Assembly: GCF_028882275.1 (NCBI RefSeq)
Contig: NZ_JARBUT010000002.1
Span: forward strand, 62,001-126,000
Origin: Nocardiopsis sp. N85
Lineage (GTDB): Bacteria > Actinomycetota > Actinomycetes > Streptosporangiales > Streptosporangiaceae
Length of the DNA: 64,000 nucleotides
Reading direction: 5' to 3'
The position numbers and the translations under genes are program-made. The stretch's first letter is position 1, and each line of letters begins with the position of its first letter. Shown piece by piece: positions 1 through 64,000 of this stretch. The notes beneath the pieces were generated by a model that did not search any database, was not told the DNA's origin, and saw nothing but the letters and a program-made list of their open reading frames with translations.

Positions 1-1837
1 CCAGCGCGATCCAGTCGGTGCCGAGGCGGTCCCACAGTCCGGCCTCGGTGACGGCGGCGCGCAGCCGGTCGATCACCTCGGCCTGGAGCACCGGGTCGTT
101 GAAGAACGGCCGGCCGGTGCGCGTGTACACGGTGCCGAACTCCCCGGGCACGAACCGGCGTTCGGCGGCCTCGGCGTCGCGGCACAGCACGGCGACGGCG
201 CGCGAGCCCATGTGCTTCTCCTCGCAGACGACCTGCCCGATGCCGGCGCCCCGGTACCAGGCGAACGCCTCGGTGGGGTGCTCCAGGTACCCGGCCTCGG
301 CGCTGGTGGGCGCCGGGGCCATGGTCGGCGGCAGGTACAGCAGCCATCGGGGGTCGACCGCGAACCGGCTCATCACCTCCAGGGCGCCCAGGGTGCTCGC
401 CCCGTTGGTCCGCACGGCCCCGTGCTCCGTCTCCACGAACTGTCCGGAGCCGTGGTCGCCGAAGCCGACGTCGGTGATGTCCACGACCGCGTCGGAGCGT
501 TCCGTCGGACCGTCGGCGGTCTCGCCTCCCAGCGGTCGGGAGGGCTCGTACCAGGTCTCGCGGGCGGCGACGTCGACGATCTCGCGTTCGGGGTAGCGCA
601 GCGCGGTGAGCCGTCCGCCGAACACGCAACCGGTGTCCAGGCACAGGGTGTTGTTGACCCACTCGGCCTTGAGCACGGGGGTGTGTCCGTACACGACGGC
701 GGCCTTGCCCCGGTAGTCGCGGGCCCAGGGCAGGCGCACCGGCAGCCCGTACTCGTCGGTCTCCCCGGTGGTGTCCCCGTACAGCGCGAAGGAGCGCACC
801 CGCCCGGAGGCCCGGCCGTGGTAGGCCTCCTTGAGTCCGGCGTGGGCGACCACGAGTCGCCCCTCGTCGAGGATGAGGTGGCTGACCAGGCCGTCGCAGA
901 AGTCGAGGACCTCCTTGCGGAACCCCTCGCTCTCGCGGCCCAGCTGTTCCAGGGACTCGGCGAGCCCGTGGGTGGTCTGGACCTTGGCCCCCTTGAGCGC
1001 CCGGATCAGCTTGTTCTCGTGGTTGCCGGGCACGCACAGGGCGTCGCCGTCGCGGACCATGCCCATGGCGAGGCGCAGTACGCCGGGGGTGTCGGGGCCC
1101 CGGTCCACGAGGTCGCCGACGAACACCGTCGTGCGTCCCTCGGGGTGGTGGGCGCCGACGGCCCTGCCCCGGTCGTCGCGGGCGATCGCGTAACCCAGGG
1201 TGGTGAGCAGCTCCTCCAGTTCCTCCCGGCAGCCGTGGATGTCGCCGATGACGTCGAAGGGGCCGGTGAGTTCGCGCCTGTCGGGCCAGGCGCGCTCGCG
1301 TTCGATGGCGACCCGCTCGATCTCCTCCACGCCGTCGAGGACGTGGATCTTGCGGAACCCCTCCTTGCGCAGGTACTTGAGGCTCTGGCGCAGGTCGCGG
1401 CGCTGCCGTCGGATCACGTGGTCGCCGAAGTCCCGGTCGGGGCGGACCCGGTTGCGCTCCCGGGCCAACGCCTCGGGGACGTCGAGGACGATCGCGGTGG
1501 ACAGCACGTCGTTGGCCTTGGCGATGGCCAGGAGTTCGGCGCGGGCCCTGGGCTGCACGTTGGTGGCGTCCACCACGGTGAGCAGGCCGCGGCGCAGCCG
1601 GATGTCCACCACGGTGTGCAGCAGGGAGAAGGCGTCCGCGCTGGCGCTCTGGTCGTTCTCGTCGTCGCTGACCACCCCTCGACAGAAGTCGGAGGAGATG
1701 ACCTCGGTGGACCGGAAGTGCCGGGCCGCGAACGTGGACTTGCCGGAACCGGACACGCCGACCAGCACGACGAGTCCCATGGCGGGCACGCCGAGGACGC
1801 GCGGTGCGGCGTCCGGAGCGGTCTCATCGGTGCTCAT
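1..1837 (-). CDS. pnkp: Polynucleotide kinase-phosphatase Pnkp, 3'-truncated by window edge
   Basis: End-healing and sealing enzyme of bacterial RNA repair: 5'-OH kinase, 2',3'-phosphatase and ligase-like adenylyltransferase modules. About 612 codons are present; the family usually has about 850, so the C-terminal part of the ligase module lies outside the window. The kinase P-loop GVSGSGKST is at residues 27-35. The phosphatase module follows with GDIHG near residue 200, then GDLVDRG, GNHE and YGHTP metal-binding motifs. The ligase-type lysine motif EKHMGSR is near residue 537. The start is ATG at 1837, whose ATGA overlaps the hen1 stop, so the genes are probably translationally coupled; the Met at residue 20 just before the P-loop is an alternative. 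Family certain, start likely. Confidence 0.95.
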   Translation of the reverse strand, partial: MSTDETAPDAAPRVLGVPAMGLVVLVGVSGSGKSTFAARHFRSTEVISSDFCRGVVSDDENDQSASADAFSLLHTVVDIRLRRGLLTVVDATNVQPRARAELLAIAKANDVLSTAIVLDVPEALARERNRVRPDRDFGDHVIRRQRRDLRQSLKYLRKEGFRKIHVLDGVEEIERVAIERERAWPDRRELTGPFDVIGDIHGCREELEELLTTLGYAIARDDRGRAVGAHHPEGRTTVFVGDLVDRGPDTPGVLRLAMGMVRDGDALCVPGNHENKLIRALKGAKVQTTHGLAESLEQLGRESEGFRKEVLDFCDGLVSHLILDEGRLVVAHAGLKEAYHGRASGRVRSFALYGDTTGETDEYGLPVRLPWARDYRGKAAVVYGHTPVLKAEWVNNTLCLDTGCVFGGRLTALRYPEREIVDVAARETWYEPSRPLGGETADGPTERSDAVVDITDVGFGDHGSGQFVETEHGAVRTNGASTLGALEVMSRFAVDPRWLLYLPPTMAPAPTSAEAGYLEHPTEAFAWYRGAGIGQVVCEEKHMGSRAVAVLCRDAEAAERRFVPGEFGTVYTRTGRPFFNDPVLQAEVIDRLRAAVTEAGLWDRLGTDWIAL

Positions 1838-3378
1838 CGTGTGAACACTCCCATCTGGGTCGGGGAACCGGTGGTCGGGTCCTCCGGACCCACCGGCAGG
1901 TAGCGGACGGTGTAGCCGTTGCGTTCGGCGACGCCGTCCGCCCACAGGGTGAACTCCGCGCGATTCCACTCGAAGCGGTGGTCCGCGTGGCGGAAGGCGC
2001 CGTCGGCCAGGCCCTCGTAGTGGACGTTGTACTCGGCGTTGGGCGTGGTGACCACGACGATCCGGGGCCGCGCGGAGGCGAACACGGTCTCCTCCAGGGC
2101 GGGCAGCCGCGCCGGGTCGAGGTGCTCGACGACCTCCATCAGCACGATGGCGTCGTGTCCGGCGAACCGGGCGTCCCGGTACACGGCCGAACCGACGAGC
2201 AGGTCGGGGCGGGGCGGCCGGGTGCCCTTCTCCCTCGTCCCCTCGGCGTCGGCGAACAGGTTCCGGTGCCGCCTGTTGCCGGGGGCGCAGCCCCGGCAGG
2301 TCCGGCGGTGCGCCATCTGGAGGGAGACGGTGTCGACGTCCACGCCGGTGACGCGCTCCAGGGTGGGGTCGGCGACCAGTTTCGTCAGCAGCGCCCCGGA
2401 GCCGCAGCCCAGGTCGAGCACGCTGGAGACGCCCTCCGCGCGCAGGACCGCCAGGACCGCCCCGGCGCGCTGTTCGGCCAGGGACGGCGGGCGCTCCTCC
2501 CCCTCGGGGGTGACCACGGGGGCCTCCTCCAGGCTCGGGTCGTCGACGCCCTCGTCCTCGGCGACGTCGTCGGCCTCGGCCAACCGCGCCAGGGCGGTGC
2601 GCACGTAGGTGGCGCGCCGATTGAGGTAGCGGCGGGTGATCCAGGCGCGTTCGGGGTGACGGGCCAGCCATCGGGACCCGGCCTCCGTGTCGGGATCCTC
2701 CTCGGTGGTCTCGGCCTCGGGGTCGGTGACGCGCAGGCCGCCGGCGCGCAGGAGCTTGTCGATCTCGGTGCGGTCCACCCAGTAGTGCTTGTTGCCGTCC
2801 ATCGCGGGCAGCAGGACGTACAGGTGGCTCAGCGCCTCCGACAGCACCTGCTCACCGGTGAGGGTGAGCGACAGGTAGTGGGAGTCGCCCCAGTCGGGCA
2901 GACCGGGGTCGAGCGGCACGGGTTCGGCGGTCACCCGCCAGCCGAGCGGTTCGAACAGGGCGCGGGCCTTGTCGGCGCCGGCCCGGCACGGGACGGCGGG
3001 CAGGCGCAGTTCGAGGGGCAGGGGCGTGGTGACCAGTTCCGGCCGTGCCCGGCAGTCGCCCTTGAGCGCGGAACGGAACACCCGGCCCAGCGCGACCGTG
3101 AACAGCGAGGAGGTGGCGAAGGGGCGGTCGTTGACGTACTGGGCCAGGGCGAAGTCGGGTGTGCTGACGGAGGTGCGCGTCCGGAGCAGCGCCTGGGGGT
3201 CGACCTCCAGGAGCAGGGCCGCCGTGCACCGTTCCTCGGTCGCCTCGGGGTAGAACACGTGGGCGGTCCCGAAGGACTGCTCGAAGCTCTGCGCCCTGTC
3301 GGGGTGTTTCTGCAACAGGAAGCCGAGGTCGGTGGCCGGGGCCTCCGGGGTCGCGGTGGTGGTGATCGTCAGTAGCAC
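1834..3378 (-). CDS. hen1: 3'-terminal RNA ribose 2'-O-methyltransferase Hen1
   Basis: Methylates the 2'-OH of the 3'-terminal nucleotide at the break during RNA repair, so that the junction resists being cut again; partner of Pnkp. 514 residues. The N-terminal half (about 1-240) is the Hen1 domain that activates the Pnkp ligase. The C-terminal half is a methyltransferase with the SAM motif LDLGCGSG near residue 321, the metal-binding pattern EVVEH near 415 and DHRFEW near 466, all hallmarks of Hen1. I chose GTG at 3378: a CACAAT hexamer ends six bases upstream, consistent with a leaderless mRNA, and no convincing Shine-Dalgarno is seen. Longer forms would run into the tandem repeat upstream. 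First gene of the hen1-pnkp operon. Confidence 0.93.
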   Translation of the reverse strand: MLLTITTTATPEAPATDLGFLLQKHPDRAQSFEQSFGTAHVFYPEATEERCTAALLLEVDPQALLRTRTSVSTPDFALAQYVNDRPFATSSLFTVALGRVFRSALKGDCRARPELVTTPLPLELRLPAVPCRAGADKARALFEPLGWRVTAEPVPLDPGLPDWGDSHYLSLTLTGEQVLSEALSHLYVLLPAMDGNKHYWVDRTEIDKLLRAGGLRVTDPEAETTEEDPDTEAGSRWLARHPERAWITRRYLNRRATYVRTALARLAEADDVAEDEGVDDPSLEEAPVVTPEGEERPPSLAEQRAGAVLAVLRAEGVSSVLDLGCGSGALLTKLVADPTLERVTGVDVDTVSLQMAHRRTCRGCAPGNRRHRNLFADAEGTREKGTRPPRPDLLVGSAVYRDARFAGHDAIVLMEVVEHLDPARLPALEETVFASARPRIVVVTTPNAEYNVHYEGLADGAFRHADHRFEWNRAEFTLWADGVAERNGYTVRYLPVGPEDPTTGSPTQMGVFTR

Positions 3379-3507
3379 CCGTGCATTGTGACCTGTGGGC
3401 CGGCACGTTGGCCAAGTCTTTTCCTCACGTTTCGCCCCCCGGGCCGCTCCGATGAGTGCTTCTCCTCGTGGCGGCGACGAAACCCGCGCCACCGCGGCGG
3501 CTCCACA

Positions 3508-3543
3508 CCACGCGGGGGATGTGCGCCACGCGGGGGACGTGCG
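3508..3543. repeat. 18-bp tandem direct repeat upstream of hen1
   Basis: Two adjacent 18-bp copies, CCACGCGGGGGATGTGCG and the same with C for T at one position, sit about 130 bp upstream of the hen1 start in the 214-bp gap before the next gene. Nothing else in the gap explains them. They could be a tandem operator for the RNA-repair operon or a small minisatellite. Confidence 0.75.
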
Positions 3544-3592
3544 GGTCATGTCCCCACCGTCCCCCGTGGTGACCGTCCGCGCCCGAGTACCC

Positions 3593-4594
3593 CTACCCGG
3601 CTCCGCCCGGTCGAACGCCCAGCTCCTCCATGGCCCGGGCGACCTGGCGGCGGGGGTCTCCGAAGAAGGCCCAGGGCACGTCGCAGTACAGGTTGCCGAC
3701 GGCGGTCAGGTGCCAGCGCGCGGCGTCGGCGAGTCCGACCCGGTGGAAGGCCCATCCGAAGAGGTGGTGCGCCTGGACGTCGCGCGGGTGCGGGGCGGCG
3801 CGTTCGGCCCAGCCCCGGGCCAGGTCGAACAGCTCGGTCACGGCCTCCCCGTGCAGCCGCCCCAGGGTCCGGTCCGCGATGAAGGCCATGGTGCCCTCCG
3901 CGGTGAGCCGTTTGTACTCGGCGCGCAGGAACTCGGCGTGCGCCAGCGCCAGTACGGCGGGCAGCGGATCGCCCTCGGGAGCGGTGTCGGCGGCGGCGCC
4001 GGCGAAGGCGAACATCTCCTCCTCGCTGCCGCCGCGCGCCGGGGACAGGATCCGCACCCGGCCCATGTGGGCGGCGAACAGGTGCGGGGCGCGCCGGTGG
4101 ATCTCCGTCCACAGCAGGTCCTTGGTCTCCCGGTCCGCGCCCGCGCCCATCGCGACGGTCTGCAACGCGGTCCAGGGGGCGGCGTCGTCGGGGCGCAGTT
4201 CGGCGGCGGCCTTCAGGAGCCGGCGGGCGTCGTCGAGTCCGGCCTCGGCGGCCTTGTGCTCGGCGGTCCCGCCGTGTGCGCGCAGGGCACCGGTGAGCAG
4301 GGCGTGGCCGAGCCACAGGAGGACGTCGGCACGGTCGGCGGTGTCCATGAGGTCGCCCAGTTCGTCGACCCGGTCGGCGGCGGCCCGGCCGAGCACCTCG
4401 ACGGTCGCCACCCGCGCCTCGGGGTCGTCGCGGGTCTCGGCGAGCAGGGGCAGCGCGTCGGCGAGGTCACCCTCGGCGATCGCCTCGGCCGCCGCCCGGA
4501 GCATGGGGTCGGTGCCCAGGGAGGCGGAGGTCAGGAGACTGTCGATCGGGACTCCGGAGGTCGCTCTCGGGTCGCCGGGATTCCATCGCCACAT
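3593..4594 (-). CDS. Uncharacterised alpha-helical repeat (TPR-like) protein
   Basis: 333 residues, Ala/Leu/Asp-rich and predicted helical throughout, with no signal peptide or membrane segment. Stretches such as LADALPLLAETRDDPEAR and LFGWAFHRVGLADAARWHL look like degenerate TPR or HEAT helices, so protein binding is a reasonable guess; no enzymatic motif is visible. I do not recognise the family. The start is ATG at 4594 (MWRWNPGDPR), with TACCCT ending seven bases upstream, again suggesting a leaderless message. It lies upstream of and codirectional with hen1-pnkp but is separated by 214 bp holding the tandem repeat and a probable hen1 promoter, so a functional tie to RNA repair is unproven. 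Confidence 0.75.
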   Translation of the reverse strand: MWRWNPGDPRATSGVPIDSLLTSASLGTDPMLRAAAEAIAEGDLADALPLLAETRDDPEARVATVEVLGRAAADRVDELGDLMDTADRADVLLWLGHALLTGALRAHGGTAEHKAAEAGLDDARRLLKAAAELRPDDAAPWTALQTVAMGAGADRETKDLLWTEIHRRAPHLFAAHMGRVRILSPARGGSEEEMFAFAGAAADTAPEGDPLPAVLALAHAEFLRAEYKRLTAEGTMAFIADRTLGRLHGEAVTELFDLARGWAERAAPHPRDVQAHHLFGWAFHRVGLADAARWHLTAVGNLYCDVPWAFFGDPRRQVARAMEELGVRPGGAG

Positions 4595-4706
4595 GTCGCC
4601 GAGGGTAGCGTTCCCGCCGCGCCGGCGGGACCGGGGCGGATGACCGGGCGGCACGGGTGCGCCCGCCGCGCCCACGTGAACGGGTAGGGGCGCGGCGGGC
4701 GGGCGG

Positions 4707-6899
4707 TCAGGCGACGGGGGTCGGCGTGCCGTCGGCCGTCGCGGGAGCGGTGTTCCGGTTCCGTCGGTGCGCGATCACCTGGAGGGCGATGAGGGCGGTC
4801 CCCAGGACGGATCCGGCCAGGACGAACCAGGAGGAGTCCACGCCGAGCGACAGCGCCGCCCCGAACAGGGCGCTCCACTCCGGAGCGATCATGATCAGCA
4901 GGGAGGCGACGACGAACGCGATCCGTTCGCCGACGGCGACCGGCCTCAGGAAGTGGCCCTCCAGGGCGATGGCCGCCGTGGCCAGGGCCACGCATCCGCT
5001 GACGACGGCGACGGCCAGGTCGGTGATCGGGCCGTCGACCTCCATGAGCGCCGAGTAGGCCATGAGCATCGGGATGAGGTAGAGCCCCTTGGCGAACTTC
5101 CACGCCGACAGTCCCGAGCGCATCGGGGAGGCGTTGGCCACGCCGGCGGCGGCGAACGCGGCGAAGGCCACCGGCGGTGTCACGTTGGAGTCCTGGCTGT
5201 ACCAGTAGACGATCATGTGCGCGACGATCACCGCCAGCCCCAACTCCTGGAGGGCGGGGACCGCCAGCACGGCCAGGACCACGTAGGCGGCGGTCACCGG
5301 CAGGCCGATGCCCATGATGAGCGAGGCGATCGCCACCATGAGCAGGGTGAGCAGGAGGCTTCCGGCGAACACGGTGACCAGGACGTCGGACAGCACCAGT
5401 CCCAGGCCGGTCAGCCCGACCATGCCGACGATGATGCCCGCCACCGCGCAGGCCACCGACACCGGCATGGTGTTGCGGGCGGCCAGGACGAAGACCTCCA
5501 GGATGTCCCGGGGCCCCAGCCGGCTGGCGGCCCGCAGCATGGCCACGAGGAACAGGGCGCCGCAGGCCCACAGGCCGGCCCGGGTCGGGGGCACGTAGTT
5601 GAGCAGCAGGACGATGAGCAGGAGCAGGGGCGCGAGGAAGTGCCAGCCCGCCGCCATGACCGCGCGCATGCGGGGCAGGTCGGAGTCGCGGGCCACCCCG
5701 ATGCCGTACTTGCGGGCGAGGATGTCCACGAACAGGAACATCACCCCGAAGTACATGAGCGCGGGGATGATGGCGACCTTGACGATGTCGGCGTAGGGGA
5801 TGCCGGTGCGCTCCGCCATGATGAACGCGCCCGCGCCCATGATGGGCGGGAGGATCTGGCCGCCGGTGGAGGCCGCGGCCTCCACCCCCGCCGCGTCGTG
5901 CCTGCGGTACCCGACCTTCTTCATCAGGGGGATGGTGAACGGTCCGGTACTGACGACGTTGGCGATGGCGCTGCCGGACACCGAGCCCATGAGCGCGCTG
6001 CTGAGCACCGCGCCCTTGGCGGGGCCGCCGACCATGCGCCCGGTGAGCACGTAGGCCAGCCCGACGAAGAAGCTGCCACCGCCGGTCTTGGACAGCAGGG
6101 CGCCGAACAGGATGAACACGAACACGAAGGTGACGACCACGCCCAGGGTGAGGCCGTAGACGCCGTCACCGAGGTAGGAGTGCGTGGCGATGCGCTGGAT
6201 GGTGGCGCCGGAGTGCCCGAACTGGCCGGGGACGAGCGGACCGACCCACGCGTAGAAGATGAACGCGGCGACCATCACCACCATGACCATGCCGACCGTG
6301 CGCCGGGTGGCCTCCAGCAGGACGACGATGGCGATCAGGCCCATGATCCAGTCGAGGTCGGTGTAGGCGCCCGCTCTGGAGGCCAGCTCCTGCTGGTACA
6401 CGATCGGGTAGAGGCTGGTCACGAAGGCCGCGCCGATGAGCACCGTGTCGAAGACCAGGGCGGGGATCGACCGTCCCGCGCGACCGGGCAGGGACGGTTT
6501 GACCAGCAGCACCAGGACCAGCACGAACAGCAGGTGGATGAGGCGCTGTTGACGGGCGTCGAAGCCGCCCAGCAGGGCGATGTGGATCTGGAAGAGGCCC
6601 AGGCCCAGGGCCAGGACCAGCACCAGGACGCCGACGGTGGTGGCGAGCGGCCCCTCGCCCCAGCGTTCGACGGCCATCCGCTTCCAGACGGGTCCGGCCC
6701 CGTCGTCCTCCCCCTCGACGTCGGGGAGCACGTCGGCGGACGTGCCGGTGCGCCGGCGTCCGAACCCGGGTCCGCGGTCCGCGGTGTCCCCGTCGGTCGC
6801 GGTGGACGTCGCCGTCCCCTCCGTGGCGGGGACGGTCGCGGTCTCCTCCCCCTCGTGTCCGGGGGTGTCCCCCCGTGCCTGTGACGGTGTCTCGGCCAT
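4707..6899 (-). CDS. TRAP transporter fused permease subunit (TAXI type)
   Basis: Integral membrane subunit of a TAXI-class tripartite (TRAP) carrier, which imports organic acids with an ion gradient; the small 4-helix and large 12-helix subunits are fused in one 730-residue polypeptide. The first about 80 residues are a charged Thr/Asp/Glu-rich cytoplasmic extension, followed by many hydrophobic helices. Typical signatures are GGQILPPIMGAGAFIMAE, the segment after GRMVGGPAKGAVLSSALMGS, and GIGLPVTAAYVVLAVLAVP. The start is ATG at 6899 (MAETPSQARG). It is the last gene of the minus-strand set binding protein, DUF1850, permease; the 95-bp gap before it is the only sizeable break. The substrate cannot be read from sequence. 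Confidence 0.93.
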   Translation of the reverse strand: MAETPSQARGDTPGHEGEETATVPATEGTATSTATDGDTADRGPGFGRRRTGTSADVLPDVEGEDDGAGPVWKRMAVERWGEGPLATTVGVLVLVLALGLGLFQIHIALLGGFDARQQRLIHLLFVLVLVLLVKPSLPGRAGRSIPALVFDTVLIGAAFVTSLYPIVYQQELASRAGAYTDLDWIMGLIAIVVLLEATRRTVGMVMVVMVAAFIFYAWVGPLVPGQFGHSGATIQRIATHSYLGDGVYGLTLGVVVTFVFVFILFGALLSKTGGGSFFVGLAYVLTGRMVGGPAKGAVLSSALMGSVSGSAIANVVSTGPFTIPLMKKVGYRRHDAAGVEAAASTGGQILPPIMGAGAFIMAERTGIPYADIVKVAIIPALMYFGVMFLFVDILARKYGIGVARDSDLPRMRAVMAAGWHFLAPLLLLIVLLLNYVPPTRAGLWACGALFLVAMLRAASRLGPRDILEVFVLAARNTMPVSVACAVAGIIVGMVGLTGLGLVLSDVLVTVFAGSLLLTLLMVAIASLIMGIGLPVTAAYVVLAVLAVPALQELGLAVIVAHMIVYWYSQDSNVTPPVAFAAFAAAGVANASPMRSGLSAWKFAKGLYLIPMLMAYSALMEVDGPITDLAVAVVSGCVALATAAIALEGHFLRPVAVGERIAFVVASLLIMIAPEWSALFGAALSLGVDSSWFVLAGSVLGTALIALQVIAHRRNRNTAPATADGTPTPVA

Positions 6900-6994
6900 G
6901 GTCTTCCTCGGGTCGTCCGTAGGGGGCCGTCGGGGGCGCGGTCGTATGCGGGATCCCGGCGGCGGAGGCGGTGGTCGGGCGGCGCCCCGGAGCG

Positions 6995-7585
6995 TCAGCA
7001 GTCCGGTGCGGGCACGCGGGTGAGCGGCAGGTGGAGAGTGGAGAGGCGGACCGGCTCCACGGTCACCCGGTGGGCGGCGAGGCACGGGGAGAGCCGTACC
7101 TCGGCATCGGGTGTGCGGATCCGGTGGTCGATGGCGGGGGCGCCGACCCGCAGGGCCAGGACGGGCCCGATGTCGCGGCCCATGTCCTCGACGACCCACC
7201 ACGGCCCTTCGGCCCGGCCGTTCCCCTCACCGGGGATCTGCCCCATACCGGCGCCGAACTGGCGGATCCGGGTGGCGTCGACGACGAGGTGTCCGTCGCG
7301 GACCACGAGGTCCTCCTCGATCGGCAGGCGGTCGATGGAGTGCACGTAGGAGACGGTGAACACCTCTCCCTCCGCCAGGGGGAGGTGTCCGATCACGGCG
7401 CCCTCGTCGGCGACGCGCAGGGCCGGGTGGACCGGCCACACCAGTGCGCCGAGGAGCGCCAGGGCGACGGTGAGCAGTGCGGCCGTGCGCACGTCGCGGT
7501 CGACGGGGGCCCCGGGACCGGGGCCCCCGGGACGCGGCCGCCCGGCGGTGCCGGGGGCCGCGTCGCGGTCGGGTGTCGTCTTCAC
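6995..7585 (-). CDS. DUF1850 domain protein of TAXI-TRAP locus
   Basis: 196 residues with a GTG start at 7585, eleven bases after the binding-protein stop. An N-terminal Pro/Gly-rich cytoplasmic stretch precedes one membrane segment (about residues 34-53), leaving an extracytoplasmic domain. The domain carries the DUF1850 pattern: FTVSYVHSIDRLPIEEDLVV, then a region ending FGAGMGQIPGEG. DUF1850 proteins are typically encoded beside TAXI-TRAP permeases, and this position between the binding protein and the permease fits. The biochemical role of the family is unknown; an accessory role in assembly or substrate handoff is inference. Confidence 0.85.
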   Translation of the reverse strand: MKTTPDRDAAPGTAGRPRPGGPGPGAPVDRDVRTAALLTVALALLGALVWPVHPALRVADEGAVIGHLPLAEGEVFTVSYVHSIDRLPIEEDLVVRDGHLVVDATRIRQFGAGMGQIPGEGNGRAEGPWWVVEDMGRDIGPVLALRVGAPAIDHRIRTPDAEVRLSPCLAAHRVTVEPVRLSTLHLPLTRVPAPDC

Positions 7586-7596
7586 GGGGTCCTACG

Positions 7597-8625
7597 TCAG
7601 GGGCGGAGTTCCTCGGGGATCTCGATGCCCTGCTCCTCGTAGTAGCGCAGGGCGCCGGGGTGCACCGGGACCGGGCTGTTGAGGATGGTCTCGGCGACCA
7701 GGTACTCCTCGGCCGGGGCGTACACGTCGAGCACCGCGTCGATGTTCTCGAACATGGCCTTGGTGATCTCGTAGGCCTGGTCCTCGTTGAAGCCGCCGCT
7801 GACCACGAGGGCGTTCCACACGGCGATGGTGGGGACGTCCTCGTCGACACCCGGGTAGGTCCCCGCGGCGATGGTGTGCTCGGTGTAGCCGCCGTAGCCG
7901 TTGACGACCGCGGAGCGCTCGTCGTCGCAGAGCGGGATGAGGTGGAGGTCGTCGGTGGTGCCCAGCTCGGTGATGCCTGCGTGCCCTTCGCCGACCACCC
8001 AGGAGCCGGCGTCGAGCTGGCCGTTCTGGAGGGCGCTGGCGGTCTCCGCGTAGCCGAGCTGGTCGATCTCGATCTGGTCGCCGGCGATCTCCAGGGAGGC
8101 GAAGACCTGGTTGGTGGTGGCCTCGTTGCCGCTGCCGACGTCACCGACGGAGTAGCGGCTCTCCACCACGTCGGAGAAGCACTCGAACCCCTTGGACTCG
8201 GCGATGGGGTCGAGGGTGACCGCGTGGAAGACGTTGGGGTAGAGCACGGCCAGGGAGTAGGTCTCGACGGGGGCGCCCTCGAAGTCGGCGGTGCCGGTGG
8301 CGGCCTGGTCGGCGGCGTCGCCCTGCACGATGGCCATGTGCGCGGTGCCGGACCCGAGGAGGCGGATGTTCTCCACGGAGGCGCCGGTGGCCTCGACGGA
8401 GCCCGACTGTCCTTCGATGTTGTCGCCGATGATGCCGCTCAGCGCGCCGCCGATCGGGTAGTAGACGCCCGCCGTGCCGCCGGTGGCGATGCTCAGCTGG
8501 TTCTGCACGGGCCCGGAGCCGATCTCCACCTCCTCGTCCCCGCCGGATTCCGCGGGCTGGGTGCAGGCGGTCAACAGCAGGACACCGGTGGACAGGGCGG
8601 CCAGGGAGGGGAGGGCGCGTCGCAT
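7597..8625 (-). CDS. TAXI family TRAP transporter solute-binding lipoprotein
   Basis: Extracytoplasmic substrate receptor of the transporter; 342 residues. A lipoprotein signal with lipobox LLTAC (Cys about residue 21) is followed by an acidic linker and the TAXI signature IATGGTAGVYYPIGGALSGI, then ASVENIRLLGSGTAHMAIVQ, both standard for the family. The start is ATG at 8625. Downstream come the DUF1850 and permease genes in apparent operon order. It is divergent from a second TAXI-type gene across a 216-bp regulatory gap, so both could be controlled by the adjacent two-component system. The ligand is unknown; TAXI proteins characterised elsewhere bind organic acids such as dicarboxylates or glutamate. 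Confidence 0.93.
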   Translation of the reverse strand: MRRALPSLAALSTGVLLLTACTQPAESGGDEEVEIGSGPVQNQLSIATGGTAGVYYPIGGALSGIIGDNIEGQSGSVEATGASVENIRLLGSGTAHMAIVQGDAADQAATGTADFEGAPVETYSLAVLYPNVFHAVTLDPIAESKGFECFSDVVESRYSVGDVGSGNEATTNQVFASLEIAGDQIEIDQLGYAETASALQNGQLDAGSWVVGEGHAGITELGTTDDLHLIPLCDDERSAVVNGYGGYTEHTIAAGTYPGVDEDVPTIAVWNALVVSGGFNEDQAYEITKAMFENIDAVLDVYAPAEEYLVAETILNSPVPVHPGALRYYEEQGIEIPEELRP

Positions 8626-8798
8626 GGTCAGGGGTCCTCTCGGGTGTTCCTCGGGGGCTGTCACGGAGCGGTGGGCGGCGGTCCCGTGCGCCCCGGGATC
8701 GGGGGGACCGCACCGGAGAGCGGGTGTGTCGCACGCCACTCCGTTGCCGAGAAACGTAACCGGCACCTCCCGGAAACCCCCCGTCCGTCCTCACCTTT

Positions 8799-8841
8799 TG
8801 AGGTTCCTCTGAGGTTTCCCCCGACTTGCTATCGTTCGAGC
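8799..8841 (+). promoter_or_regulatory. Candidate OmpR-type operator and leaderless promoter for the second TAXI gene
   Basis: Direct repeats TGAGGTT at 8799-8805 and 8810-8816 have an 11-bp period, one helical turn, as expected for tandem binding of an OmpR/PhoB-type response regulator. The hexamer TATCGT (8830-8835) ends six bases before the ATG at 8842, so transcription would start at the initiation codon and the repeats would cover about -43 to -26, an activator position. A further CCTCA half-site at 8789-8793 forms an inverted repeat with the first copy. Confidence 0.55.
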
Positions 8842-9864
8842 ATGTCGCGGTCCTCTCTGAGCCTCGTGTGGCCCCTCACCGCGGCCCTCCTCGTGCTGAC
8901 GGTGTCCACGCCGCTGCTCACCCGGGCCGAGCCACGGGAGGCGCCCCCGGTACACCTCTCCCTGGGCACCGGCGGGACCGGCGGCGTGTACCACGAGTAC
9001 GGCGCGGCGCTGGCGCGGATCGTCTCGTCCTCGCACGGCGACGTGCGGATCACCGCGCTCACCACCGCGGCCAGCGTGGAGAACAACCGGCTGGTGGCCG
9101 AGGGCTCCCTGGACGCGGCCTTCACCCTGGCGGACGTGTCGGCGCTGGCCGTGGCGGGCGACCCGCCGTTCGACGAGCCCCTGCCGATCAACGCGATCGC
9201 CCGGTTGTACGACAACCACACCCACGTGGTGGTGCGGGCCGACTCCCCGTACCGGTCCCTGTCCGACCTGGCCGGGAGCACGGTGTCGGTCGGGGCGAAG
9301 GGTTCGGGTACCGAGATGATGGCCGAACGGCTGCTGGACCTGGTGGGGCTGGAGGAGGACGGCGGCCCCGATGCGGGGGTGCACCGGTTGCGGCTGTCCA
9401 TCGGCGGATCGGCCTCGGCCCTGGAGCGGGGCGCCATCGACGCCTTCTTCTGGTCGGGCGGGCTTCCCACCCAGGCGGTGGCCGACCTCGCCGAGCGCTT
9501 CCCGATCCGGTTGCTGGACCTGTCCGAGCACGTCAACGCCCTGAGCGAGGAGCACGGGGCCTACTTCTCCGAGCTGCCGGTACCGGCGAGCACCTACCCG
9601 GGCGTACCGGCGGTGCGCACCATCGGTGTGCCGAGTCTGCTGGTGGTGGGCGCGGGCATGCCCCGCCCCACCGCCGAGGAGCTGACCCGGCTGCTCTTCG
9701 ACTCCCGGGCCGAACTCGCCGAGATCCACCCGGTGGCGCTCCAGCTGCACCCCCGGTCGGCGATCGCCACCTTGCCGGTGCCCCTCCACCCCGGGGCCGC
9801 CGGTTACTACCAGGAGGTCAAATACGCGCACGATCGGGTGGCGGAATCGGCCGCGGTTCCGTGA
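8842..9864 (+). CDS. Second TAXI-type solute-binding protein, no lipobox
   Basis: 340 residues. The N-terminal hydrophobic helix (about residues 8-27) has no lipobox Cys, unlike the paralogue across the divergent promoter, so the protein is secreted or stays membrane-anchored. The TAXI core is clear: LGTGGTGGVYHEYGAALARI and ASVENNRLVAEGSLDAAFTL, with WSGGLPTQAVADL later. No second permease accompanies it. The 3' end overlaps the convergent histidine-kinase gene by 47 bp. The context (orphan binding protein, two-component system, shared promoter) suggests it may present ligand to the sensor kinase rather than, or as well as, feeding the carrier; this is inference. The start is ATG at 8842, apparently leaderless. 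Confidence 0.9.
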   Translation: MSRSSLSLVWPLTAALLVLTVSTPLLTRAEPREAPPVHLSLGTGGTGGVYHEYGAALARIVSSSHGDVRITALTTAASVENNRLVAEGSLDAAFTLADVSALAVAGDPPFDEPLPINAIARLYDNHTHVVVRADSPYRSLSDLAGSTVSVGAKGSGTEMMAERLLDLVGLEEDGGPDAGVHRLRLSIGGSASALERGAIDAFFWSGGLPTQAVADLAERFPIRLLDLSEHVNALSEEHGAYFSELPVPASTYPGVPAVRTIGVPSLLVVGAGMPRPTAEELTRLLFDSRAELAEIHPVALQLHPRSAIATLPVPLHPGAAGYYQEVKYAHDRVAESAAVP

Positions 9865-11254
9865 CCAGGCGGATCCGCGCGTCGATCCCCTGGGGGCGCG
9901 CGGGACGCAGGGTGAGCGAGGCCCCCTGGAGTTCGAGCAGGGTGACGACGATGGACAGGCCCAGGCCCGAACCGCCCACGCCGCCGTCGCGCCAGAACGG
10001 CCGGGTGGCCTGTGCCAGCTGCCCTTCCGGCAGGCCGGGACCGTCGTCGACGACGTGCACGTCCACGTGACCCTCCCCGTCCGGCCCGGGTGGGGACCCG
10101 TGGACGCGCACGGTGATCCGCACGCCCTCCCCCCCGAACTTCAGGGCGTTGTCGATGAGCGCGTCCAGGGTCTGGTCGAGCGTGCCCTCCACGCACCGGA
10201 CCCGTATCCCGTCCCCGCCCTCCTGGAGCAGGGTCGCCCCGGCCCGTTCGGCGATGGGCTCCCATGAGAGCAGCCGGTCCCGGACGACCTCACCGACGTC
10301 CTCCCACACCGTCGAGTGCTCGGTGTCCTCGGTGCGCGCCAGGGTGAGCAGGCTGTCGCAGATGCGGGTGAGCCGGTCCACCTCGTCCAGGGCCAGCCTG
10401 TGTCCGGTGCGGCCCTCGGGGGTGAGGTGCCTCGACAGGGCGTCCACCCGCAGCCGCAGGGCCGCCAACGGGTTGCGCACCTGGTGCCCGGCGTAGGCGA
10501 CGAAGACGCGCTGGCTCTCCAGCATCGCGGTGATGGTGTCGGCCATCCTGTTGAACGACTCCCCCAGGCGTCGCAGTTCGACCGGCCCCGCGGCGGTGCG
10601 CACCCGGATGTCCAGACTGCCTCCCGCGACCGCGCGGGTGGCCTCGTCGAGGTCGTCGATGGGCCGCAGGATCCACCGGGTGAGCGGCCCGGCCGCGGCG
10701 ATGCCCGCGATCATGAGCGCGGTGACCGCCGCCGCGGCCAGGGCCCACTGGACGAGGGTGGCCCGGCGCAGCGACGCGGTGGGCGAGGCCGTGACGGCCG
10801 CGCCCACGACCTCACCGGACCGGCCGACGGGTTCGGCGACGATGAGGGGGCCGTCCTGCCAGGGGTAGACCACCCGGTCGGCGCCCATCCGGTTGCCGGC
10901 CAGCGCGTTGCGGACCGCCTCGGGCATCGGGTCGTCGGACCGCCGCCCGGGGTCGATGTCCGTGATGTCGAGGCCGGGCCGGGACGCGGCCACCACCCCG
11001 CCCTCGCGGTCCACGACGATGGCGGAGATGCCGTAGAGGCGGTCGTAGGCGGTCAGTTCGGCCGTGAGGATGCCCCCGGAGCCGGTGAGGACCGCGGGTT
11101 CGGCGATACCCGCGAACCGGGCGGTGTCGTTGATCCGGTCCAGGAGCATGTCGGAGGTGCCCCGGGCGGCGATGCTGCCGCACAGGGGGAGGGAGAGCCC
11201 GAGACAGGCGGCGACCAGCAGGGTCACGTACACGGTGATGACACGGCGATGCAT
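9818..11254 (-). CDS. Sensor histidine kinase with HAMP domain
   Basis: 478 residues. Membrane helix about 7-30, extracytoplasmic sensor domain about 31-165, second helix about 168-190, HAMP about 190-245, dimerisation/phosphoacceptor segment with VAYAGHQVRNPLAALRL (His about 256), and an ATPase domain with IDNALKFG (N box), VVDDGPGLPEG (G1) and GGSGLGLSIV (G2). All catalytic boxes are intact. It follows the response-regulator gene by 14 bp on the same strand and overlaps the convergent TAXI gene by 47 bp at its 3' end. The extracytoplasmic domain has the size of a single PAS/Cache-like fold; its signal is unknown, but a TAXI ligand is an attractive candidate. Confidence 0.93.
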   Translation of the reverse strand: MHRRVITVYVTLLVAACLGLSLPLCGSIAARGTSDMLLDRINDTARFAGIAEPAVLTGSGGILTAELTAYDRLYGISAIVVDREGGVVAASRPGLDITDIDPGRRSDDPMPEAVRNALAGNRMGADRVVYPWQDGPLIVAEPVGRSGEVVGAAVTASPTASLRRATLVQWALAAAAVTALMIAGIAAAGPLTRWILRPIDDLDEATRAVAGGSLDIRVRTAAGPVELRRLGESFNRMADTITAMLESQRVFVAYAGHQVRNPLAALRLRVDALSRHLTPEGRTGHRLALDEVDRLTRICDSLLTLARTEDTEHSTVWEDVGEVVRDRLLSWEPIAERAGATLLQEGGDGIRVRCVEGTLDQTLDALIDNALKFGGEGVRITVRVHGSPPGPDGEGHVDVHVVDDGPGLPEGQLAQATRPFWRDGGVGGSGLGLSIVVTLLELQGASLTLRPARPQGIDARIRLVTEPRPIPPPDRARI

Positions 11255-11268
11255 CGGCCCGCCCCGGA

Positions 11269-11982
11269 TCAGTGCCGTGACGCCGCCGGAACGGCGTCCG
11301 CCGACGCGTCCGCCGGTCCGTGGGCGACGGTGAGCCGGTACCCGACCCCGCGCACCGTCTCGATGAGGCCGGGAACGTCGAGCTTGGCGCGCAGGGTGCC
11401 CACGTGCACCTCCAGGGTGCGCAGCGTCCCCGACCAGGTGGTCCCCCAGACGCGCAGCAGCAGGTGCTCGCGGGACAGGACGGTGCCGGCCTCACGCGCC
11501 AGGGCCAGCAGCAGGTCGAACTCCTTGCGGGTGACCTCCACCCGGGCGCCGTCGCGTTCGACCGTGCGCCCGGCCGGGTCGATGCGCAGGGGTCCCGCGA
11601 TCAGGGGTTCGTCGGAGGGGCGGCGGGTGCGGCGCAGCACCGCCTCCATGCGGGCGCACAGTTCCTCGATGGCCAGGGGTTTGACCACGTAGTCGTCGGC
11701 GCCGGAGCGCAGTCCGCGCACCCGTTCGCGCTGTTGGCCGCGCGCGGTCACCATGATGATCGCCGTGTCGCCGACGTCGTGGCGTTCCCGGATCATCCGG
11801 CACAGTTCCACGCCGTCCATGTCGGGCAGTCCGAGGTCGAGCAGCACGATGTCGGCCGGGTCGGCGGCCAGCGCCCGCTGCGCGGTGCGCACCTGGGTGA
11901 CGGTGTAACCGTGGGTTTCCAACGCCCCGGCGAGGGCGTCGGCGAGGCGAACGTCGTCCTCGACGAGCAGCACCTTGATCAT
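11269..11982 (-). CDS. OmpR-family response regulator
   Basis: 237 residues. The receiver domain has acidic VEDDVRLADAL at the N-terminus, phospho-acceptor Asp in VLLDLGLPDMDG (about residue 53) and conserved Lys in DDYVVKPLAIEEL (about 102). The C-terminal winged helix includes VEVTRKEFDLLLALAREAG and TLEVHVGTLRAKL. The start is ATG at 11982 with a GAGGAC Shine-Dalgarno. First gene of a two-gene operon with the kinase. Proteins of this family bind direct repeats spaced one helical turn apart, which matches the TGAGGTT pair at 8799-8816 near the transporter genes. Confidence 0.95.
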   Translation of the reverse strand: MIKVLLVEDDVRLADALAGALETHGYTVTQVRTAQRALAADPADIVLLDLGLPDMDGVELCRMIRERHDVGDTAIIMVTARGQQRERVRGLRSGADDYVVKPLAIEELCARMEAVLRRTRRPSDEPLIAGPLRIDPAGRTVERDGARVEVTRKEFDLLLALAREAGTVLSREHLLLRVWGTTWSGTLRTLEVHVGTLRAKLDVPGLIETVRGVGYRLTVAHGPADASADAVPAASRH

Positions 11983-12077
11983 GGGTCGGGTCCTCGGGTG
12001 CGGGGGTGGTGATACCCCCGCACCCTAACCCGACGAGTGTGCCCGGGGACACACCAGGGCGTCCCGGACGTCACATT

Positions 12078-13799
12078 TCAGGGGCGCGAGATGTTCGCCT
12101 CGGGGACGATCTCGGGCGCACCGTGCTGGATGGCGTCCGCCTCGTGGTCGGTGTCCTGTTCCTGGGCGGAGCGCTCGGCCTCGATGCCCTTGCGGTAGTA
12201 CTCGACCTCGCGCTGGACCTGCGCGTCGTCCCATCCCAGCGGTTCGGCCATGAGTTCGGCGGCCTCCTCGGCCGCGGCGATGCCGCGGTCCCAGGTCTCG
12301 AAGGAGATCCGGGTGCGCCGGGCCAGGACGTCCTCCAGGTGCCGGGCCCCCTCGGCGCGGACCGCGTACACCACCTCGGCGCGCAGGTAGTCGTCGGCTC
12401 CGGTGAGCGAGCGGCCCAGGTCGGGGCGTTCCCTGATCAGGTCGAGCAGGTCGTCGGCACAGGTGCCGTAGCGGCGCAGCAGGTGGGAGATGCGCGAGAC
12501 GTGCAGCCCCGTGTCCCGGGCCAGCCGGTGGCGCTGGTTGACCAGGGCCGAGTAGCCGGAGGCTCCCACCAGCGGGAGCTTGTCGGTGACCGACTTGGGG
12601 ATCCCACCGCCCAAGCCGTGCGCGACGGCGTCCACTGCGTCCTTGGCCATGACCCGGTAGGTGGTGTACTTGCCGCCGGCGATGAGGACCAGTCCGGGCA
12701 CCGGATGGGCGACCACGTGTTCGCGGGAGAGCTTGGAGGTCTCCTCCGACTCCCCCGACAGCAGCGGGCGCAGGCCCGCGTAGACGCCCTCCACGTCGTC
12801 CCTGCTCAACGGGGTGCGCAGCACCTGGTTGAGGTGATCGAGGACGTAGTCGATGTCGGCGCGGCTGGCGGCCGGGTTCTCCTTGTCCAGGTCCCAGGCG
12901 GTGTCGGTGGTGCCGATGATCCAGTGCCTGCCCCAGGGGATGACGAACAGCACGCTCTTCTCGGTGCGCAGGATCATCCCGGAGGAGGCCTGGATGCGGT
13001 CGCGGGGCACCACCAGGTGGACGCCCTTGGAGGCGCGCACGTGGATCTGCCCGCGACCGCCGACCATCTCCTGGATCTCGTCGGTCCAGACCCCTGCGGC
13101 GTTGACGACCTGGCGGGCGCGGATGGAGATCTCCTCGCCCTTCTCCAGGTCCGCGGCGCGGGCGCCGACCACGTGTTCGCCCTCGCGCAGGAAGCCCACC
13201 GCCTGCACCCGCGAGGCGATCCGCGCCCCCAGTCCGGCGGCGGTGCGCAGGACGGTGGTGACGAAGCGGGCGTCGTCCACCTGGCAGTCCCAGTACTGGA
13301 CCGCGCCGGCGAGCGCGTCGCGTTTGAGCGCGGGGAAGATCCGCAGCGCCCCGCCGCGCGTCAGGTGCCGGTGCGAGGGCAGTCCCCGGTTGTTCCGCGA
13401 GGTCATGGCCAAGGTGTCGTACAGGGACACGCCCGCGCCGATGTAGAAGCGTTCCCAGTGGTGGGCGAACGGGAAGAGGAAAGGCACCGGTCGCACCAGG
13501 TGCGGGGCGATGGTGGTGAGCAGCAGGCCGCGCTCCCGGAGCGCCTCTTGGACCAGTTCGAAGTCGAACTGCTCCAGGTAGCGCAGGCCGCCGTGGATGA
13601 GTTTGCTGGATCTGCTGGAGGTGCCCGACGCGTGGTCGCGCGCCTCGATGAGAGCCGTGGACAGCCCGCGCGAGACGGCCTCCAGGGCGATGCCCGCCCC
13701 GACGATGCCGCCGCCGACGACGAGGACGTCGAACTCCTCGTCCCGCATCGCCGCCAAGGCGTCCTCGCGCCCCTCCGGTCCCATCCAGGTGGTCGTCAT
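12078..13799 (-). CDS. glpD: Aerobic glycerol-3-phosphate dehydrogenase
   Basis: FAD-dependent, membrane-associated oxidation of sn-glycerol 3-phosphate to dihydroxyacetone phosphate, passing electrons to quinone. 573 residues. The dinucleotide-binding motif VVGGGIVGAGIALEAVSRG is at about residues 28-46, followed by the family sequences SSRSSKLIHGGLRYLEQ and KGVHLVVPRDR, and a C-terminal DAO_C domain with TCADDLLDLIRERPDLGRSL. The start is ATG at 13799 with GGAGG upstream. It stands alone: no glpF or glpK neighbour is seen, and the next upstream gene is an unrelated exporter. Confidence 0.95.
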   Translation of the reverse strand: MTTTWMGPEGREDALAAMRDEEFDVLVVGGGIVGAGIALEAVSRGLSTALIEARDHASGTSSRSSKLIHGGLRYLEQFDFELVQEALRERGLLLTTIAPHLVRPVPFLFPFAHHWERFYIGAGVSLYDTLAMTSRNNRGLPSHRHLTRGGALRIFPALKRDALAGAVQYWDCQVDDARFVTTVLRTAAGLGARIASRVQAVGFLREGEHVVGARAADLEKGEEISIRARQVVNAAGVWTDEIQEMVGGRGQIHVRASKGVHLVVPRDRIQASSGMILRTEKSVLFVIPWGRHWIIGTTDTAWDLDKENPAASRADIDYVLDHLNQVLRTPLSRDDVEGVYAGLRPLLSGESEETSKLSREHVVAHPVPGLVLIAGGKYTTYRVMAKDAVDAVAHGLGGGIPKSVTDKLPLVGASGYSALVNQRHRLARDTGLHVSRISHLLRRYGTCADDLLDLIRERPDLGRSLTGADDYLRAEVVYAVRAEGARHLEDVLARRTRISFETWDRGIAAAEEAAELMAEPLGWDDAQVQREVEYYRKGIEAERSAQEQDTDHEADAIQHGAPEIVPEANISRP

Positions 13800-13938
13800 A
13801 CCCGTGTGTCCCTCCGTCGCGATGGTTCTTCCTCCCCGGCGCATACCCGCCGGAGGGGCCCGCCCATCGGAGCGGCCGAAGGACCCCAGGCTAACCGGGC
13901 CCTCGGCCGTCTCAGGGGACGCCACGCGCGGCGTCCGG

Positions 13939-15312
13939 TCAGCTCCGGTCGGGACGCGGCAGGAGCAGGGCCGCGAAGGCGACGACGACGGTGGCGGCTC
14001 CGCCGACCAGGGCGGCCGTGCCGAGCCCGCCCCAGACGCCGGCGACGGCGGCCAGCACCGTCAGACCGAGGGCCCCGCCGATCTGCTGGGCGGTGGAGGC
14101 GGCGGCGGAGGCCACCCCCTGTTCGCGTTCGCCGACCCCGCCGCCGGCGGCGGTGAACACGACCGGGTAGACGGTACCGGCCGTGAGGCCGAGCAGGATC
14201 ACCACGGGGAGCATCGCCCAGTACGAATCGAAGGCCAGGGCGACGGCGAAGGCCGCGGAGGTGAGTCCGACGCCGACGGTGCCGACGAACAGTGCGGTGC
14301 GCACGCCCCGTGCCAGCAGGCGGGGCAGCAGCAGGGCGGAGCCGAGCATCGCGGCCGCCCCTTGGGGCAGGAAGCCGAGGCCGGCGGCGAGCGGGTCCAG
14401 TCCCAGAACGGTCTGGACGTGGGTCGTGTACACGTAGTGCAGCGTGGCCACGACGCCCATCAGGACGAGGATCAGGACCATCGCCACCGGGAGGTGACGG
14501 TCGCGCAGCAGGGTGGCGGGGAGCAGGGGGTCGGCGGAGCGGCGTTCGACGGGGACGAGGGCGGCCAGTGCCGCGAGGCCGAGGAGGAGGACACCGCCGC
14601 CGTCGAGGGAGAGCCAACCCGAGGTCTGGAGACGGAAGACCCCGAACACGAGCAGCAGCGCCCCGACGGTGACCAGCGCGGTGCCGGGCAGATCGAACCC
14701 GCGCGGGTCGGGGCGGTGCCGGTCGGCGGGGAGCAGGCGCGAAGCGGCCAGGGCCACCGCCAGGGAGGGGACGACGATCGCCCAGAACACCGCGGACCAG
14801 CCGAAGGCGCTGGCGAGGACGCCGCCGACGGCGCCGCCGGCGAGTGCGCCGCCGGCGCCGGCCGATCCCCAGACGGCCATCGCCCGGTTGCGGGCGGGGC
14901 CCGCGGGAAAGGCGGTGCCGATGAGGGCGAGGGTGGCGGGGAACAGGGCGGCGGCGCCGACCCCTTGGGCCGCGCGGGCGGCGATGAGCACGCCCGCGTG
15001 GTCGGCCAGGGCGCCGGCGACGGAGGACAGGCCCAGCAGGAGCGCGCCGAGCACGAGCATGCGGCGTGCGCCGAGGCGGTCGACGGCCCGCCCGCCCAGG
15101 AGGAGGAGACCTCCGTAGCCGAGGGCGAAGGCGTTGACCACCCACGGCAGGGCGGCGTCGTCCAGGTCGAAGGCCCTGCCGATCTCGGGCAAGGCGATGT
15201 AGACCACGTTGAAGTCGAGCGACAGGGTGAAGTGGGCCGTGGCCAGGAGGGCGAGGGCGGCCGGTCCGGCGGTGCGCGCCTCGGCGACGGTACGGGACTC
15301 CGGGGAGGTCAT
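13939..15312 (-). CDS. MFS drug-resistance-type transporter (DHA2-like)
   Basis: 457 residues, multi-pass. The first helix contains LDFNVVYIALPEIG, the DHA2-type variant of the LDxTVVNVALP motif, followed by WVVNAFALGYGGLLLLGGRA and DRLGARRMLV (motif A). Proton-driven export of a small hydrophobic compound is the expected role. The start is ATG at 15312 (MTSPESRTVA) because AAGGA precedes it at good spacing; an ATG at 15330 is possible but lacks a ribosome site. It is divergent from a MarR regulator, with several palindromes in the shared gap, so derepression by the MarR ligand is the likely control. Confidence 0.92.
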   Translation of the reverse strand: MTSPESRTVAEARTAGPAALALLATAHFTLSLDFNVVYIALPEIGRAFDLDDAALPWVVNAFALGYGGLLLLGGRAVDRLGARRMLVLGALLLGLSSVAGALADHAGVLIAARAAQGVGAAALFPATLALIGTAFPAGPARNRAMAVWGSAGAGGALAGGAVGGVLASAFGWSAVFWAIVVPSLAVALAASRLLPADRHRPDPRGFDLPGTALVTVGALLLVFGVFRLQTSGWLSLDGGGVLLLGLAALAALVPVERRSADPLLPATLLRDRHLPVAMVLILVLMGVVATLHYVYTTHVQTVLGLDPLAAGLGFLPQGAAAMLGSALLLPRLLARGVRTALFVGTVGVGLTSAAFAVALAFDSYWAMLPVVILLGLTAGTVYPVVFTAAGGGVGEREQGVASAAASTAQQIGGALGLTVLAAVAGVWGGLGTAALVGGAATVVVAFAALLLPRPDRS

Positions 15313-15332
15313 GGTGCACGTCCTTGACATTG

Positions 15333-15435
15333 ATCCAGAGCTGGATTATTCAGCACTGGAATATATGTGGATGATGCGGCACTGGAACTTTCAGTGGGAG
15401 ACTAGGCCAATTCATTCCAGCGCGCAACAATCCAG
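15333..15435. promoter_or_regulatory. MarR operator array between exporter and regulator
   Basis: The gap holds repeated CTGGA/TCCAG half-sites: a perfect ATCCAG-AG-CTGGAT palindrome at 15333-15346, an imperfect ATTCAG-CA-CTGGAAT at 15348-15362, ACTGGAA-C-TTTCAGT at 15381-15395, and single half-sites ATTCCAG at 15414-15420 and ATCCAG at 15430-15435. The hexamer TAGCAT (15441-15446), six bases before the marR start, is a likely -10. Spacing and position next to both starts fit a MarR dimer controlling both genes. Confidence 0.75.
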
Positions 15436-15452
15436 CGTGGTAGCATATCGGC

Positions 15453-15947
15453 ATGAGCGAACAGGGCTGCCTCGACACGGCCGAGGAGCGGACCTGGGAC
15501 GCCGCCACACTGGCGTTCCGGCTGCTCGACCAACGGGTGGAACGGGACGTACAGGCGGCGTCCGGCCTCCCGCTCACCTACTACGAACTGCTCGTCCTGC
15601 TCTCCAAGGCGCAGCGGCGCTCCCTGCGGATGAGCGAACTCGCCGAGATCACCCACACCCGCCCCAGCCGCGTCTCCCACGCCGTCGCCAAGCTCGCCGA
15701 GGCCGGGCTCGTCGAGCGCGTCCACTGCGAGACCGACCGGCGCAGCTGGTTCGCCACGCTCACGGACAAGGGCATGGACACCCTGCGCACGACCGGCATC
15801 GAACACGTGCGCAGCATGCGCGAGAACATGTTCGACCTGCTCAGCCCGGAACAGCAGGCCCAACTGCTCGACATCTCCCGCACCCTGCTGGACCGTCTGG
15901 CCCCGGGCGCGACCGAACACGCCACCCGGGTCCTCCAGGAGGTGTAG
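15453..15947 (+). CDS. MarR family transcriptional regulator
   Basis: 164 residues. The winged helix-turn-helix is at about residues 45-110 with SLRMSELAEITHTRPSRVSHAVAKL as the recognition region (helix and flanks), followed by the wing VERVHCETDRRSWFATLTDKG, both typical of MarR. The N- and C-terminal helices form the dimer interface. It is divergent from the MFS exporter and most likely represses it, and itself, through the palindromes in between. No Shine-Dalgarno is seen; TAGCAT lies six bases upstream of the ATG, so the mRNA may be leaderless. The inducing ligand is unknown. Confidence 0.93.
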   Translation: MSEQGCLDTAEERTWDAATLAFRLLDQRVERDVQAASGLPLTYYELLVLLSKAQRRSLRMSELAEITHTRPSRVSHAVAKLAEAGLVERVHCETDRRSWFATLTDKGMDTLRTTGIEHVRSMRENMFDLLSPEQQAQLLDISRTLLDRLAPGATEHATRVLQEV

Positions 15948-16235
15948 GGCCGCCCTCGAACGCCCTTCCGTGCCCTGGGGGGTTCTGGAGGCCCGGAGCG
16001 AACGTCCGAGGAACGAGGACGTCAGCACAGGGGCGAGGGTTCCCGTTCCCCGGGCGCCCTCGCACGGACCGAAGCGCAGCGGAGGTGCAGAGGCACGGCC
16101 GCCCACGGGGTCCGGGAGGCCGGCGCAGGAGACGCCCGAGGCGCGACGCCCGCCGCGCCGGGGAACGCCGGGCACCGGGCGGAACCCCTCCCGGTGCCCC
16201 TCCGAGAGGCCCCGGGCCGCCGGGAGAACCCCCGG
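15948..16235. other. Intergenic region after marR, no gene seen
   Basis: 288 bp between the marR stop and the stop of the convergent transglycosylase gene. Very GC-rich, with several short GC-rich self-complementary stretches but no convincing long hairpin, open frame with a ribosome site, or RNA gene. Confidence 0.5.
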
Positions 16236-17120
16236 TCAGGCCGCCGCGTCCGCGTAGGCGTGCGCGTAGGCCAGCACGTCGGCCACGTACTCCGACGACC
16301 GGTTGTACGACAGGATGGCCGCCTCCCAGTCCGCGGCGACGGTCAGGTCCCGGCCGCCCGCGCACAGGTAGCGCCCGGCGGACAGGGCGGCGTCGTCGAT
16401 CTGGTGCGGGTCGGGATCGCCACCGCTCACCGAGACGCCCCAGCGGGCCCACGTGCTCGGGATGAACTGCATCGGACCGATGGCCCGGTCCCATTCGGCG
16501 TCCCCGTCCAGGAGACCGCCGTCGGTGTCGGGGATGGCCTGGGTGTTGTTGGTGCCGTCGAGCGGGATGCCGATGATGTCGACGGTGGTGGTGCCGTCCG
16601 GGCCGATCTCGCCGCCCGCGTAGGTGCCGTGCCGCGACTCCACGAACCCGATCCCGGCGAGGGTCGGCCACGACAGGTTGCACGAGGGCAGTTCCTCGGC
16701 GAGCGCCAGTTGCGCGCCGGCGTAACCCTCCAGGGCACGGGGCGGAACGGAGGTGGCCGTTGAGACCAGCTCCAGCCAGTCGTCGGCGGGGCGGCGTTCC
16801 GCGGCGCCGTCGGGGGTGGACCGTTCGTCGGCGCCCGCCGCCAGGGACTCCTCGGCGCCCGTGGCCGGATCGACCTCGGCGGGCGTGGGGGGACCGGTGA
16901 GCCCGTCGTGCGGAGGCGTCTCGATGGTGCCGTCGAGCGGGCCGGCGGCCGTCTCGGGGGGGACCTGCCAGGCGTCGAACGTCCGGGAGAGCCGGTCGAC
17001 CACGAAGAGCACGCCGCCGGTCAGCAACAGGCAGAGCGCCAGGGTCGCGCAGACGGCGATGAGCGGGCCCTTGCCACGCTTCGTACCGCGGGTGCCTCCA
17101 CCCAAGGTCGTTCCTTCCAT
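16236..17120 (-). CDS. Membrane-anchored lytic murein transglycosylase
   Basis: Cleaves the MurNAc-GlcNAc bond of peptidoglycan, leaving anhydro-MurNAc. 294 residues: short basic cytoplasmic tail, one membrane helix (about 20-42), a Pro/Glu/Asp-rich linker (about 50-115), then a lysozyme-fold domain with GIGFVESRHGTYAGGEIGPDG (probable catalytic Glu in VESRHG), RAIGPMQFIPSTWARWGV and a C-terminal AILSYNRSSEYVADVLAYA. These match the actinobacterial lytic transglycosylase family that resembles MltB. The start is ATG at 17120. It is transcribed in the same direction as guaB3 but separated from it by a terminator. Confidence 0.9.
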   Translation of the reverse strand: MEGTTLGGGTRGTKRGKGPLIAVCATLALCLLLTGGVLFVVDRLSRTFDAWQVPPETAAGPLDGTIETPPHDGLTGPPTPAEVDPATGAEESLAAGADERSTPDGAAERRPADDWLELVSTATSVPPRALEGYAGAQLALAEELPSCNLSWPTLAGIGFVESRHGTYAGGEIGPDGTTTVDIIGIPLDGTNNTQAIPDTDGGLLDGDAEWDRAIGPMQFIPSTWARWGVSVSGGDPDPHQIDDAALSAGRYLCAGGRDLTVAADWEAAILSYNRSSEYVADVLAYAHAYADAAA

Positions 17121-17203
17121 CGGGGGCGTCGGACTCGTATGCCGACGGCCGGATCATGGTCGCACACCGCGTTCACGGGGGTTTCGACCGCACAACGCGG
17201 ACG

Positions 17204-17231
17204 GGGGCGCCCCGGTTCCCCGGGACGCCCC
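17204..17231 (-). terminator. Rho-independent-type hairpin after guaB3
   Basis: GGGGCGCCCCGG (17204-17215) pairs with CCGGGACGCCCC (17220-17231), 11 of 12 positions, with a four-base loop, 22 bp beyond the guaB3 stop. There is no U-tract, as is common in high-GC actinobacteria. Confidence 0.65.
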
Positions 17232-17252
17232 TCGTTCGCGGAGAGCATCGGA

Positions 17253-18368
17253 TCAGCGATGGGGGTTGACCACGACCTCGACCCGCTGGAACTCCTTGAG
17301 GTCGGTGTAGCCGGAGGTGGCCATGGTGCGCCGCAGCGCACCCATGAGGTTCATGGAACCGTCGCTGGTGGACGCGGGCCCGTGCAGGATCGACGACAGG
17401 TCGCCGATGGTGCCGACGTGCACCCGCTCGCCGCGCGGCAGCTCACCGTGGTGCGCCTCGCTCCCCCAGTGGTAACCGCCGCCGGGGGCCTCGGTGGCGC
17501 GGGCCAGCGGTGAACCGACCATCACCGCGTCGGCGCCGCAGGCCAGGGCCTTGGCGATGTCGCCGCTGGTGGTCATGCCACCATCCGCGAGGACGTGCAC
17601 GTAGCGGCCGCCCGACTCGTCGAGGTAGTCCCGGCGGGCGGCGGCGACGTCACCGATGGCGCTGGCCATCGGCACGGCCACGCCCAGCACGGAGCGGGTG
17701 GTGTGACCCGAACCGCCGCCGAACCCGACCAGGACGCCGGCGGCGCCGGTGCGCATCAGGTGCAGGGCGGCGGTGTAGGTGGCGCAACCGCCGACGACGA
17801 CCGGGACGTCCAGGTCGTAGATGAACTGCTTGAGGTTGAGCGGCTCGGCGCGCCCGGACACGTGCTCGGCCGAGACCGTGGTGCCGCGGATCACGAAGAT
17901 GTCCACGCCCGCGTCGACGACCGCCTTGTGGTACTGGGCGGTGCGCTGCGGGGACAGCCGCGCGGCGGTGACCAGGCCGGCGTCGCGGATCTGCTCGATC
18001 CGGCGGCCGATCAGCTCCTCCTGGATGGGGGCGGAGTAGATCTCCTGGAGCCGCTTGGTGGCGGCGACGTCACCGAGTTCGCGGATCTCCGCCAGCAGGG
18101 GGGCGGGGTCCTCGTAGCGGGTCCACAGACCCTCCAGGTCGAGCACGCCCAGACCGCCCTGGCGGCCGACGGCCACGACCGTCTCCGGCGAGGCCACGCT
18201 GTCCATGGGGCTGACCATGAGCGGCGTCTCGAACCGGTAGGCGTCGATCTGCCAGGCGATCGACACCTCCTCCGGGTCGCGCGTGCGCCGAGCCGGCACG
18301 ATGCCGATCTCGTCGAGCTCGTAGGCCCGGCGCCCGTTCTTGCCCAGCCCGATCTCCACCTGAGCCAA
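17253..18368 (-). CDS. guaB3: GuaB3 family IMP dehydrogenase-like protein
   Basis: 371 residues in the IMPDH/GMP reductase TIM-barrel family, without the CBS pair of true IMP dehydrogenase. The N-terminus VEIGLGKNGRRAYELDEIGI and the segment MVSPMDSVASPETVVAVGRQ are typical of actinobacterial GuaB3. At the active-site loop, where IMP dehydrogenase has GSICTTR with the catalytic Cys, this protein reads GSGHTTR, so that Cys is replaced by His; the reaction is therefore not assured. The start is TTG at 18368, preceded by AGAGGGG at suitable spacing; no in-frame ATG or GTG fits. Its position between guaB and other housekeeping genes is conserved in actinobacteria. Confidence 0.93.
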   Translation of the reverse strand: MAQVEIGLGKNGRRAYELDEIGIVPARRTRDPEEVSIAWQIDAYRFETPLMVSPMDSVASPETVVAVGRQGGLGVLDLEGLWTRYEDPAPLLAEIRELGDVAATKRLQEIYSAPIQEELIGRRIEQIRDAGLVTAARLSPQRTAQYHKAVVDAGVDIFVIRGTTVSAEHVSGRAEPLNLKQFIYDLDVPVVVGGCATYTAALHLMRTGAAGVLVGFGGGSGHTTRSVLGVAVPMASAIGDVAAARRDYLDESGGRYVHVLADGGMTTSGDIAKALACGADAVMVGSPLARATEAPGGGYHWGSEAHHGELPRGERVHVGTIGDLSSILHGPASTSDGSMNLMGALRRTMATSGYTDLKEFQRVEVVVNPHR

Positions 18369-18455
18369 CGATTCGATCCCCTCTGACGTGCTGCCCCGGC
18401 CGTATGACCGGTGCCTGTACTGCCGTCGCGAGTCTATCCGGCCACGGCCGGGGAC

Positions 18456-18490
18456 GGGTCGGACCGCCCGGGAGGTGCTCCGGGCGGCCC
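18456..18490 (-). terminator. Hairpin terminator downstream of the trans-sulfuration gene
   Basis: A CCGCCCGGGAG arm pairs with CTCCGGGCGG around a short GTG loop, four bases past the stop at 18494. The 35-bp element differs at one base from the hairpin at 21204-21238. Confidence 0.75.
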
Positions 18491-18493
18491 ACC

Positions 18494-19663
18494 TCAGGAC
18501 AGGGCCTGCTCCAGGTCCCTCCACAGGTCCTCGACGTCCTCGATGCCCACGCTGACCCGGATCAGCCCGACGGAGATCCCCGCCGCCGCCAACCCCTCCG
18601 CGTCCAGTTGCCGGTGCGACGTGGTCGCCGGGTGCATGACCAGCGTCCGGACGTCGCCCAGCGAGGGGGCGAGCGCGGCCAGCCTCACCCGCGAGGCGAA
18701 CGACCGGCCCGCCGAGAGCCCGCCGGCCAGGTCGAAGGCGAGGACTCCCCCGAACCCGCCGTCCAGGATCCGTCGCGCGGTCGCGTGCCCGGGGTCCTCG
18801 GGCAGGCCCGGGTAGCGCACCCGGGCGACGGCCGGGTGCGCCGCCAGCCGCTCGGCGAGCTCCTGCGCGTTGGCGCAGTGCCGCTCCATCCGCACCGCGA
18901 GCGTGCTCAGGCCGCGGGAGACGAGCCAGGCGGCGAAGGGGTCCATGACGGCGCCGAACTCGGCGGTGCGCGAGCGCACCGTGTCCAGGGTGTCGGGGTC
19001 GGCGAACACCGCCACACCCCCGATGGTGTCGGAGTGGCCGCCCATGTACTTGGTCGCCGAGTGGACGACGACGTCGGCCCCGTGTTCGAGGGGTCGACAC
19101 AGCAGCGGGGTCGCGAAGGTGTTGTCCACGACCGTCGTCGCGCCGACGGCCCGGGCGAGCGCCGTGAGCACGGGCAGGTCGACCACCTGCCCGGTCGGGT
19201 TGGAGATGGTCTCCAGGAACAGCACGCGGGTGTCCGGGCGCAGCGCGGCGCGCACGGACTCCGGGTCCCCGCCGTCGACCCGGGTGACCTCGATCCCCCA
19301 GCGGGTGCGCAGCGCGTCCAGCAGGTCCTGGGTCCCCCCGTACAGCCGGTCCTGGGCGACCACGTGGCCGCCGGTGTCGAGGAGGGCCCAGAGGGTGGCC
19401 GAGATCGCGCCCATCCCCGAGGCGGAGGCGATCGCCCCCGCCCCGTTCTCCAGGTCGGCCACCGTGCTCTCCAGCGCGTCGATGGTCGGGTTTCCGTAGC
19501 GGGCGTACACGTACGGGGCGCCCGGACCCTGGAACGCCTCGGCCATGGCGTCGGTGTCGGCGAAGGAGAAGGTGTGCCCCTGATAGAGGGGCACGCCCAG
19601 CGGGGTGCTGCCCGCGGTCGCGGGGACGGGCTGGTGGACGGTTCTCGTGCCGGGGTGCGTCAT
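18494..19663 (-). CDS. PLP-dependent trans-sulfuration enzyme (cystathionine gamma-synthase/lyase or methionine gamma-lyase type)
   Basis: 389 residues of the Cys/Met-metabolism PLP family. The active-site Lys is in VVHSATKYMGGHSD; YARYGNPTIDALE, ASGMGAISATLWALL and ETISNPTGQVVD are family signatures, with APSLGDVRTLVMHPATTSH near the C-terminus. Family motifs do not settle whether it makes or breaks cystathionine, or acts on methionine or homocysteine. The start is ATG at 19663; CAGACT seven bases upstream suggests a leaderless message. It is divergent from a MocR regulator, itself PLP-binding, across only 61 bp, so regulation by PLP or amino-acid supply is likely. Confidence 0.9.
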   Translation of the reverse strand: MTHPGTRTVHQPVPATAGSTPLGVPLYQGHTFSFADTDAMAEAFQGPGAPYVYARYGNPTIDALESTVADLENGAGAIASASGMGAISATLWALLDTGGHVVAQDRLYGGTQDLLDALRTRWGIEVTRVDGGDPESVRAALRPDTRVLFLETISNPTGQVVDLPVLTALARAVGATTVVDNTFATPLLCRPLEHGADVVVHSATKYMGGHSDTIGGVAVFADPDTLDTVRSRTAEFGAVMDPFAAWLVSRGLSTLAVRMERHCANAQELAERLAAHPAVARVRYPGLPEDPGHATARRILDGGFGGVLAFDLAGGLSAGRSFASRVRLAALAPSLGDVRTLVMHPATTSHRQLDAEGLAAAGISVGLIRVSVGIEDVEDLWRDLEQALS

Positions 19664-19702
19664 GGGATCCAGTCTGGTCGGGGCCCGATCCCTCCGGCAG
19701 AG

Positions 19703-19720
19703 CCAATCCGGCACAATTGG
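19703..19720. promoter_or_regulatory. Inverted repeat in the MocR/trans-sulfuration promoter
   Basis: CCAAT-N8-ATTGG lies in the 61-bp divergent gap. CACAAT (19712-19717), a possible -10 for mocR, overlaps its right arm and ends seven bases before the ATG. MocR binding here would affect both genes. Confidence 0.5.
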
Positions 19721-19724
19721 CCGC

Positions 19725-21191
19725 ATGGGAGATCCGATCCGCGCCGACGGCCTGTCCTCCCTGCTCGGCCGCTGGGCGGCCGGGCGCGGCCCGCTCTACC
19801 GACTCCTCGCCTCCCGCATCCGCTCCCTGACCGAGGAGGGAACGCTCGCACCGGGCACGGGGCTGCCCGCCGAACGGCCGCTCGCCGCGCACCTCAGCGT
19901 GGGCCGCGGCACCGTGGTCCGCGCCTACGACCTGCTCCGCGACGAGGGCGTCCTGGTCCGCCGCCGGGGCAGCGGCACCGCCGTGGCCCCGCGAGCCGTG
20001 CCGGAACCGGACGCGGGCGGGGTCCCGCGGTACGGCATGGCGTTCCTCGGCATGTTCGAGGAGCCTCCCCCGGCGTCCCTGGTGTTGACCTGCGCGGCCC
20101 CCGACTCCCCGCCGCCCGAACTGGGCCGTGCCTACCGGGAGGCGGTCGGGCGGCTGGCCGGGTTCTCCGACGACATCGGCTACCACCCGGCGGGCCTGCG
20201 GGAACTCCGGGAGGCCATCGCCGACCGGTTCACCGTGCGCGGCCTGCCCACGACCCCCGAGGAGGTGCTCGTCACCAGCGGCGCCCAGCAGGCGCTGGAC
20301 CTCCTGGTGGGCTGTCACGTCCTGCCCGGTGACACCGTGGTCGCCGAACGTCCCACCTACCCGGGCGCGCTGGCGCTGTTCGACGAGGCGGCGGCGGTGG
20401 TGCGCACGGTCGACACCGGGCCCGAGGGCGTGGACGTTCCCGCCCTGCTGGCCGCGATGGCCGACAGGCCGGCCCTGACCTACCTGGTGCCCTCGTTCCA
20501 CAACCCGACCGGGACGGTCCTGGCTCCGCTGTACCGACGGCGGATCGCCGCCGCGGCGGGGGCGCACGGACTGCTCGTCGTCGACGACGAGACCATGGTG
20601 GACCTGGGGTTCGAGGGGTCGCCGCCCGGTCCGCTGGCCTCCTACCCGGGAGGGGAGCGGATCGTCACGGTCGGTTCGTTGAGCAAACTGGCCTGGGGCG
20701 GGCTGCGGGTGGGATGGATCCGCGCGCGGCCACCGGTGATGGAGCGGCTGCGCCGCGCGAAGGCGCTGTCCGACATGGGCGGGGACGTCGTCTCCCAGCT
20801 GGCCGCCGCGTCGCTGCTGCGCGATCCCGACGCGCTCGTCCGGCGCCGCCGGGCGGAGCTGCGGACCGGGCACGACCGGCTGGCGGCCGAGCTGGACCGT
20901 GAGCTGCCGGACTGGCGGTACACCCCCGCGACGGGCGGGCAGACGCTGTGGGTCCGCATGCCGCACGGCGACTCCGCGTCGTTCGCGCAGGTCGCGCTGC
21001 GCCACGGGGTGGCCCTGCTGCCCGGGGCGGCGCTGTGCGCCGGGGGCGGCGGAGAGGCGTGGCTGCGCCTGCCGTTCCTCGCCCCGGAGGAGACCCTGGC
21101 CACGGCCGTGCGACGGATCGCCGACGCCTGGGAGCACTATCGCTCCGCCGGAGGGCCGCGGACCGCGTCGCCGCGCATCATGGCCGTGTGA
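19725..21191 (+). CDS. MocR family regulator (GntR helix-turn-helix fused to aminotransferase fold)
   Basis: 488 residues. The N-terminal GntR winged helix (about 20-95) contains LPAERPLAAHLSVGRGTVVRAYDLL split across its helices. A linker leads to a fold-type I aminotransferase domain with TSGAQQALDLL, PSFHNPTG and the PLP-binding Lys in VGSLSKLAWGGLRVGW. MocR proteins use PLP or PLP-amino-acid adducts as effectors rather than for catalysis. The divergent trans-sulfuration gene is the obvious target. The start is ATG at 19725; the message appears leaderless. The 3' end faces guaB across a shared hairpin. Confidence 0.92.
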   Translation: MGDPIRADGLSSLLGRWAAGRGPLYRLLASRIRSLTEEGTLAPGTGLPAERPLAAHLSVGRGTVVRAYDLLRDEGVLVRRRGSGTAVAPRAVPEPDAGGVPRYGMAFLGMFEEPPPASLVLTCAAPDSPPPELGRAYREAVGRLAGFSDDIGYHPAGLRELREAIADRFTVRGLPTTPEEVLVTSGAQQALDLLVGCHVLPGDTVVAERPTYPGALALFDEAAAVVRTVDTGPEGVDVPALLAAMADRPALTYLVPSFHNPTGTVLAPLYRRRIAAAAGAHGLLVVDDETMVDLGFEGSPPGPLASYPGGERIVTVGSLSKLAWGGLRVGWIRARPPVMERLRRAKALSDMGGDVVSQLAAASLLRDPDALVRRRRAELRTGHDRLAAELDRELPDWRYTPATGGQTLWVRMPHGDSASFAQVALRHGVALLPGAALCAGGGGEAWLRLPFLAPEETLATAVRRIADAWEHYRSAGGPRTASPRIMAV

Positions 21192-21203
21192 GGGCGGAGA
21201 AAC

Positions 21204-21239
21204 GGGTCGGGCCGCCCGGGAGGTGCTCCGGGCGGCCCG
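21204..21239. terminator. Bidirectional hairpin between mocR and guaB
   Basis: GGGCCGCCCGGGAG pairs with CTCCGGGCGGCCC around a GTG loop, between two convergent genes (stops at 21191 and 21253). Nearly identical to the element at 18456-18490. Confidence 0.8.
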
Positions 21240-21252
21240 TGACGGCGTGGTG

Positions 21253-23159
<1,907 letters not shown>

Positions 23160-23813
23160 TCAGGGGAGGAGTCGGTTCGCCACGGCCACCTGCCGAAGCC
23201 GAGCGATAGCCCGGTGCTGGGCGACCCGTACCGCACCCGCCGACATTCCAAGTACATGTCCCGTCTCATCCGCTGTCAGTCCTGCGATCACCCTCATGAT
23301 CAGCAGTGTGCGCTGTAGTTCCGGGAGCTCTTCGAGCAGCTCCCTGGCGCGTTGGGCCTCGATGACCCGCACCGCCGCCTCCTCCGGGCCGGGCGCCTCG
23401 TCGGGGTGGTCCGGAACGGTGTCGGTCGAGACCAGTTCGACCCTGCCGGCACCGCGCAGGGTGTCGGCCACCTTGTGCGCGGCGATCCCGAAGACGAAGG
23501 AGGCGAAGGGCCGGCCCCGATCCTGGTAGCGGGGAACCGCCGAGAGCAGGGCGATGCAGACCTCTTGGGCCACGTCGTCGGAGTAGTGGGCCAGCCCGGA
23601 GACCCGGGCCAGCCGGGCCCGGCAGTAACGGACCACCATGGGGCGGACCTCTCGGAGGAGCGAGTCCATGGCCCCGTCCTCCCCTCGGACCGCACGCGAT
23701 CCCAGGCTGTTCAGGCCGGTATCGCGTGAGGTGGGATCGGGTTCCCCTGGTGTCCCTGGCCGCTGCGCGGTAACGCCCCCCCGGGCGTTTGCATCCGTCA
23801 CGCTAGTGATCAT
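23160..23813 (-). CDS. SigD/ShbA-like RNA polymerase sigma factor
   Basis: Group 4-like sigma-70 protein. Region 2 reads [22 protein letters not shown], then [20 protein letters not shown] and [22 protein letters not shown]; region 4 reads [20 protein letters not shown] with the helix-turn-helix [20 protein letters not shown]. These match mycobacterial SigD and streptomycete ShbA, which is also encoded near guaB. The start is uncertain: ATG at 23813 gives 217 residues, TTG at 23849 adds twelve, and ATG at 23669 would cut into region 2. No partner anti-sigma gene is adjacent. A perfect inverted repeat lies just upstream. Confidence 0.88.
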
Positions 23814-23863
23814 GCCCCCGCCGACCGACTTGACCGCCCCAATCGCCAACTACGGAATGGTCA

Positions 23864-23889
23864 CGTTTTGGAAAATTCACCCCAAAACG
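23864..23889. promoter_or_regulatory. Perfect inverted repeat upstream of the sigma gene
   Basis: CGTTTTGG (23864-23871), ten bases, CCAAAACG (23882-23889). AT-rich against its surroundings and about 50-75 bp upstream of the possible starts, so it sits where an operator or -35 region would be. Confidence 0.6.
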
Positions 23890-23992
23890 GTACCGGACTC
23901 ACGGCCGAACGTGAGACCCGCGTGATAGGGAGCACCCTCCGAGGCTCCTGAGGACGCCCCTCCGCGACCTCGGGTCACGGCCCGCACAGGCC

Positions 23993-24029
23993 GGTGGGCC
24001 GGTCCCGGATACCCCCGGGCCGGCCCACC
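23993..24029 (-). terminator. groEL terminator
   Basis: GGTGGGCCGG (23993-24002) pairs perfectly with CCGGCCCACC (24020-24029), 29 bp beyond the groEL stop; further pairing CCCGG/CCGGG is possible inside the loop. Confidence 0.7.
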
Positions 24030-24057
24030 GTCGACGTCCGCGAACGGATCGGGTCCG

Positions 24058-25779
<1,722 letters not shown>

Positions 25780-26091
25780 CTACTTCTCGACGACCGCGAG
25801 GAGATCGCGGGCGGAGAGGACCAGGTACTCCTGGCCGTCGTACTTGACCTCGGTGCCGCCGTACTTGCTGTAGAGGACGACGTCGCCGACCTTCACGTCC
25901 AGCGGGATGCGCTTGTCACCCTCGTCGTCCCAACGGCCCGGGCCCACCGCGAGGACCTCGCCCTCCTGGGGCTTCTCCTTGGCGGTGTCCGGAATGACCA
26001 GACCGGAAGCGGTGGTCTGCTCGGCCTCCAGGGCCTTGACCACGACACGGTCCTCAAGCGGCTTCAGCACGGTCTTGGTGGCGGTCGACAC
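25780..26091 (-). CDS. groES: Co-chaperonin GroES
   Basis: Heptameric lid of the GroEL cage; 103 residues, standard length. It begins with [15 protein letters not shown] and carries the mobile loop [19 protein letters not shown] and the roof segment [19 protein letters not shown]. The start is GTG at 26091 ([10 protein letters not shown], read as Met), with the strong Shine-Dalgarno GGGGGAGG. First gene of the operon; the CIRCE element lies about 125 bp upstream. Confidence 0.97.
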
Positions 26092-26215
26092 TGTGTGACC
26101 TCCCCCTTCAAAGTTTCGGTGTCCACTTCGGCCCGTGCGAAGGCACGGACCGGTTAAGGAAAAGGGGCGACCGCGGCGGTCTGTCGTCGCGGGTGCCAGA
26201 CCGGCCTCGTCGCGA

Positions 26216-26242
26216 TTAGCACTCTACCCCCGAGAGTGCCAG
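26216..26242. promoter_or_regulatory. CIRCE element (HrcA operator)
   Basis: TTAGCACTC, nine bases, GAGTGCCAG: the left arm matches the CIRCE consensus exactly and the right arm (consensus GAGTGCTAA) matches seven of nine. It lies upstream of groES, as expected for HrcA heat-shock repression. Confidence 0.9.
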
Positions 26243-26324
26243 AATGGAAATGTGACCGTGACCCCTGGTCGGTGGCGTCGGTGAACCGGCATCGCCGGGT
26301 GGACCCATCCTGTGAGGGAGACCC

Positions 26325-27551
26325 ATGCGCGTGCCCGCGTTCGAGGCCCTGCTGACCGACGCGGGCCGTGAGCTGCTGGCGTCGGTGGACGACGCCGAGG
26401 CGACCCGGGACGCGCTGGCGGCGGCCTCCCGGTTGCGCGAGGACCCACGGGTGGCCGGCCTCGACCCCGATCTACCCGTTTCCGAGCTGGTGAACGCGAT
26501 CCTGACGCAGATTTCGCTGCGCGTTCGCGGGCGCGTCAAGTTCGGTGCCCTCGCCGATCGGATGTTCTTCACCCCGAACGGTCTGGAGCAGTCCACCCGG
26601 GGTTCGGTGGCCGCCCACCGCGCCGAGCGGATCTCCACGGTGGGTCCGGGCCCGGCCGGGGACCTGTGCTGCGGGATCGGTGCCGACCTGTTGGCCCTGG
26701 CCGGCCGGGGCGTCCCGGTGGAGGGCGTCGACCTGGACCCGCTGACCGTGGCGGTGGCACGGGCCAACATCGCGGCACTGGGGCTGGGCGACGTGGCCCG
26801 GGTGCGCGAGGGGGACGTCACGGAGGTCGCCCCCGGCGCCTACCCCCTGCTGGTGTGCGACCCGGCACGGCGCGGCGGACGCGGCCGGGTGTTCGATCCG
26901 GCGGCCTACTCGCCGCCGTGGGACGTGGCCGTCGGGCTGGCGGAGGGTTCGGCCGCGGCCTGCCTGAAGGCGGCGCCGGGGATCCCGCACGAGGTGCTGC
27001 CCGCCGGGGCGGACACCGAGTGGATCTCGGTGGACGGCGAACTGAAGGAGGCGGCGTTGTGGTTCGGCGACCTGGCCGGGGGGCCGCGGCGCCGGGCGAC
27101 GGTGCTGTCCGAGCGCGACGGCGCGCGGACCCGCCTGGACGAGGAACCCGGCCTGGGACCGGCCCCGGTGGGGGCGGCCCGACGCTACCTGTACGACCCG
27201 GACCCCGCGGTGGTCCGCTCACACCTGGTCGCCGAGGCGGTCGCCCGAGTGAACGGGGCGCTGCTGGACGAGCGGATCGCCTACTTCACGGCCGATGAGG
27301 CGGTGCGCTCGCCGCTGTGGCGGGTACTGGAGGTGACCGAGGTGCTGCCGTTCTCCCTGAAGCGCCTGCGATCGGCGTTGCGGGAGCGCAAGGTGGGGAC
27401 GGTGACGGTGATGAAACGGGGGTCGGCGGTGGACACCGAGAAGCTGCGCCGCGACCTCAGGGCCTCCGGCCCGGAGTCGGCGACGGTGGTCCTCACCCGC
27501 GTCGGGGAGCGCCCCTTCGCCCTCCTGTGCCGCGAACTCCCCGCCGCCTGA
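26325..27551 (+). CDS. Class I SAM-dependent methyltransferase with THUMP-like C-terminal domain
   Basis: 408 residues. The helical N-terminus (1-90) is followed by a Rossmann methyltransferase domain with GDLCCGIGADLLALAGRG (motif I), EGVDLDPLTVAVARANIAAL (motif II) and LLVCDPARRGG in the motif IV position. The C-terminal 80 residues (PFSLKRLRSALRERKVGTVT to the end) match the THUMP-like domain found in this actinobacterial family. RNA is the likely substrate by analogy, but the site is unknown. The start is ATG at 26325 with AGGGAG upstream. It is divergent from groES; the CIRCE lies between them. Confidence 0.9.
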   Translation: MRVPAFEALLTDAGRELLASVDDAEATRDALAAASRLREDPRVAGLDPDLPVSELVNAILTQISLRVRGRVKFGALADRMFFTPNGLEQSTRGSVAAHRAERISTVGPGPAGDLCCGIGADLLALAGRGVPVEGVDLDPLTVAVARANIAALGLGDVARVREGDVTEVAPGAYPLLVCDPARRGGRGRVFDPAAYSPPWDVAVGLAEGSAAACLKAAPGIPHEVLPAGADTEWISVDGELKEAALWFGDLAGGPRRRATVLSERDGARTRLDEEPGLGPAPVGAARRYLYDPDPAVVRSHLVAEAVARVNGALLDERIAYFTADEAVRSPLWRVLEVTEVLPFSLKRLRSALRERKVGTVTVMKRGSAVDTEKLRRDLRASGPESATVVLTRVGERPFALLCRELPAA

Positions 27552-28003
27552 CCCTCCCGCCGGGGACGGCCGTCCCGGAAACGACCGCGCACAGTCGGTT
27601 CGTCCCTTACATGACCAGGGACGACGCCCTGGATCACCCGACGTCGCGACGGTCACCCAGCGTGGAACGCGAGGTATCGGATCGTTATCTCGTGGAGCGA
27701 GATCTTTCGCCGCTCCCTGGGGCGAAGGCGCTCCGTGTCGTTAGACTGGCCGGGCGATTCCCTCCCTTCTCATGGGTTCATCCGGAAGGCCGTGCGTGAG
27801 TGATCCGCAACGCGGTTCGGTCGACGTTCCATCTTCGCCTCTCTCGCATACGCACAGTCACACTCTGATCACATTGGGGCACGAACGGCTGCGGGAGTGC
27901 CACCCATCCGGGGACCATCGAGAACCCGACCTGCCCGGAACACCCACCGTCCATTCCCCCGGGCCAGGTGTCGGGAGCGCCAGAGACAACAAGGAGCACC
28001 TCG
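27552..28003. other. Intergenic region upstream of the coiled-coil gene
   Basis: 452 bp without a convincing gene. It contains a small GGGACGGCCGTCCC palindrome just after the methyltransferase stop, a possible -10 TAGACT near 27743, and relatively AT-rich sequence around 27830-27880 that may hold the promoter of the next gene. Confidence 0.5.
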
Positions 28004-30346
28004 GTGGAACAGACCAATCACAACTTCCTCAACGGGGGAGGTCAGGCCGGGATCTCCGACCGCATGCGCGACCTGCTCTCCCAGGCGGCCCACGAGCACG
28101 ACTCCGAGCAGAAGTCCATGGGCGCGGTCAACGAGGAGATGCGCCAGCGCCTCGAAGGCATGGAGTGGCTCCTGCGTGAGCTGCGCGAGCGCGAGCTCGT
28201 CGGGCTCGCCGAGTCGGTCACCGCGGTCAACGGCCGGATCGACGACTTCCTCGCCCGTCCCCCGGAATGGGCCGAGACCCTGGCCGAGCACATCGAGGTC
28301 GTCGGCCGCCAGGTCAAGCCGCTGTCGGACATGCCGTCCCTGCGGGCGGACACCCACCGCATCGCCGGCCACCTGGACACCGCGCTCACCCGTCTCCAGC
28401 GCATGTCGGAGACCGGTACCCGCACGGCCGACCAGGTCGGCGAGCTGGGCGAGCGGCTGACCTCGCTGAGCGAGACCTTCGAGTCCAGGCTCGACGCGCT
28501 CGACGGCGCCCTGTCCGCGCTCACCGCCAAGACCGAGGCCGTGGAGACGTCGCTGAACGCGCTCGCCGAGGTCTCCGGCACCCGGCACACCGAACTCGCC
28601 GAGGCGCTGTCGGAGAACCGCGCCGAACTCACCGAGGCGGTCACGACCGCCCGCGAGGAACTGTCCACCGCGCTCGGCGAGGCCCGCACCACCCTCACCG
28701 AACAGGCCGACACCAAGGCCGCCGAACTGACCGACGCCGTCTCGACCACCCGCGAGGAACTGTCCACCGCGCTGGGAGAGACGCGCGCCGGGCTCGCCGG
28801 GGCCCTCGACGCCAAGGCCGCCGAGCTGACCGAGGCGGTCACGACCGCCCGCGAGGAACTGTCCACCGCGCTCGGCGAGGCCCGCACCACCCTCACCGAA
28901 CAGGCCGACACCAAGGCCGCCGAACTGGCCGACGCCGTCTCCACCACCCGCGAGGAACTGTCCACCACCGTCACCGAGGGCCGCGCCGCCCTGACGGAGG
29001 CCCTGGGCGAGGCCCGCACGGACCTGGTCGAGCGCACCGAGGAACTGCGCACCGCGCTCACCGAGCAGGCCGACGCCAAGGCAGCCGAGCTGGGCACCGC
29101 CCTGGAGGAGCGGCACGAGGCGCTGCTCACCCGTCTCCAGGAGAACACCGGCGAGCTGAACGGCGAGCTGAACGCCCTGGCCACCGCCGCCGGCGAGCGC
29201 CACGACGACCTCGTCGAACGGCACGAGACCCTGGCCGCCAAGGTCACCGAGAGCGTCACCCACCTGACGACCCTCGCCGAGGAGAACCACGCCGAGGCCA
29301 CCGCGGCCGTCGCCGACGTCACCGGCGCGGTCGGTGGTCTGCGCAAGGACCACGAGACCTCGCTCCTGGAGCTGCGCACCCACCTGCGCCAGCGCCTGGC
29401 CGAGATCAACGAGCAGATGGAGCTGGGCCGCACCGAGGCCCGCGAGCGCTCCGAGGCCACCGCCGAGCGGATGAGCGCGTCCTTCACCGAGCGCGCCGAC
29501 TCCCTCGCCGAACGGATCACCGAGGACTCCGAGCGCGTCACCACCGGCTTCGAGGAGCTGCGGACGTTCGTGGCGGAGAGTTCCGCCCGGCTCGCCACCG
29601 ACGCCGAGGACCGGTCCCAGACCCTCACCGAGGCGCTCACCGAGCAGGTGGAGGCGCACCGGATCGCCCTGGACGAGCGGTTGGAGCGTCAGCGCGAGTC
29701 CCTCACCGGGAAGGTGGACAACCACCTCTCCCAGATCACCGGCAAGGTCGACCACGAGCTGGGTCGGCTCACCGACCGCTTCGACACCTTCGAGGGGCAC
29801 TTCGAGGGCCAGTTCGAGGGCATCGAAGGCAAGATCGACCGCATCGACGGCCGAATGGACGGCATCAACGGCCGCCTGGACGGCATCGACGGTCGGGTCA
29901 ACGGGGTCGAGGGCCAGTTCGACGGCGTCAGCGGGCACTTCGACGGGGTCGACGGCCGTCTGGAGGCCGTGGACGACCGGCTGGAGGCGCTCAACCAGCG
30001 CCTCAACCAGCTCCCGCAGACCATGGAGGTCAGCGAGCTGCACCGCCGCCTGAGCCAGCTGGTCGACCGCCCGCAGATCGACCACGGTTCCAAGCTGGAC
30101 GAGATCGACGAGCACGTCACCTCGGCCGTCTCCCCGGTGCTGCGCGAGTTGAAGCAGCGCCCGGACCGGCACGAGCTGGAGGAGACGATCACCGAGGCGG
30201 TCGAGAACTCCCACGACGACATCACCAAGCGCTTCTCCTCCCTGGAGGAGACCGTGCTGGCCCTGGCCGAGGCGCTGCTGCGACCGGGCCGCGAGGGCGG
30301 GCCCAAGCGCAAGCGTCGCCGCGACGAGGAGGACGACGACGAGTAG
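28004..30346 (+). CDS. Long coiled-coil protein with 33-residue (apolipoprotein-like) repeats
   Basis: 780 residues, no signal peptide or membrane segment, almost entirely helical and rich in Ala, Glu, Leu and Thr. Residues about 209-340 hold 33-residue units of the form ELTEAVTTAREELSTALG (the first 18 residues), two of them identical. Residues about 596-670 change to a seven-residue rhythm with DGRLDGIDGR-type units. The C-terminus is a basic then acidic tail, KRKRRRDEEDDDE. The start is GTG at 28004, seven bases after AAGGAG; a GTG at 27968 lacks a ribosome site. Such proteins can be structural or cytoskeletal (compare Scy/FilP in streptomycetes), but I cannot assign it to those families. 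It is a single-gene unit closed by a strong hairpin. Confidence 0.85.
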   Translation: MEQTNHNFLNGGGQAGISDRMRDLLSQAAHEHDSEQKSMGAVNEEMRQRLEGMEWLLRELRERELVGLAESVTAVNGRIDDFLARPPEWAETLAEHIEVVGRQVKPLSDMPSLRADTHRIAGHLDTALTRLQRMSETGTRTADQVGELGERLTSLSETFESRLDALDGALSALTAKTEAVETSLNALAEVSGTRHTELAEALSENRAELTEAVTTAREELSTALGEARTTLTEQADTKAAELTDAVSTTREELSTALGETRAGLAGALDAKAAELTEAVTTAREELSTALGEARTTLTEQADTKAAELADAVSTTREELSTTVTEGRAALTEALGEARTDLVERTEELRTALTEQADAKAAELGTALEERHEALLTRLQENTGELNGELNALATAAGERHDDLVERHETLAAKVTESVTHLTTLAEENHAEATAAVADVTGAVGGLRKDHETSLLELRTHLRQRLAEINEQMELGRTEARERSEATAERMSASFTERADSLAERITEDSERVTTGFEELRTFVAESSARLATDAEDRSQTLTEALTEQVEAHRIALDERLERQRESLTGKVDNHLSQITGKVDHELGRLTDRFDTFEGHFEGQFEGIEGKIDRIDGRMDGINGRLDGIDGRVNGVEGQFDGVSGHFDGVDGRLEAVDDRLEALNQRLNQLPQTMEVSELHRRLSQLVDRPQIDHGSKLDEIDEHVTSAVSPVLRELKQRPDRHELEETITEAVENSHDDITKRFSSLEETVLALAEALLRPGREGGPKRKRRRDEEDDDE
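28631..28927 (+). repeat. 99-bp perfect direct repeat inside the coiled-coil gene
   Basis: 28631-28729 and 28829-28927 are identical, offset by 198 bp, that is 66 codons or two 33-residue units. The intervening unit codes for a similar but diverged sequence, so the identity is not only protein-level constraint. Confidence 0.9.
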
Positions 30347-30378
30347 GCCGCAGGTCGCGTTCGCGGAATCGCGATGAG

Positions 30379-30502
30379 GGGCGGGGCGCCGAGGCGCCCC
30401 GCCCTTGCGCGTGGGGAGTGCTCCCCACCCGATCCCCGGCGGGGGCGCCCGCGGCCGGCGAACGCGGCACGGTCGGCGCCACCCTCCCGGGCACCCGGGA
30501 GG
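30379..30502. terminator. Hairpin terminator and extra palindromes after the coiled-coil gene
   Basis: GGGCGGGGCGCC (30379-30390) pairs with GGCGCCCCGCCC (30393-30404), followed by TTG. Two more perfect palindromes follow: GTGGGGAG-TG-CTCCCCAC at 30411-30428 and CCTCCCGGG-CA-CCCGGGAGG at 30483-30502. The gene on the far side converges, so these may serve both strands. Confidence 0.75.
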
Positions 30503-30588
30503 CGCAGGACCGACACCGACGGGACGAGGCCCTGCACCGACCTCCGACGGGCAGCGCGCCGGGAGCGCCCGGAGCGCTCCCCGCCCCG

Positions 30589-31530
30589 TCAGACCGTGAA
30601 GACGACCTTGCCGAACAGAGCGCCCTCGGCCATCGCACGGAAGCCCTCGGCCGCCCGGTCCAGCGGCAGCACCCGGTCGATGACCGGCCGCACCCCGGTG
30701 CGGGCGCACATCTCCGTCAGGGTCGCCAGCTCCTCCTTGGTGCCCATCGTCGAACCGATGACCCGCAACTGGAGGAAGAACAGCCGGGTCAGCTCGGCCG
30801 GGGGCGCCTCACCACTGGTGGCGCCGCAGATGACGATGGCCCCGCCGGGCTTGAGGGAGCGCACCGAGTGCGCCCAGGTGGCCTGACCGACCGACTCGAA
30901 CACCGCGTCCACCCGCTCGGGCAGCCGGTCCCCCGTCTGCACCACCGCGTACGCGCCCATGTCCAGCGCCTTCTTGCGCTTGCCCTCGTCGCGACTCGTC
31001 ACGTACACCCGGTGCCCCGCCTGCACGGCCAGCCGGACCAGCGCCACGGACACGCCGCCGCCCGCGCCCTGCACGAGGATCGTCGACCCGGGACGCAGGT
31101 CGATCTTGCCGAACAGCATGCTGTAGGCGGTGAGCCAGGCCGTGGGCAGGCAGGCCGCCTCCTCGAAGGACAGCTCCGGCGGCTTGGGCAGCAGGTTGGC
31201 CCGGGGCACGAGGATCCGCTCGGCGAACGCGCCGTCGTACTTCTCGGACAGGATCGTGGGGCGAGAGCCACCGTCCTCGACGACCGCGTGGACGACGACC
31301 TCGTTGCCGTCCTCGTCGATCCCGGCGGCGTCGCAGCCCAGGATCATCGGAAGGCGTTCGGCGGGAAGGCCGATCCCGCGCAGGCTCCACAGGTCGTGGT
31401 GGTTGAGCGAGGCGGCCTTGACGTCGACCACCGTCCACCCGTCGCGGGGTTCGGGGTCGGGGCGTTCACCCGCCTCCAGCGCGGAGAGGGGGTCTTCGAA
31501 GGACGAGCGTGCTGCTGTGATCGCGAACAT
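30589..31530 (-). CDS. MDR-superfamily zinc-binding-type dehydrogenase/quinone oxidoreductase
   Basis: 313 residues. GroES-like N-terminal domain ([18 protein letters not shown]) and Rossmann domain with the NADP-binding sequence [18 protein letters not shown], then [15 protein letters not shown]. Of the catalytic zinc ligands, the Cys is present in [10 protein letters not shown] but the usual GHE motif and the structural four-Cys lobe are missing, so it is closer to zinc-free quinone reductases despite family naming. The start is ATG at 31530; a small inverted repeat GTCCA-N4-TGGAC abuts it. It is divergent from the VOC-protein gene across 121 bp. Substrate unknown. Confidence 0.88.
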
Positions 31531-31651
31531 GTCCAGTAGTGGACCACACCGACCGAACCCGGTTCTAGCCCCGGCCCGCCCCGGAGACGATCTTCTTCCG
31601 CGCCGGGAGGCCGTGGAGGATCGTCGTCCGTTGGTGGGAAGGTACCGACCC

Positions 31652-32086
31652 ATGGAACAACGCACCCACTTCATCACCCTGGCCACCGCCGATCTGGAGG
31701 CCGTCCGCCGCTTCTACGTCGAAGGACTGGGCTGGGAGCCGCGCCTGGACGTGGCGGAGGAGATCGTCTTCTTCCAGGTGGCCCCGGGGCTGCTGCTGGG
31801 CTTCTTCGACGCCGTGAAGTTCGACCGCGACCTGGGCGGCGCCGGCGACGCTCCCGTCGCGCCCTCGGGGCTGACCCTGGCCCACAACGTCGGCGGACCA
31901 CAGGAGGTGCGGGACCTGGTGGCCGCGATGGCGACCGCCGGGGGGACCGTGCTCAAGCCGCCGCAGGAGGGCGCGTTCGGCGGCGTGTTCCACGCCCACG
32001 TGGCGGACCCGAACGGCGTCGTCTGGGAGATCGCGCACAACCCGCACTGGCGCGTCGACGAGGACGGGACCGTCCACCTCGGCTGA
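31652..32086 (+). CDS. VOC (glyoxalase/dioxygenase-fold) family protein
   Basis: 144 residues with the paired beta-alpha-beta-beta-beta modules of the vicinal oxygen chelate fold: [20 protein letters not shown] at the N-terminus and [16 protein letters not shown] at the C-terminus. The family includes glyoxalases, antibiotic-binding proteins and dioxygenases; the sequence does not decide. The start is ATG at 31652 with GGGAAGG upstream. It converges on the TetR gene across a strong shared terminator. Confidence 0.88.
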
Positions 32087-32100
32087 GGCCCCGACGAAGA

Positions 32101-32145
32101 CGACCCCGCCCGGGGCGACCGGGTACCGGCCCCGGGGCGGGGTCG
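32101..32145. terminator. Bidirectional terminator between VOC and tetR genes
   Basis: GACCCCGCCCGGGGC pairs with GCCCCGGGGCGGGGTC (one-base bulge) around a loop of about 12 bases, between convergent stops at 32086 and 32158. Confidence 0.85.
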
Positions 32146-32157
32146 CGCGACCGCCGT

Positions 32158-32802
32158 CTACCGGACGGCGGGGACCTCGAAGTTCACGAGCCGGGAGAGG
32201 TGGGCCCGGAGTTCATCGACCATGTCGACGGCCTCCCGGTCGAGGAGCCACTGGACCTGGAGCCCGTCGAAGAGGCCGATGGTGCTGCGGGCCGCGCTGG
32301 CGGGGTCGACGCCCTCGACCAGGTCTCCCTGGTCTCGAAGCGCCTCGAAGATCGAGGTGACCGTCCCCCGTATCCAGTCGTAGCGGCGCACGAAGTAAGC
32401 GTGGGCGGGATGCGCGGGCGCGGTGGCCTCGGCCGAGAGGGTGCAGTACAGCTCGACGATTCCCGGAACCGAGGAGTTGTAGGCCGTGAGTCGGAGGATG
32501 CCGATGAGCCCCGTCCTCGCGTCTCCGGGGTCATCCGATTCGAAGAAGTCCGCCGTGCGCTGATCCCGGTGTTCGAGCACCGCCGCGAGCAGGGCGCTCT
32601 TGTTCGGGAAGTGGTGCAGGAGCCCGGCCTCGCTCATCTGCACGCGGTCGGCGATGTCGCGCAGCGAACCGGAGCGGTAGCCGTCCTGGGCGAAGACCTC
32701 GAAGGCGGCCTCCAGGATCAGGCGCCGTTTCTGCTCGCTCTTGGCGTAAGACCCGCGTTTCCTGCCGACCCGTCGGCCCGAGGGGGGCTGGACCGCCGTC
32801 AT
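32158..32802 (-). CDS. TetR family transcriptional regulator, probable repressor of the glycoside operon
   Basis: 214 residues. The DNA-binding domain has LILEAAFEVFAQDGYRSGSL and the helix-turn-helix RDIADRVQMSEAGLLHHFPN (about residues 25-70), then a helical ligand domain. The start is ATG at 32802 with GGAAGGAG upstream. It is divergent from the glycoside-uptake operon over a 201-bp gap that contains a near-perfect palindrome, so it is the natural regulator of that operon. Ligand unknown; a transported glycoside or its aglycone is possible. Confidence 0.93.
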   Translation of the reverse strand: MTAVQPPSGRRVGRKRGSYAKSEQKRRLILEAAFEVFAQDGYRSGSLRDIADRVQMSEAGLLHHFPNKSALLAAVLEHRDQRTADFFESDDPGDARTGLIGILRLTAYNSSVPGIVELYCTLSAEATAPAHPAHAYFVRRYDWIRGTVTSIFEALRDQGDLVEGVDPASAARSTIGLFDGLQVQWLLDREAVDMVDELRAHLSRLVNFEVPAVR

Positions 32803-32900
32803 CTGTTCACGACTCCTTCCGGATCCGGTGGGGCCTCAGCCTAGTTCAGCGCCCCCGTTCGGAGGACACGAGACGCCGCACACCGTCTCCACCTGGGAAA

Positions 32901-32930
32901 TTACAGTACGGTAAAAGCCTAGTGGTCACT
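32901..32930. promoter_or_regulatory. Candidate TetR operators
   Basis: TTACAGTACGGTAA (32901-32914) is palindromic at 12 of 14 positions. AGTGGTCACT at 32921-32930 is a second short palindrome. Both lie in an AT-rich island in the divergent gap, about 90 bp upstream of the binding-protein start. Confidence 0.6.
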
Positions 32931-33003
32931 TGGTTTTTAAGTTAACGTGTTGGACATCACGGCGGATCGCCGCTTCCCCCAGAGTCGCGAAGGAGTCAAG
33001 AAC

Positions 33004-34512
33004 GTGTCCCAGAAGAAAACTTTGGTGGTCATGGCCCTAGCGGCCCTCACCCTGAGCGGGTGCGCCAACGGCGAGGGCGCCGGATCCGGTGACTCCGACA
33101 CGCTGACCATCGGAACGATCCTGCCGCCCACCACCTTCGACCTGGAAGGACGCGAGTGGGGCAACGCCTCGCCCTTCTACCAGGCCGTGTACGACACGCT
33201 GCTGAGCGCCACCCCGGACGGGGACGTCGAACCGCGTCTGGCCACCGAGTGGTCCTACGACGAGGACGGCACCGTCCTGACGATGGAACTGCGCGACGAC
33301 GTCACCTTCAGCGACGGCTCCGAGTTCACCGCCCGAGTCGCGCGGGACAACCTGGAGGCGTTCCAGGAGAGCGGCGCCACCGCCTCGATCTACCTGGCGG
33401 ATGTGACCGGCGTCGAGGCGACCGGGGATCACACCCTGGAGATCACCCTGGCGGAACCCGACCCCGCCTTCCTGAACTACCTGGCGCGCGACCCCGGGGT
33501 CATGGTGAGCGGTGAGGCCCTGGGCGACGACTCCCTGGCCGGCGAGCCCGTCGGGTCGGGCCCGTACCTGCTGGACACGTCGGCGACGGTCACCGGCACC
33601 GGCTACGTCTACACCCGGAACCCGGACCACTGGGACACCGAGGCGCAGCACTACGACAGGCTCGTCATCAACGTCTACGAGGAGCCGACCGCCGCGCTCA
33701 ACGCGATCAAGGCGGGGGAGGTCGACGCCGCGCAGCTGGCCTCGAACGACAACCGACCCGAGGTCGAGGCCGCGGGCTGGGACATCCACACCGTCGAACT
33801 GGACTTCCAGGGCCTGCTCCTGTTCGACCGGGCCGGTGACATGAACCCGGCGCTGAGCGATCCCCGGGTCCGCCAGGCCATCAACCACGCCGTGGACCGG
33901 TACGCGATGCTGGAAGCCCTTCAGGGCGGCTACGGCTCGGTGACGTCCCAGGTCTTCCCGGAGCACTCCATGGGGTTCGACCCCGAACTGGAGGAGTACT
34001 ACGACTACGACCCGGAAAGGGCGCGGGAGCTGCTGGAGGAGGCCGGTTACGGCGACGGGTTCGTCCTGGAGATGCCCATGTCGACCGCCCTGGGCAGCAC
34101 GCCCTACACGCTGCTGGAACAGCAGCTCAACGACATCGGGATCGTCGCCGAGCACACCGACTCCGGCAACAACTTCTTCGCGGACATGCTCGCGCCCAAG
34201 TACCCGGCCGCGATGATGAGCCTGGAGCAGAACCCCGACTGGCAGCTCGTCCGGTTCATGGTGGCGCCCGGGGCCCAGTTCAACCCGCTCGACTCGCAGA
34301 CCGACGAACTCGACGCCCTGATCGAGGAGCTCCAGTACGGCGCCGATCAGGAGCAGGCCGCCCGCGCCATCAACACCTACCTGGTGGAGGAGGCCTGGTT
34401 CGCGCCGTTCTACCGGGTGGACGCCGCCTTCGCGACCAGTGAGGGGGTCGAGGTCGACACCCTGGCCACCAACGCCTACCCGAACCTGTACGACATCCGC
34501 CCGCAGTCCTGA
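33004..34512 (+). CDS. ABC transporter substrate-binding lipoprotein (oligopeptide/SBP_bac_5 type)
   Basis: Extracellular receptor for the importer encoded next. 502 residues; lipoprotein signal with lipobox LSGC (Cys about residue 20), then the family-5 core: IGTILPPTTFDLEGREWGNA, a central region with VGSGPYLLD and DPRVRQAINHAVDRYAMLEA. The start is GTG at 33004 with AAGGAG eight bases upstream; a start further up at 32947 lacks a ribosome site. Family 5 is named for peptides but also includes receptors for glycosides and other oligosaccharides, and the downstream glycosidases point that way. Confidence 0.93.
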   Translation: MSQKKTLVVMALAALTLSGCANGEGAGSGDSDTLTIGTILPPTTFDLEGREWGNASPFYQAVYDTLLSATPDGDVEPRLATEWSYDEDGTVLTMELRDDVTFSDGSEFTARVARDNLEAFQESGATASIYLADVTGVEATGDHTLEITLAEPDPAFLNYLARDPGVMVSGEALGDDSLAGEPVGSGPYLLDTSATVTGTGYVYTRNPDHWDTEAQHYDRLVINVYEEPTAALNAIKAGEVDAAQLASNDNRPEVEAAGWDIHTVELDFQGLLLFDRAGDMNPALSDPRVRQAINHAVDRYAMLEALQGGYGSVTSQVFPEHSMGFDPELEEYYDYDPERARELLEEAGYGDGFVLEMPMSTALGSTPYTLLEQQLNDIGIVAEHTDSGNNFFADMLAPKYPAAMMSLEQNPDWQLVRFMVAPGAQFNPLDSQTDELDALIEELQYGADQEQAARAINTYLVEEAWFAPFYRVDAAFATSEGVEVDTLATNAYPNLYDIRPQS

Positions 34513-34582
34513 GGACGGTGATGCGGGAGGTCCGTCCGGGCCTCCCGCATCACCTCTTCCGCAAGTTCCCTGGACGAAGCCC

Positions 34583-35524
34583 GTGTTCAGATTCGCACTC
34601 CGCCGCCTGCTCTCGGGCGGCGTGCTCCTCTTCCTCATCACCACCGTGGCCTACGCGCTGCTGTACGCGGGCGGAGGCGACATCGCCCGCCGCATCATGG
34701 GCCCCAACGCCACGCAGGACCAGGTGGACCGGAGAGCCGCCGAACTCGGCCTGGACCGCCCCCTGTGGGAGCAGTACTCCTCATGGCTGGGCCAGGCCGC
34801 GACCGGCGACCTCGGAACCGCCTGGTTCAGCCGACAGCCGGTGCTCACCGAGGTGACCGACCGTCTGGGGGTCACCCTTTCACTGGTCATCGGCGCCACC
34901 GTGGTCGCCACGGTCGTGGCCGTGGCCCTGGGTGTGCTGGCCGCCGTCCGCCGGGGCTGGATCGACCGCGCGGTCCAGGTTCTCGCCCTGCTCGGCTTCG
35001 CCGTCCCGGGATTCCTGATCGCACTCGGACTCGTGGTGCTCCTCGCCATCGAGCTGGGATGGTTCCGGGCCACCGGCTACATACCCCTGGACCACTCCCC
35101 GGGCGGATGGCTGTCCTCGGTCACGCTTCCGGTCCTCGCGCTCTCGGCGAGCGCGGTGGCCGCGGTGGCGCAGCAGATCCGCGGGTCGGTCATCGACGCG
35201 CTGGACCGCGACTACGTGCGCACCCTGCGCAGCCGGGGCCTGGGCTTCCGTCGTGTGGTCCTCAAGCACGTGCTGCGCAACTCGGCGGGGCCCGCCCTGG
35301 CCGTCCTGGGCGTGCAGTTCATCGGCCTGCTGGGCGGAGCGGTGATCGTGGAACAGGTCTTCTCCATCCCCGGCCTGGGACAGCTCTCGGTCCAGGCCAC
35401 CGGGAACGGCGACATCCCCCTGGTCCTGGGGCTGGTCCTGGTGACGGCCGCCCTCGTCATCGTCGTCAACCTGCTCATCGACCTCTGCCAGGCCGCCCTG
35501 AACCCGAAGGTGAGGCTGTCATGA
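34583..35524 (+). CDS. ABC transporter permease (DppB/OppB type)
   Basis: 313 residues, six predicted membrane helices. N-terminal FRFALRRLLSGGVLLFLITT, then the DppB-type EAA segment RTLRSRGLGFRRVVLKHVLRN and GGAVIVEQVFSIPGLGQL. Only a GTG at 34583 fits the frame near the homologous start; its ribosome site is weak. The stop overlaps the next gene as ATGA, so the two are coupled. Confidence 0.93.
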   Translation: MFRFALRRLLSGGVLLFLITTVAYALLYAGGGDIARRIMGPNATQDQVDRRAAELGLDRPLWEQYSSWLGQAATGDLGTAWFSRQPVLTEVTDRLGVTLSLVIGATVVATVVAVALGVLAAVRRGWIDRAVQVLALLGFAVPGFLIALGLVVLLAIELGWFRATGYIPLDHSPGGWLSSVTLPVLALSASAVAAVAQQIRGSVIDALDRDYVRTLRSRGLGFRRVVLKHVLRNSAGPALAVLGVQFIGLLGGAVIVEQVFSIPGLGQLSVQATGNGDIPLVLGLVLVTAALVIVVNLLIDLCQAALNPKVRLS

Positions 35525-37314
35525 CCCAGGAGACCGCACGGCGGCGACGGGCCCCGGGACGAGGGCTCCTCGCCAGGCTGTTCGCCAACCCGGCCTCGGC
35601 CGTGTCGCTGGCCTTCCTGTTCTCGGTCGCGATCGTCGTGGTCCTCGGGGAGCCGCTGGCCCCGCGCGACCCCAACCACTCCTCGCTGTACGACATCCTG
35701 TCGGCCCCCGGGGGCGAGTACCCGCTCGGCACCGACGGGGCGGGACGCGACGTCCTCTCACGGCTGCTGGTGGCGACCCGGGTCAGTGTCCTGGCCGCGC
35801 TGCTCGCCCTGGCCGTCTCCCTGGTGCTGGGAGTGGCGGGAGGAATGCTGGCGGGCTACTACGGGGGCTGGTTCGACACCGTCTCCACCTGGCTGACGAG
35901 CCTGGTCATGTCGCTGCCCGCCATCGTGGTCCTGCTCGCGGCGCGCGCGGTCCTGGGTCCTTCGGTGTGGCTGTCCATGGCCGTCTTCGGGGTGATCCTG
36001 TCACCGGTCTTCTTCCGCCTGGTGTACAGCCTGGTCTCCTCGGTGAGGGAGGAACTCTACGTCGACGCGGCCCGGGTCTCCGGGCTGGGGGACGCCAGGA
36101 TCATGGGGCGGCACATCCTGGCCGTGGTGCGCGCGCCGATCATCGTCCAGGCGGCCATCGTGACCAGCACGGCCATCGCCGTCCAGTCGGGGCTGGAGTT
36201 CCTCGGGCTGGGGGACTCCTCCGTGCCCACGTGGGGCGGCATGCTCAACGAGGGGTTCGCGAACATCTACCGCGCCCCGATGCTGCTGCTCTGGCCCGCG
36301 CTGACGATCGCCCTGACCAGCGTCGCCCTGGCGATGCTGGCCAACACCCTGCGCGACGAACTGGAGGGCGGAAACCGCTCGGCCGAGGGCCGCGGGGACG
36401 GGGAAGGGGACAAGGAGAACGGTTCCCGGGAGGCCGCGCACGCACCGATCCGCCACGGCGCGGAGCAAGCGGACGCCGGACGGGAACTCCTGACGGTACG
36501 GGGTCTGCGCGTGGGCTACCGGACCCCGGCGGGGATCACGGAGGTCGTGCACGGGGTCGACCTGAGCGTCGGCCGCGGCGAGGTCCACGGACTGGTCGGG
36601 GAGTCGGGGTCGGGCAAGACCCAGACCGCCTTCGCCGTCATGGGCCTGCTCTCCCGAGGAGGACGGGTGCTGGAGGGCTCGGTGTCCTTCGACGGCGAGG
36701 ACCTCGTCACCGGTGGGGAGAGCGCCCTGGCGCGGATCCGCGGCCGGGGCATCGGTTACGTTCCGCAGGAGCCCATGAGCAACCTGGATCCGTCCTTCAC
36801 CATCGGCTCCCAGCTGGTGGAACCCCTGCGGGTGTGCCTCGGCATGGACCGGCGGGCCGCTCGGGCACGGGCCCTGGAACTGCTCGAACGCGTGGGCATC
36901 CCCGATCCCGAGCGCACCTTCTCCTCCTATCCGCACCAGGTCTCGGGAGGCATGGCCCAGCGCGTCCTCATCGCGGGCGCCGTCTCCACCGAACCGGCGC
37001 TGCTCATCGCCGACGAACCGACCACCGCCCTGGACGTGACCGTGCAGGCCGAGGTCCTCGACCTGCTACGCGACCTGCGGCAGGACCTGGACATGGGCGT
37101 TCTGCTGGTCACGCACGACTTCGGTGTCGTCGCCGACCTGTGCGACCGGGTCTCGGTCATGCGGTCGGGCCACATCGTGGAGACCGGCCCCACCCGAGAG
37201 ATCTTCCACCGGGCGCGGCACCCGTACACGCGGTCGCTGCTGGACTCCATCCTCGACGGCGGCGGTGCCCGGGGCCCGCTGGCCCCGACCGACCGGAAGG
37301 GCGTGACCCCGTGA
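35521..37314 (+). CDS. Fused ABC transporter permease and ATPase (DppC-DppD type)
   Basis: 597 residues: the second permease (about 1-282, with VDAARVSGLGDARIMGRHIL and GLEFLGLGDSSVPTWGGML), a hydrophilic Glu/Gly-rich linker (about 283-322), then an ATPase domain with Walker A GESGSGKT near 359-366, signature VSGGMAQRV and Walker B LLIADEPTTALD near 497, ending in the oligopeptide ATPase C-terminal segment HPYTRSLLDSI. Permease-ATPase fusions of this kind recur in actinobacterial family-5 importers. ATGA overlap upstream and GTGA overlap downstream show tight coupling. Confidence 0.94.
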   Translation: MTQETARRRRAPGRGLLARLFANPASAVSLAFLFSVAIVVVLGEPLAPRDPNHSSLYDILSAPGGEYPLGTDGAGRDVLSRLLVATRVSVLAALLALAVSLVLGVAGGMLAGYYGGWFDTVSTWLTSLVMSLPAIVVLLAARAVLGPSVWLSMAVFGVILSPVFFRLVYSLVSSVREELYVDAARVSGLGDARIMGRHILAVVRAPIIVQAAIVTSTAIAVQSGLEFLGLGDSSVPTWGGMLNEGFANIYRAPMLLLWPALTIALTSVALAMLANTLRDELEGGNRSAEGRGDGEGDKENGSREAAHAPIRHGAEQADAGRELLTVRGLRVGYRTPAGITEVVHGVDLSVGRGEVHGLVGESGSGKTQTAFAVMGLLSRGGRVLEGSVSFDGEDLVTGGESALARIRGRGIGYVPQEPMSNLDPSFTIGSQLVEPLRVCLGMDRRAARARALELLERVGIPDPERTFSSYPHQVSGGMAQRVLIAGAVSTEPALLIADEPTTALDVTVQAEVLDLLRDLRQDLDMGVLLVTHDFGVVADLCDRVSVMRSGHIVETGPTREIFHRARHPYTRSLLDSILDGGGARGPLAPTDRKGVTP

Positions 37315-38159
37315 CCGATCCCCTGCTGGACGTACGAGACGTCGAAGTGCGCTACCCCGGCCGGGGCCTGCGCTCCAGCGGTTTCCTCGCGCTGCGCGGG
37401 GTGAGCCTGGACATCCGCGAGGGCGAGACCGTGGGGCTGGTGGGCGAGTCGGGGTCGGGCAAGACCACCCTGGGCCGCGCCATCCTGGGCCTGGCCCCCG
37501 TGACCTCCGGCGGCATCGGCTACCGCGGCCGGGAGATCTCGGGGCTCTCGCGCCGCCAACGGCGCGCGCTCAGCGACCAGATCCAGGTCGTCTTCCAGGA
37601 CCCCTACAGCTCCCTGAACCCGTCGATGACGATCGAGGCGATCCTCGGCGAGCCCCTGACGGCGCGGGGGCGGACCGGTGGGGAGGCCGGCAGGCGGATC
37701 GCCGAGCTCCTGGAGCGGGTGGCCCTGCCCTCCGACGCGGGCCGACGCCTGCCGCGCGAGTTCAGCGGAGGGCAGAGGCAGCGCATCGCGATCGCCCGCG
37801 CCCTGGCGCTGGAGCCCCGGCTCATCGTCTGCGACGAGGCCGTCTCGGCCCTGGACCTGTCCAACCGGGCGAGGATCCTGCGGCTGCTCACCGAGATCCA
37901 GGAGACCACCGGGGTCTCCTACCTGTTCGTCTCCCACGACCTGGCCGTGGTCCGGCACATCAGCCACCGCGTGGCGGTCATGTACCGCGGGGAGATCGTC
38001 GAGTCCGGGGACGGCGACACCGTCACCTCCGACCCCGCACACCCCTACACTCGGCGGCTGCTCTTGGCCGCCCCGGTGCCCGACCCCGACCTACAGGCAC
38101 GGCGGCGCCGAGAGCGCGCGGCACTGTCGGACCGAGAGAACCACGAGAGGCCCGCATGA
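37311..38159 (+). CDS. ABC transporter ATPase (DppF/OppF type)
   Basis: 282 residues. Walker A GESGSGKTT, Q-loop VFQDPYSSLNPSM, signature FSGGQRQRIAIARAL, Walker B LIVCDEAVSALD (Ala for the usual Pro, common in this subfamily), H-loop in VSHDLAVVRHISH. It pairs with the ATPase half of the fusion upstream. GTG start in a GTGA overlap; the stop overlaps the GH3 gene as ATGA, so transporter and glycosidases are made from one message. Confidence 0.94.
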   Translation: MTDPLLDVRDVEVRYPGRGLRSSGFLALRGVSLDIREGETVGLVGESGSGKTTLGRAILGLAPVTSGGIGYRGREISGLSRRQRRALSDQIQVVFQDPYSSLNPSMTIEAILGEPLTARGRTGGEAGRRIAELLERVALPSDAGRRLPREFSGGQRQRIAIARALALEPRLIVCDEAVSALDLSNRARILRLLTEIQETTGVSYLFVSHDLAVVRHISHRVAVMYRGEIVESGDGDTVTSDPAHPYTRRLLLAAPVPDPDLQARRRRERAALSDRENHERPA

Positions 38160-40588
38160 CCACCAGTAGGCGACCGAGCGAACTCGTCGCTGAGCTCAGC
38201 CTTGAGGAGAAGGTCCGACTCGTCTCCGGGGGCGGTTTCACCACCACCACGCCCCTGGAGGGCATCGGGCTGCGACCCCTGTGGCTCTCCGACGGGCCGT
38301 CCGGTGTCCGGGGTCCCGTCTGGGACGAACGGGATCCCTCGCTGTGCCTGCCCTCGCCCACCGCCCTGGCCTCCTCCTGGGACACGGAGCTGGCCCGGGA
38401 GTACGGGACGGTGATCGCCGCCGAGGCGTCCCGCAAGAAGGTCGACGTGGTCTTCGGGCCGGTCATCAACATGCACCGCTCGCCCCTGGGCGGTCGGCAC
38501 TTCGAGGCGTTCAGCGAGGACCCGGAACTGACCGCGGCCCTGGCGGCGGCCTACGTCCGGGGACTCCAGGAGAACGGCGTGGCGGCGGCGCCCAAGCACT
38601 ACGTCGCCAACGACTCCGAGACCGACCGCATGTCCCTGGACGTGCGCGTCTCCGAGCGGGCCCTGCGCGAGGTCTACCTCCTGCCCTTCGAGCGCGTCGT
38701 CGAAGCGGGGACCTGGGCGCTGATGAGCGCCTACAACGCGGTCAACGGGACACCCATGACCGAGCACCCGCTGCTGGAGGAGCCCCTCAACCGGTCCTGG
38801 GGCTTCGACGGCGCGGTGGTCAGCGATTTCATGGCGGTACGCGGCACCGCCGCCGCGTCCGCCTCACTGGACCTGGCCATGCCGGGCCCCTCGCCGGTCT
38901 GGAGCGAGGCCCTGCTGACCGCCGTGCGCGAAGGAAGGGTGAGCGTCCGGGCGATCGACCGCAAGGTGGAGCGCCTGCTGGGCCTCGCCGCCCGGGTGGG
39001 CGCCCTGGAGGGCACCGCCCGGCGCCCGTCCGCGCCGGTGAGCGGTCGGGACTTCGCCCGCCGGGCGTCGGCCGAGGGCATGGTCCTCCTGCGCAACGAG
39101 GCCGCGCTGCCCCTGCCCGCCTCCCTGAAGAGCCTCGCCGTCATCGGCCACAACGCCGGGACCGCCCGCGTCCAGGGCGGCGGCAGCGCGACCGTCGTAC
39201 CCGACCGGGTGGTCTCCCCCTTGGAGGGGCTGCGCGCGGCCCTGCCCGACACGCGCGTCGGGTACGCCCTGGGAGCGATCGTCCAGGAGGACGTCGAGGG
39301 GTTCGCCCCGGAGCTGACCCGGGACCCGGTGACCGGCCGGCCCGGTGTGCGCGCCACCTTCCTGGACGCGGAGGGAGAGGTGGTCTTCAGCGAGCACCGG
39401 CGGTCGAGCGCCCTCTACTGGATGGGTGACGAGCGGCTGCGCCGGGCCCGGCGCCTCGTCCTGCGCACCGCCCTGGGCTTCGCCGAGAGCGGTGACGTGC
39501 TGCTGGGATTCGCCACCGCCGCCATGGGCCGCCTGAGCGTGTCCGGGCGGACCGTGCTCAAGGGCAGGCCGGACACCCTGGCGCTGGACCCTGCGGCGGC
39601 GGTCCTGTCGCCCCCGGCCCTGACCACGCCCCTGAGCGTGACCGCCGGGGAGTCCGTCGACGTGGTCGCCGAGTTCGAGATGGACCCCGACCGACCGCTG
39701 ACCGACGTCTTCTCCGCGATCCTGGGGACGGCCCCGGTGCCGGTGCCGCCGGCCGACCTCATCGCGGAGGCGGTGGCCGCGGCCCGCGAGGCCGAGGCCG
39801 CGGTCGTCGTGGTCGGGACCAACACCGCGGTGGAGTCGGAGGGACACGACAGGACCGGACTGGCCCTTCCCGGGCATCAGGACGCTCTGGTCAGCGCGGT
39901 GGCCGCCGTGAATCCGCGCACCGTCGTCGTGGTCAACGCGGGCGCCCCGGTACTGATGCCCTGGCGGGAGGAGGTCGCCGCCGTACTGCTCGGCTACTTC
40001 GGCGGGCAGGAGTTCGGCAACGCTCTCGCCGACGTGCTGCTGGGCGAGCGCGAGCCCGGCGGCAGGCTGCCGACCACCTGGGCGGCGCACACCGGCGACG
40101 TACCGGTGCTCGACGTGACCCCGGACGGAGGGCTGCTCTCCTACGACGAGGGCGTGCACATCGGTTACCGGGCCTGGCTCAGGGACCGTGCCGAGCCCGC
40201 CCATCCCTTCGGTTTCGGTCTGGGCTACACGTCCTGGCGCCTGGAGGGGGCCGAACTCCTGACCGAGGCGGGCACCGGACCCGCGCTTCGGGTGGAGATC
40301 ACCAACACCGGAGGGCGTCCGGGCAAGGAGGTCGTCCAGGTCTACGCCGAACGCCCCGACTCGCGCGTGGACCGCCCGGTCAGGTGGCTGGTGGGTTTCC
40401 GCCCGGTGCGGGCCGAGGCCGGCGAGCGGACGACCGTGGACATCCCGGTGCGCCCCCGTTCCCTGGCCCATTGGGACGGTGAGTGGGTCTACGAGCCGGG
40501 GGACTTCCGGCTCCGTGTGGGTACGTCGGTGGCGGACCTCGCCCTGGACGTGACGGTGGGACTCGACGGCGAGGGGTGCCTGAAGTGA
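38156..40588 (+). CDS. Glycoside hydrolase family 3 beta-glycosidase with PA14 insert
   Basis: 810 residues, no signal peptide, so cytoplasmic. The N-terminal barrel (about 10-290) has LSDGPSGVRG, GPVINMHRSPLGGRHFEAFSEDP split over two motifs, and the nucleophile in VVSDFMAV (Asp about 224). The second domain carries ESEGHDRTGLALPGHQ, the region of the acid/base. An insertion of roughly 140 residues (about 385-520) looks like a PA14 carbohydrate-binding domain, and the C-terminus (EITNTGGRPGKEVVQVYAE) is fibronectin III-like. This architecture fits beta-glucosidases acting on glucosides with bulky aglycones. Coupled to the ABC genes upstream and to GH78 downstream. Confidence 0.93.
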   Translation: MTTSRRPSELVAELSLEEKVRLVSGGGFTTTTPLEGIGLRPLWLSDGPSGVRGPVWDERDPSLCLPSPTALASSWDTELAREYGTVIAAEASRKKVDVVFGPVINMHRSPLGGRHFEAFSEDPELTAALAAAYVRGLQENGVAAAPKHYVANDSETDRMSLDVRVSERALREVYLLPFERVVEAGTWALMSAYNAVNGTPMTEHPLLEEPLNRSWGFDGAVVSDFMAVRGTAAASASLDLAMPGPSPVWSEALLTAVREGRVSVRAIDRKVERLLGLAARVGALEGTARRPSAPVSGRDFARRASAEGMVLLRNEAALPLPASLKSLAVIGHNAGTARVQGGGSATVVPDRVVSPLEGLRAALPDTRVGYALGAIVQEDVEGFAPELTRDPVTGRPGVRATFLDAEGEVVFSEHRRSSALYWMGDERLRRARRLVLRTALGFAESGDVLLGFATAAMGRLSVSGRTVLKGRPDTLALDPAAAVLSPPALTTPLSVTAGESVDVVAEFEMDPDRPLTDVFSAILGTAPVPVPPADLIAEAVAAAREAEAAVVVVGTNTAVESEGHDRTGLALPGHQDALVSAVAAVNPRTVVVVNAGAPVLMPWREEVAAVLLGYFGGQEFGNALADVLLGEREPGGRLPTTWAAHTGDVPVLDVTPDGGLLSYDEGVHIGYRAWLRDRAEPAHPFGFGLGYTSWRLEGAELLTEAGTGPALRVEITNTGGRPGKEVVQVYAERPDSRVDRPVRWLVGFRPVRAEAGERTTVDIPVRPRSLAHWDGEWVYEPGDFRLRVGTSVADLALDVTVGLDGEGCLK

Positions 40589-43380
40589 CGAACGCGCACA
40601 TCACGGAACTGCGCGCCGAGCGGCGCCGGGGGGACGCGCCGGTGGCCGTCGCCGAGCCGAGGCTCAGCTGGGAGGTGGGCGGCGGCGTCGCGGACTGGCG
40701 GCAGAGCGCCGCCGAGCTGCACTGCGACGGCCGGTCGGTGAGGGTCTCCGGTTCCGAGTCGGTGCTGGTGGACTGGCCTTTCGCGCCCCTGTCCCCCGGC
40801 GAGGTCCGCGAGGTGCGGGTCAGGGCCGCGGACTCCGAGGGGACGTGGACACCGTGGAGCCGCCCGCTCCGCGTGGAGGCCGCCTTCCTGGGGGAGGGCC
40901 GGTGGCGGGCACGGCCGATCGGGCTGGCCGCCCCGGAGCGGCCGGCCCAGCCCGTGCTGCTGCGGCGATCCTTCACCGTGCGGGGCCCCGTGCGCCGGGC
41001 ACGGCTGAGGTGGACGGCGCTCGGGGTCGCCGAGATGGAGGTCAACGGCTCGCTCGCCGACGACTCGGTGCTCTCCCCCGGATGGACCGACTACCGGCGG
41101 CGTCTGGTCTACGACACCGCCGACGTCACCGCGCTGCTGGTCCCCGGCGAGAACGTCGTCGGTGCCCGTCTGGCCGGCGGCTGGTACACGGAGGAGTACG
41201 GCTTCTTCGGCCGGGTGTCCCGCCATTACGGCGAGCAGCCGAGCCTGATGGCGCAGCTGACGCTGGAGTACGAGGACGGCACCTCGGAGGAGATCCTCAC
41301 CGACGGCCTCTGGCGGGCCAGGGGGGACGGCCCCCTGGTCTCCAGCGGGATCTACGCCGGCGAACACCACGACGCCGGTCGTGAACAGCCGGACTGGTCG
41401 CGCCCCCGGGCGTCCGTGGACGGTTGGTCGGCCGCGGCCCTCACGGAGGAGGACGTCCCCGAACCGGAGCCCCGTTCCCTCCCCCCGGTGCGGCGGATCG
41501 AGACGCTGCCGGTGCGGGAGGTCATCACGTCGCCCTCCGGTGCCCTGCTGCTCGACTTCGGACAGAACCTGGTGGGGAGGCTGCGCATCCGGGTCAGGGG
41601 CCCGCGCGGCACGGTGATCACCCTCCGGCACGCCGAGGTCCTGGAGGACGGCGAACTCGCCCTGCGGCCGCTGCGCCGCGCCGCCGCCACGGACGTCTAC
41701 GTGCTCTCCGGTGAGGGGGAGGAGGAGTGGGAGCCGAGGTTCACCTTCCACGGTTTCCGCTACGCGCGAGTGGACGGCTGGCCGGGCGGGTTCGACCCCA
41801 CCGACGTCACCGCCGTGGTGGTGCACACCGACATGGCCCGGACCGGCTGGTTCACCTGCTCGGACCCGCTGCTGAACCGGCTCCACGAGAACGTCGTGTG
41901 GAGCATGCGGGGCAACTTCCTGGCCATCCCCACCGACTGTCCCCAGCGGGACGAGCGCCTGGGGTGGACCGGGGACATCCAGGTGTTCGCGCCCACCGCG
42001 TGCTTCCTGTACGACAGCTCGGCCTTCCTCTCCTCCTGGCTGCGGGAACTGGCGCTGGCCCAGGAGGAGGCGGGGGGCGTGGTGCCCTTCGTCGTACCCT
42101 CGGTGACGAGCGGCCTGGGCGACGGCGCCGCCGCCGCGTGGGGCGACGCGGCGACGGTGGTGCCGTGGGTCCTCCACGAACGCTACGGCGACACCGGCGT
42201 GCTCCGCGCCCAGTACCCGAGCATGCGCGACTGGGCGAACGTGCTGTTGGAGGAGAGCGGAGGCACCGGGCTATGGGAGGGGACCCTCCAGTTCGGTGAC
42301 TGGCTGGACCCATCCGCCCCCGCCGACCGGCCCGGACAGGCCAGGACCGACTCCGACATCGTCGCGAGCGCCCATCTGTTCCGGTCGCTGGACATCGTCG
42401 CCCGGTGCGCCCTGCTGCTGGGCCACGAGGAGGACGCGCTCCGGTTCTCCCGTGAGGCCGAGCACGCGCGCCACGCCTTCGTGAACACCTACGTGACCGC
42501 CGCAGGTCGTATGGTCTCGGACGCCCCGACCGCCTACGCGATGGCCCTGCGCTTCGGCCTGGTGACCGACGGGGAACCACGCCGACGGCTGGCCCGGCGT
42601 CTGGCCGAACTGGTACGCGGGGACGGCTACCGAATCGGCACGGGGTTCGTGGGGACCCCGATCGTGACGGACGCCCTCACCGACCACGGATACGTCGAGG
42701 CGGCGGGGCGGCTGCTCACGCAGACGGAGAACCCGTCCTGGCTGTACCCGGTCACCATGGGCGCCACCACCGTGTGGGAACGCTGGGACGGCCTCTTGGA
42801 GGACGGCACCCTCAACCCGGGTGAGATGACCTCCTTCAACCACTACGCCCTGGGGGCGGTGGCCGACTGGATGCACCGGGTGGTGGCGGGCCTGGCACCC
42901 GCCGAACCCGGTTATCGAAGGATTCGGGTGGCACCCCGGCCACTGCCCGGTCTGGAGCACGCGAGCGCCCGCCATCTGACGCCGTACGGTCCCGCGAGCG
43001 TCGAGTGGCGCAGGCGGGGCGAGGACGTGGTGGTGTGCGCGACCGTACCGCCCAACACGGAGGCCGTGGTGGAGTTGCCCGGCCGGGAGGTGTTCTCCGT
43101 CGGCTCGGGTGAGCACGAGTGGGTCTTCCACGGGCCGCCCGCGAAGCGGCGGGGCGGCACGCTGGACCTGGAGTCGTCGACCGCCGAAGTCATCGACGAT
43201 CCGCGTGCGTACGCGGCCGTGCTCGAAGCGATCGGGGAGCACTCCTCGGAGATGGCTCGGGAGATCGGCCGCACCACCGTCTGGGGCGAGCGGCGCACCC
43301 TGAGGCAGGCGTTGATGTTCCTGCCCCCGCAGGTGGCCGCGAGCGTCGAGAGGGCACTGGCCTCGTTGGTGGAGGCGTGA
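40585..43380 (+). CDS. Alpha-L-rhamnosidase, GH78
   Basis: 931 residues, no signal peptide. Two N-terminal beta-sandwich domains (about 1-300) precede the catalytic (alpha/alpha)6 barrel, with the family signature DCPQRDERLGWTGDIQVFAP (conserved Asp/Glu residues) and VTMGATTVWERWDG, then GEMTSFNHYALGAVADWMHR and a C-terminal beta domain. About 80 extra residues at the end are helical and not typical. Releases terminal L-rhamnose from glycosides. The start is GTG at 40585 in a GTGA overlap with GH3; the operon ends here at a hairpin. Together with GH3 it would deglycosylate rutinoside-like substrates inside the cell. Confidence 0.94.
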   Translation: MTNAHITELRAERRRGDAPVAVAEPRLSWEVGGGVADWRQSAAELHCDGRSVRVSGSESVLVDWPFAPLSPGEVREVRVRAADSEGTWTPWSRPLRVEAAFLGEGRWRARPIGLAAPERPAQPVLLRRSFTVRGPVRRARLRWTALGVAEMEVNGSLADDSVLSPGWTDYRRRLVYDTADVTALLVPGENVVGARLAGGWYTEEYGFFGRVSRHYGEQPSLMAQLTLEYEDGTSEEILTDGLWRARGDGPLVSSGIYAGEHHDAGREQPDWSRPRASVDGWSAAALTEEDVPEPEPRSLPPVRRIETLPVREVITSPSGALLLDFGQNLVGRLRIRVRGPRGTVITLRHAEVLEDGELALRPLRRAAATDVYVLSGEGEEEWEPRFTFHGFRYARVDGWPGGFDPTDVTAVVVHTDMARTGWFTCSDPLLNRLHENVVWSMRGNFLAIPTDCPQRDERLGWTGDIQVFAPTACFLYDSSAFLSSWLRELALAQEEAGGVVPFVVPSVTSGLGDGAAAAWGDAATVVPWVLHERYGDTGVLRAQYPSMRDWANVLLEESGGTGLWEGTLQFGDWLDPSAPADRPGQARTDSDIVASAHLFRSLDIVARCALLLGHEEDALRFSREAEHARHAFVNTYVTAAGRMVSDAPTAYAMALRFGLVTDGEPRRRLARRLAELVRGDGYRIGTGFVGTPIVTDALTDHGYVEAAGRLLTQTENPSWLYPVTMGATTVWERWDGLLEDGTLNPGEMTSFNHYALGAVADWMHRVVAGLAPAEPGYRRIRVAPRPLPGLEHASARHLTPYGPASVEWRRRGEDVVVCATVPPNTEAVVELPGREVFSVGSGEHEWVFHGPPAKRRGGTLDLESSTAEVIDDPRAYAAVLEAIGEHSSEMAREIGRTTVWGERRTLRQALMFLPPQVAASVERALASLVEA

Positions 43381-43384
43381 GGGC

Positions 43385-43424
43385 GGGGGCGTGCCGGCGG
43401 TCGGCGTATCGCCGGCGCGCCCCC
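43385..43424 (+). terminator. Terminator of the glycoside operon
   Basis: GGGGGCGTGCCGGCG (43385-43399) pairs with CGCCGGCGCGCCCCC (43410-43424), 14 of 15 positions, four bases after the GH78 stop. Confidence 0.85.
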
Positions 43425-43531
43425 GGTGTAGTCGTTCCCGAATACGCACGACGCCCCGCCGAACGGCCCCTTCCCGGGACCGGCGAAGGGTGTTCCGACC
43501 GGCCGGGAGGCCGGCCCCTGGCCGTCAGGTG

Positions 43532-44150
43532 TCAGCGGGCGAAGCGCGTGAGCGGGTCGGTGTCCAAGACGATCCCACGCCCGGGGACGGGCACCGCTTC
43601 GCCGTAGGGGTGTGTGCTGCGGTCCAGGTATCGACCGCCGACGGGACGGCTGTGGACCATGACGGCGTCGGCGTCACGGTCGACCAGCAGGTGGAGATCG
43701 ATCGCGGTCGCCGCGTAGGCGGAGGGCTTCTCGACACGGTCGCGGGCGGCGTCCCACGAGGTCACCTCGACGACGGCGAGGGCACCGTCGGGATCCGCCC
43801 CTTCGCCTGATCGGTCGAAGTGGCCGATGGGGACGAGGACACCCCGGGACGGGCCCGTCCCTTGCGGTAGGTGTCGACCTTGAGACCGAGCCCGCTGGTG
43901 ATGAGGTCGAGGTCGGGTCGATGGGCGATGCACTCCCGCATCAGCCATGCGAGGACTCCGGCGTGTGCCCCGCCGGTCGCCTTGTGGACCCGGACCTTAT
44001 CCGTTGAACATCTCCATGCGGACGCGATCGGCCTCGGACGCCTGCTCGGCAAGGTGCTCGAATTCTTCGTCCTTGAGGCCCTCACCAGCGGCCGGGTGGG
44101 AGGTGTGCCGCTCTCCGCGGTTCGGAGGTTCTCCGTATCCGCCCTTGCCC
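43532..44150 (-). pseudogene. Uma2-family (DUF820) nuclease-fold gene with two frameshifts
   Basis: Conceptual joining of three segments gives a Uma2-like protein: RMEMFNG then (shift) KVRVHKATGGAHAGVLAW and HRPDLDLITSGLGLKVDTYR, then (shift) VPIGHFDRSGEGADPDGALA, VVEVTSWDAARDRVEKPSAY and DLHLLVDRDADAV. Uma2 proteins have the PD-(D/E)XK nuclease fold; PD and E-V-x-S/T motifs appear in the expected order. The first shift is near 43998, where an extra base creates a TAA; the second, near 43860, restores the original frame. No clear start codon is seen at the 5' end, which I place only approximately after the stop at 44161. Could be decay or sequencing error. Confidence 0.7.
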
Positions 44151-44160
44151 CACCGCCCGG

Positions 44161-44781
44161 TCAGACGTAGGAGTCGTCGAAGACATGCGGTTCGAAGGAG
44201 TCGACGATCGTGGTGGCCATCTCCCGATGTCTCTCCGCGTCCACGGCCGGGAGGCTCACCCGGATGCCGTACGCCATGCCCGTGTCCTCCCTCGTGACGA
44301 CCTTCTGGAGGACGAGCCGGTGGGGGTCGTCGACGTCGACGTGGATCCACCAGCGTTCGCCCTGTTCGAGGACCGCCTCGAACTCCAGGAGCGCGGTGGA
44401 ACCGTTCACGCTGAACAGGTTCGCCAGTCTCCGTTTCTCCAGGGAGAGTCGCTCATAGGATTCGGCGGCCTCCGAGGTCTCGGACTCCCTCTCCTCCGTC
44501 CACTCCACGGCGCTCTCTCCGGAATCGAGACCGGCCCAGATCGTGTGGACGACGACATCGTGGTCGGGTCCCCTGATGACGCCGGTTTCGAGACCGTGGT
44601 CCTTCGTATCCCAGTCGATGTGGAGTTTCCCCTCGTCATACCAGTCCACCGGCAGTTCCACCGTGAAGTTCCCCGATTGATGCCGCTCGTAACCGGAAGC
44701 GGGCGCTCCTCCACCGCAGGCCGAGACCGGGAACACGATGAGCATCGCGCAGAAGGCGGAGGACAGGGTGCGGCGGAACAT
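44161..44781 (-). CDS. Uncharacterised lipoprotein
   Basis: 206 residues. Signal peptide with lipobox VSAC (Cys about residue 22), then a folded domain with SGNFTVELPVDWYDEGKLHI and a C-terminal MATTIVDSFEPH. This outline (short beta strand, PxDW, closing IVDSF) resembles small PsbP/Mog1-like or LpqN-like lipoproteins, but I cannot place it firmly. The start is ATG at 44781 (MFRRTLSSAF) with GGAAAGG upstream; an ATG at 44814 would put extra residues before the signal peptide. It lies upstream of the Uma2 relic on the same strand. Confidence 0.8.
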   Translation of the reverse strand: MFRRTLSSAFCAMLIVFPVSACGGGAPASGYERHQSGNFTVELPVDWYDEGKLHIDWDTKDHGLETGVIRGPDHDVVVHTIWAGLDSGESAVEWTEERESETSEAAESYERLSLEKRRLANLFSVNGSTALLEFEAVLEQGERWWIHVDVDDPHRLVLQKVVTREDTGMAYGIRVSLPAVDAERHREMATTIVDSFEPHVFDDSYV

Positions 44782-45082
44782 GAAGACCTTTCCGTAGGCG
44801 GGGATCGTCCGCATGAACCGTTCGGGCACATGACGCACACGGCCCACCCGTCCGCGGCGTGGGCCGACGCGCCACCCGCCCGGACATCTCATGCGGTAAC
44901 GGTGTAGGACGCGACGTGCCCCGAGGATGTTCGACACCCGATGCCGTGGTCGTCGAGGACGACCGGCAGAACCCGCTACCGCCTCGGGCCGCCGTGGAGT
45001 CGCCGGTCCATGCGCTCGGCCCATCCGGCGACACGGCACGGCCATGGTCGACCACGACGGGGACCGTGGGCGCGGTCGGCGG
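44782..45082. other. Gap between the lipoprotein gene and the tsaD terminator
   Basis: About 300 bp with no credible gene. It holds an 8-bp-arm inverted repeat CGGCCCAC-N11-GTGGGCCG at 44840-44866, which may lie in the lipoprotein promoter. Nothing else stands out. Confidence 0.5.
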
Positions 45083-45133
45083 ACGCGCGAAAGGGGGTCC
45101 CGGAGCGTTGCTCCGGGACCCCCTTTCGCGCGT
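45083..45133. terminator. 24-bp perfect hairpin ending the t6A operon
   Basis: Arms 45083-45106 and 45110-45133 are perfectly complementary over 24 bp with a three-base GTT loop, seven bp beyond the tsaD stop. The core GGGGGTCCCGGAGC is very GC-rich and is bounded by AAAG/CTTT. The unusual length and perfection suggest a very strong terminator or mRNA stabiliser. Confidence 0.9.
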
Positions 45134-45140
45134 GCGGGCG

Positions 45141-46181
45141 TCAGCCGGCCAGGGGGGACTCCACCGGGAGGGAGGTGTCCGTGGCCAGGTCGAGTGTCGA
45201 CGGGGGCAGGCCCGCCGCCACGACCTCGGCGCCCAGGGCGGCGATCATCGCGCCGTTGTCGGTGCACAGCCGGGGCCGGGGCACCCGCAGGGTGATGCCC
45301 GCCTCGCGGCAGCGCTGCTCGGCCAGGGTGCGCAGCGCCGAGTTGGCCGCCACCCCACCGCTGATCACCAGCGTGCTCACCCCGTGCTCCACGCAGGCGT
45401 CGACCGCCTTGCGGGTGAGCACGTCCACCACCGAGTCCTGGAACGCCGCCGCGATGTCGGCGACCACCAGCGGCTCGCCCCGGCGGTCGGCGTCCTCCAC
45501 GTGGCGGGCGACGGCGGTCTTGAGCCCCGAGAACGAGAAGTCGTACGTGCCGTCCCCCCACTTGCCGCGCGGGAAGCGGATCGACTTGGCGTCGCCCCGC
45601 TGCGCGGCCTTGTCGATGGGCGGGCCGCCCGGGTAGGGCAGGTCCAGCAGTCGGGCCACCTTGTCGTAGGCCTCGCCCGCCGCGTCGTCCACGGTGTCGC
45701 CGAGCGACACCACGTCGGTGGCCAGGTCGTTGACCAGCAGCAGCGACGTGTGTCCGCCGGAGACGAGCAGCGCGATCGCGGGCTTGGGCAGCGGCCCGTG
45801 CTCCAGCTGGTCCACGGCCACGTGCCCGACCAGGTGGTTGACCCCGTACAGCGGCTTGTCCAGGGCCATCGCGTAGGCCTTGGCCGCCGAGACCCCCACC
45901 AGCAGCGCGCCCGCCAGGCCGGGCCCGGCGGTGACGGCGATGGCGTCCACGTCGGAGAGCTTCACCCCGGCCGAGTCCAGCGCCCGCCGAACGGTGGGCG
46001 TCATGGCCTCCAGGTGGGCGCGACTCGCCACCTCGGGCACCACGCCGCCGAAGCGGACGTGCTGCTCCACACTGGAGGCCACCGACTCGCCGAGCAGCTC
46101 ACAGCCGCGCACGAGTCCCACTCCGGTCTCGTCGCAGGACGTCTCGATGCCCAGGATGAGCGGGAGGTCGTGGTCACTCAT
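45141..46181 (-). CDS. tsaD: tRNA N6-adenosine threonylcarbamoyltransferase TsaD
   Basis: Transfers the threonylcarbamoyl group to A37 of ANN-decoding tRNAs, with TsaB and TsaE. 346 residues, ASKHA fold: [14 protein letters not shown] at the N-terminus, the metal-binding HxxxH in [25 protein letters not shown], and the C-terminal [17 protein letters not shown] and [14 protein letters not shown]. The start is ATG at 46181, overlapping the rimI stop by eight bp. Last gene of the alr-tsaE-tsaB-rimI-tsaD set, closed by a 24-bp hairpin. Confidence 0.97.
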
Positions 46182-46695
46182 GGGTACCCTCCTCGGCGAT
46201 GCGCCGCATGACCAGGGCGTCGGCCCCGTTGTAGTAACCGCGTCGGACGCCGATCCGCTCGAATCCGAAGCGGCCGTAGAGCTTCTGTGCGCGCGGGTTG
46301 TCCGAGCGCACCTCAAGGAACATGTGGGTCACCCCGCGCCGGGCGGCCTGGTCGAGGAGGCCGGTGAGCAGCGCGCCCCCGATCCCCTGCCCCCAGGCGG
46401 ACGCGGCGACCGCCATGGTCTGCACGTCGCCCTCGGGCGGGACGAACCGCAGGCCGGCGTAGCCGACCGGCCCGCCCTCGTGGGTGACGGCGACGATGTA
46501 GTGGCGGGTGGCGACCTCGGCCAGTTCGTCGCGGAGCATCCCCTCGGTCCAGGCGTCCGCCGGGAACAGGGCCCGCTCCAACGCCATGACAGCGTCGACG
46601 TCGTCGGCGGTCATGGGGCGCAGGGTCACGCCCTCGGGCGATGCGACGCGCACCGCGTCCAGTGCGGTGTCGCGGACCGGTGTCACCTCACCCAC
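46174..46695 (-). CDS. rimI: Ribosomal protein S18-alanine N-acetyltransferase RimI
   Basis: GNAT acetyltransferase, 173 residues. [20 protein letters not shown] at the N-terminus, the acetyl-CoA loop in [20 protein letters not shown] and the RimI-type ending [20 protein letters not shown] with [13 protein letters not shown]. It acetylates the N-terminus of S18, and possibly other proteins. The start is GTG at 46695, preceded by AAGAAGG nine bases upstream; a GTGA start at 46686 overlapping the tsaB stop is an alternative. Placement between tsaB and tsaD is standard. Confidence 0.94.
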
Positions 46696-47360
46696 TGGCG
46701 GACCTTCTTCGGCGCGCCCGGCACCACCGCGTCGGGTCGGCGCAGGTAGAGCGGGGTGGGTTCGGGGAGCGCCTCGCCCCGGTGGAGCCGGTACAGGGCC
46801 AGTTCGGCCATGGCTGCGGCGTCCGGGTACACCGGTTCCGGCGCGGACGCGGCCTCGCCGAACACGTCGGCGTACATGCGGGCGCCGTCGCCGACCAGCG
46901 GAAGGCCCCCGGTGTCGAGGTCGGCCGGTCGCTCCACGGCGACCTCGCCCACGCGGGTGAGGTGGTCGTCGTAGCGCGCCCAGAACACCTCTTTGCGGCG
47001 GGCGTCGGTCATCGCGACGAACGGCCCGTTCCTCTTGGTCGCGAAGGCCAGCGCGTCCAGGGTGGTGACCCCGTGGCAGGCGATGCCGAGGGCGTCGGCC
47101 AGGGCGTGGGCCGTGGCCAGTCCCACACGCAGGCCGGTGTAGGGGCCGGGCCCGACGCCGACGGCGATGGCGCCGAGGTCGGCCAGGGCGACCCCGGCCT
47201 CCTCGGTGAGGGACCGGATGGTCGGGGAGAGCAGTTCGCCGTGGCGGCGGGCGTCCACGGAGGACGCGCTCGCGCGCGGGGTGAAGGAGCCGTCCGCGCC
47301 GGACTCGCCGATGGCGGCGGTGACGGCGGGGGTGGCGGTGTCGAAGGCGAGGAGGAGCAC
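46683..47360 (-). CDS. tsaB: tRNA threonylcarbamoyladenosine biosynthesis protein TsaB
   Basis: Non-catalytic partner of TsaD, 225 residues of the same ASKHA fold. LLLAFDTATPAVTAAI at the N-terminus and VGVGPGPYTGLRVGLATAHA are the TsaB signatures. The start is GTG at 47360, four bases after the tsaE stop. The 3' end overlaps rimI by 13 bp. Confidence 0.95.
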   Translation of the reverse strand: MLLLAFDTATPAVTAAIGESGADGSFTPRASASSVDARRHGELLSPTIRSLTEEAGVALADLGAIAVGVGPGPYTGLRVGLATAHALADALGIACHGVTTLDALAFATKRNGPFVAMTDARRKEVFWARYDDHLTRVGEVAVERPADLDTGGLPLVGDGARMYADVFGEAASAPEPVYPDAAAMAELALYRLHRGEALPEPTPLYLRRPDAVVPGAPKKVRQWVR

Positions 47361-47364
47361 GCGT

Positions 47365-47913
47365 CTACCCTTCCGAGTTCTCGTCGGGGACGCCGGTCGC
47401 GCCCTCGTCGGCGATGTCGGCGGAGGTGGGCAGGGCGACGCCCGCCCAGCGGTGGCCGACCGGGGTGAGGTGGACGGTGCGACCGTCGTCCGGGTGCCGC
47501 TCGATCCGGATCTCCAACCGGTCGTCGGACAGGCCCTCGGCGACGCCCTCGCCCCACTCGACGACGGTGACGGAGTCGGGGAGGGTCATGTCGAGGTCGA
47601 TGTCGTCGATCTCGTCGGGCCCGCCGAGGCGGTAGGCGTCCACGTGGACGAGCGACGGTCCGCCCACCAGCGAGGGGTGGATGCGGGAGATGACGAAGGT
47701 CGGGGAGGTGACCGAGCCGCGCACGCCCAGCCCCCGGCCCAGGCCCTGGGTGAGGGTGGTCTTGCCCGCGCCGAGCGGGCCGGACAGGATCAGCAGGTCG
47801 CCTGGTCGGCTGAGGCCGGCCAGGGCGCGGCCGAGGGCGCGCATGGCGCCGTCGGTGGCGGCGGTCACCGCGTGGACGGTGGACGCGTTCGCTGTGGTCG
47901 TCACGTCTGTCAT
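47365..47913 (-). CDS. tsaE: tRNA threonylcarbamoyladenosine biosynthesis ATPase TsaE
   Basis: Small P-loop ATPase of t6A synthesis that resets the TsaBD complex. 182 residues: Walker A LSGPLGAGKTTLTQGLGRGL, SPTFVISRIHPS, HVDAYRLGGPDEIDDIDLDM and VVEWGEGVAEGL. The start is ATG at 47913; ATG codons further up do not extend conserved sequence. It lies 192 bp downstream of alr on the same strand. Confidence 0.95.
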   Translation of the reverse strand: MTDVTTTANASTVHAVTAATDGAMRALGRALAGLSRPGDLLILSGPLGAGKTTLTQGLGRGLGVRGSVTSPTFVISRIHPSLVGGPSLVHVDAYRLGGPDEIDDIDLDMTLPDSVTVVEWGEGVAEGLSDDRLEIRIERHPDDGRTVHLTPVGHRWAGVALPTSADIADEGATGVPDENSEG

Positions 47914-48105
47914 CGGGCTCGCAAGGCTGTGTGTCGGTACGGTTCGGGCGGTGGCCGGCCGGGGTGGGGCGCGACCGCCGGGTGGTGTGTCCTCCTCACC
48001 CCAGGTTAGGCGGGGCGGCGGGGGCGCGTGACCGGTTGTGGACGATCGGTGGAGGTCGTTCACGCCACACCCCGGACCGGCCGGAACACGACCGCCGACC
48101 GCGGG

Positions 48106-49230
48106 TCAGCCGCCGACGTACTCGCGGGGGACCCGGACGCCCACCCTGGTGACGATCTCGTACGGGATGGTGTCCAGGACCCGGGCCCAGTCCTGGGCGC
48201 TCGGGGTGCCCGGGTGCTCGCCCGGGTCGCCGAACAGCACCGCGTACTCTCCGGCGGTCACCTCGTCGTCGCCCACGTCGATGACGAACTGGTCCATGCA
48301 CACCGTTCCGGCGATGACGCGCGGGCGTCCGCCGAGGAGCACCGGCCCCTTGTTGGTGGCGGCCCGGGGCACGCCGTCGGCGTAGCCGAGGGGTACCAGG
48401 GCCAGAGTGGTCTCGCGGTCGGTGACGTAGCGGTGGCCGTAGGAGACGCCGCTGCCGGCCGGCACCCGCTTGGTGAGGGCGACACGGGCGCGCAGGGTCA
48501 TCGCGGGCCGCAATCCGGGCACGTCGTAATTCGGGATCGGGGAAAGACCGTAACTCGCGATCCCGCCCCGGACCAGGTCGAAGCGCGCCTCGGGCAGGGT
48601 GAGCAGCGCGGCCGAGTTGGCGATGTGGCGCACCTCGGGGGTGAGGCCGACCTTGTCGGCGGCCGCCAAGGCGTCGTGGAACACCGCGAGCTGAGCGGCG
48701 ATCGAGGGGTGGCCGGGTTCGTCGGCGCAGGCGAAGTGCGACCAGACGCCGCTCACCTTGAGGTCGCCGGTCTCCTCGGCGCGGGCGGCGGCCTCCACCA
48801 GGTCGCCCCACTCGGCGGAGCCGACCCCGCCCCGGTTGAGACCGGTGTCGATCTTGAGCTGCACCCGCGCGGTGCGCCCCAGCCGCCGGGCTTCGGCCAG
48901 GACGGCGTCCAGCAGGAGGGGATCGCTGACGCCGAGGTCGATGTCGTTCTCGATGGCCGCGCCCAGGGGCTCGCCCGGGGGGATGATCCAGGACATGACG
49001 GGGGCGGTGATGCCGGCTTCGCGCAGGCGCAGACCCTCGTCGATGAACGCGGTGCCGAGCCAGCTCGCCCCGCCCGCGAGCAGGGCGCGGGCGGCGGGGA
49101 GCATGCCGTGCCCGTAACCGTCGGCCTTGACCACGCCCATGAGGGGGGTCCCGCCGGCGTGCCCGCGGAGCGACCGTGCGTTGTCGGCGATCGCGTCCAG
49201 ATCGACGCGAGCGTGCGCGAAGTGAGCCAT
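48106..49230 (-). CDS. alr: Alanine racemase
   Basis: PLP enzyme giving D-alanine for peptidoglycan. 374 residues. The PLP Lys is in MGVVKADGYGHGM near the N-terminus; the second catalytic residue, Tyr, is in AGSGVSYGHRYV; IAGTVCMDQFVIDVGDDEV is a family signature in the C-terminal beta domain. The start is ATG at 49230 with GAGGTC upstream. First of the set leading to the t6A genes, as in many actinobacteria. It is divergent from a small membrane-protein gene. Confidence 0.96.
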   Translation of the reverse strand: MAHFAHARVDLDAIADNARSLRGHAGGTPLMGVVKADGYGHGMLPAARALLAGGASWLGTAFIDEGLRLREAGITAPVMSWIIPPGEPLGAAIENDIDLGVSDPLLLDAVLAEARRLGRTARVQLKIDTGLNRGGVGSAEWGDLVEAAARAEETGDLKVSGVWSHFACADEPGHPSIAAQLAVFHDALAAADKVGLTPEVRHIANSAALLTLPEARFDLVRGGIASYGLSPIPNYDVPGLRPAMTLRARVALTKRVPAGSGVSYGHRYVTDRETTLALVPLGYADGVPRAATNKGPVLLGGRPRVIAGTVCMDQFVIDVGDDEVTAGEYAVLFGDPGEHPGTPSAQDWARVLDTIPYEIVTRVGVRVPREYVGG

Positions 49231-49357
49231 GACCTCAGTCTTCCACGTGTGGGTTACCTTCGCGGGGCTTCGGGTATGTGGGCTACGACCGAGTACGGAC
49301 GTATCCGGATGTATACGGAGTGCGACGATACTCGACGCCGTATCTGGGGGTATCGGC

Positions 49358-49888
49358 ATGAACGAGTTCACAACCGAACGAACCGTCAACGCGGTCCGCT
49401 TGTGGTCCGGCGGCCTGGCGACGGCGGTGGTGGCGGCACTGGTGATCCTCGTGGGCACCCTGTTCGTCCGGGGTGTGCTGGGGATTCCCGTGCTGGCCCC
49501 TGAGGAGGCCGGTTACCTCGGTGACGCCGGGACCGCGCTGTACGCCCTGGTGGCGGCGATAGCCGCCTTGGCGGCCACGGCCCTGATGCACCTGCTGCTG
49601 GTGGCGGCGCCGCGTGCCCGCGCCTTCTTCGTGTGGATCATAGGGTTGATCACCGCCATAGCGGTGGTGACCCCGTTCACCCAGGGGGCCGAGGGCGCCA
49701 GCCAGGTCGGCACCGCCCTGATCAACCTGGTCGCCGGTGTGGCCATCGCCATCCTGGTGAACAGCGTGGCACGGACCGCCGTGGTCCGCAGCGACAGCCG
49801 CGGTACCGAGAGGCCCGTCCTGCGCCACGAGGGCATCCTGCCCGACGTCGATCAGGCCGAGTTCCGTGGGGAACCGCGCGGCCGGTGA
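49358..49888 (+). CDS. Small four-helix membrane protein, DUF6069-like
   Basis: 176 residues with four predicted membrane helices (about 20-40, 58-83, 88-107, 116-137) and a hydrophilic C-terminal tail of about 35 residues ending GEPRGR. The layout and length resemble DUF6069 proteins of actinobacteria; this is a shape-based guess. The start is ATG at 49358 with GGGGG eight bases upstream. It stands alone between alr (divergent) and a strong hairpin. Function unknown. Confidence 0.8.
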   Translation: MNEFTTERTVNAVRLWSGGLATAVVAALVILVGTLFVRGVLGIPVLAPEEAGYLGDAGTALYALVAAIAALAATALMHLLLVAAPRARAFFVWIIGLITAIAVVTPFTQGAEGASQVGTALINLVAGVAIAILVNSVARTAVVRSDSRGTERPVLRHEGILPDVDQAEFRGEPRGR

Positions 49889-49910
49889 TCCCCTGAACCA
49901 GGGTCATCAA

Positions 49911-49946
49911 GGGGAGGGGCGGAGCCGATCGGCTCCGCCCCTCCCC
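49911..49946. terminator. 16-bp perfect hairpin after the membrane-protein gene
   Basis: GGGGAGGGGCGGAGCC (49911-49926) and its exact complement (49931-49946) around a GATC loop; between convergent genes, so likely bidirectional. Confidence 0.88.
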
Positions 49947-49991
49947 CACGTGCGGACCCCGAGCCCCGCACGGTCCTCACCGGGCACCGGG

Positions 49992-50078
49992 TCAGGCGAC
50001 GCGAAGGACGAGCCGGTCGGCGTGCCCCGCCGTCAGGCCGCGCGCCGGGCCTCGCACGGCCTTCGTGGAGCGTCCCCG
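49992..50078 (-). pseudogene. Duplicated C-terminal tail of the ROK gene, in frame after its stop
   Basis: Directly beyond the ROK stop the same frame stays open for 28 codons and ends GLTAGHADRLVLRVA before a second TGA at 49992. The ROK protein itself ends LSPEHADRLISGTA. At DNA level the two ends share a GAGCCGGTCGGCGTGC core at an offset of 87 bp. It looks like a small tandem duplication of the 3' end that has diverged. Confidence 0.65.
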
Positions 50079-51305
50079 TCAGGCGGTGCCGGAGATGAGC
50101 CGGTCGGCGTGCTCCGGGCTCAGACAGTGCTCGATGACCAGCACCGCCGCGCCGATGACGCCGGCGCCCTCCCCCGCCTCCGAGGAGACGATGTTGAGGT
50201 GTTCGGTGGCCAGCGGCAGCGACCGCTGGTAGATGACCTCGCGCACGCCCGCCAGTAGGTGATCGCCGGCCAGGGCCAGGGCCCCGCCGATGACGATGAC
50301 CGACGGGTTGAACATGTTGACCGACGCGGCCAGCACCTCGCCGATGTCGCGGCCGGCCTGGCGCAGGGCGCGCAGCGCCGGGACCGAGCCGTTGCGGGCC
50401 AGTTCCACCACGTCGCGGGCGCCGGCGGCGGGCACGCCCTCCTCGGTGAGGGCGGCGGCCAGGGCCGCGCCGCTGGCGACGGCCTCCAGGCAGCCGGTGT
50501 TGCCGCAGCGGCAGGGTTTGTCGGCCCCGGTGGCGACGTGGATGTGCCCCATGTCGCCGGCCGCGCCCTGCGCGCCCCGGTACACGCGGCCCTCGCTGAC
50601 GATGCCGCAGCCGATGCCGGTGGCGACCTTGACGAACATCAGGTGGCTCGCGATGGGCCAGGCGGTGTGGTGTTCGCCGATGGCCATGATGTTGACGTCG
50701 TTGTCGACCAGGACCGGCACGGCCAGGCGTTCGCCCACGTAGCCGGGCACGTCGAAGCCGTCCCACCCCGGCATGATCGGCGGGTTGACCGCCCGGCCGG
50801 TGGAGTGCTGGACGGGTCCGGGCAGGCCGATGCCCAGGCCGAGGAGTTCGGAGACGTCGCGGTCGGCCTGGGCGATCAGGGCGCGGCCGCGCTCGACGAC
50901 CCAGTCGAGGACGGGTTCGGGGCCCAGGGAGATGTCGAGGTCGGCGCGGGCCTCGGCGACGACGTCCGCCGCCATGTCGGTGAGGGCCAGTCGGGCGTGG
51001 GTGGCGCCCAGGTCGGCGGCGAGGACGACCCGGGCCCGGGGCCGGAACGAGAACGTGGTGGGCGGGCGCCCGCCGGTGGACACCGCCTCGCCGGTGGGGC
51101 CGATGAGGCCGCTGGCGAGGAGGGCGTCCACCCGCTGGGTGACGGTGGACCGGGCCAGCCCGGTGGCCCCGGCGAGTTCGGAGCGGGTCCGGGGGCGACC
51201 GTCGCGCAGGAGTCGGAGCAGGGTCCCCGCCCCGAGCGCGGTGGTGGAGGGAGCGGCGCGGAGCCGGGTGAGGGCCGCCGCGTCGGTCAGCGCGTCTTCC
51301 GTCAT
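50079..51305 (-). CDS. ROK family transcriptional regulator
   Basis: 408 residues. The N-terminal winged helix has RTRSELAGATGLARSTVTQR (about 42-61), then a sugar-kinase-like ROK domain with VLAADLGATHARLALTDM, the zinc site CRCGNTGCLEAVASG and GDMGHIHV. ROK repressors respond to sugars or sugar phosphates and usually control the adjacent uptake operon; here that is the divergent dehydrogenase-ABC-epimerase cluster. The start is ATG at 51305. A perfect ACTTATG inverted repeat in the gap is the likely operator. Confidence 0.94.
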   Translation of the reverse strand: MTEDALTDAAALTRLRAAPSTTALGAGTLLRLLRDGRPRTRSELAGATGLARSTVTQRVDALLASGLIGPTGEAVSTGGRPPTTFSFRPRARVVLAADLGATHARLALTDMAADVVAEARADLDISLGPEPVLDWVVERGRALIAQADRDVSELLGLGIGLPGPVQHSTGRAVNPPIMPGWDGFDVPGYVGERLAVPVLVDNDVNIMAIGEHHTAWPIASHLMFVKVATGIGCGIVSEGRVYRGAQGAAGDMGHIHVATGADKPCRCGNTGCLEAVASGAALAAALTEEGVPAAGARDVVELARNGSVPALRALRQAGRDIGEVLAASVNMFNPSVIVIGGALALAGDHLLAGVREVIYQRSLPLATEHLNIVSSEAGEGAGVIGAAVLVIEHCLSPEHADRLISGTA

Positions 51306-51369
51306 GGGACAAGTCAAGCACAGGATCTATTGACCGACTGGTGTCACCCTATTGCGGTCACATTTCTCA

Positions 51370-51407
51370 ACTTATGCTTGACCATCGTCATAAGTCCGGC
51401 GTACGGT
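51370..51407 (+). promoter_or_regulatory. Promoter with overlapping ROK operator
   Basis: -35 TTGACC (51378-51383) and -10 TACGGT (51402-51407) are 18 bp apart; the -10 ends six bases before the ATG at 51414, implying a leaderless mRNA. A perfect inverted repeat ACTTATG-N12-CATAAGT (51370-51376 and 51389-51395) brackets the -35, so a bound repressor would block polymerase. Confidence 0.75.
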
Positions 51408-51413
51408 TCCACC

Positions 51414-52559
51414 ATGTCAGTGAGCAAGGTCACAAGCATCGGCGGCGGATCCGATGCCACGACCACGACGAACGCCTACCGCGCCGCGGTCATCGGCACC
51501 GGGTTCATGGGGCGGGTCCACGGCCACGCCGTCCGCGCCCACGGGGGCGCGGTGGTCGGGGTCGCGGGCTCCTCCCCGGAGAAGGCCGAGGCCTTCCGCG
51601 TCGCCCACGGCGCCGGACGCGCCCACGCCGACGCGCTCGACCTGATCCGCAGCGACGACGTGGACGTGGTGCACGTGTGCGTCCCCAACCACCTGCACGC
51701 ACCGCTGAGCCTGGCCGCGCTCGACGCCGGCAAGCACGTGGTGTGCGAGAAACCCCTGGCCACCGACGCCGCCACCGCCCGGGAGATGACCGCGGCGGCG
51801 GAGGCCGCGGAGCGGGTCGCCGTCGTCCCCTTCGCCTACCGCTTCCACCCCATGGCCCGTGAGGCCCGCGCCCTGGTCGCCGCCGGCGCCATCGGCCGGG
51901 TCGGACTGGCCCACGGCGGCTACCTCCAGGACTGGCTCCTGTACCCGGGGGAGGACAACTGGCGGGTGGACCCGGCCATCGGCGGACCCACCCGGGCCTT
52001 CGGCGACATCGGTTCGCACTGGTGCGACATGCTGGAGTTCGTCACCGGCGACCGGATCACCTCCGTCAGCGCGCAGACCGGCCGTTTCAACGACGTCCGC
52101 GACGGACGCCCGGTCGCCACCGAGGACCTGGTCACCCTCCAGTTCACGACGGCGGGCGGGACCATCGGGAGCGCCGTCATCAGCCAGGTCTCCCCCGGCC
52201 GCAAGAACAGCCTGGTGCTGGAGGTCTCCGGCACCGAGGGGTCCCTCCGCTTCGACCAGGAGCGCCCCGAGACCCTGTGGGCGGGCGGGCGCGGGCGCAC
52301 CGCGATCATCTCCCGCGACTCCCCCGACCTGAGCGCCGACGCCGCCCGGCTCTCCGGCGTCCCCGTCGGTCACCCCCAGGGCTACCAGGACTGTTTCAAC
52401 GCCCTGGTCGCCGACACCGCCGACGCCGTGGCCGGCGGCGCCCCCGAGGGGCTGCCGGTCTTCGCCGACGGGCTGCGCGCGGCGGTCATCGCCGAGGCCG
52501 TGCTCCTGTCGGCGCGCGAGCACCGCTGGGTCGACATCACCGAGGTGGACCGGGGATGA
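51414..52559 (+). CDS. Gfo/Idh/MocA family sugar dehydrogenase
   Basis: NAD(P)-dependent oxidation of a sugar or inositol-like compound. 381 residues: Rossmann motif AAVIGTGFMGRVHGHAVRAH, the catalytic-site sequence HVVCEKPLATDA, and the C-terminal beta-sheet domain with GGPTRAFGDIGSHWCDMLEF. First gene of the ROK-controlled operon; its stop overlaps the ATPase start as ATGA. Substrate unknown; the epimerases downstream point to a rare ketose, hexose or cyclitol. Confidence 0.92.
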   Translation: MSVSKVTSIGGGSDATTTTNAYRAAVIGTGFMGRVHGHAVRAHGGAVVGVAGSSPEKAEAFRVAHGAGRAHADALDLIRSDDVDVVHVCVPNHLHAPLSLAALDAGKHVVCEKPLATDAATAREMTAAAEAAERVAVVPFAYRFHPMAREARALVAAGAIGRVGLAHGGYLQDWLLYPGEDNWRVDPAIGGPTRAFGDIGSHWCDMLEFVTGDRITSVSAQTGRFNDVRDGRPVATEDLVTLQFTTAGGTIGSAVISQVSPGRKNSLVLEVSGTEGSLRFDQERPETLWAGGRGRTAIISRDSPDLSADAARLSGVPVGHPQGYQDCFNALVADTADAVAGGAPEGLPVFADGLRAAVIAEAVLLSAREHRWVDITEVDRG

Positions 52560-54241
52560 GCGCCGAACCCCCCGAGGCACCCGTCATCCGCATGAGCGGC
52601 ATCACCAAGTCCTTCCTGGGCGTCCGCGTCCTGCACGGCGTCGACCTGGAGCTGTACCCGGGACGGGTGCACGCCCTGGTCGGTGAGAACGGCGCGGGCA
52701 AGTCCACGCTGATGAAGGTCCTGGCCGGGGTCCACCCGGCCGACGAGGGCGTCGTCGAACTGGACGGACGCCCCGTCTCCTTCGAGCACCCGGTCCAGGC
52801 CCAGCGGGCGGGCGTGGCCACCGTCTTCCAGGAGTTCAACCTGCTCCCGGAGCGGACCGTCGCCGAGAACGTGTTCCTGGGCCGGGAGATCCGGGGCCGG
52901 TTCGGCACGGTGGACGGCCGGGCCATGGAACGCGCCACCGCCGCCCTGCTCGCCGACCTGGACCTGGAGGGCATCGACCCCTGGGCGCGGGTCCGGTCCC
53001 TGTCGGTGGCCCGGCAGCAGGTGGTCGAGATCGTCAAGGCGCTCTCGCACGACGCCCGCGTCATCTCCATGGACGAGCCGACCGCCGCGCTGGCCGAGGG
53101 CGAGGTGGAGGTGCTCTACCGGATCATCGGCCGCCTCCTCGAACGCGACGTGGCGGTGCTGTACGTCTCGCACCGGATGCGGGAGATCTTCGACCTGGCG
53201 AGCCGGATCACCGTCCTCAAGGACGGTCGCCTCGTCGACACCGTGGAGGCCGCCGACACCCGCCCCGCCGACCTGGTGCGCATGATGGTGGGCCGCCCGG
53301 TGTCGGCGGTCTTCCCCGGTCACCTGGAACCCAGGGGGGAGCGCTCCGGCGAGGTGCGCCTGGAGGTGCGCGGCGGCGGCAACTCCCAACTGGACGACGT
53401 CTCGTTCGAGGTGCGCGGCGGCGAGATCGTGGGGCTGGCCGGTCTTCAGGGAAGCGGTCGCACGGAGATCGCCCACGCCCTCTTCGGGATCGACCGCTTC
53501 ACCCGGGGCGAGGTCGTCGTGGACGGCCGCCGGGTGGACCCGCGCTCCCCCCGGGCCGCGATCCGGGCGGGTCTGGTCCTGGTGAGCGAGGACCGCAAGA
53601 CGCAGGGGCTGGCCCTGAACCAGTCGATCGCCGCCAACGCCCGCCTGGTCCTGGACGCCGTGTGGCCGTTCGGGTCCGGTCCCCGGGCCGCCCGGTTGCC
53701 CGGGGTGCTCTCCTCCCTGGAACTGGTCTCGCACGGCGGGAGCGCCCAGGAGGTCCGCTACCTGTCCGGCGGCAACCAGCAGAAGGTCGTACTGGCCAAG
53801 TGGCTGGCCGCCGAACCCGGCGTGATGGTCCTGGACGAGCCGACCCGCGGCATCGACGTGGGCGCCAAACAGGCCGTCTACCGGCTGATGCGCGAACTCG
53901 CGGCGTCGGGGGTGGCGATCGTGCTCATCTCCTCGGAGCTGCCCGAGCTCATCGGCATGTCCGACCGCCTCGTCGTCCTGGCCGACGGCCGGGTGGCGGG
54001 CGGACTCCCCGGCGGCTCGGGTGAGGAGGAGGTCATGGCCCTGGCCACCGGGTCCCCGCCGGAGACCGCCGACCCGGGGGTGGAGGACCCCCGGATCACC
54101 GCCGTGGTCGAGGAGGTCGCACAGGCCGAACACGATCCCCCCGGCCCTCCGGGCTCCCCCGGGCCCGACCCCGGCACAGCCGCCGAGACCACCCCGGGCG
54201 ACGGGGACGGCCCCGCCCGACACGAGGAGGCCGCACCGTGA
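52556..54241 (+). CDS. Sugar ABC transporter ATPase (RbsA type, two nucleotide-binding domains)
   Basis: 561 residues. NBD1: Walker A GENGAGKST, degenerate signature LSVARQQVVEI, Walker B VISMDEPTAAL. NBD2: altered Walker A GLQGSGRTE, intact signature LSGGNQQKV, Walker B VMVLDEPTRGID. This asymmetry is usual for the family. After NBD2 there is an unusual Pro/Gly/Asp/Glu-rich tail of about 70 residues with no folded look. ATG start in the ATGA overlap; the stop overlaps the first permease as GTGA. Confidence 0.95.
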   Translation: MSAEPPEAPVIRMSGITKSFLGVRVLHGVDLELYPGRVHALVGENGAGKSTLMKVLAGVHPADEGVVELDGRPVSFEHPVQAQRAGVATVFQEFNLLPERTVAENVFLGREIRGRFGTVDGRAMERATAALLADLDLEGIDPWARVRSLSVARQQVVEIVKALSHDARVISMDEPTAALAEGEVEVLYRIIGRLLERDVAVLYVSHRMREIFDLASRITVLKDGRLVDTVEAADTRPADLVRMMVGRPVSAVFPGHLEPRGERSGEVRLEVRGGGNSQLDDVSFEVRGGEIVGLAGLQGSGRTEIAHALFGIDRFTRGEVVVDGRRVDPRSPRAAIRAGLVLVSEDRKTQGLALNQSIAANARLVLDAVWPFGSGPRAARLPGVLSSLELVSHGGSAQEVRYLSGGNQQKVVLAKWLAAEPGVMVLDEPTRGIDVGAKQAVYRLMRELAASGVAIVLISSELPELIGMSDRLVVLADGRVAGGLPGGSGEEEVMALATGSPPETADPGVEDPRITAVVEEVAQAEHDPPGPPGSPGPDPGTAAETTPGDGDGPARHEEAAP

Positions 54242-55356
54242 ACCGTCCCCCCGCCTCCCTCATCGACACCGTCCGAGGCCTGTGGGCGCGCACCGGCACC
54301 ACCGGCGCGGTCTACCTGGCCCTGCTCCTCCTGCTGGTGCTGAGCAGCGTCTACGTGGCGTCCCAGGGCCGGAACCTGTTCACCACGGCCAACACCGTCG
54401 ACCTGTTCACCCGCAGCAGCCTGCTCGGGTTCCTCGCCATCGGCCAGACCCTGGTCATCCTGTGCCGGTCCCTGGACCTGTCCGTCGGGTACGTCGCCGC
54501 CCTGTCCACCGTGGTCGCGGCCACGACCATGGCGGGCGACCCCTCCCGGATCCCGCTGGGGATCGCCGCCACCCTCGGGCTCGCGGCGCTGATCGGCCTG
54601 GCCAACGGCACCATCGTCACCTGGCTGCGGGTCAATCCGTTCATCGCCACCCTCGGCACGGGGCTCATCATCAAGGGCTTCCTGGACACCAACTTCCAAG
54701 GCCCGGCCGGGGACGTGCCCGCCGCCTTCCAGGCGTTCGGCCACACCCGCGTCGGGGTGCTGCCGATCTCCACCCTGGTCATGGTGGGCCTGGCGGTCGC
54801 GGCGATCGTGTTCCTGCACCGCAGCCGCACCGGCTATCACATGTACGCCGTGGGCGGCGACGCGGAGGTGGCCCGACTGTCCGGGGTCCGCGACCGGGTC
54901 CCCGTCATCACCGCGCACGTCCTGTGCTCGATGACCGCCGGGGTGGCCGGGCTGCTGCTGGCCGCCCGGTTCGGCACCGGCAGCGCCCTGGTCTACGGCA
55001 ACGGCTACGAACTGGAGGCCATCGCCGCGGTGGTGCTGGGCGGCACCTACCTGCTGGGCGGGCGCGGCGGTGTGGCCGGGACCCTCGCCGGGGTGTTCAT
55101 CCTCGCCACCCTCGACACGGTGTTCAACGTGCTGGCGGTGGATCCGTTCGTCAAGGACGTGCTGCGCGGCGTCATCGTCATCACCGCCGTGGCCATCTAC
55201 GCCCGCGGTCGGCCGTCACGGTCGGCGGGGCGGGTGCGCTTCCCCTCCGGCGGACCACCGCCACCCGTGCCCGATCCCTCCCCCGACCCGACCGATCCCC
55301 CCTCCGAACCGGGCGACGCCGTCCCCGCACCGATCACCCGGGGAGGTGGACGATGA
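54238..55356 (+). CDS. Sugar ABC transporter permease 1 (RbsC type)
   Basis: 372 residues, eight or more predicted membrane helices. FLAIGQTLVILCRSLDLSVG near the N-terminus and the C-terminal ELEAIAAVVLGGTYLLGGRG are RbsC-type signatures. A soluble Pro-rich tail of about 50 residues follows the last helix. GTG start in a GTGA overlap with GAGGAGG upstream; the stop overlaps permease 2 as ATGA. Confidence 0.93.
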   Translation: MNRPPASLIDTVRGLWARTGTTGAVYLALLLLLVLSSVYVASQGRNLFTTANTVDLFTRSSLLGFLAIGQTLVILCRSLDLSVGYVAALSTVVAATTMAGDPSRIPLGIAATLGLAALIGLANGTIVTWLRVNPFIATLGTGLIIKGFLDTNFQGPAGDVPAAFQAFGHTRVGVLPISTLVMVGLAVAAIVFLHRSRTGYHMYAVGGDAEVARLSGVRDRVPVITAHVLCSMTAGVAGLLLAARFGTGSALVYGNGYELEAIAAVVLGGTYLLGGRGGVAGTLAGVFILATLDTVFNVLAVDPFVKDVLRGVIVITAVAIYARGRPSRSAGRVRFPSGGPPPPVPDPSPDPTDPPSEPGDAVPAPITRGGGR

Positions 55357-56411
55357 CCGCGCCGACACCCTCCGCGCGTCGCCCGTACCCGGCGGCCCTG
55401 GCCGCGTTCGGCCGGGGCGGCACCGCCACGGTGCTCCTGCTACTGGTGCTCGTCTTCGTGGTCATCGCCACCCAGAACCCGTCGTTCTTCCAGGGTCCGC
55501 CGCTCATGGCCTTCGCCAAGAAGGCGGCACCGCTGGTCGTCCTGGCCGTCGGCCAGTACCTGGTCATCGTCTCCGGGGAGTTCGACCTGTCGGTCGGTTC
55601 GCTGGTCGGCGCCCAGGTGGTCATCGCGGCCCGACTCATCGACGGCGAGGAGGGCGTGACCCTGCCGGTCATCGGCCTCATGCTCGCCTTCGGACTGCTG
55701 GTGGGCCTGGTCAACGGACTGGTCACGACCCTGCTCAAGGTGCCCTCGATCATCACCACCCTGGGCATGATGCTCGTCCTGTTCGGCGCGGTCCGCTACT
55801 GGACCGGCGGCGCCCCCACCGGCTCCCTGTCGGAGTCGTTCCGCGTTCCGGGCCGGGGCGGGATCGAGGACGTGCCGTTCCTGGGCCAACTGCCGTGGGC
55901 GGTGCTCATCGCGCTGGCGCTGACCGTCGTCGCCGTGTTCCTCATGCGCTCCCCGTTCGGACGTTCCCTCATGGCGACCGGGGACAACGACGTCGCCGCC
56001 GCCTTCTCCGGAGTGCGGGTCCAGCGGACGCGCACCCTGGCCTTCGTCGGCTCCGCCCTCATGGCCACGGTCGCGGCGATCCTCATCGGCGGGTACGCCG
56101 GGGTCACCGCGCAGGTCGGCCAGGGTCTGGAGTTCACCGCCATCACCGCCGTGGTGCTGGGCGGTGTCGTCCTGGGCGGCGGCCGCGGGACGGTCGTGGC
56201 CGCCGCACTGGGCGCCCTCACCGTCGAGGCGCTGTTCACCCTGTTCAACCAGCTCTACCTGCCCTCCACCATCCAGCCGTCGGTGCAGGGGCTCATCATC
56301 ATCGCCGCGGTGGCCTATGCCGCCCGCCGAGGCGAACTCCGACTTCCGGGACGCCTCCGACGGCGACCGGACCACGAACCCGAGCCACCGCTCGGCACTC
56401 CCAGGAGGTAA
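55353..56411 (+). CDS. Sugar ABC transporter permease 2 (RbsC type)
   Basis: 352 residues, homologous in layout to permease 1: LAVGQYLVIVSGEFDLSVGS, GLVNGLVTTLLKVPSIITTL, and EFTAITAVVLGGVVLGGGRG. Two different permeases probably form a heterodimer in this importer. ATG start with GGGGAGGTGG upstream; the stop is three bases before the binding-protein start. Confidence 0.93.
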   Translation: MTAPTPSARRPYPAALAAFGRGGTATVLLLLVLVFVVIATQNPSFFQGPPLMAFAKKAAPLVVLAVGQYLVIVSGEFDLSVGSLVGAQVVIAARLIDGEEGVTLPVIGLMLAFGLLVGLVNGLVTTLLKVPSIITTLGMMLVLFGAVRYWTGGAPTGSLSESFRVPGRGGIEDVPFLGQLPWAVLIALALTVVAVFLMRSPFGRSLMATGDNDVAAAFSGVRVQRTRTLAFVGSALMATVAAILIGGYAGVTAQVGQGLEFTAITAVVLGGVVLGGGRGTVVAAALGALTVEALFTLFNQLYLPSTIQPSVQGLIIIAAVAYAARRGELRLPGRLRRRPDHEPEPPLGTPRR

Positions 56412-56413
56412 TC

Positions 56414-57619
56414 ATGCGCATCCCCCGCATGCTGCTCGCCGGCACCGCCGGTCTGACACTGATGCTCTCGGCGTGTACCACGGACGCGCCGGACGACGCC
56501 GCCGGAGGTGAGGGCGGTGGAACCGGGCTGACCCCCGACGCGGAGTGGTTCGACCCGGCCGAGTACGAGGCCCAGCTCGCCCAGCGCGAGATCGAGCCGG
56601 AGGGACCGGCCGACGAGCCCTGGTCACAGGCGATCGAACCGGAGTGGACGGACACCGCGGAGTTCGTCCACGACTCCCCGGAGGACGCCACCGTGTGCTT
56701 CTCCAACGCCTCGGTGTCCAACCCGTGGCGCGTCACCGGCTTCATCACCATGGAACAGCAGGTGGAGGCGCTCCAGGAGGAGGGACGCATCGGCGACTTC
56801 CGGGTCTCCGACGCCGCCGACGACGACAACCAGCAGATCTCCGACATCCAGGCGTTCGTCGACTCCGGCGACTGCGACGCCATCATCATCTCGCCGTCCA
56901 CCACCGCCACCCTGACCCCGGCGGTGGAGACCGCGTGCGAGAGCGGCGTCCCGGTCATCGTGTTCGACCGCGGCGTCAACTCCGATTGCATGGTGACCTT
57001 CATCCACCCGATCGGCGGTTACGCCTACGGCGCCGACGCCGCCGAGTTCCTGGTGGAGAACCTGGAGCCCGGCTCGACCGTGCTGGCGTTGCGCATCCTG
57101 CCGGGTGTGGACGTGCTGGAGCACCGGTGGGCGGCGGCCCAGGAGATCTTCGGCGGCAGCGACCTGGAGGTGCTCGGCTACGAGTTCACCGAGGGCGACG
57201 GCGCCAAGATCAAGGACCTGGTCTCCCAGCACCTCCAGCGCGGCGAGGTGAACGGCATCTGGATGGACGCCGGCGACGGCGCCGTGGCCGCCCTGGAGGC
57301 CTTCGAGGACGCCGGTCGGCCCTACCCGGTGATCTCCGGTGAGGACGAGCTGAGCTTCATGCGCACGTGGGACGAGGAGGGGCTGACCGCGATCGCGCCG
57401 GTGTACTCCAACTTCCAGTGGCGGACCCCGGTGCTGGCCGCCTCGATGATCCTGGCCGGCGAGGAGGTCCCCGCCGAGTGGGTCCTGCCGCAGGAGCCGA
57501 TCCGCCAGGACGAGCTCCAGGACTACCTGGACCGCAACGCCGACATGCCGTCGCTGCACTACGCCAAGTTCGGCGGCGAGGACCTGCCCGGCTTCCCCGA
57601 GGCCTGGACCGACCGGTAG
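56414..57619 (+). CDS. Sugar-binding lipoprotein of the ABC importer (RbsB-like)
   Basis: 401 residues. Lipoprotein signal MRIPRMLLAGTAGLTLML-SAC (lipobox LSAC), an acidic linker of about 75 residues including PEYEAQ-like charged stretches, then a type I periplasmic-binding fold: TVCFSNASVSNPWRVTGFIT, SGDCDAIIISPSTTATLTPA, and VPVIVFDRGV. ATG at 56414 with a strong AGGAGG. The last transporter gene; its location after the permeases differs from the more usual binding-protein-first order. Confidence 0.93.
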   Translation: MRIPRMLLAGTAGLTLMLSACTTDAPDDAAGGEGGGTGLTPDAEWFDPAEYEAQLAQREIEPEGPADEPWSQAIEPEWTDTAEFVHDSPEDATVCFSNASVSNPWRVTGFITMEQQVEALQEEGRIGDFRVSDAADDDNQQISDIQAFVDSGDCDAIIISPSTTATLTPAVETACESGVPVIVFDRGVNSDCMVTFIHPIGGYAYGADAAEFLVENLEPGSTVLALRILPGVDVLEHRWAAAQEIFGGSDLEVLGYEFTEGDGAKIKDLVSQHLQRGEVNGIWMDAGDGAVAALEAFEDAGRPYPVISGEDELSFMRTWDEEGLTAIAPVYSNFQWRTPVLAASMILAGEEVPAEWVLPQEPIRQDELQDYLDRNADMPSLHYAKFGGEDLPGFPEAWTDR

Positions 57620-57631
57620 GAGGAGGGGCGC

Positions 57632-58489
57632 ATGCGCGCGTTGGGGGTCAACACCTGGGTGTGGACGTCACCGCTGACGGGGGCGGATCTGGAGCGGATC
57701 GCCCCCCGGGTGGCCGGGTGGGGGTTCGACGTGATCGAACTCCCGGTGGAGGACGTCGACGACTGGGACCCCGGCCGCGCCCGGGACCTGCTGGACGGAC
57801 TGGGCCTGGCGCCCAGCGTCGTCCTGGTCATGGGCCCGGGTCGGGAGCTGGTGGCGACCGACCCGGGCACCCGTGGGGCGACGCGGGACTACCTGCGTCG
57901 GGTCGTGGACATGGCGGCGGCGGTCGGGTCGCCCGTCGCCGCCGGTCCCGCCTACGCCTCGGTGGGCCGGACCTGGCGGATGACACCGGCGGAGCGGTCC
58001 GCCCTGGCCTCGGAGCTGACCGAGGCGCTGGCCCCGGTCGTCGAGCACGCGGCGGGGGCGGGGGTGCGGTTGGCCGTGGAACCGCTGAACCGTTATGAGA
58101 CGAGCGTGCTCAACACCGTCGACCAAGGACTGGAGCTGCTCGCCGACCTGCCCGTCGAGCACTGCGGTCTGGCTCTGGACGTCTACCACATGAACATCGA
58201 GGAGCGGGACGTCCCGGCGGCGATCCTGCGGGCCGGTGACCGGGTCGCCCACGTGCAGGTGTGCGCCAACGACCGGGGCGCCCCCGGCGCCGATCACCTG
58301 GACTGGACCGGGATCGTCGACGCGCTGGACACGATCGGTCACCCAGGCCCCCTGGTCATCGAATCGTTCACCGCAGAGAATGCCACCATCGCCACGGCGG
58401 CCTCCATCTGGCGGCCGCTCGCGGCGACCCAGGACGCGATCGCCGTCGACGGACTGGCGTTCCTGCGGTCTCTCCCGAGTGGAAGGTGA
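57632..58489 (+). CDS. Sugar epimerase/isomerase (D-tagatose/D-allulose 3-epimerase-like)
   Basis: 285 residues, xylose-isomerase-like TIM barrel. The signatures of the ketose 3-epimerase group are present: LAVEPLNRYETSVLNTVDQG (metal Glu), CGLALDVYHMNIEE (metal Asp and His nearby), VAHVQVCANDRGAPGADHLD, and the late Glu in PLVIESF. Likely acts on the imported sugar or its oxidised form. The start is ATG at 57632 with AGGAGGAGG. Twelve bases after the binding-protein stop, so in the operon. Confidence 0.9.
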   Translation: MRALGVNTWVWTSPLTGADLERIAPRVAGWGFDVIELPVEDVDDWDPGRARDLLDGLGLAPSVVLVMGPGRELVATDPGTRGATRDYLRRVVDMAAAVGSPVAAGPAYASVGRTWRMTPAERSALASELTEALAPVVEHAAGAGVRLAVEPLNRYETSVLNTVDQGLELLADLPVEHCGLALDVYHMNIEERDVPAAILRAGDRVAHVQVCANDRGAPGADHLDWTGIVDALDTIGHPGPLVIESFTAENATIATAASIWRPLAATQDAIAVDGLAFLRSLPSGR

Positions 58490-58654
58490 GGAGTGGTGGG
58501 GGGAGGCGGGACGCGGTCCGTACCCGGCCGTGTGCGCACAGCGGCCGGTCCGGCGGCGTGTCCCGGACGGCACACCCCCACCCCGCTCGGTGCCGCGCTC
58601 GCCGGAAAGCGCCGCTGGGAGCAGGGTGACTCCCACCCGCTAGGAGACGTCACC

Positions 58655-59335
58655 ATGCCCGCCGACCACCGGACCCCCCTGGACGAGGAGCACCACGCCC
58701 CTCCCTCGGAGGATCTCCCCGAACCCACGCACACCACCGCCCTGACCTGGTGGCTCACCATCGGCTCCATGGTCCTCGTGGGCGCACTGATCGCAGCGCT
58801 CGTCCTGTCCGCCGGGGAGGGCGGGCCGTCCGGTGACCCGGACGCCGTGGGCGCGCTGGCCGAGACCGCGATGACGGCACGCGAGGACCTGACCCCGGTC
58901 ATCGCGGAGATGGAGGAGTGGCTTCCGACCGACGGCTCGCACCCGTCCCTGGAACCGGTGGACGCCGCGACCGTGCACGGGTGGCGGACCACCGCGCACG
59001 ACGTCGTCACCTCCCTGGCCACCGAGGACGACGTCGATCCCGTCCGTACCGGTCTGATCTCGTCGGCGTCGCTGCTGGTGGTGGTCGCCGACACCTACTC
59101 CAAGGCGGCGCTGGTGGAGGACGAGGACCTGCGCATGGACCTGCTGCACACGGCGATGGACGTGCGGAACGAGGCCGTCGTGGGCTGGTCCGTCGCGGCC
59201 GCGCACCTGGACGAGGCCGCGGTCGGCGCGGGGATCGGCCCCGTCCACGCCCACCTGCCGGCGGCCCCCGGCCTGGGTGCGTTGGAGCCCGACGGCACCG
59301 CCGGAGACCGGACCGAGCACGAGTACCACCACTGA
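58655..59335 (+). CDS. Uncharacterised single-pass membrane protein
   Basis: 226 residues. Hydrophilic His/Glu/Pro-rich N-terminus (1-33), one membrane helix (about 34-55), then an extracytoplasmic helical domain with VGALAETAMTAREDLTPVIA and a cysteine-free core, ending in a His/Glu-rich tail EHEYHH. No family recognised. It lies between the two epimerase genes but is set off by about 165 bp before and 111 bp after, with its own TAGGAG ribosome site; it may be an unrelated insertion in the cluster. Confidence 0.75.
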   Translation: MPADHRTPLDEEHHAPPSEDLPEPTHTTALTWWLTIGSMVLVGALIAALVLSAGEGGPSGDPDAVGALAETAMTAREDLTPVIAEMEEWLPTDGSHPSLEPVDAATVHGWRTTAHDVVTSLATEDDVDPVRTGLISSASLLVVVADTYSKAALVEDEDLRMDLLHTAMDVRNEAVVGWSVAAAHLDEAAVGAGIGPVHAHLPAAPGLGALEPDGTAGDRTEHEYHH

Positions 59336-59446
59336 CGACGACCGACCACCACGACCATCGATGTCACCGGTCCCGCCGCCACCGCGGCGGGACCGCCCGC
59401 CCCCGCCCCAAGCGGACTCCGGGGTCCACCGACGAAAGGCCCGACC

Positions 59447-60451
59447 ATGACACGACCAGTCACCCTCTTCACCGGACAGTGGGCCGATCTGCCCTTCGAG
59501 GAGATCTGCTCCCTGGCCTCCGCGTGGGGTTACGACGGGCTGGAACTCGCCTGCTGGGGCGATCACCTCGACGTCACCCGGGCCGCCGTCGACGACGACT
59601 ACGTGCGCGACCGCCTCGACACGCTCGAACGGCACGGGCTGGGGCTCTGGGCGATCTCCAACCACCTGCTGGGGCAGGCCGTCTGCGACGACCCCATCGA
59701 CCGAAGGCACCGGGACATCCTGCCCTCCCGGGTCTGGGGCGACGGCGACCCCGAGGGGGTGCGACGGCGGGCCGCCGAGGAGATGAGGACGACCGCGCGG
59801 GCGGCCGCCCGGCTCGGCGTGTCCACGGTGGTGGGCTTCACCGGTTCGGCGATCTGGAAGTACGTGGCGATGTTCCCGCCGGTCGGCGCGGACGTCATCG
59901 AGGCCGGATACCGGGACTTCGCCGACCGCTGGAACCCGATCCTGGACGTGTTCGACGAGGTGGGGGTGAGGTTCGCGCACGAGGTCCACCCCTCGGAGAT
60001 CGCCTACGACCACTGGTCCACCGAGGCGGCGCTGGAGGCGGTGGGGCACCGGGAGGCGTTCGGCCTGAACTGGGACCCCAGCCACATGGTGTGGCAGGAC
60101 ATCGATCCGGCGGGGTTCCTGTGGGACTTCCGGGACCGCATCTACCACGTGGACTGCAAGGACACCCGCAAGCGCACCGGCAACGGCCGCAACGGTCGGC
60201 TGGGGTCCCACCTGCCCTGGGGCGACCCGCGGCGCGGCTGGGACTTCGTGTCGACCGGGCACGGCGACGTGCCGTGGGAGGACTGCTTCCGGGTCCTCAA
60301 CGCGATCGGCTACACGGGGCCGATCTCGGTGGAGTGGGAGGACGCCGGGATGGACCGGCTGGTCGGGGCGGCCGAGGCGGTGGAGTTCGTCCGGGCGCAC
60401 GCGTACGACCCGCCGGAGGCGTCCTTCGACTCGGCGTTCGGTTCGGACTGA
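59447..60451 (+). CDS. Sugar phosphate isomerase/epimerase (xylose-isomerase-like barrel)
   Basis: 334 residues. [20 protein letters not shown] and [15 protein letters not shown] at the N-terminus, metal-site candidates in [31 protein letters not shown] and [12 protein letters not shown]. Matches the large group of sugar isomerase/epimerase proteins found with Gfo/Idh/MocA dehydrogenases in catabolic clusters. The start is ATG at 59447 with GAAAGG. The last gene of the cluster, followed by a hairpin. Confidence 0.9.
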
Positions 60452-60458
60452 CGTCCGT

Positions 60459-60486
60459 CCGGGGCCCCGTCGGTCACGGGCCCCGG
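60459..60486. terminator. Hairpin after the second epimerase gene
   Basis: CCGGGGCCC (60459-60467) pairs perfectly with GGGCCCCGG (60478-60486); between convergent stops at 60451 and 60493. Confidence 0.8.
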
Positions 60487-60492
60487 TTCTCG

Positions 60493-60735
60493 TCACATCA
60501 TCGGGGCGATGATCACCCGATAGCGGTGGCCGTCTGCGACGACGTCGCGCCGGAAGTCGTTGACCCGGTTGACCGAGTCCTGGACGGCTCTGCCGGTGAA
60601 CGCCGCCGGGTCGACGGCGGGCAGACGGTCGAGGACGGCGCGGACCGCCTCGTCGACGGACAGCACGGTGCCCCGGTGCTCCGGGACGATGCGCGGTCCG
60701 TCGTCGGCGAGACGGCTGATGGCGATCCGGAACAT
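60493..60735 (-). CDS. Small hypothetical protein
   Basis: 80 residues, MFRIAISRLADDGPRIVPEH at the start and a basic-to-hydrophobic end, RVIIAPMM. No signal peptide or membrane helix; predicted mixed alpha/beta. The start is ATG at 60735 with AAGGAG at good spacing, which supports it as real. Not recognised. Confidence 0.65.
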   Translation of the reverse strand: MFRIAISRLADDGPRIVPEHRGTVLSVDEAVRAVLDRLPAVDPAAFTGRAVQDSVNRVNDFRRDVVADGHRYRVIIAPMM

Positions 60736-60827
60736 GGCCGGTTCTCCTTGGCGAGGGGGCTGCTGGGAGGAGAGCGGGGTACCCGCAATTGTCCACCATC
60801 CCCTCGCTCCCTGGGAACCGGTTTCCG

Positions 60828-60885
60828 GCCGGGACGGGGGCGCCGCGGTGCTCGTCGCGACCCGTGCTCGCGCCCCCGTCCCGGC
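60828..60885 (-). terminator. Terminator of the roadblock gene pair
   Basis: Perfect 16-bp arms GCCGGGACGGGGGCGC (60828-60843) and its complement (60870-60885), loop of 26 bases, starting two bases beyond the stop of the gene ending at 60887. Confidence 0.8.
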
Positions 60886-60886
60886 G

Positions 60887-61258
60887 TCACACCTCCAAGG
60901 TCTCCTCGATGCTCTTGAGCCGGTGCCGGGCCAGGGCGAGGTTGCCCCGGCCGCGGTCCAGTGCCAGGTAGAGGAAGAGGCCCTGCCCCTTGCGGCTGGT
61001 GAGCGGCCGGATGACGTGGTACTGCCCGGACAGGGTGATGAGGATGTCCTCGATGGCGTCGTTGAGGCCGAGCTGGTCCATCGTGCGCATCTTGGCGCGG
61101 ACCACCTCGGTGTTCCCGGCCGCCGCGACCGTGAGGTCGAGCGTGTTGGTGGAGGCGAGGGTGCCCAGTGCCATCCCGCTGCTGTAGTCGACGACGGCGG
61201 CGCCGACCGCCCCCTCGATCTCCATCATCTCCTTGAGACCGGATTCGATGTTCGGCAT
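60887..61258 (-). CDS. Roadblock/LC7 domain protein
   Basis: 123 residues forming one roadblock/LC7 domain: NIESGLKEMMEIEGAVGAAV, VDYSSGMALGTL, AAAGNTEVVRAKMRTMDQLG, EDILITLSGQYHVIRPLTSR and LFLYLALDRGRGNLALARHR. Such proteins often act with small Ras-like GTPases in actinobacteria (for example beside DUF742 and ATP/GTP-binding partners), but no GTPase gene is nearby here. The start is ATG at 61258 with AAAGGAG. It follows a related gene by 98 bp. Confidence 0.88.
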   Translation of the reverse strand: MPNIESGLKEMMEIEGAVGAAVVDYSSGMALGTLASTNTLDLTVAAAGNTEVVRAKMRTMDQLGLNDAIEDILITLSGQYHVIRPLTSRKGQGLFLYLALDRGRGNLALARHRLKSIEETLEV

Positions 61259-61356
61259 GTCGTTCTCTCTCCTTTGGGTGGTTCGGCGCGTCCGGCCCCG
61301 ATCGGCGATCCAGCGGCGCAGCCCCTGGACCTTGCGGCGCGGGGAGGCTCCACCGG

Positions 61357-61854
61357 TCACGTGATCACCGCCCGAGCGGTACCGGGATGGTCCGTGGACA
61401 GGGTGCGCAGGGCGGTGAGGACGCGTTCCAGCACGCTCCGGTCCACGGGGGTCGCGGCCCGGGGCCGGGGGACGCCCCGGCCCCGGGCCGGTGGCCGATC
61501 GCGGTGGGGCACGGGCACCTGCGCGGTGCGGGCGAGGAGGCGCAGGCGTCGTAGGGCGAAGCCGAGGTTGCCCTCGTGCCGCGCCACGCGTGCCCGAAGG
61601 CACAGGTCGTCCGACCCGGCGAGGACGGCGAGCAGGACATGGTGGTCGGCGTCGGAGACGACGACGTCCTCCATCTCCTGCGCGGCGCACAAGGGTCCCG
61701 TGTGCACGGCGCGGAGGATCGCGATGGCGTCCTCCGCGCGGTCGTCGTCACCGGTCCGGGCGAGGGTGTGCCCGCTCCGCCAATCGACGAGGTGGACGCT
61801 GCGCACCCCGGGCGTCTGGAGCATGTCCCTCATCTGTCGGTCGATGGCGCGCAC
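61357..61854 (-). CDS. Divergent roadblock/LC7-like protein
   Basis: 165 residues. The first 115 or so follow the same order as the roadblock protein downstream: RQMRDMLQTPGVRSVHLVDW, an alanine-rich central helix AEDAIAILRAVHTG, then VVVSDADHHVLLAVLAGSDD and EGNLGFALRRLRLL. Pattern is weaker, so the call is by layout and context. A basic Pro/Arg-rich linker and a short C-terminal helix follow. The start is GTG at 61854 with AAAGGA. First gene of the pair; its promoter probably lies in the AT-rich island upstream. Confidence 0.72.
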   Translation of the reverse strand: MRAIDRQMRDMLQTPGVRSVHLVDWRSGHTLARTGDDDRAEDAIAILRAVHTGPLCAAQEMEDVVVSDADHHVLLAVLAGSDDLCLRARVARHEGNLGFALRRLRLLARTAQVPVPHRDRPPARGRGVPRPRAATPVDRSVLERVLTALRTLSTDHPGTARAVIT

Positions 61855-62150
61855 GTCGGTCCTTTGCGAAGACGGGGCCGGGCGACCCGCGACACATCGA
61901 TCACGGGTGACGCCCTTGTACGGACAGCACGAGAATAAGGCGACTCACCCGGGTTCGCAGGGTTTTCAGAAATTAATGACGTAATGCCTGGTGAAAGAGT
62001 TAGGTCGACAATGTCGCAACGAAAACGATTGAGGATGAATGTGCATGGAAAAACCTTGGAAAACAGTGATCGCCCAGAATGGTCTGGGCGATCACTTTTA
62101 TGATCTTGTGGGTTTTTAGGGACCTACCTCCCTGGTTTTCCGGACCCGGG
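61855..62150. promoter_or_regulatory. AT-rich island upstream of the roadblock genes
   Basis: Nearly 300 bp between the roadblock pair and the carbonic anhydrase stop. From about 61930 to 62130 the base composition falls to roughly half GC, very unlike the rest of the window. It includes the bidirectional hairpin at 62065-62096 and a possible 30-codon frame (62011-62103) that overlaps the hairpin and is probably not a gene. Most likely a promoter region for the roadblock pair. Confidence 0.6.
62065..62096. terminator. Bidirectional terminator with T-tracts
   Basis: AGTGATCGCCCAGA (62065-62078) and its exact complement (62083-62096) with a four-base loop, followed by TTTA on the plus strand and GTTTT on the minus strand. 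It would end the carbonic anhydrase transcript, whose stop is 55 bp away, and any plus-strand transcript. Confidence 0.85.
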
Positions 62151-62846
62151 TCAGAGCCAGTCGACCCCGTACCCGTTCAGGTCGTAACGGGCCGGAACGA
62201 TGTCCAGACGGCCGGACTCGACGAAGGGGCGCAGTTCGTCGTCGGTGCGCAGCAGGTCCGCGACGTGGACGGCGTTGGCCCGTACGCAGGCGTCGAGGAA
62301 GTCGTCGCCCTCGTCGGGTGTGGCTTCGACGACCTCCAGGATCTGCTCGACCAGGTAACCGACGTGCCCGTGCGGGAGTTCACCGGTGCGGTGGGCGTCC
62401 ACGGCGGCGCTCACCGCGCCGCACGAGGAGTGCCCCAGGACGACGATGAGGGGGACCTCCAGGTGCTCGACGGCGTAGGTGACGCTGCCGAGCACCGAGG
62501 AGTCGAGGACCTCGCCGGCGGAGCGGACGGTGAACAGGTCGCCCAGACCCCGGTCGAAGACCAGCTCCGGAGGGACTCGGGAGTCGGCGCAACCGAGGAC
62601 GAGGGCGAAGGGGTTCTGACCCTGCGCGACCTCGATCCGGCGGTTCCGGCCCTCGTTGGGGTGACGGGAGGCGAACCGGCGCCAGCGCCGGTTGCCCTCC
62701 TTGAGCAGTCGCAGGGCCTGGCGCGCGCCCCCGTCGAAGGGGGCGTCGGGTTCGGCCCAGGCAGACGCGGGGGCCGCGGTGGCCAGGGCGGCCCCCGCGC
62801 TCCCGAGCAGGGAGGCGCGCAGGGCGTGACGACGTGAGATGGCCAT
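62151..62846 (-). CDS. Beta-carbonic anhydrase, Tat-exported
   Basis: Reversible hydration of CO2. 231 residues. A twin-arginine signal SRRHALRASLLGSAG (residues about 4-18) with a cleavable ASA-type site near 28 predicts export in folded, zinc-loaded form. The mature part has the beta-class zinc motifs LGCADSRVPPE (Cys, Asp) and VLGHSSCGAV (His, Cys), and NPFALVLGCADSR typical of the secreted actinobacterial branch. The start is ATG at 62846. It is divergent from the TetR gene over about 330 bp. Confidence 0.93.
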   Translation of the reverse strand: MAISRRHALRASLLGSAGAALATAAPASAWAEPDAPFDGGARQALRLLKEGNRRWRRFASRHPNEGRNRRIEVAQGQNPFALVLGCADSRVPPELVFDRGLGDLFTVRSAGEVLDSSVLGSVTYAVEHLEVPLIVVLGHSSCGAVSAAVDAHRTGELPHGHVGYLVEQILEVVEATPDEGDDFLDACVRANAVHVADLLRTDDELRPFVESGRLDIVPARYDLNGYGVDWL

Positions 62847-63178
62847 GGGGAGTCTCTTCTTCTTCGCTTGAGGGCAGAAAGTGCCCCTTGTCCAAAGAAA
62901 GCGAAGAAAAGCTACTACTCGCCAAAAAAGGACACCAGTCACTTAACGGATCCTTAGCGTTACGGATCCGCTCCCACTCGGCGAAGGTGCCGGGATCGAA
63001 GGTGGCCGAAGCCCGTCTTCAGGCCCCTCACCTCTACCGATGCGCCGCGATCCCCCGTAGACTCCCTGCCGACCGACCGTTCGGTCACCGGATCCCCGTG
63101 TGGCGTCCACGACACGTCACCCGTCGATCCGGTGTTCACCCCCCGACCGGGGGACCACACGAGGTAGATTCGACAACC
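62847..63178. other. Divergent gap between carbonic anhydrase and tetR
   Basis: 332 bp without a gene. The carbonic-anhydrase side, about 62850-62970, is AT-rich and probably holds its promoter. The tetR side holds the palindrome at 63075-63086 and a possible -10 TAGATT at 63165-63170. Confidence 0.6.
63075..63086. promoter_or_regulatory. Candidate TetR operator GACCG-TT-CGGTC
   Basis: Perfect 5-bp-arm palindrome extended on the left by ACC, giving ACCGACCGTTCGGTCACC. This is like the ACCGACCGnnCGGTCGGT-type operators bound by actinobacterial TetR regulators of fatty-acid or phenylacetate genes. It sits about 93 bp upstream of the tetR start. Confidence 0.6.
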
Positions 63179-63820
63179 GTGCCCCGAACCAGCCCTGGCG
63201 AGTCCGCGCCCCCGCGATCCGGAAGGCGCCGCTCCGGACGCCCCGGACACGACGCCGATTCCGTCCTGCACGTGGCGGCCCGCGTCTTCAACGAGCGCGG
63301 CTACGACGGGACCAGCATGGAGGACCTGGCACGCGCGCTCGGCGTGACCAAGTCCGCCATCTATCACCACGTCTCCAGCAAGACCGAGCTGCTGCGCCGA
63401 TCCCTGGACCTGGCGCTGGACGCCCTGTTCGCGGTCACCCGCGAGGAGGAGTCGACCACCGGTCCGGCCGTGGACCGCCTCGACCACGTCCTGCGGGGCA
63501 GCGTGCGGGTACTGGTCGAACTGCTCCCGCACGTCACCCTGCTGCTGCGGGTGCGCGGCAACACCGAGGTGGAGAAGCACGCGCTGGAGAGGCGCCGCGA
63601 GTTCGACCACCTGATCGCCGACCTGGTCCGCGAGGGCATCGTGGACGGCGACATCCGTGACGACGTCGACCCCGCGGTGGCCGCCCGGCTGCTGTTCGGC
63701 ATGGTCAATTCGATCGTGGAGTGGTACAAGCCCGACCGGGGACTGGCGGCCGAGGAGATCGCCGACGCCCTCGCCACCATCGCCTTCCAGGGTCTTCGCC
63801 GCACACACCGCTCCCCGTGA
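63179..63820 (+). CDS. TetR family transcriptional regulator (PaaR/FadR-like)
   Basis: 213 residues. Basic N-terminal arm (SGRRRSGRPG), then the TetR helix-turn-helix region VLHVAARVFNERGYDGTSME and DLARALGVTKSAIYHHVSSK (about 33-72), then a helical ligand domain with LLRVRGNTEVEKHALERRRE, a layout seen in acyl-CoA-responsive regulators. The start is GTG at 63179, eight bases after TAGATT; no close Shine-Dalgarno, so a leaderless message is possible. The likely operator lies upstream. Effector unknown. Confidence 0.92.
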   Translation: MPRTSPGESAPPRSGRRRSGRPGHDADSVLHVAARVFNERGYDGTSMEDLARALGVTKSAIYHHVSSKTELLRRSLDLALDALFAVTREEESTTGPAVDRLDHVLRGSVRVLVELLPHVTLLLRVRGNTEVEKHALERRREFDHLIADLVREGIVDGDIRDDVDPAVAARLLFGMVNSIVEWYKPDRGLAAEEIADALATIAFQGLRRTHRSP

Positions 63821-64000
63821 TCGCGACACCGCGGAGTGATGCGTGACACGCAGGTCACGGTCACCTTCCGTGACACGTCCGATGGGATCGGCCGCCCCCG
63901 CCACCACCGGCACACCGACATTGTTTTATGTGATATGGGGCGGTTTTCATTTCCGGGTCCGCTTTCTATGATCGCCTCACCAGGAAGAATCGCCACTGTC
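63821..64000. promoter_or_regulatory. Window end: promoter-like region with direct repeats
   Basis: No gene in the last 180 bp. CGTGACACG occurs at 63842-63850 and again at 63869-63877, 27 bp apart, with GGTCAC copies between. Beyond about 63920 the sequence is AT-rich, as in a promoter for a gene that starts outside the window. Confidence 0.5.

Follow-up and report, generated by a model that had tools for sequence, protein, structure and literature searches.

We consider it likely that the second TAXI protein of the locus described here (TAXI2), a sensor histidine kinase and an OmpR-type response regulator form a three-component sensory cassette, in which TAXI2 presents a ligand to the kinase and the regulator acts at a direct repeat between two divergent promoters. 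The ligand would probably belong to the glutamate-like acids. TAXI proteins are usually annotated as transporter subunits; if the proposal is true, then of the TAXI genes fetched from actinomycetes for this work, about half encode sensors and carry the wrong name. TAXI-TRAP systems have been called "the neglected group" in a section heading of PMC5812351.

Organization of the locus

The window is the stretch of 64,000 nucleotides from Nocardiopsis sp. N85 that was analysed. Its open reading frames and profile searches agreed with the gene order and strands of the original prediction, and the profile matches also bore out a full-length second TAXI protein without lipobox beside a two-component system (Table 1). 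The TAXI2 gene had been said to run into the kinase gene. In fact, the two genes are convergent, their 3' ends sharing 47 bp (9818-9864), and therefore no common read-through transcript is expected. The gene linkage of solute-binding protein (SBP), kinase and regulator typical of SBP-dependent three-component systems is thus present in the window. TAXI2 is divergent from a complete TAXI-TRAP operon (TAXI1-DUF1850-permease). It has no permease on its own strand, and the sole permease nearby sits in the divergent operon, which owns TAXI1. As start codon of the permease, the ATG at 6899 is more probable than the GTG that opens the long frame far upstream.

Table 1. Genes and candidate regulatory elements of the locus (window positions)
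Feature	Position	Strand	Evidence or remark
Fused DctQM-type TRAP permease	4707..6899	-	TIGR02123 603 bits, E 6e-181; PF06808 E 9e-86
DUF1850 protein, member of TAXI-TRAP operon	6995..7585	-	PF08905 E 1e-18
TAXI1, TRAP-operon lipoprotein solute-binding protein	7597..8625	-	TIGR02122 259 bits; lipobox LTAC by eye
Candidate -10 of TAXI1 operon, conserved hexamer TACGTT	8753..8758	-	consensus only
Direct repeat TTTGAGGTT-CC-TCTGAGGTT, 11-bp period, candidate response-regulator box	8797..8817	+	between divergent promoters
Candidate -10 TATCGT of TAXI2 promoter	8830..8835	+	consensus only
TAXI2, kinase-linked TAXI protein	8842..9864	+	TIGR02122 256 bits; PF16868 211 bits
Sensor histidine kinase, two TM helices	9818..11254	-	Pfam HAMP, HisKA, HATPase_c
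OmpR-family response regulator	11269..11982	-	PF00072 + PF00486

Fifteen other loci of the genus were fetched (L034-L048), and 14 of them have the full six-gene set in unchanged order, which argues that the layout is not due to chance. In three of these loci (L037, L040, L041) the kinase gene lies 1.3-3.7 kb away from TAXI2, and in L040 it is split over several frames. L035 is the only one of the 15 without the transport operon: TAXI1, DUF1850 and permease are absent, and TAXI2, kinase and regulator are present with 78-85% identity in the same synteny.

The kinase sensor domain

The kinase (structure model pLDDT 89.5) has an extracytoplasmic sensor domain of ~140 residues, which is of the TAXI-linked type and carries a PW pair that is invariant in the sensor alignment A2. 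Profile A2, built from TAXI-linked kinases of this sensor type with the window's kinase included, matched the window's kinase with E 5e-60. Matches to Cache domains were marginal (12 of 40 members matched dCache_1, with E 3e-4 at best, and 3 matched dCache_3, with E 2e-4 at best), and a Cache-like fold is only a suggestion. Foldseek and VIA-align searches for the sensor fold were carried out with the kinase model, in which the sensor was not folded apart, and returned lists filled by kinase cores. A search of the PDB with the sensor sequence gave no significant relative, only three matches at chance level.

Two kinds of TAXI proteins

The 120 fetched actinomycete loci contain 147 TAXI genes: 69 lie in TRAP operons, 73 have a kinase gene within 4.5 kb and 5 have neither. 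The distance to the kinase is at most 400 bp for 58 TAXI genes (44 convergent, 14 co-directional) and up to 4.5 kb for 15 more; none of the 69 TRAP-operon TAXI genes has a kinase within 400 bp. All 73 TAXI-linked kinases match the sensor profile, 72 in a single frame with E 2e-46 or better and that of L040 in broken frames. Conversely, the profile search found no sensor in any fetched locus that has permease-type TAXI alone.

The two kinds also separate phylogenetically. The first tree (146 rows, LG+G4) required one change between kinase and permease kinds over 141 labelled rows, compared to at least 38 in 200 shuffles. The dividing branch had an SH-aLRT of 0 in this tree even though the label needs one change only, and it reached UFBoot 100 and SH-aLRT 98 in a mixture-model tree of 56 divergent rows. 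TAXI2 of L048, which is interrupted by an unread stretch, was left out of the trees. A lipobox is present in 69/69 TRAP-operon TAXI proteins and in 35/72 kinase-linked rows, being absent in the other 37; for L172 (LPGC, missed by the pattern) and L040 (false match) the state was set by hand. Three changes in lipobox state were counted on the tree.

On the level of genomes, a threshold of E<=1e-25 gave a sensor match in 123 of the 393 genomes of the class, and 122 of these have TAXI among the matches listed; the remaining one (G172) contains a TAXI fragment. TAXI without sensor was seen in 27 and neither in 243 of the 393 genomes, again among the matches listed, the genome-wide TAXI search being one of best-scoring matches. 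By genus, sensor and TAXI pair in 30 of 30 cases among the matches listed, a hand count that was then tested; the genus numbers of 30, 9 and 83 of 122 were likewise obtained by hand from TAXI among the matches listed. Most of the counts, and the sensor profile too, come from genomes that are related to each other.

The original prediction had proposed a sensory role for the second TAXI protein and had named its frequent occurrence without a kinase as the observation that would speak against this role. Of 76 kinase-type TAXI genes in the fetched loci, 73 have a kinase within 4.5 kb and the other three have the sensor ~6-12 kb away on the same contig. The sensory reading gains further from a clade of its own, a constant kinase type and persistence without TRAP permease. 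The missing lipobox, taken earlier as its mark, is not defining, given the 35 kinase-linked rows that have one.

Could a generic kinase pair simply lie beside an accidental TAXI duplicate? Convergent neighbours without a common transcript would be compatible with this, and genes for SBPs that adjoin kinase genes are reported to be not always functionally linked (PMC11113362). Such an incidental proximity is nevertheless very hard to credit: the pairing holds in convergent as well as co-directional arrangements, it recurs in two paralogous cassettes of the window genome and in 21 genera of the fetched loci (hand count, among the matches listed), and the sensor-TAXI co-occurrence counts disfavour it. 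Fusion frames of TAXI with kinase or with permease were not found in the 120 loci, where frames of ~1000 residues hold one family only. Mirror-tree analysis gave a weak TAXI-sensor correlation (rho 0.31, falling to 0.10 as a partial correlation that controls for the kinase core) and no signal for distant TAXI-sensor pairs (-0.03).

An extension of the sensor-TAXI pairing to weak sensor matches was dropped: 18 of 18 weak-match genomes checked have no TAXI, and the pairing is stated for strong matches only. The neighbours of such distant sensor relatives are other genes (8 loci). With such relatives present where TAXI is missing, the fold of the sensor can by itself do without TAXI.

Features of TAXI2

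TAXI2 matched TIGR02122 with 255.8 bits over residues 15-327 (curated cut-off 84.35) and PF16868 with 210.8 bits. Its AlphaFold model (pLDDT 91.4) has the two-domain TAXI fold, and the top PDB matches in Foldseek were the TAXI proteins 9ibp, 1us4, 8u79 and 9ibo. The N-terminus consists of a hydrophobic segment of ~20 residues; there is no lipobox and no Cys in the N-terminal region. To judge from this sequence, the protein may be anchored in the membrane by a helix instead of being free.

Residue mapping to VcGluP showed that the ligand-site residues Y45 and S75 are kept in TAXI2 as Y50 and S78. In contrast, Q93, the residue counting most for glutamate in VcGluP, is replaced by L96; TAXI1 has Gln at this position. 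The replacement counts against the proposed reading, though the Q93 site is Gln in no more than 30/69 permease-linked and 8/72 kinase-linked TAXI proteins. Two further positions differ between the kinds. Position 305 is Arg in 63/72 kinase-linked and acidic in 34/69 permease-linked proteins, and position 324 is Arg in 70/72 kinase-linked and acidic in 56/69 permease-linked proteins. TAXI2 of the window has Arg at 305 and Gln at 324.

Transporters next to the cassette

The 73 cassettes are found beside different transporters: TRAP in 24, a GluB-like ABC system in 23, DASS in 3, SDF in 2, and none of the four in 21. ABC neighbours were scored by gluB, and TRAP neighbours were counted with no preset distance limit (gaps 1.3-4.4 kb). 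The second cassette of the window genome has a DASS carrier as neighbour. All 43 sampled Streptomyces genomes have both sensor (A2 E 1.4e-51 or better) and TAXI, the latter among the matches listed. A DctM permease (PF06808 at 1e-10) is absent from 42 of them and GltS from all 43. PF06808 at 1e-10 also gave no match in G122, G124, G096 and G107, which have kinase-linked TAXI. Because of these genomes, kinase-linked TAXI cannot be bound to the presence of a TRAP permease.

TAXI2 might instead be an alternative binding protein that brings a second substrate to the adjacent transporter (TRAP, DASS or SDF). Such a role has been proposed for TAXI-GltS of Bordetella pertussis, where a TAXI protein works with a non-TRAP carrier (PMC12344293). 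The divergent promoter region common to TAXI2 and the permease operon would fit, as would the loci of G126 and G201 (L145, L150), where two TAXI lipoproteins precede a single permease. However, the clade of TAXI2 stands apart from permease-operon TAXI, its positions 305 and 324 are mostly Arg where those of permease-linked TAXI are often acidic, and proteins of the TAXI2 kind persist where the operon is missing (L035), in Streptomyces that have neither DctM nor GltS, and in the 21 cassettes with none of the four transporter types nearby. We regard this alternative as quite improbable.

The intergenic repeat and candidate promoters

The pattern TTTGAGNNTNNNCTGAGGT of the direct repeat is matched exactly by the window and by 14 of the 15 other loci from the genus, including L035, where the transport operon is absent. 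It has a single match in the 6.5-Mb genome with at most one mismatch, and the backward pattern as control has 0. A related repeat, likewise single in the genome, belongs to the paralogous cassette on C19. With the window's repeat located at its promoter, TAXI2 is likely a target of the regulator.

Candidate -10 elements were taken from aligned upstream regions: AACSTA occurs in 15 of 16 on the TAXI1 side, and TATYGT directly before the ATG in 12 of 16 on the TAXI2 side. From its position, the TAXI2 promoter is probably leaderless. In L095 the best box score (12.2) lies upstream of the regulator and the expected place scores 11.5; for L145 the score at the expected place is no more than 4.0. 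The matrix search gave no convincing box in L103, L104-L108, L114, L115, L117, L118, L123, L132, L142, L178 and several Streptomyces. The box of L130 had already been spotted by eye when the matrix was built, though this locus is outside the matrix. L052, L119 and L139 have a repeat CTCAGATTCCCCTCAGAT, also of 11-bp period, next to the regulator gene and towards gluA (score 8.9, weak).

Relation to GluR-GluK

The window system has the make-up of the GluR-GluK type, an OmpR regulator and a two-TM kinase with such a sensor domain. GluR-GluK of Streptomyces coelicolor (SCO5778/79) is among the few two-component systems of Streptomyces for which a signal has been proposed (PMC9739842). Its genes, for an OmpR regulator and a classical kinase, diverge from gluABCD, the glutamate ABC operon that it regulates (PMC10345050). 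The window system, in contrast, adjoins a TRAP operon and has no glutamate ABC operon beside it. GluR is reported to have a binding motif upstream of gluA. Of 80 named loci (79 from Streptomyces, scored by gluA, S. coelicolor being absent from the set), 70 have a TAXI gene, the kinase and gluA side by side. By position, the TAXI-linked kinase of Streptomyces would be GluK, its identity with SCO5778/79 being read from gene order. The available passages of PMC9739842 and PMC10345050 on this system name no binding-protein partner, and our proposal, if true, would supply GluR-GluK with an unnoticed part.

GluK was reported to bind glutamate, not glutamine, directly by biolayer interferometry (PMC9739842). 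The kinase may therefore sense its ligand by itself, with TAXI2 being merely a member of the regulon, for example a scavenger or buffer of the ligand. A TAXI2 gene controlled from the repeat and the weak mirror-tree signal would suit this view. Yet a scavenger without importer makes little sense in the Streptomyces genomes lacking DctM and GltS, and in L052, L119 and L139 the (weak) box lies on the gluA side of the regulator, not before TAXI, and TAXI is kept. Moreover, the strong sensor type never occurs without TAXI in the genomes and loci searched (a fragment in G172), nor does a kinase-type TAXI gene of the fetched loci lack a kinase on its contig. Direct sensing by the kinase is thus unlikely.

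Proposed signalling path and related systems

In the three-component reading, TAXI2 would be held at the membrane by its N-terminal helix, in relatives by a lipid, and would catch an extracellular ligand, either glutamate-like or a dicarboxylate. Loaded TAXI2 is proposed to dock onto the sensor domain of the kinase, which would then phosphorylate the OmpR-type regulator. The regulator would bind the 11-bp-period repeat and presumably turn on TAXI2 itself together with the TAXI1-DUF1850-permease operon.

On a larger scale, we lean towards the view that an actinomycete TAXI clade left transport, or never served it, and now presents the ligand as an obligate subunit of a single kinase family, to which GluK belongs. 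The cassette would have been coupled successively to TRAP, GluB-like ABC, DASS and SDF transporters, and the lipid anchor replaced by a transmembrane helix in several lines. If true, this exchange of transporters around a constant sensor is a clean case of modular evolution in nutrient sensing.

TAXI-GltS (BP0403) is likewise a case of a TAXI protein outside a TRAP operon, but one that works with a transporter; the text of PMC12344293 contains none of the terms two-component, histidine kinase and sensor. For AioX-AioS-AioR and ArrX, the regulatory proteins were reported to have co-evolved, separately from the regulated enzymes; these systems differ in their oxyanion ligands and in the SBP subfamily (PMC5908839). 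The Bug/TctC protein BctC of Bordetella pertussis acts on the kinase BctE, so that an SBP of a secondary transporter influences the kinase controlling the transporter operon (PMC5812351). BctC carries out transport and signalling alone, whereas here the jobs seem divided between TAXI1 and TAXI2. The same division of labour was described for CuaDSR of Ruminiclostridium cellulolyticum, where the gene of a second SBP, CuaD, adjoins a two-component system and its product senses for the kinase, and CuaA serves the transporter (PMC10384115). CuaDSR differs in having a cellobiose-binding SBP and an ABC transporter, and binding of CuaD to CuaS was reported there from experiment (PMC10384115).

Genomic company of the two TAXI kinds

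The locus comprises a TRAP operon with its lipoprotein TAXI1, a divergent TAXI gene (TAXI2) and a sensor kinase paired with an OmpR-type regulator. The original prediction had TAXI2 running into the kinase gene; the overlap is real (47 bp), but the two genes are convergent.

Features of the TAXI locus and related loci
Feature	Position	Strand	Remark
Fused TRAP permease	within 4707-11982, first from left	-	
DUF1850 protein	within 4707-11982, second from left	-	
TAXI1, lipoprotein	7597-8625	-	third from left
TAXI1/TAXI2 intergenic region	8626-8841		216 bp
TAXI2	8842-9864	+	right of TAXI1
Sensor kinase	9818-11254	-	right end of 4707-11982
OmpR-type regulator	11269-11982	-	right end of 4707-11982
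Presumed Hen1 RNA methyltransferase	1834-3549		by appearance; two genes from TRAP operon
TAXI-kinase-regulator cassette	C19:39580-41859		contig of the same genome, G000 (= L033 8482-11700)
Site lacking TRAP operon	L035 9067-10341		same genus, genome G021
Tandem TAXI lipoproteins	L145 7575-9483		G126
Tandem TAXI lipoproteins	L150 7587-9500		G201
Sensor of kinase-clade TAXI	L129, 5.8 kb away		
Sensor of kinase-clade TAXI	G297, ~7 kb away		
Sensor of kinase-clade TAXI	G215, ~11 kb away		

Loci around TAXI genes were fetched (20 + 100 = 120) from the profile matches listed, best scores first, which biases the sample to higher-scoring TAXI. Purpose-built profiles identified 147 TAXI genes in them. 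A TRAP permease lies on the same strand within 1.9 kb of 69; 57 have a kinase within 400 bp and no TRAP permease assignment, 15 a kinase farther away (up to 4.5 kb), five neither, and one (L049) both, with regulator, kinase, TAXI2, TAXI1 and permease all in one direction. Three of the five fall in the kinase clade and have a sensor on the same contig. The sensor, an extracytoplasmic domain of ~140 residues, is carried by the kinase of all 73 kinase-linked TAXI, in 72 cases within a single frame (E 2e-46 or better) and in L040 in a kinase split into several frames. Among the 120 fetched loci, none of those with permease-type TAXI only holds this sensor. A check proposed earlier, whether the TAXI2 kind keeps company with the kinase or the permease, came out in favour of the kinase: 73 TAXI are linked to it, and none of the 69 permease-type genes has one within 400 bp. 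Among 58 direct kinase neighbours, 44 are convergent and 14 co-directional; the neighbourhood is conserved, its orientation is not. Two loci (L145, L150) have two tandem TAXI lipoproteins before one DUF1850-permease pair, with a third, kinase-linked TAXI beside the set.

On a 146-row TAXI tree the kinase/permease label changes once, vs at least 38 times (mean 47) in 200 shuffles; the branch splitting the two kinds had no support there. With 56 divergent rows under a mixture model the split received UFBoot 100 and SH-aLRT 98 and appeared in 200/200 bootstrap trees. The trees are unrooted and give no order of origin for the two kinds.

Co-occurrence of sensor and TAXI

The 393 genomes searched for the TAXI family were also scanned with a sensor-domain profile; its 40 sequences came from TAXI-linked kinases, so the co-occurrence describes that kinase type only. 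At E<=1e-25 the sensor was present in 123 genomes, 122 of them with TAXI (1e-15), while 27 genomes had TAXI alone and 243 neither. G172, the one sensor genome outside the 122, is assembled in ~850 contigs and holds a TAXI fragment (profile positions 2-69). By hand count over 122 genera, TAXI accompanies the sensor in all 30 genera that have it; 9 genera have only TAXI, and 83 lack both. Weaker sensor relatives (1e-8 to 1e-25) occurred in 19 further genomes of the class, two with TAXI, and outside the class, in the same phylum (1e-12 or better), in 15 genomes, none with TAXI. Three distant relatives (L270, L272, L276) have no TAXI beside them; on visual inspection their neighbours resemble redox genes (ApbE-like, ferric-reductase-like).

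All 43 sampled Streptomyces genomes contain TAXI and sensor; at 1e-10, 42 lack a DctM-family match and all 43 a GltS match. Adjacency was read from fetched loci and 80 named loci, the best 80 of more (79 Streptomyces, one 'Actinobacteria bacterium'). In these best 80, the kinase is convergent with TAXI in 77, gluA was found in 70, and the 12 widest TAXI-kinase gaps measure 0.76-6.4 kb. TAXI and kinase are 2.3-6.4 kb apart, both retained, in L214, L215, L222, L224, L225, L238, L246, L249, L252 and L263 (Streptomyces). The GluR-GluK genes diverge from gluABCD (parts of PMC9739842 and PMC10345050); since the TAXI-neighbouring pair of Streptomyces is so placed, it is GluR-GluK by gene position.

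Transporter partners and ligand

Besides TAXI1 and TAXI2, the genome (6.5 Mb, 54 contigs) encodes one more TAXI protein, on contig C19, which makes three in all. Its gene is convergent with that of a kinase of the TAXI2-partner type, and its divergent neighbour encodes a DASS carrier (PF00939) in place of a TRAP permease, so that the TAXI-kinase-regulator block occurs twice beside two unrelated transporters. This C19 TAXI is a lipoprotein with a twin-arginine-like start, divergent from the DASS/SLC13 carrier, with its own related repeat.

L035, from the same genus, retains TAXI2, kinase, regulator and the flanking neighbours on both sides; TAXI1, DUF1850 and permease are absent from the locus, and the sole other TAXI of its genome belongs to the C19 type. 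If the operon was once present, L035 is a natural deletion of it with the repeat intact.

Transporters near the 73 kinase-linked TAXI were TRAP (24), GluB-like ABC (23), DASS (3) and SDF (2); none of these four lay near the remaining 21. These families carry amino acids such as glutamate, or di-/tricarboxylates, and on that ground the ligand would be glutamate-like or a dicarboxylate. Pocket residues of VcGluP include Y45, S75 and a key Gln (part of PMC11574862). TAXI2 conserves the first two as Y50 and S78; at the Gln position it has Leu, and TAXI1 Gln. The ligands of TAXI1 and TAXI2 may differ. The Gln site does not mark the clades, because Gln occurs in just 8/72 kinase-linked and 30/69 permease-linked TAXI.

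A candidate operator

Upstream of TAXI2 lies TTTGAGNNTNNNCTGAGGT, a direct repeat with an 11-bp period, the type used by OmpR-family regulators. It is exact in the window and in 14/15 genus loci, including L035; the copy in L041 deviates at a single base, and L037 carries three 11-bp units (about 8066-8100). With one mismatch allowed, the repeat is unique in the genome; the related box between carrier and TAXI in the C19 cassette is likewise a single occurrence. A matrix made from eight sites was applied to loci outside them. Boxes were found between carrier or TAXI1 and TAXI (L130, L148, L150) and before the regulator (L116, L121, L125-L127), with weak ones adjacent to the regulator, towards gluA (L052, L119, L139); in many other loci the matrix search found none. 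We infer that the repeat is the regulator's binding site.

Anchor, surface and signalling

A lipobox is present in 69/69 permease-operon TAXI and missing in 37/72 kinase-linked rows, TAXI2 included, with three changes on the tree. Where the lipobox is missing, the median length of the uncharged run at the N-terminus is 21 residues, vs 18-19 in lipoproteins, and the run is slightly more hydrophobic, a modest difference. In Streptomyces kinase-linked TAXI this run ends in WWLLP(L/F)G, where inspection revealed no plausible signal-peptidase site, so these proteins are likely membrane-anchored. In TAXI2 cleavage after TRA is possible.

Kinase-linked TAXI have Arg at positions 223 (71/72), 289 (53/72), 305 (63/72) and 324 (70/72; Gln in TAXI2). 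In permease-linked TAXI these positions are mixed or acidic (acidic in 34/69 at 305 and 56/69 at 324). The four positions are a candidate docking face.

In a three-component sensor of TAXI2, kinase and regulator, TAXI2 would contact the kinase from a membrane anchor, and the signal would be activating. A limited literature search (kinase, two-component, TRAP, glutamate, SCO5780/SCO5779), without the GluR-GluK primary paper, gave no title on a sensory TAXI. The strongest facts against a co-sensor are that GluK is reported to bind glutamate directly (part of PMC9739842) and that the mirror-tree signal between TAXI and sensor is weak. Direct sensing by the kinase and co-sensing by an SBP are compatible, because CuaDSR shows both: its two-component system can detect the signal unaided, and the additional SBP makes it more sensitive (part of PMC10384115). 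By analogy, TAXI2 likely has a graded role, raising the sensitivity of the kinase.
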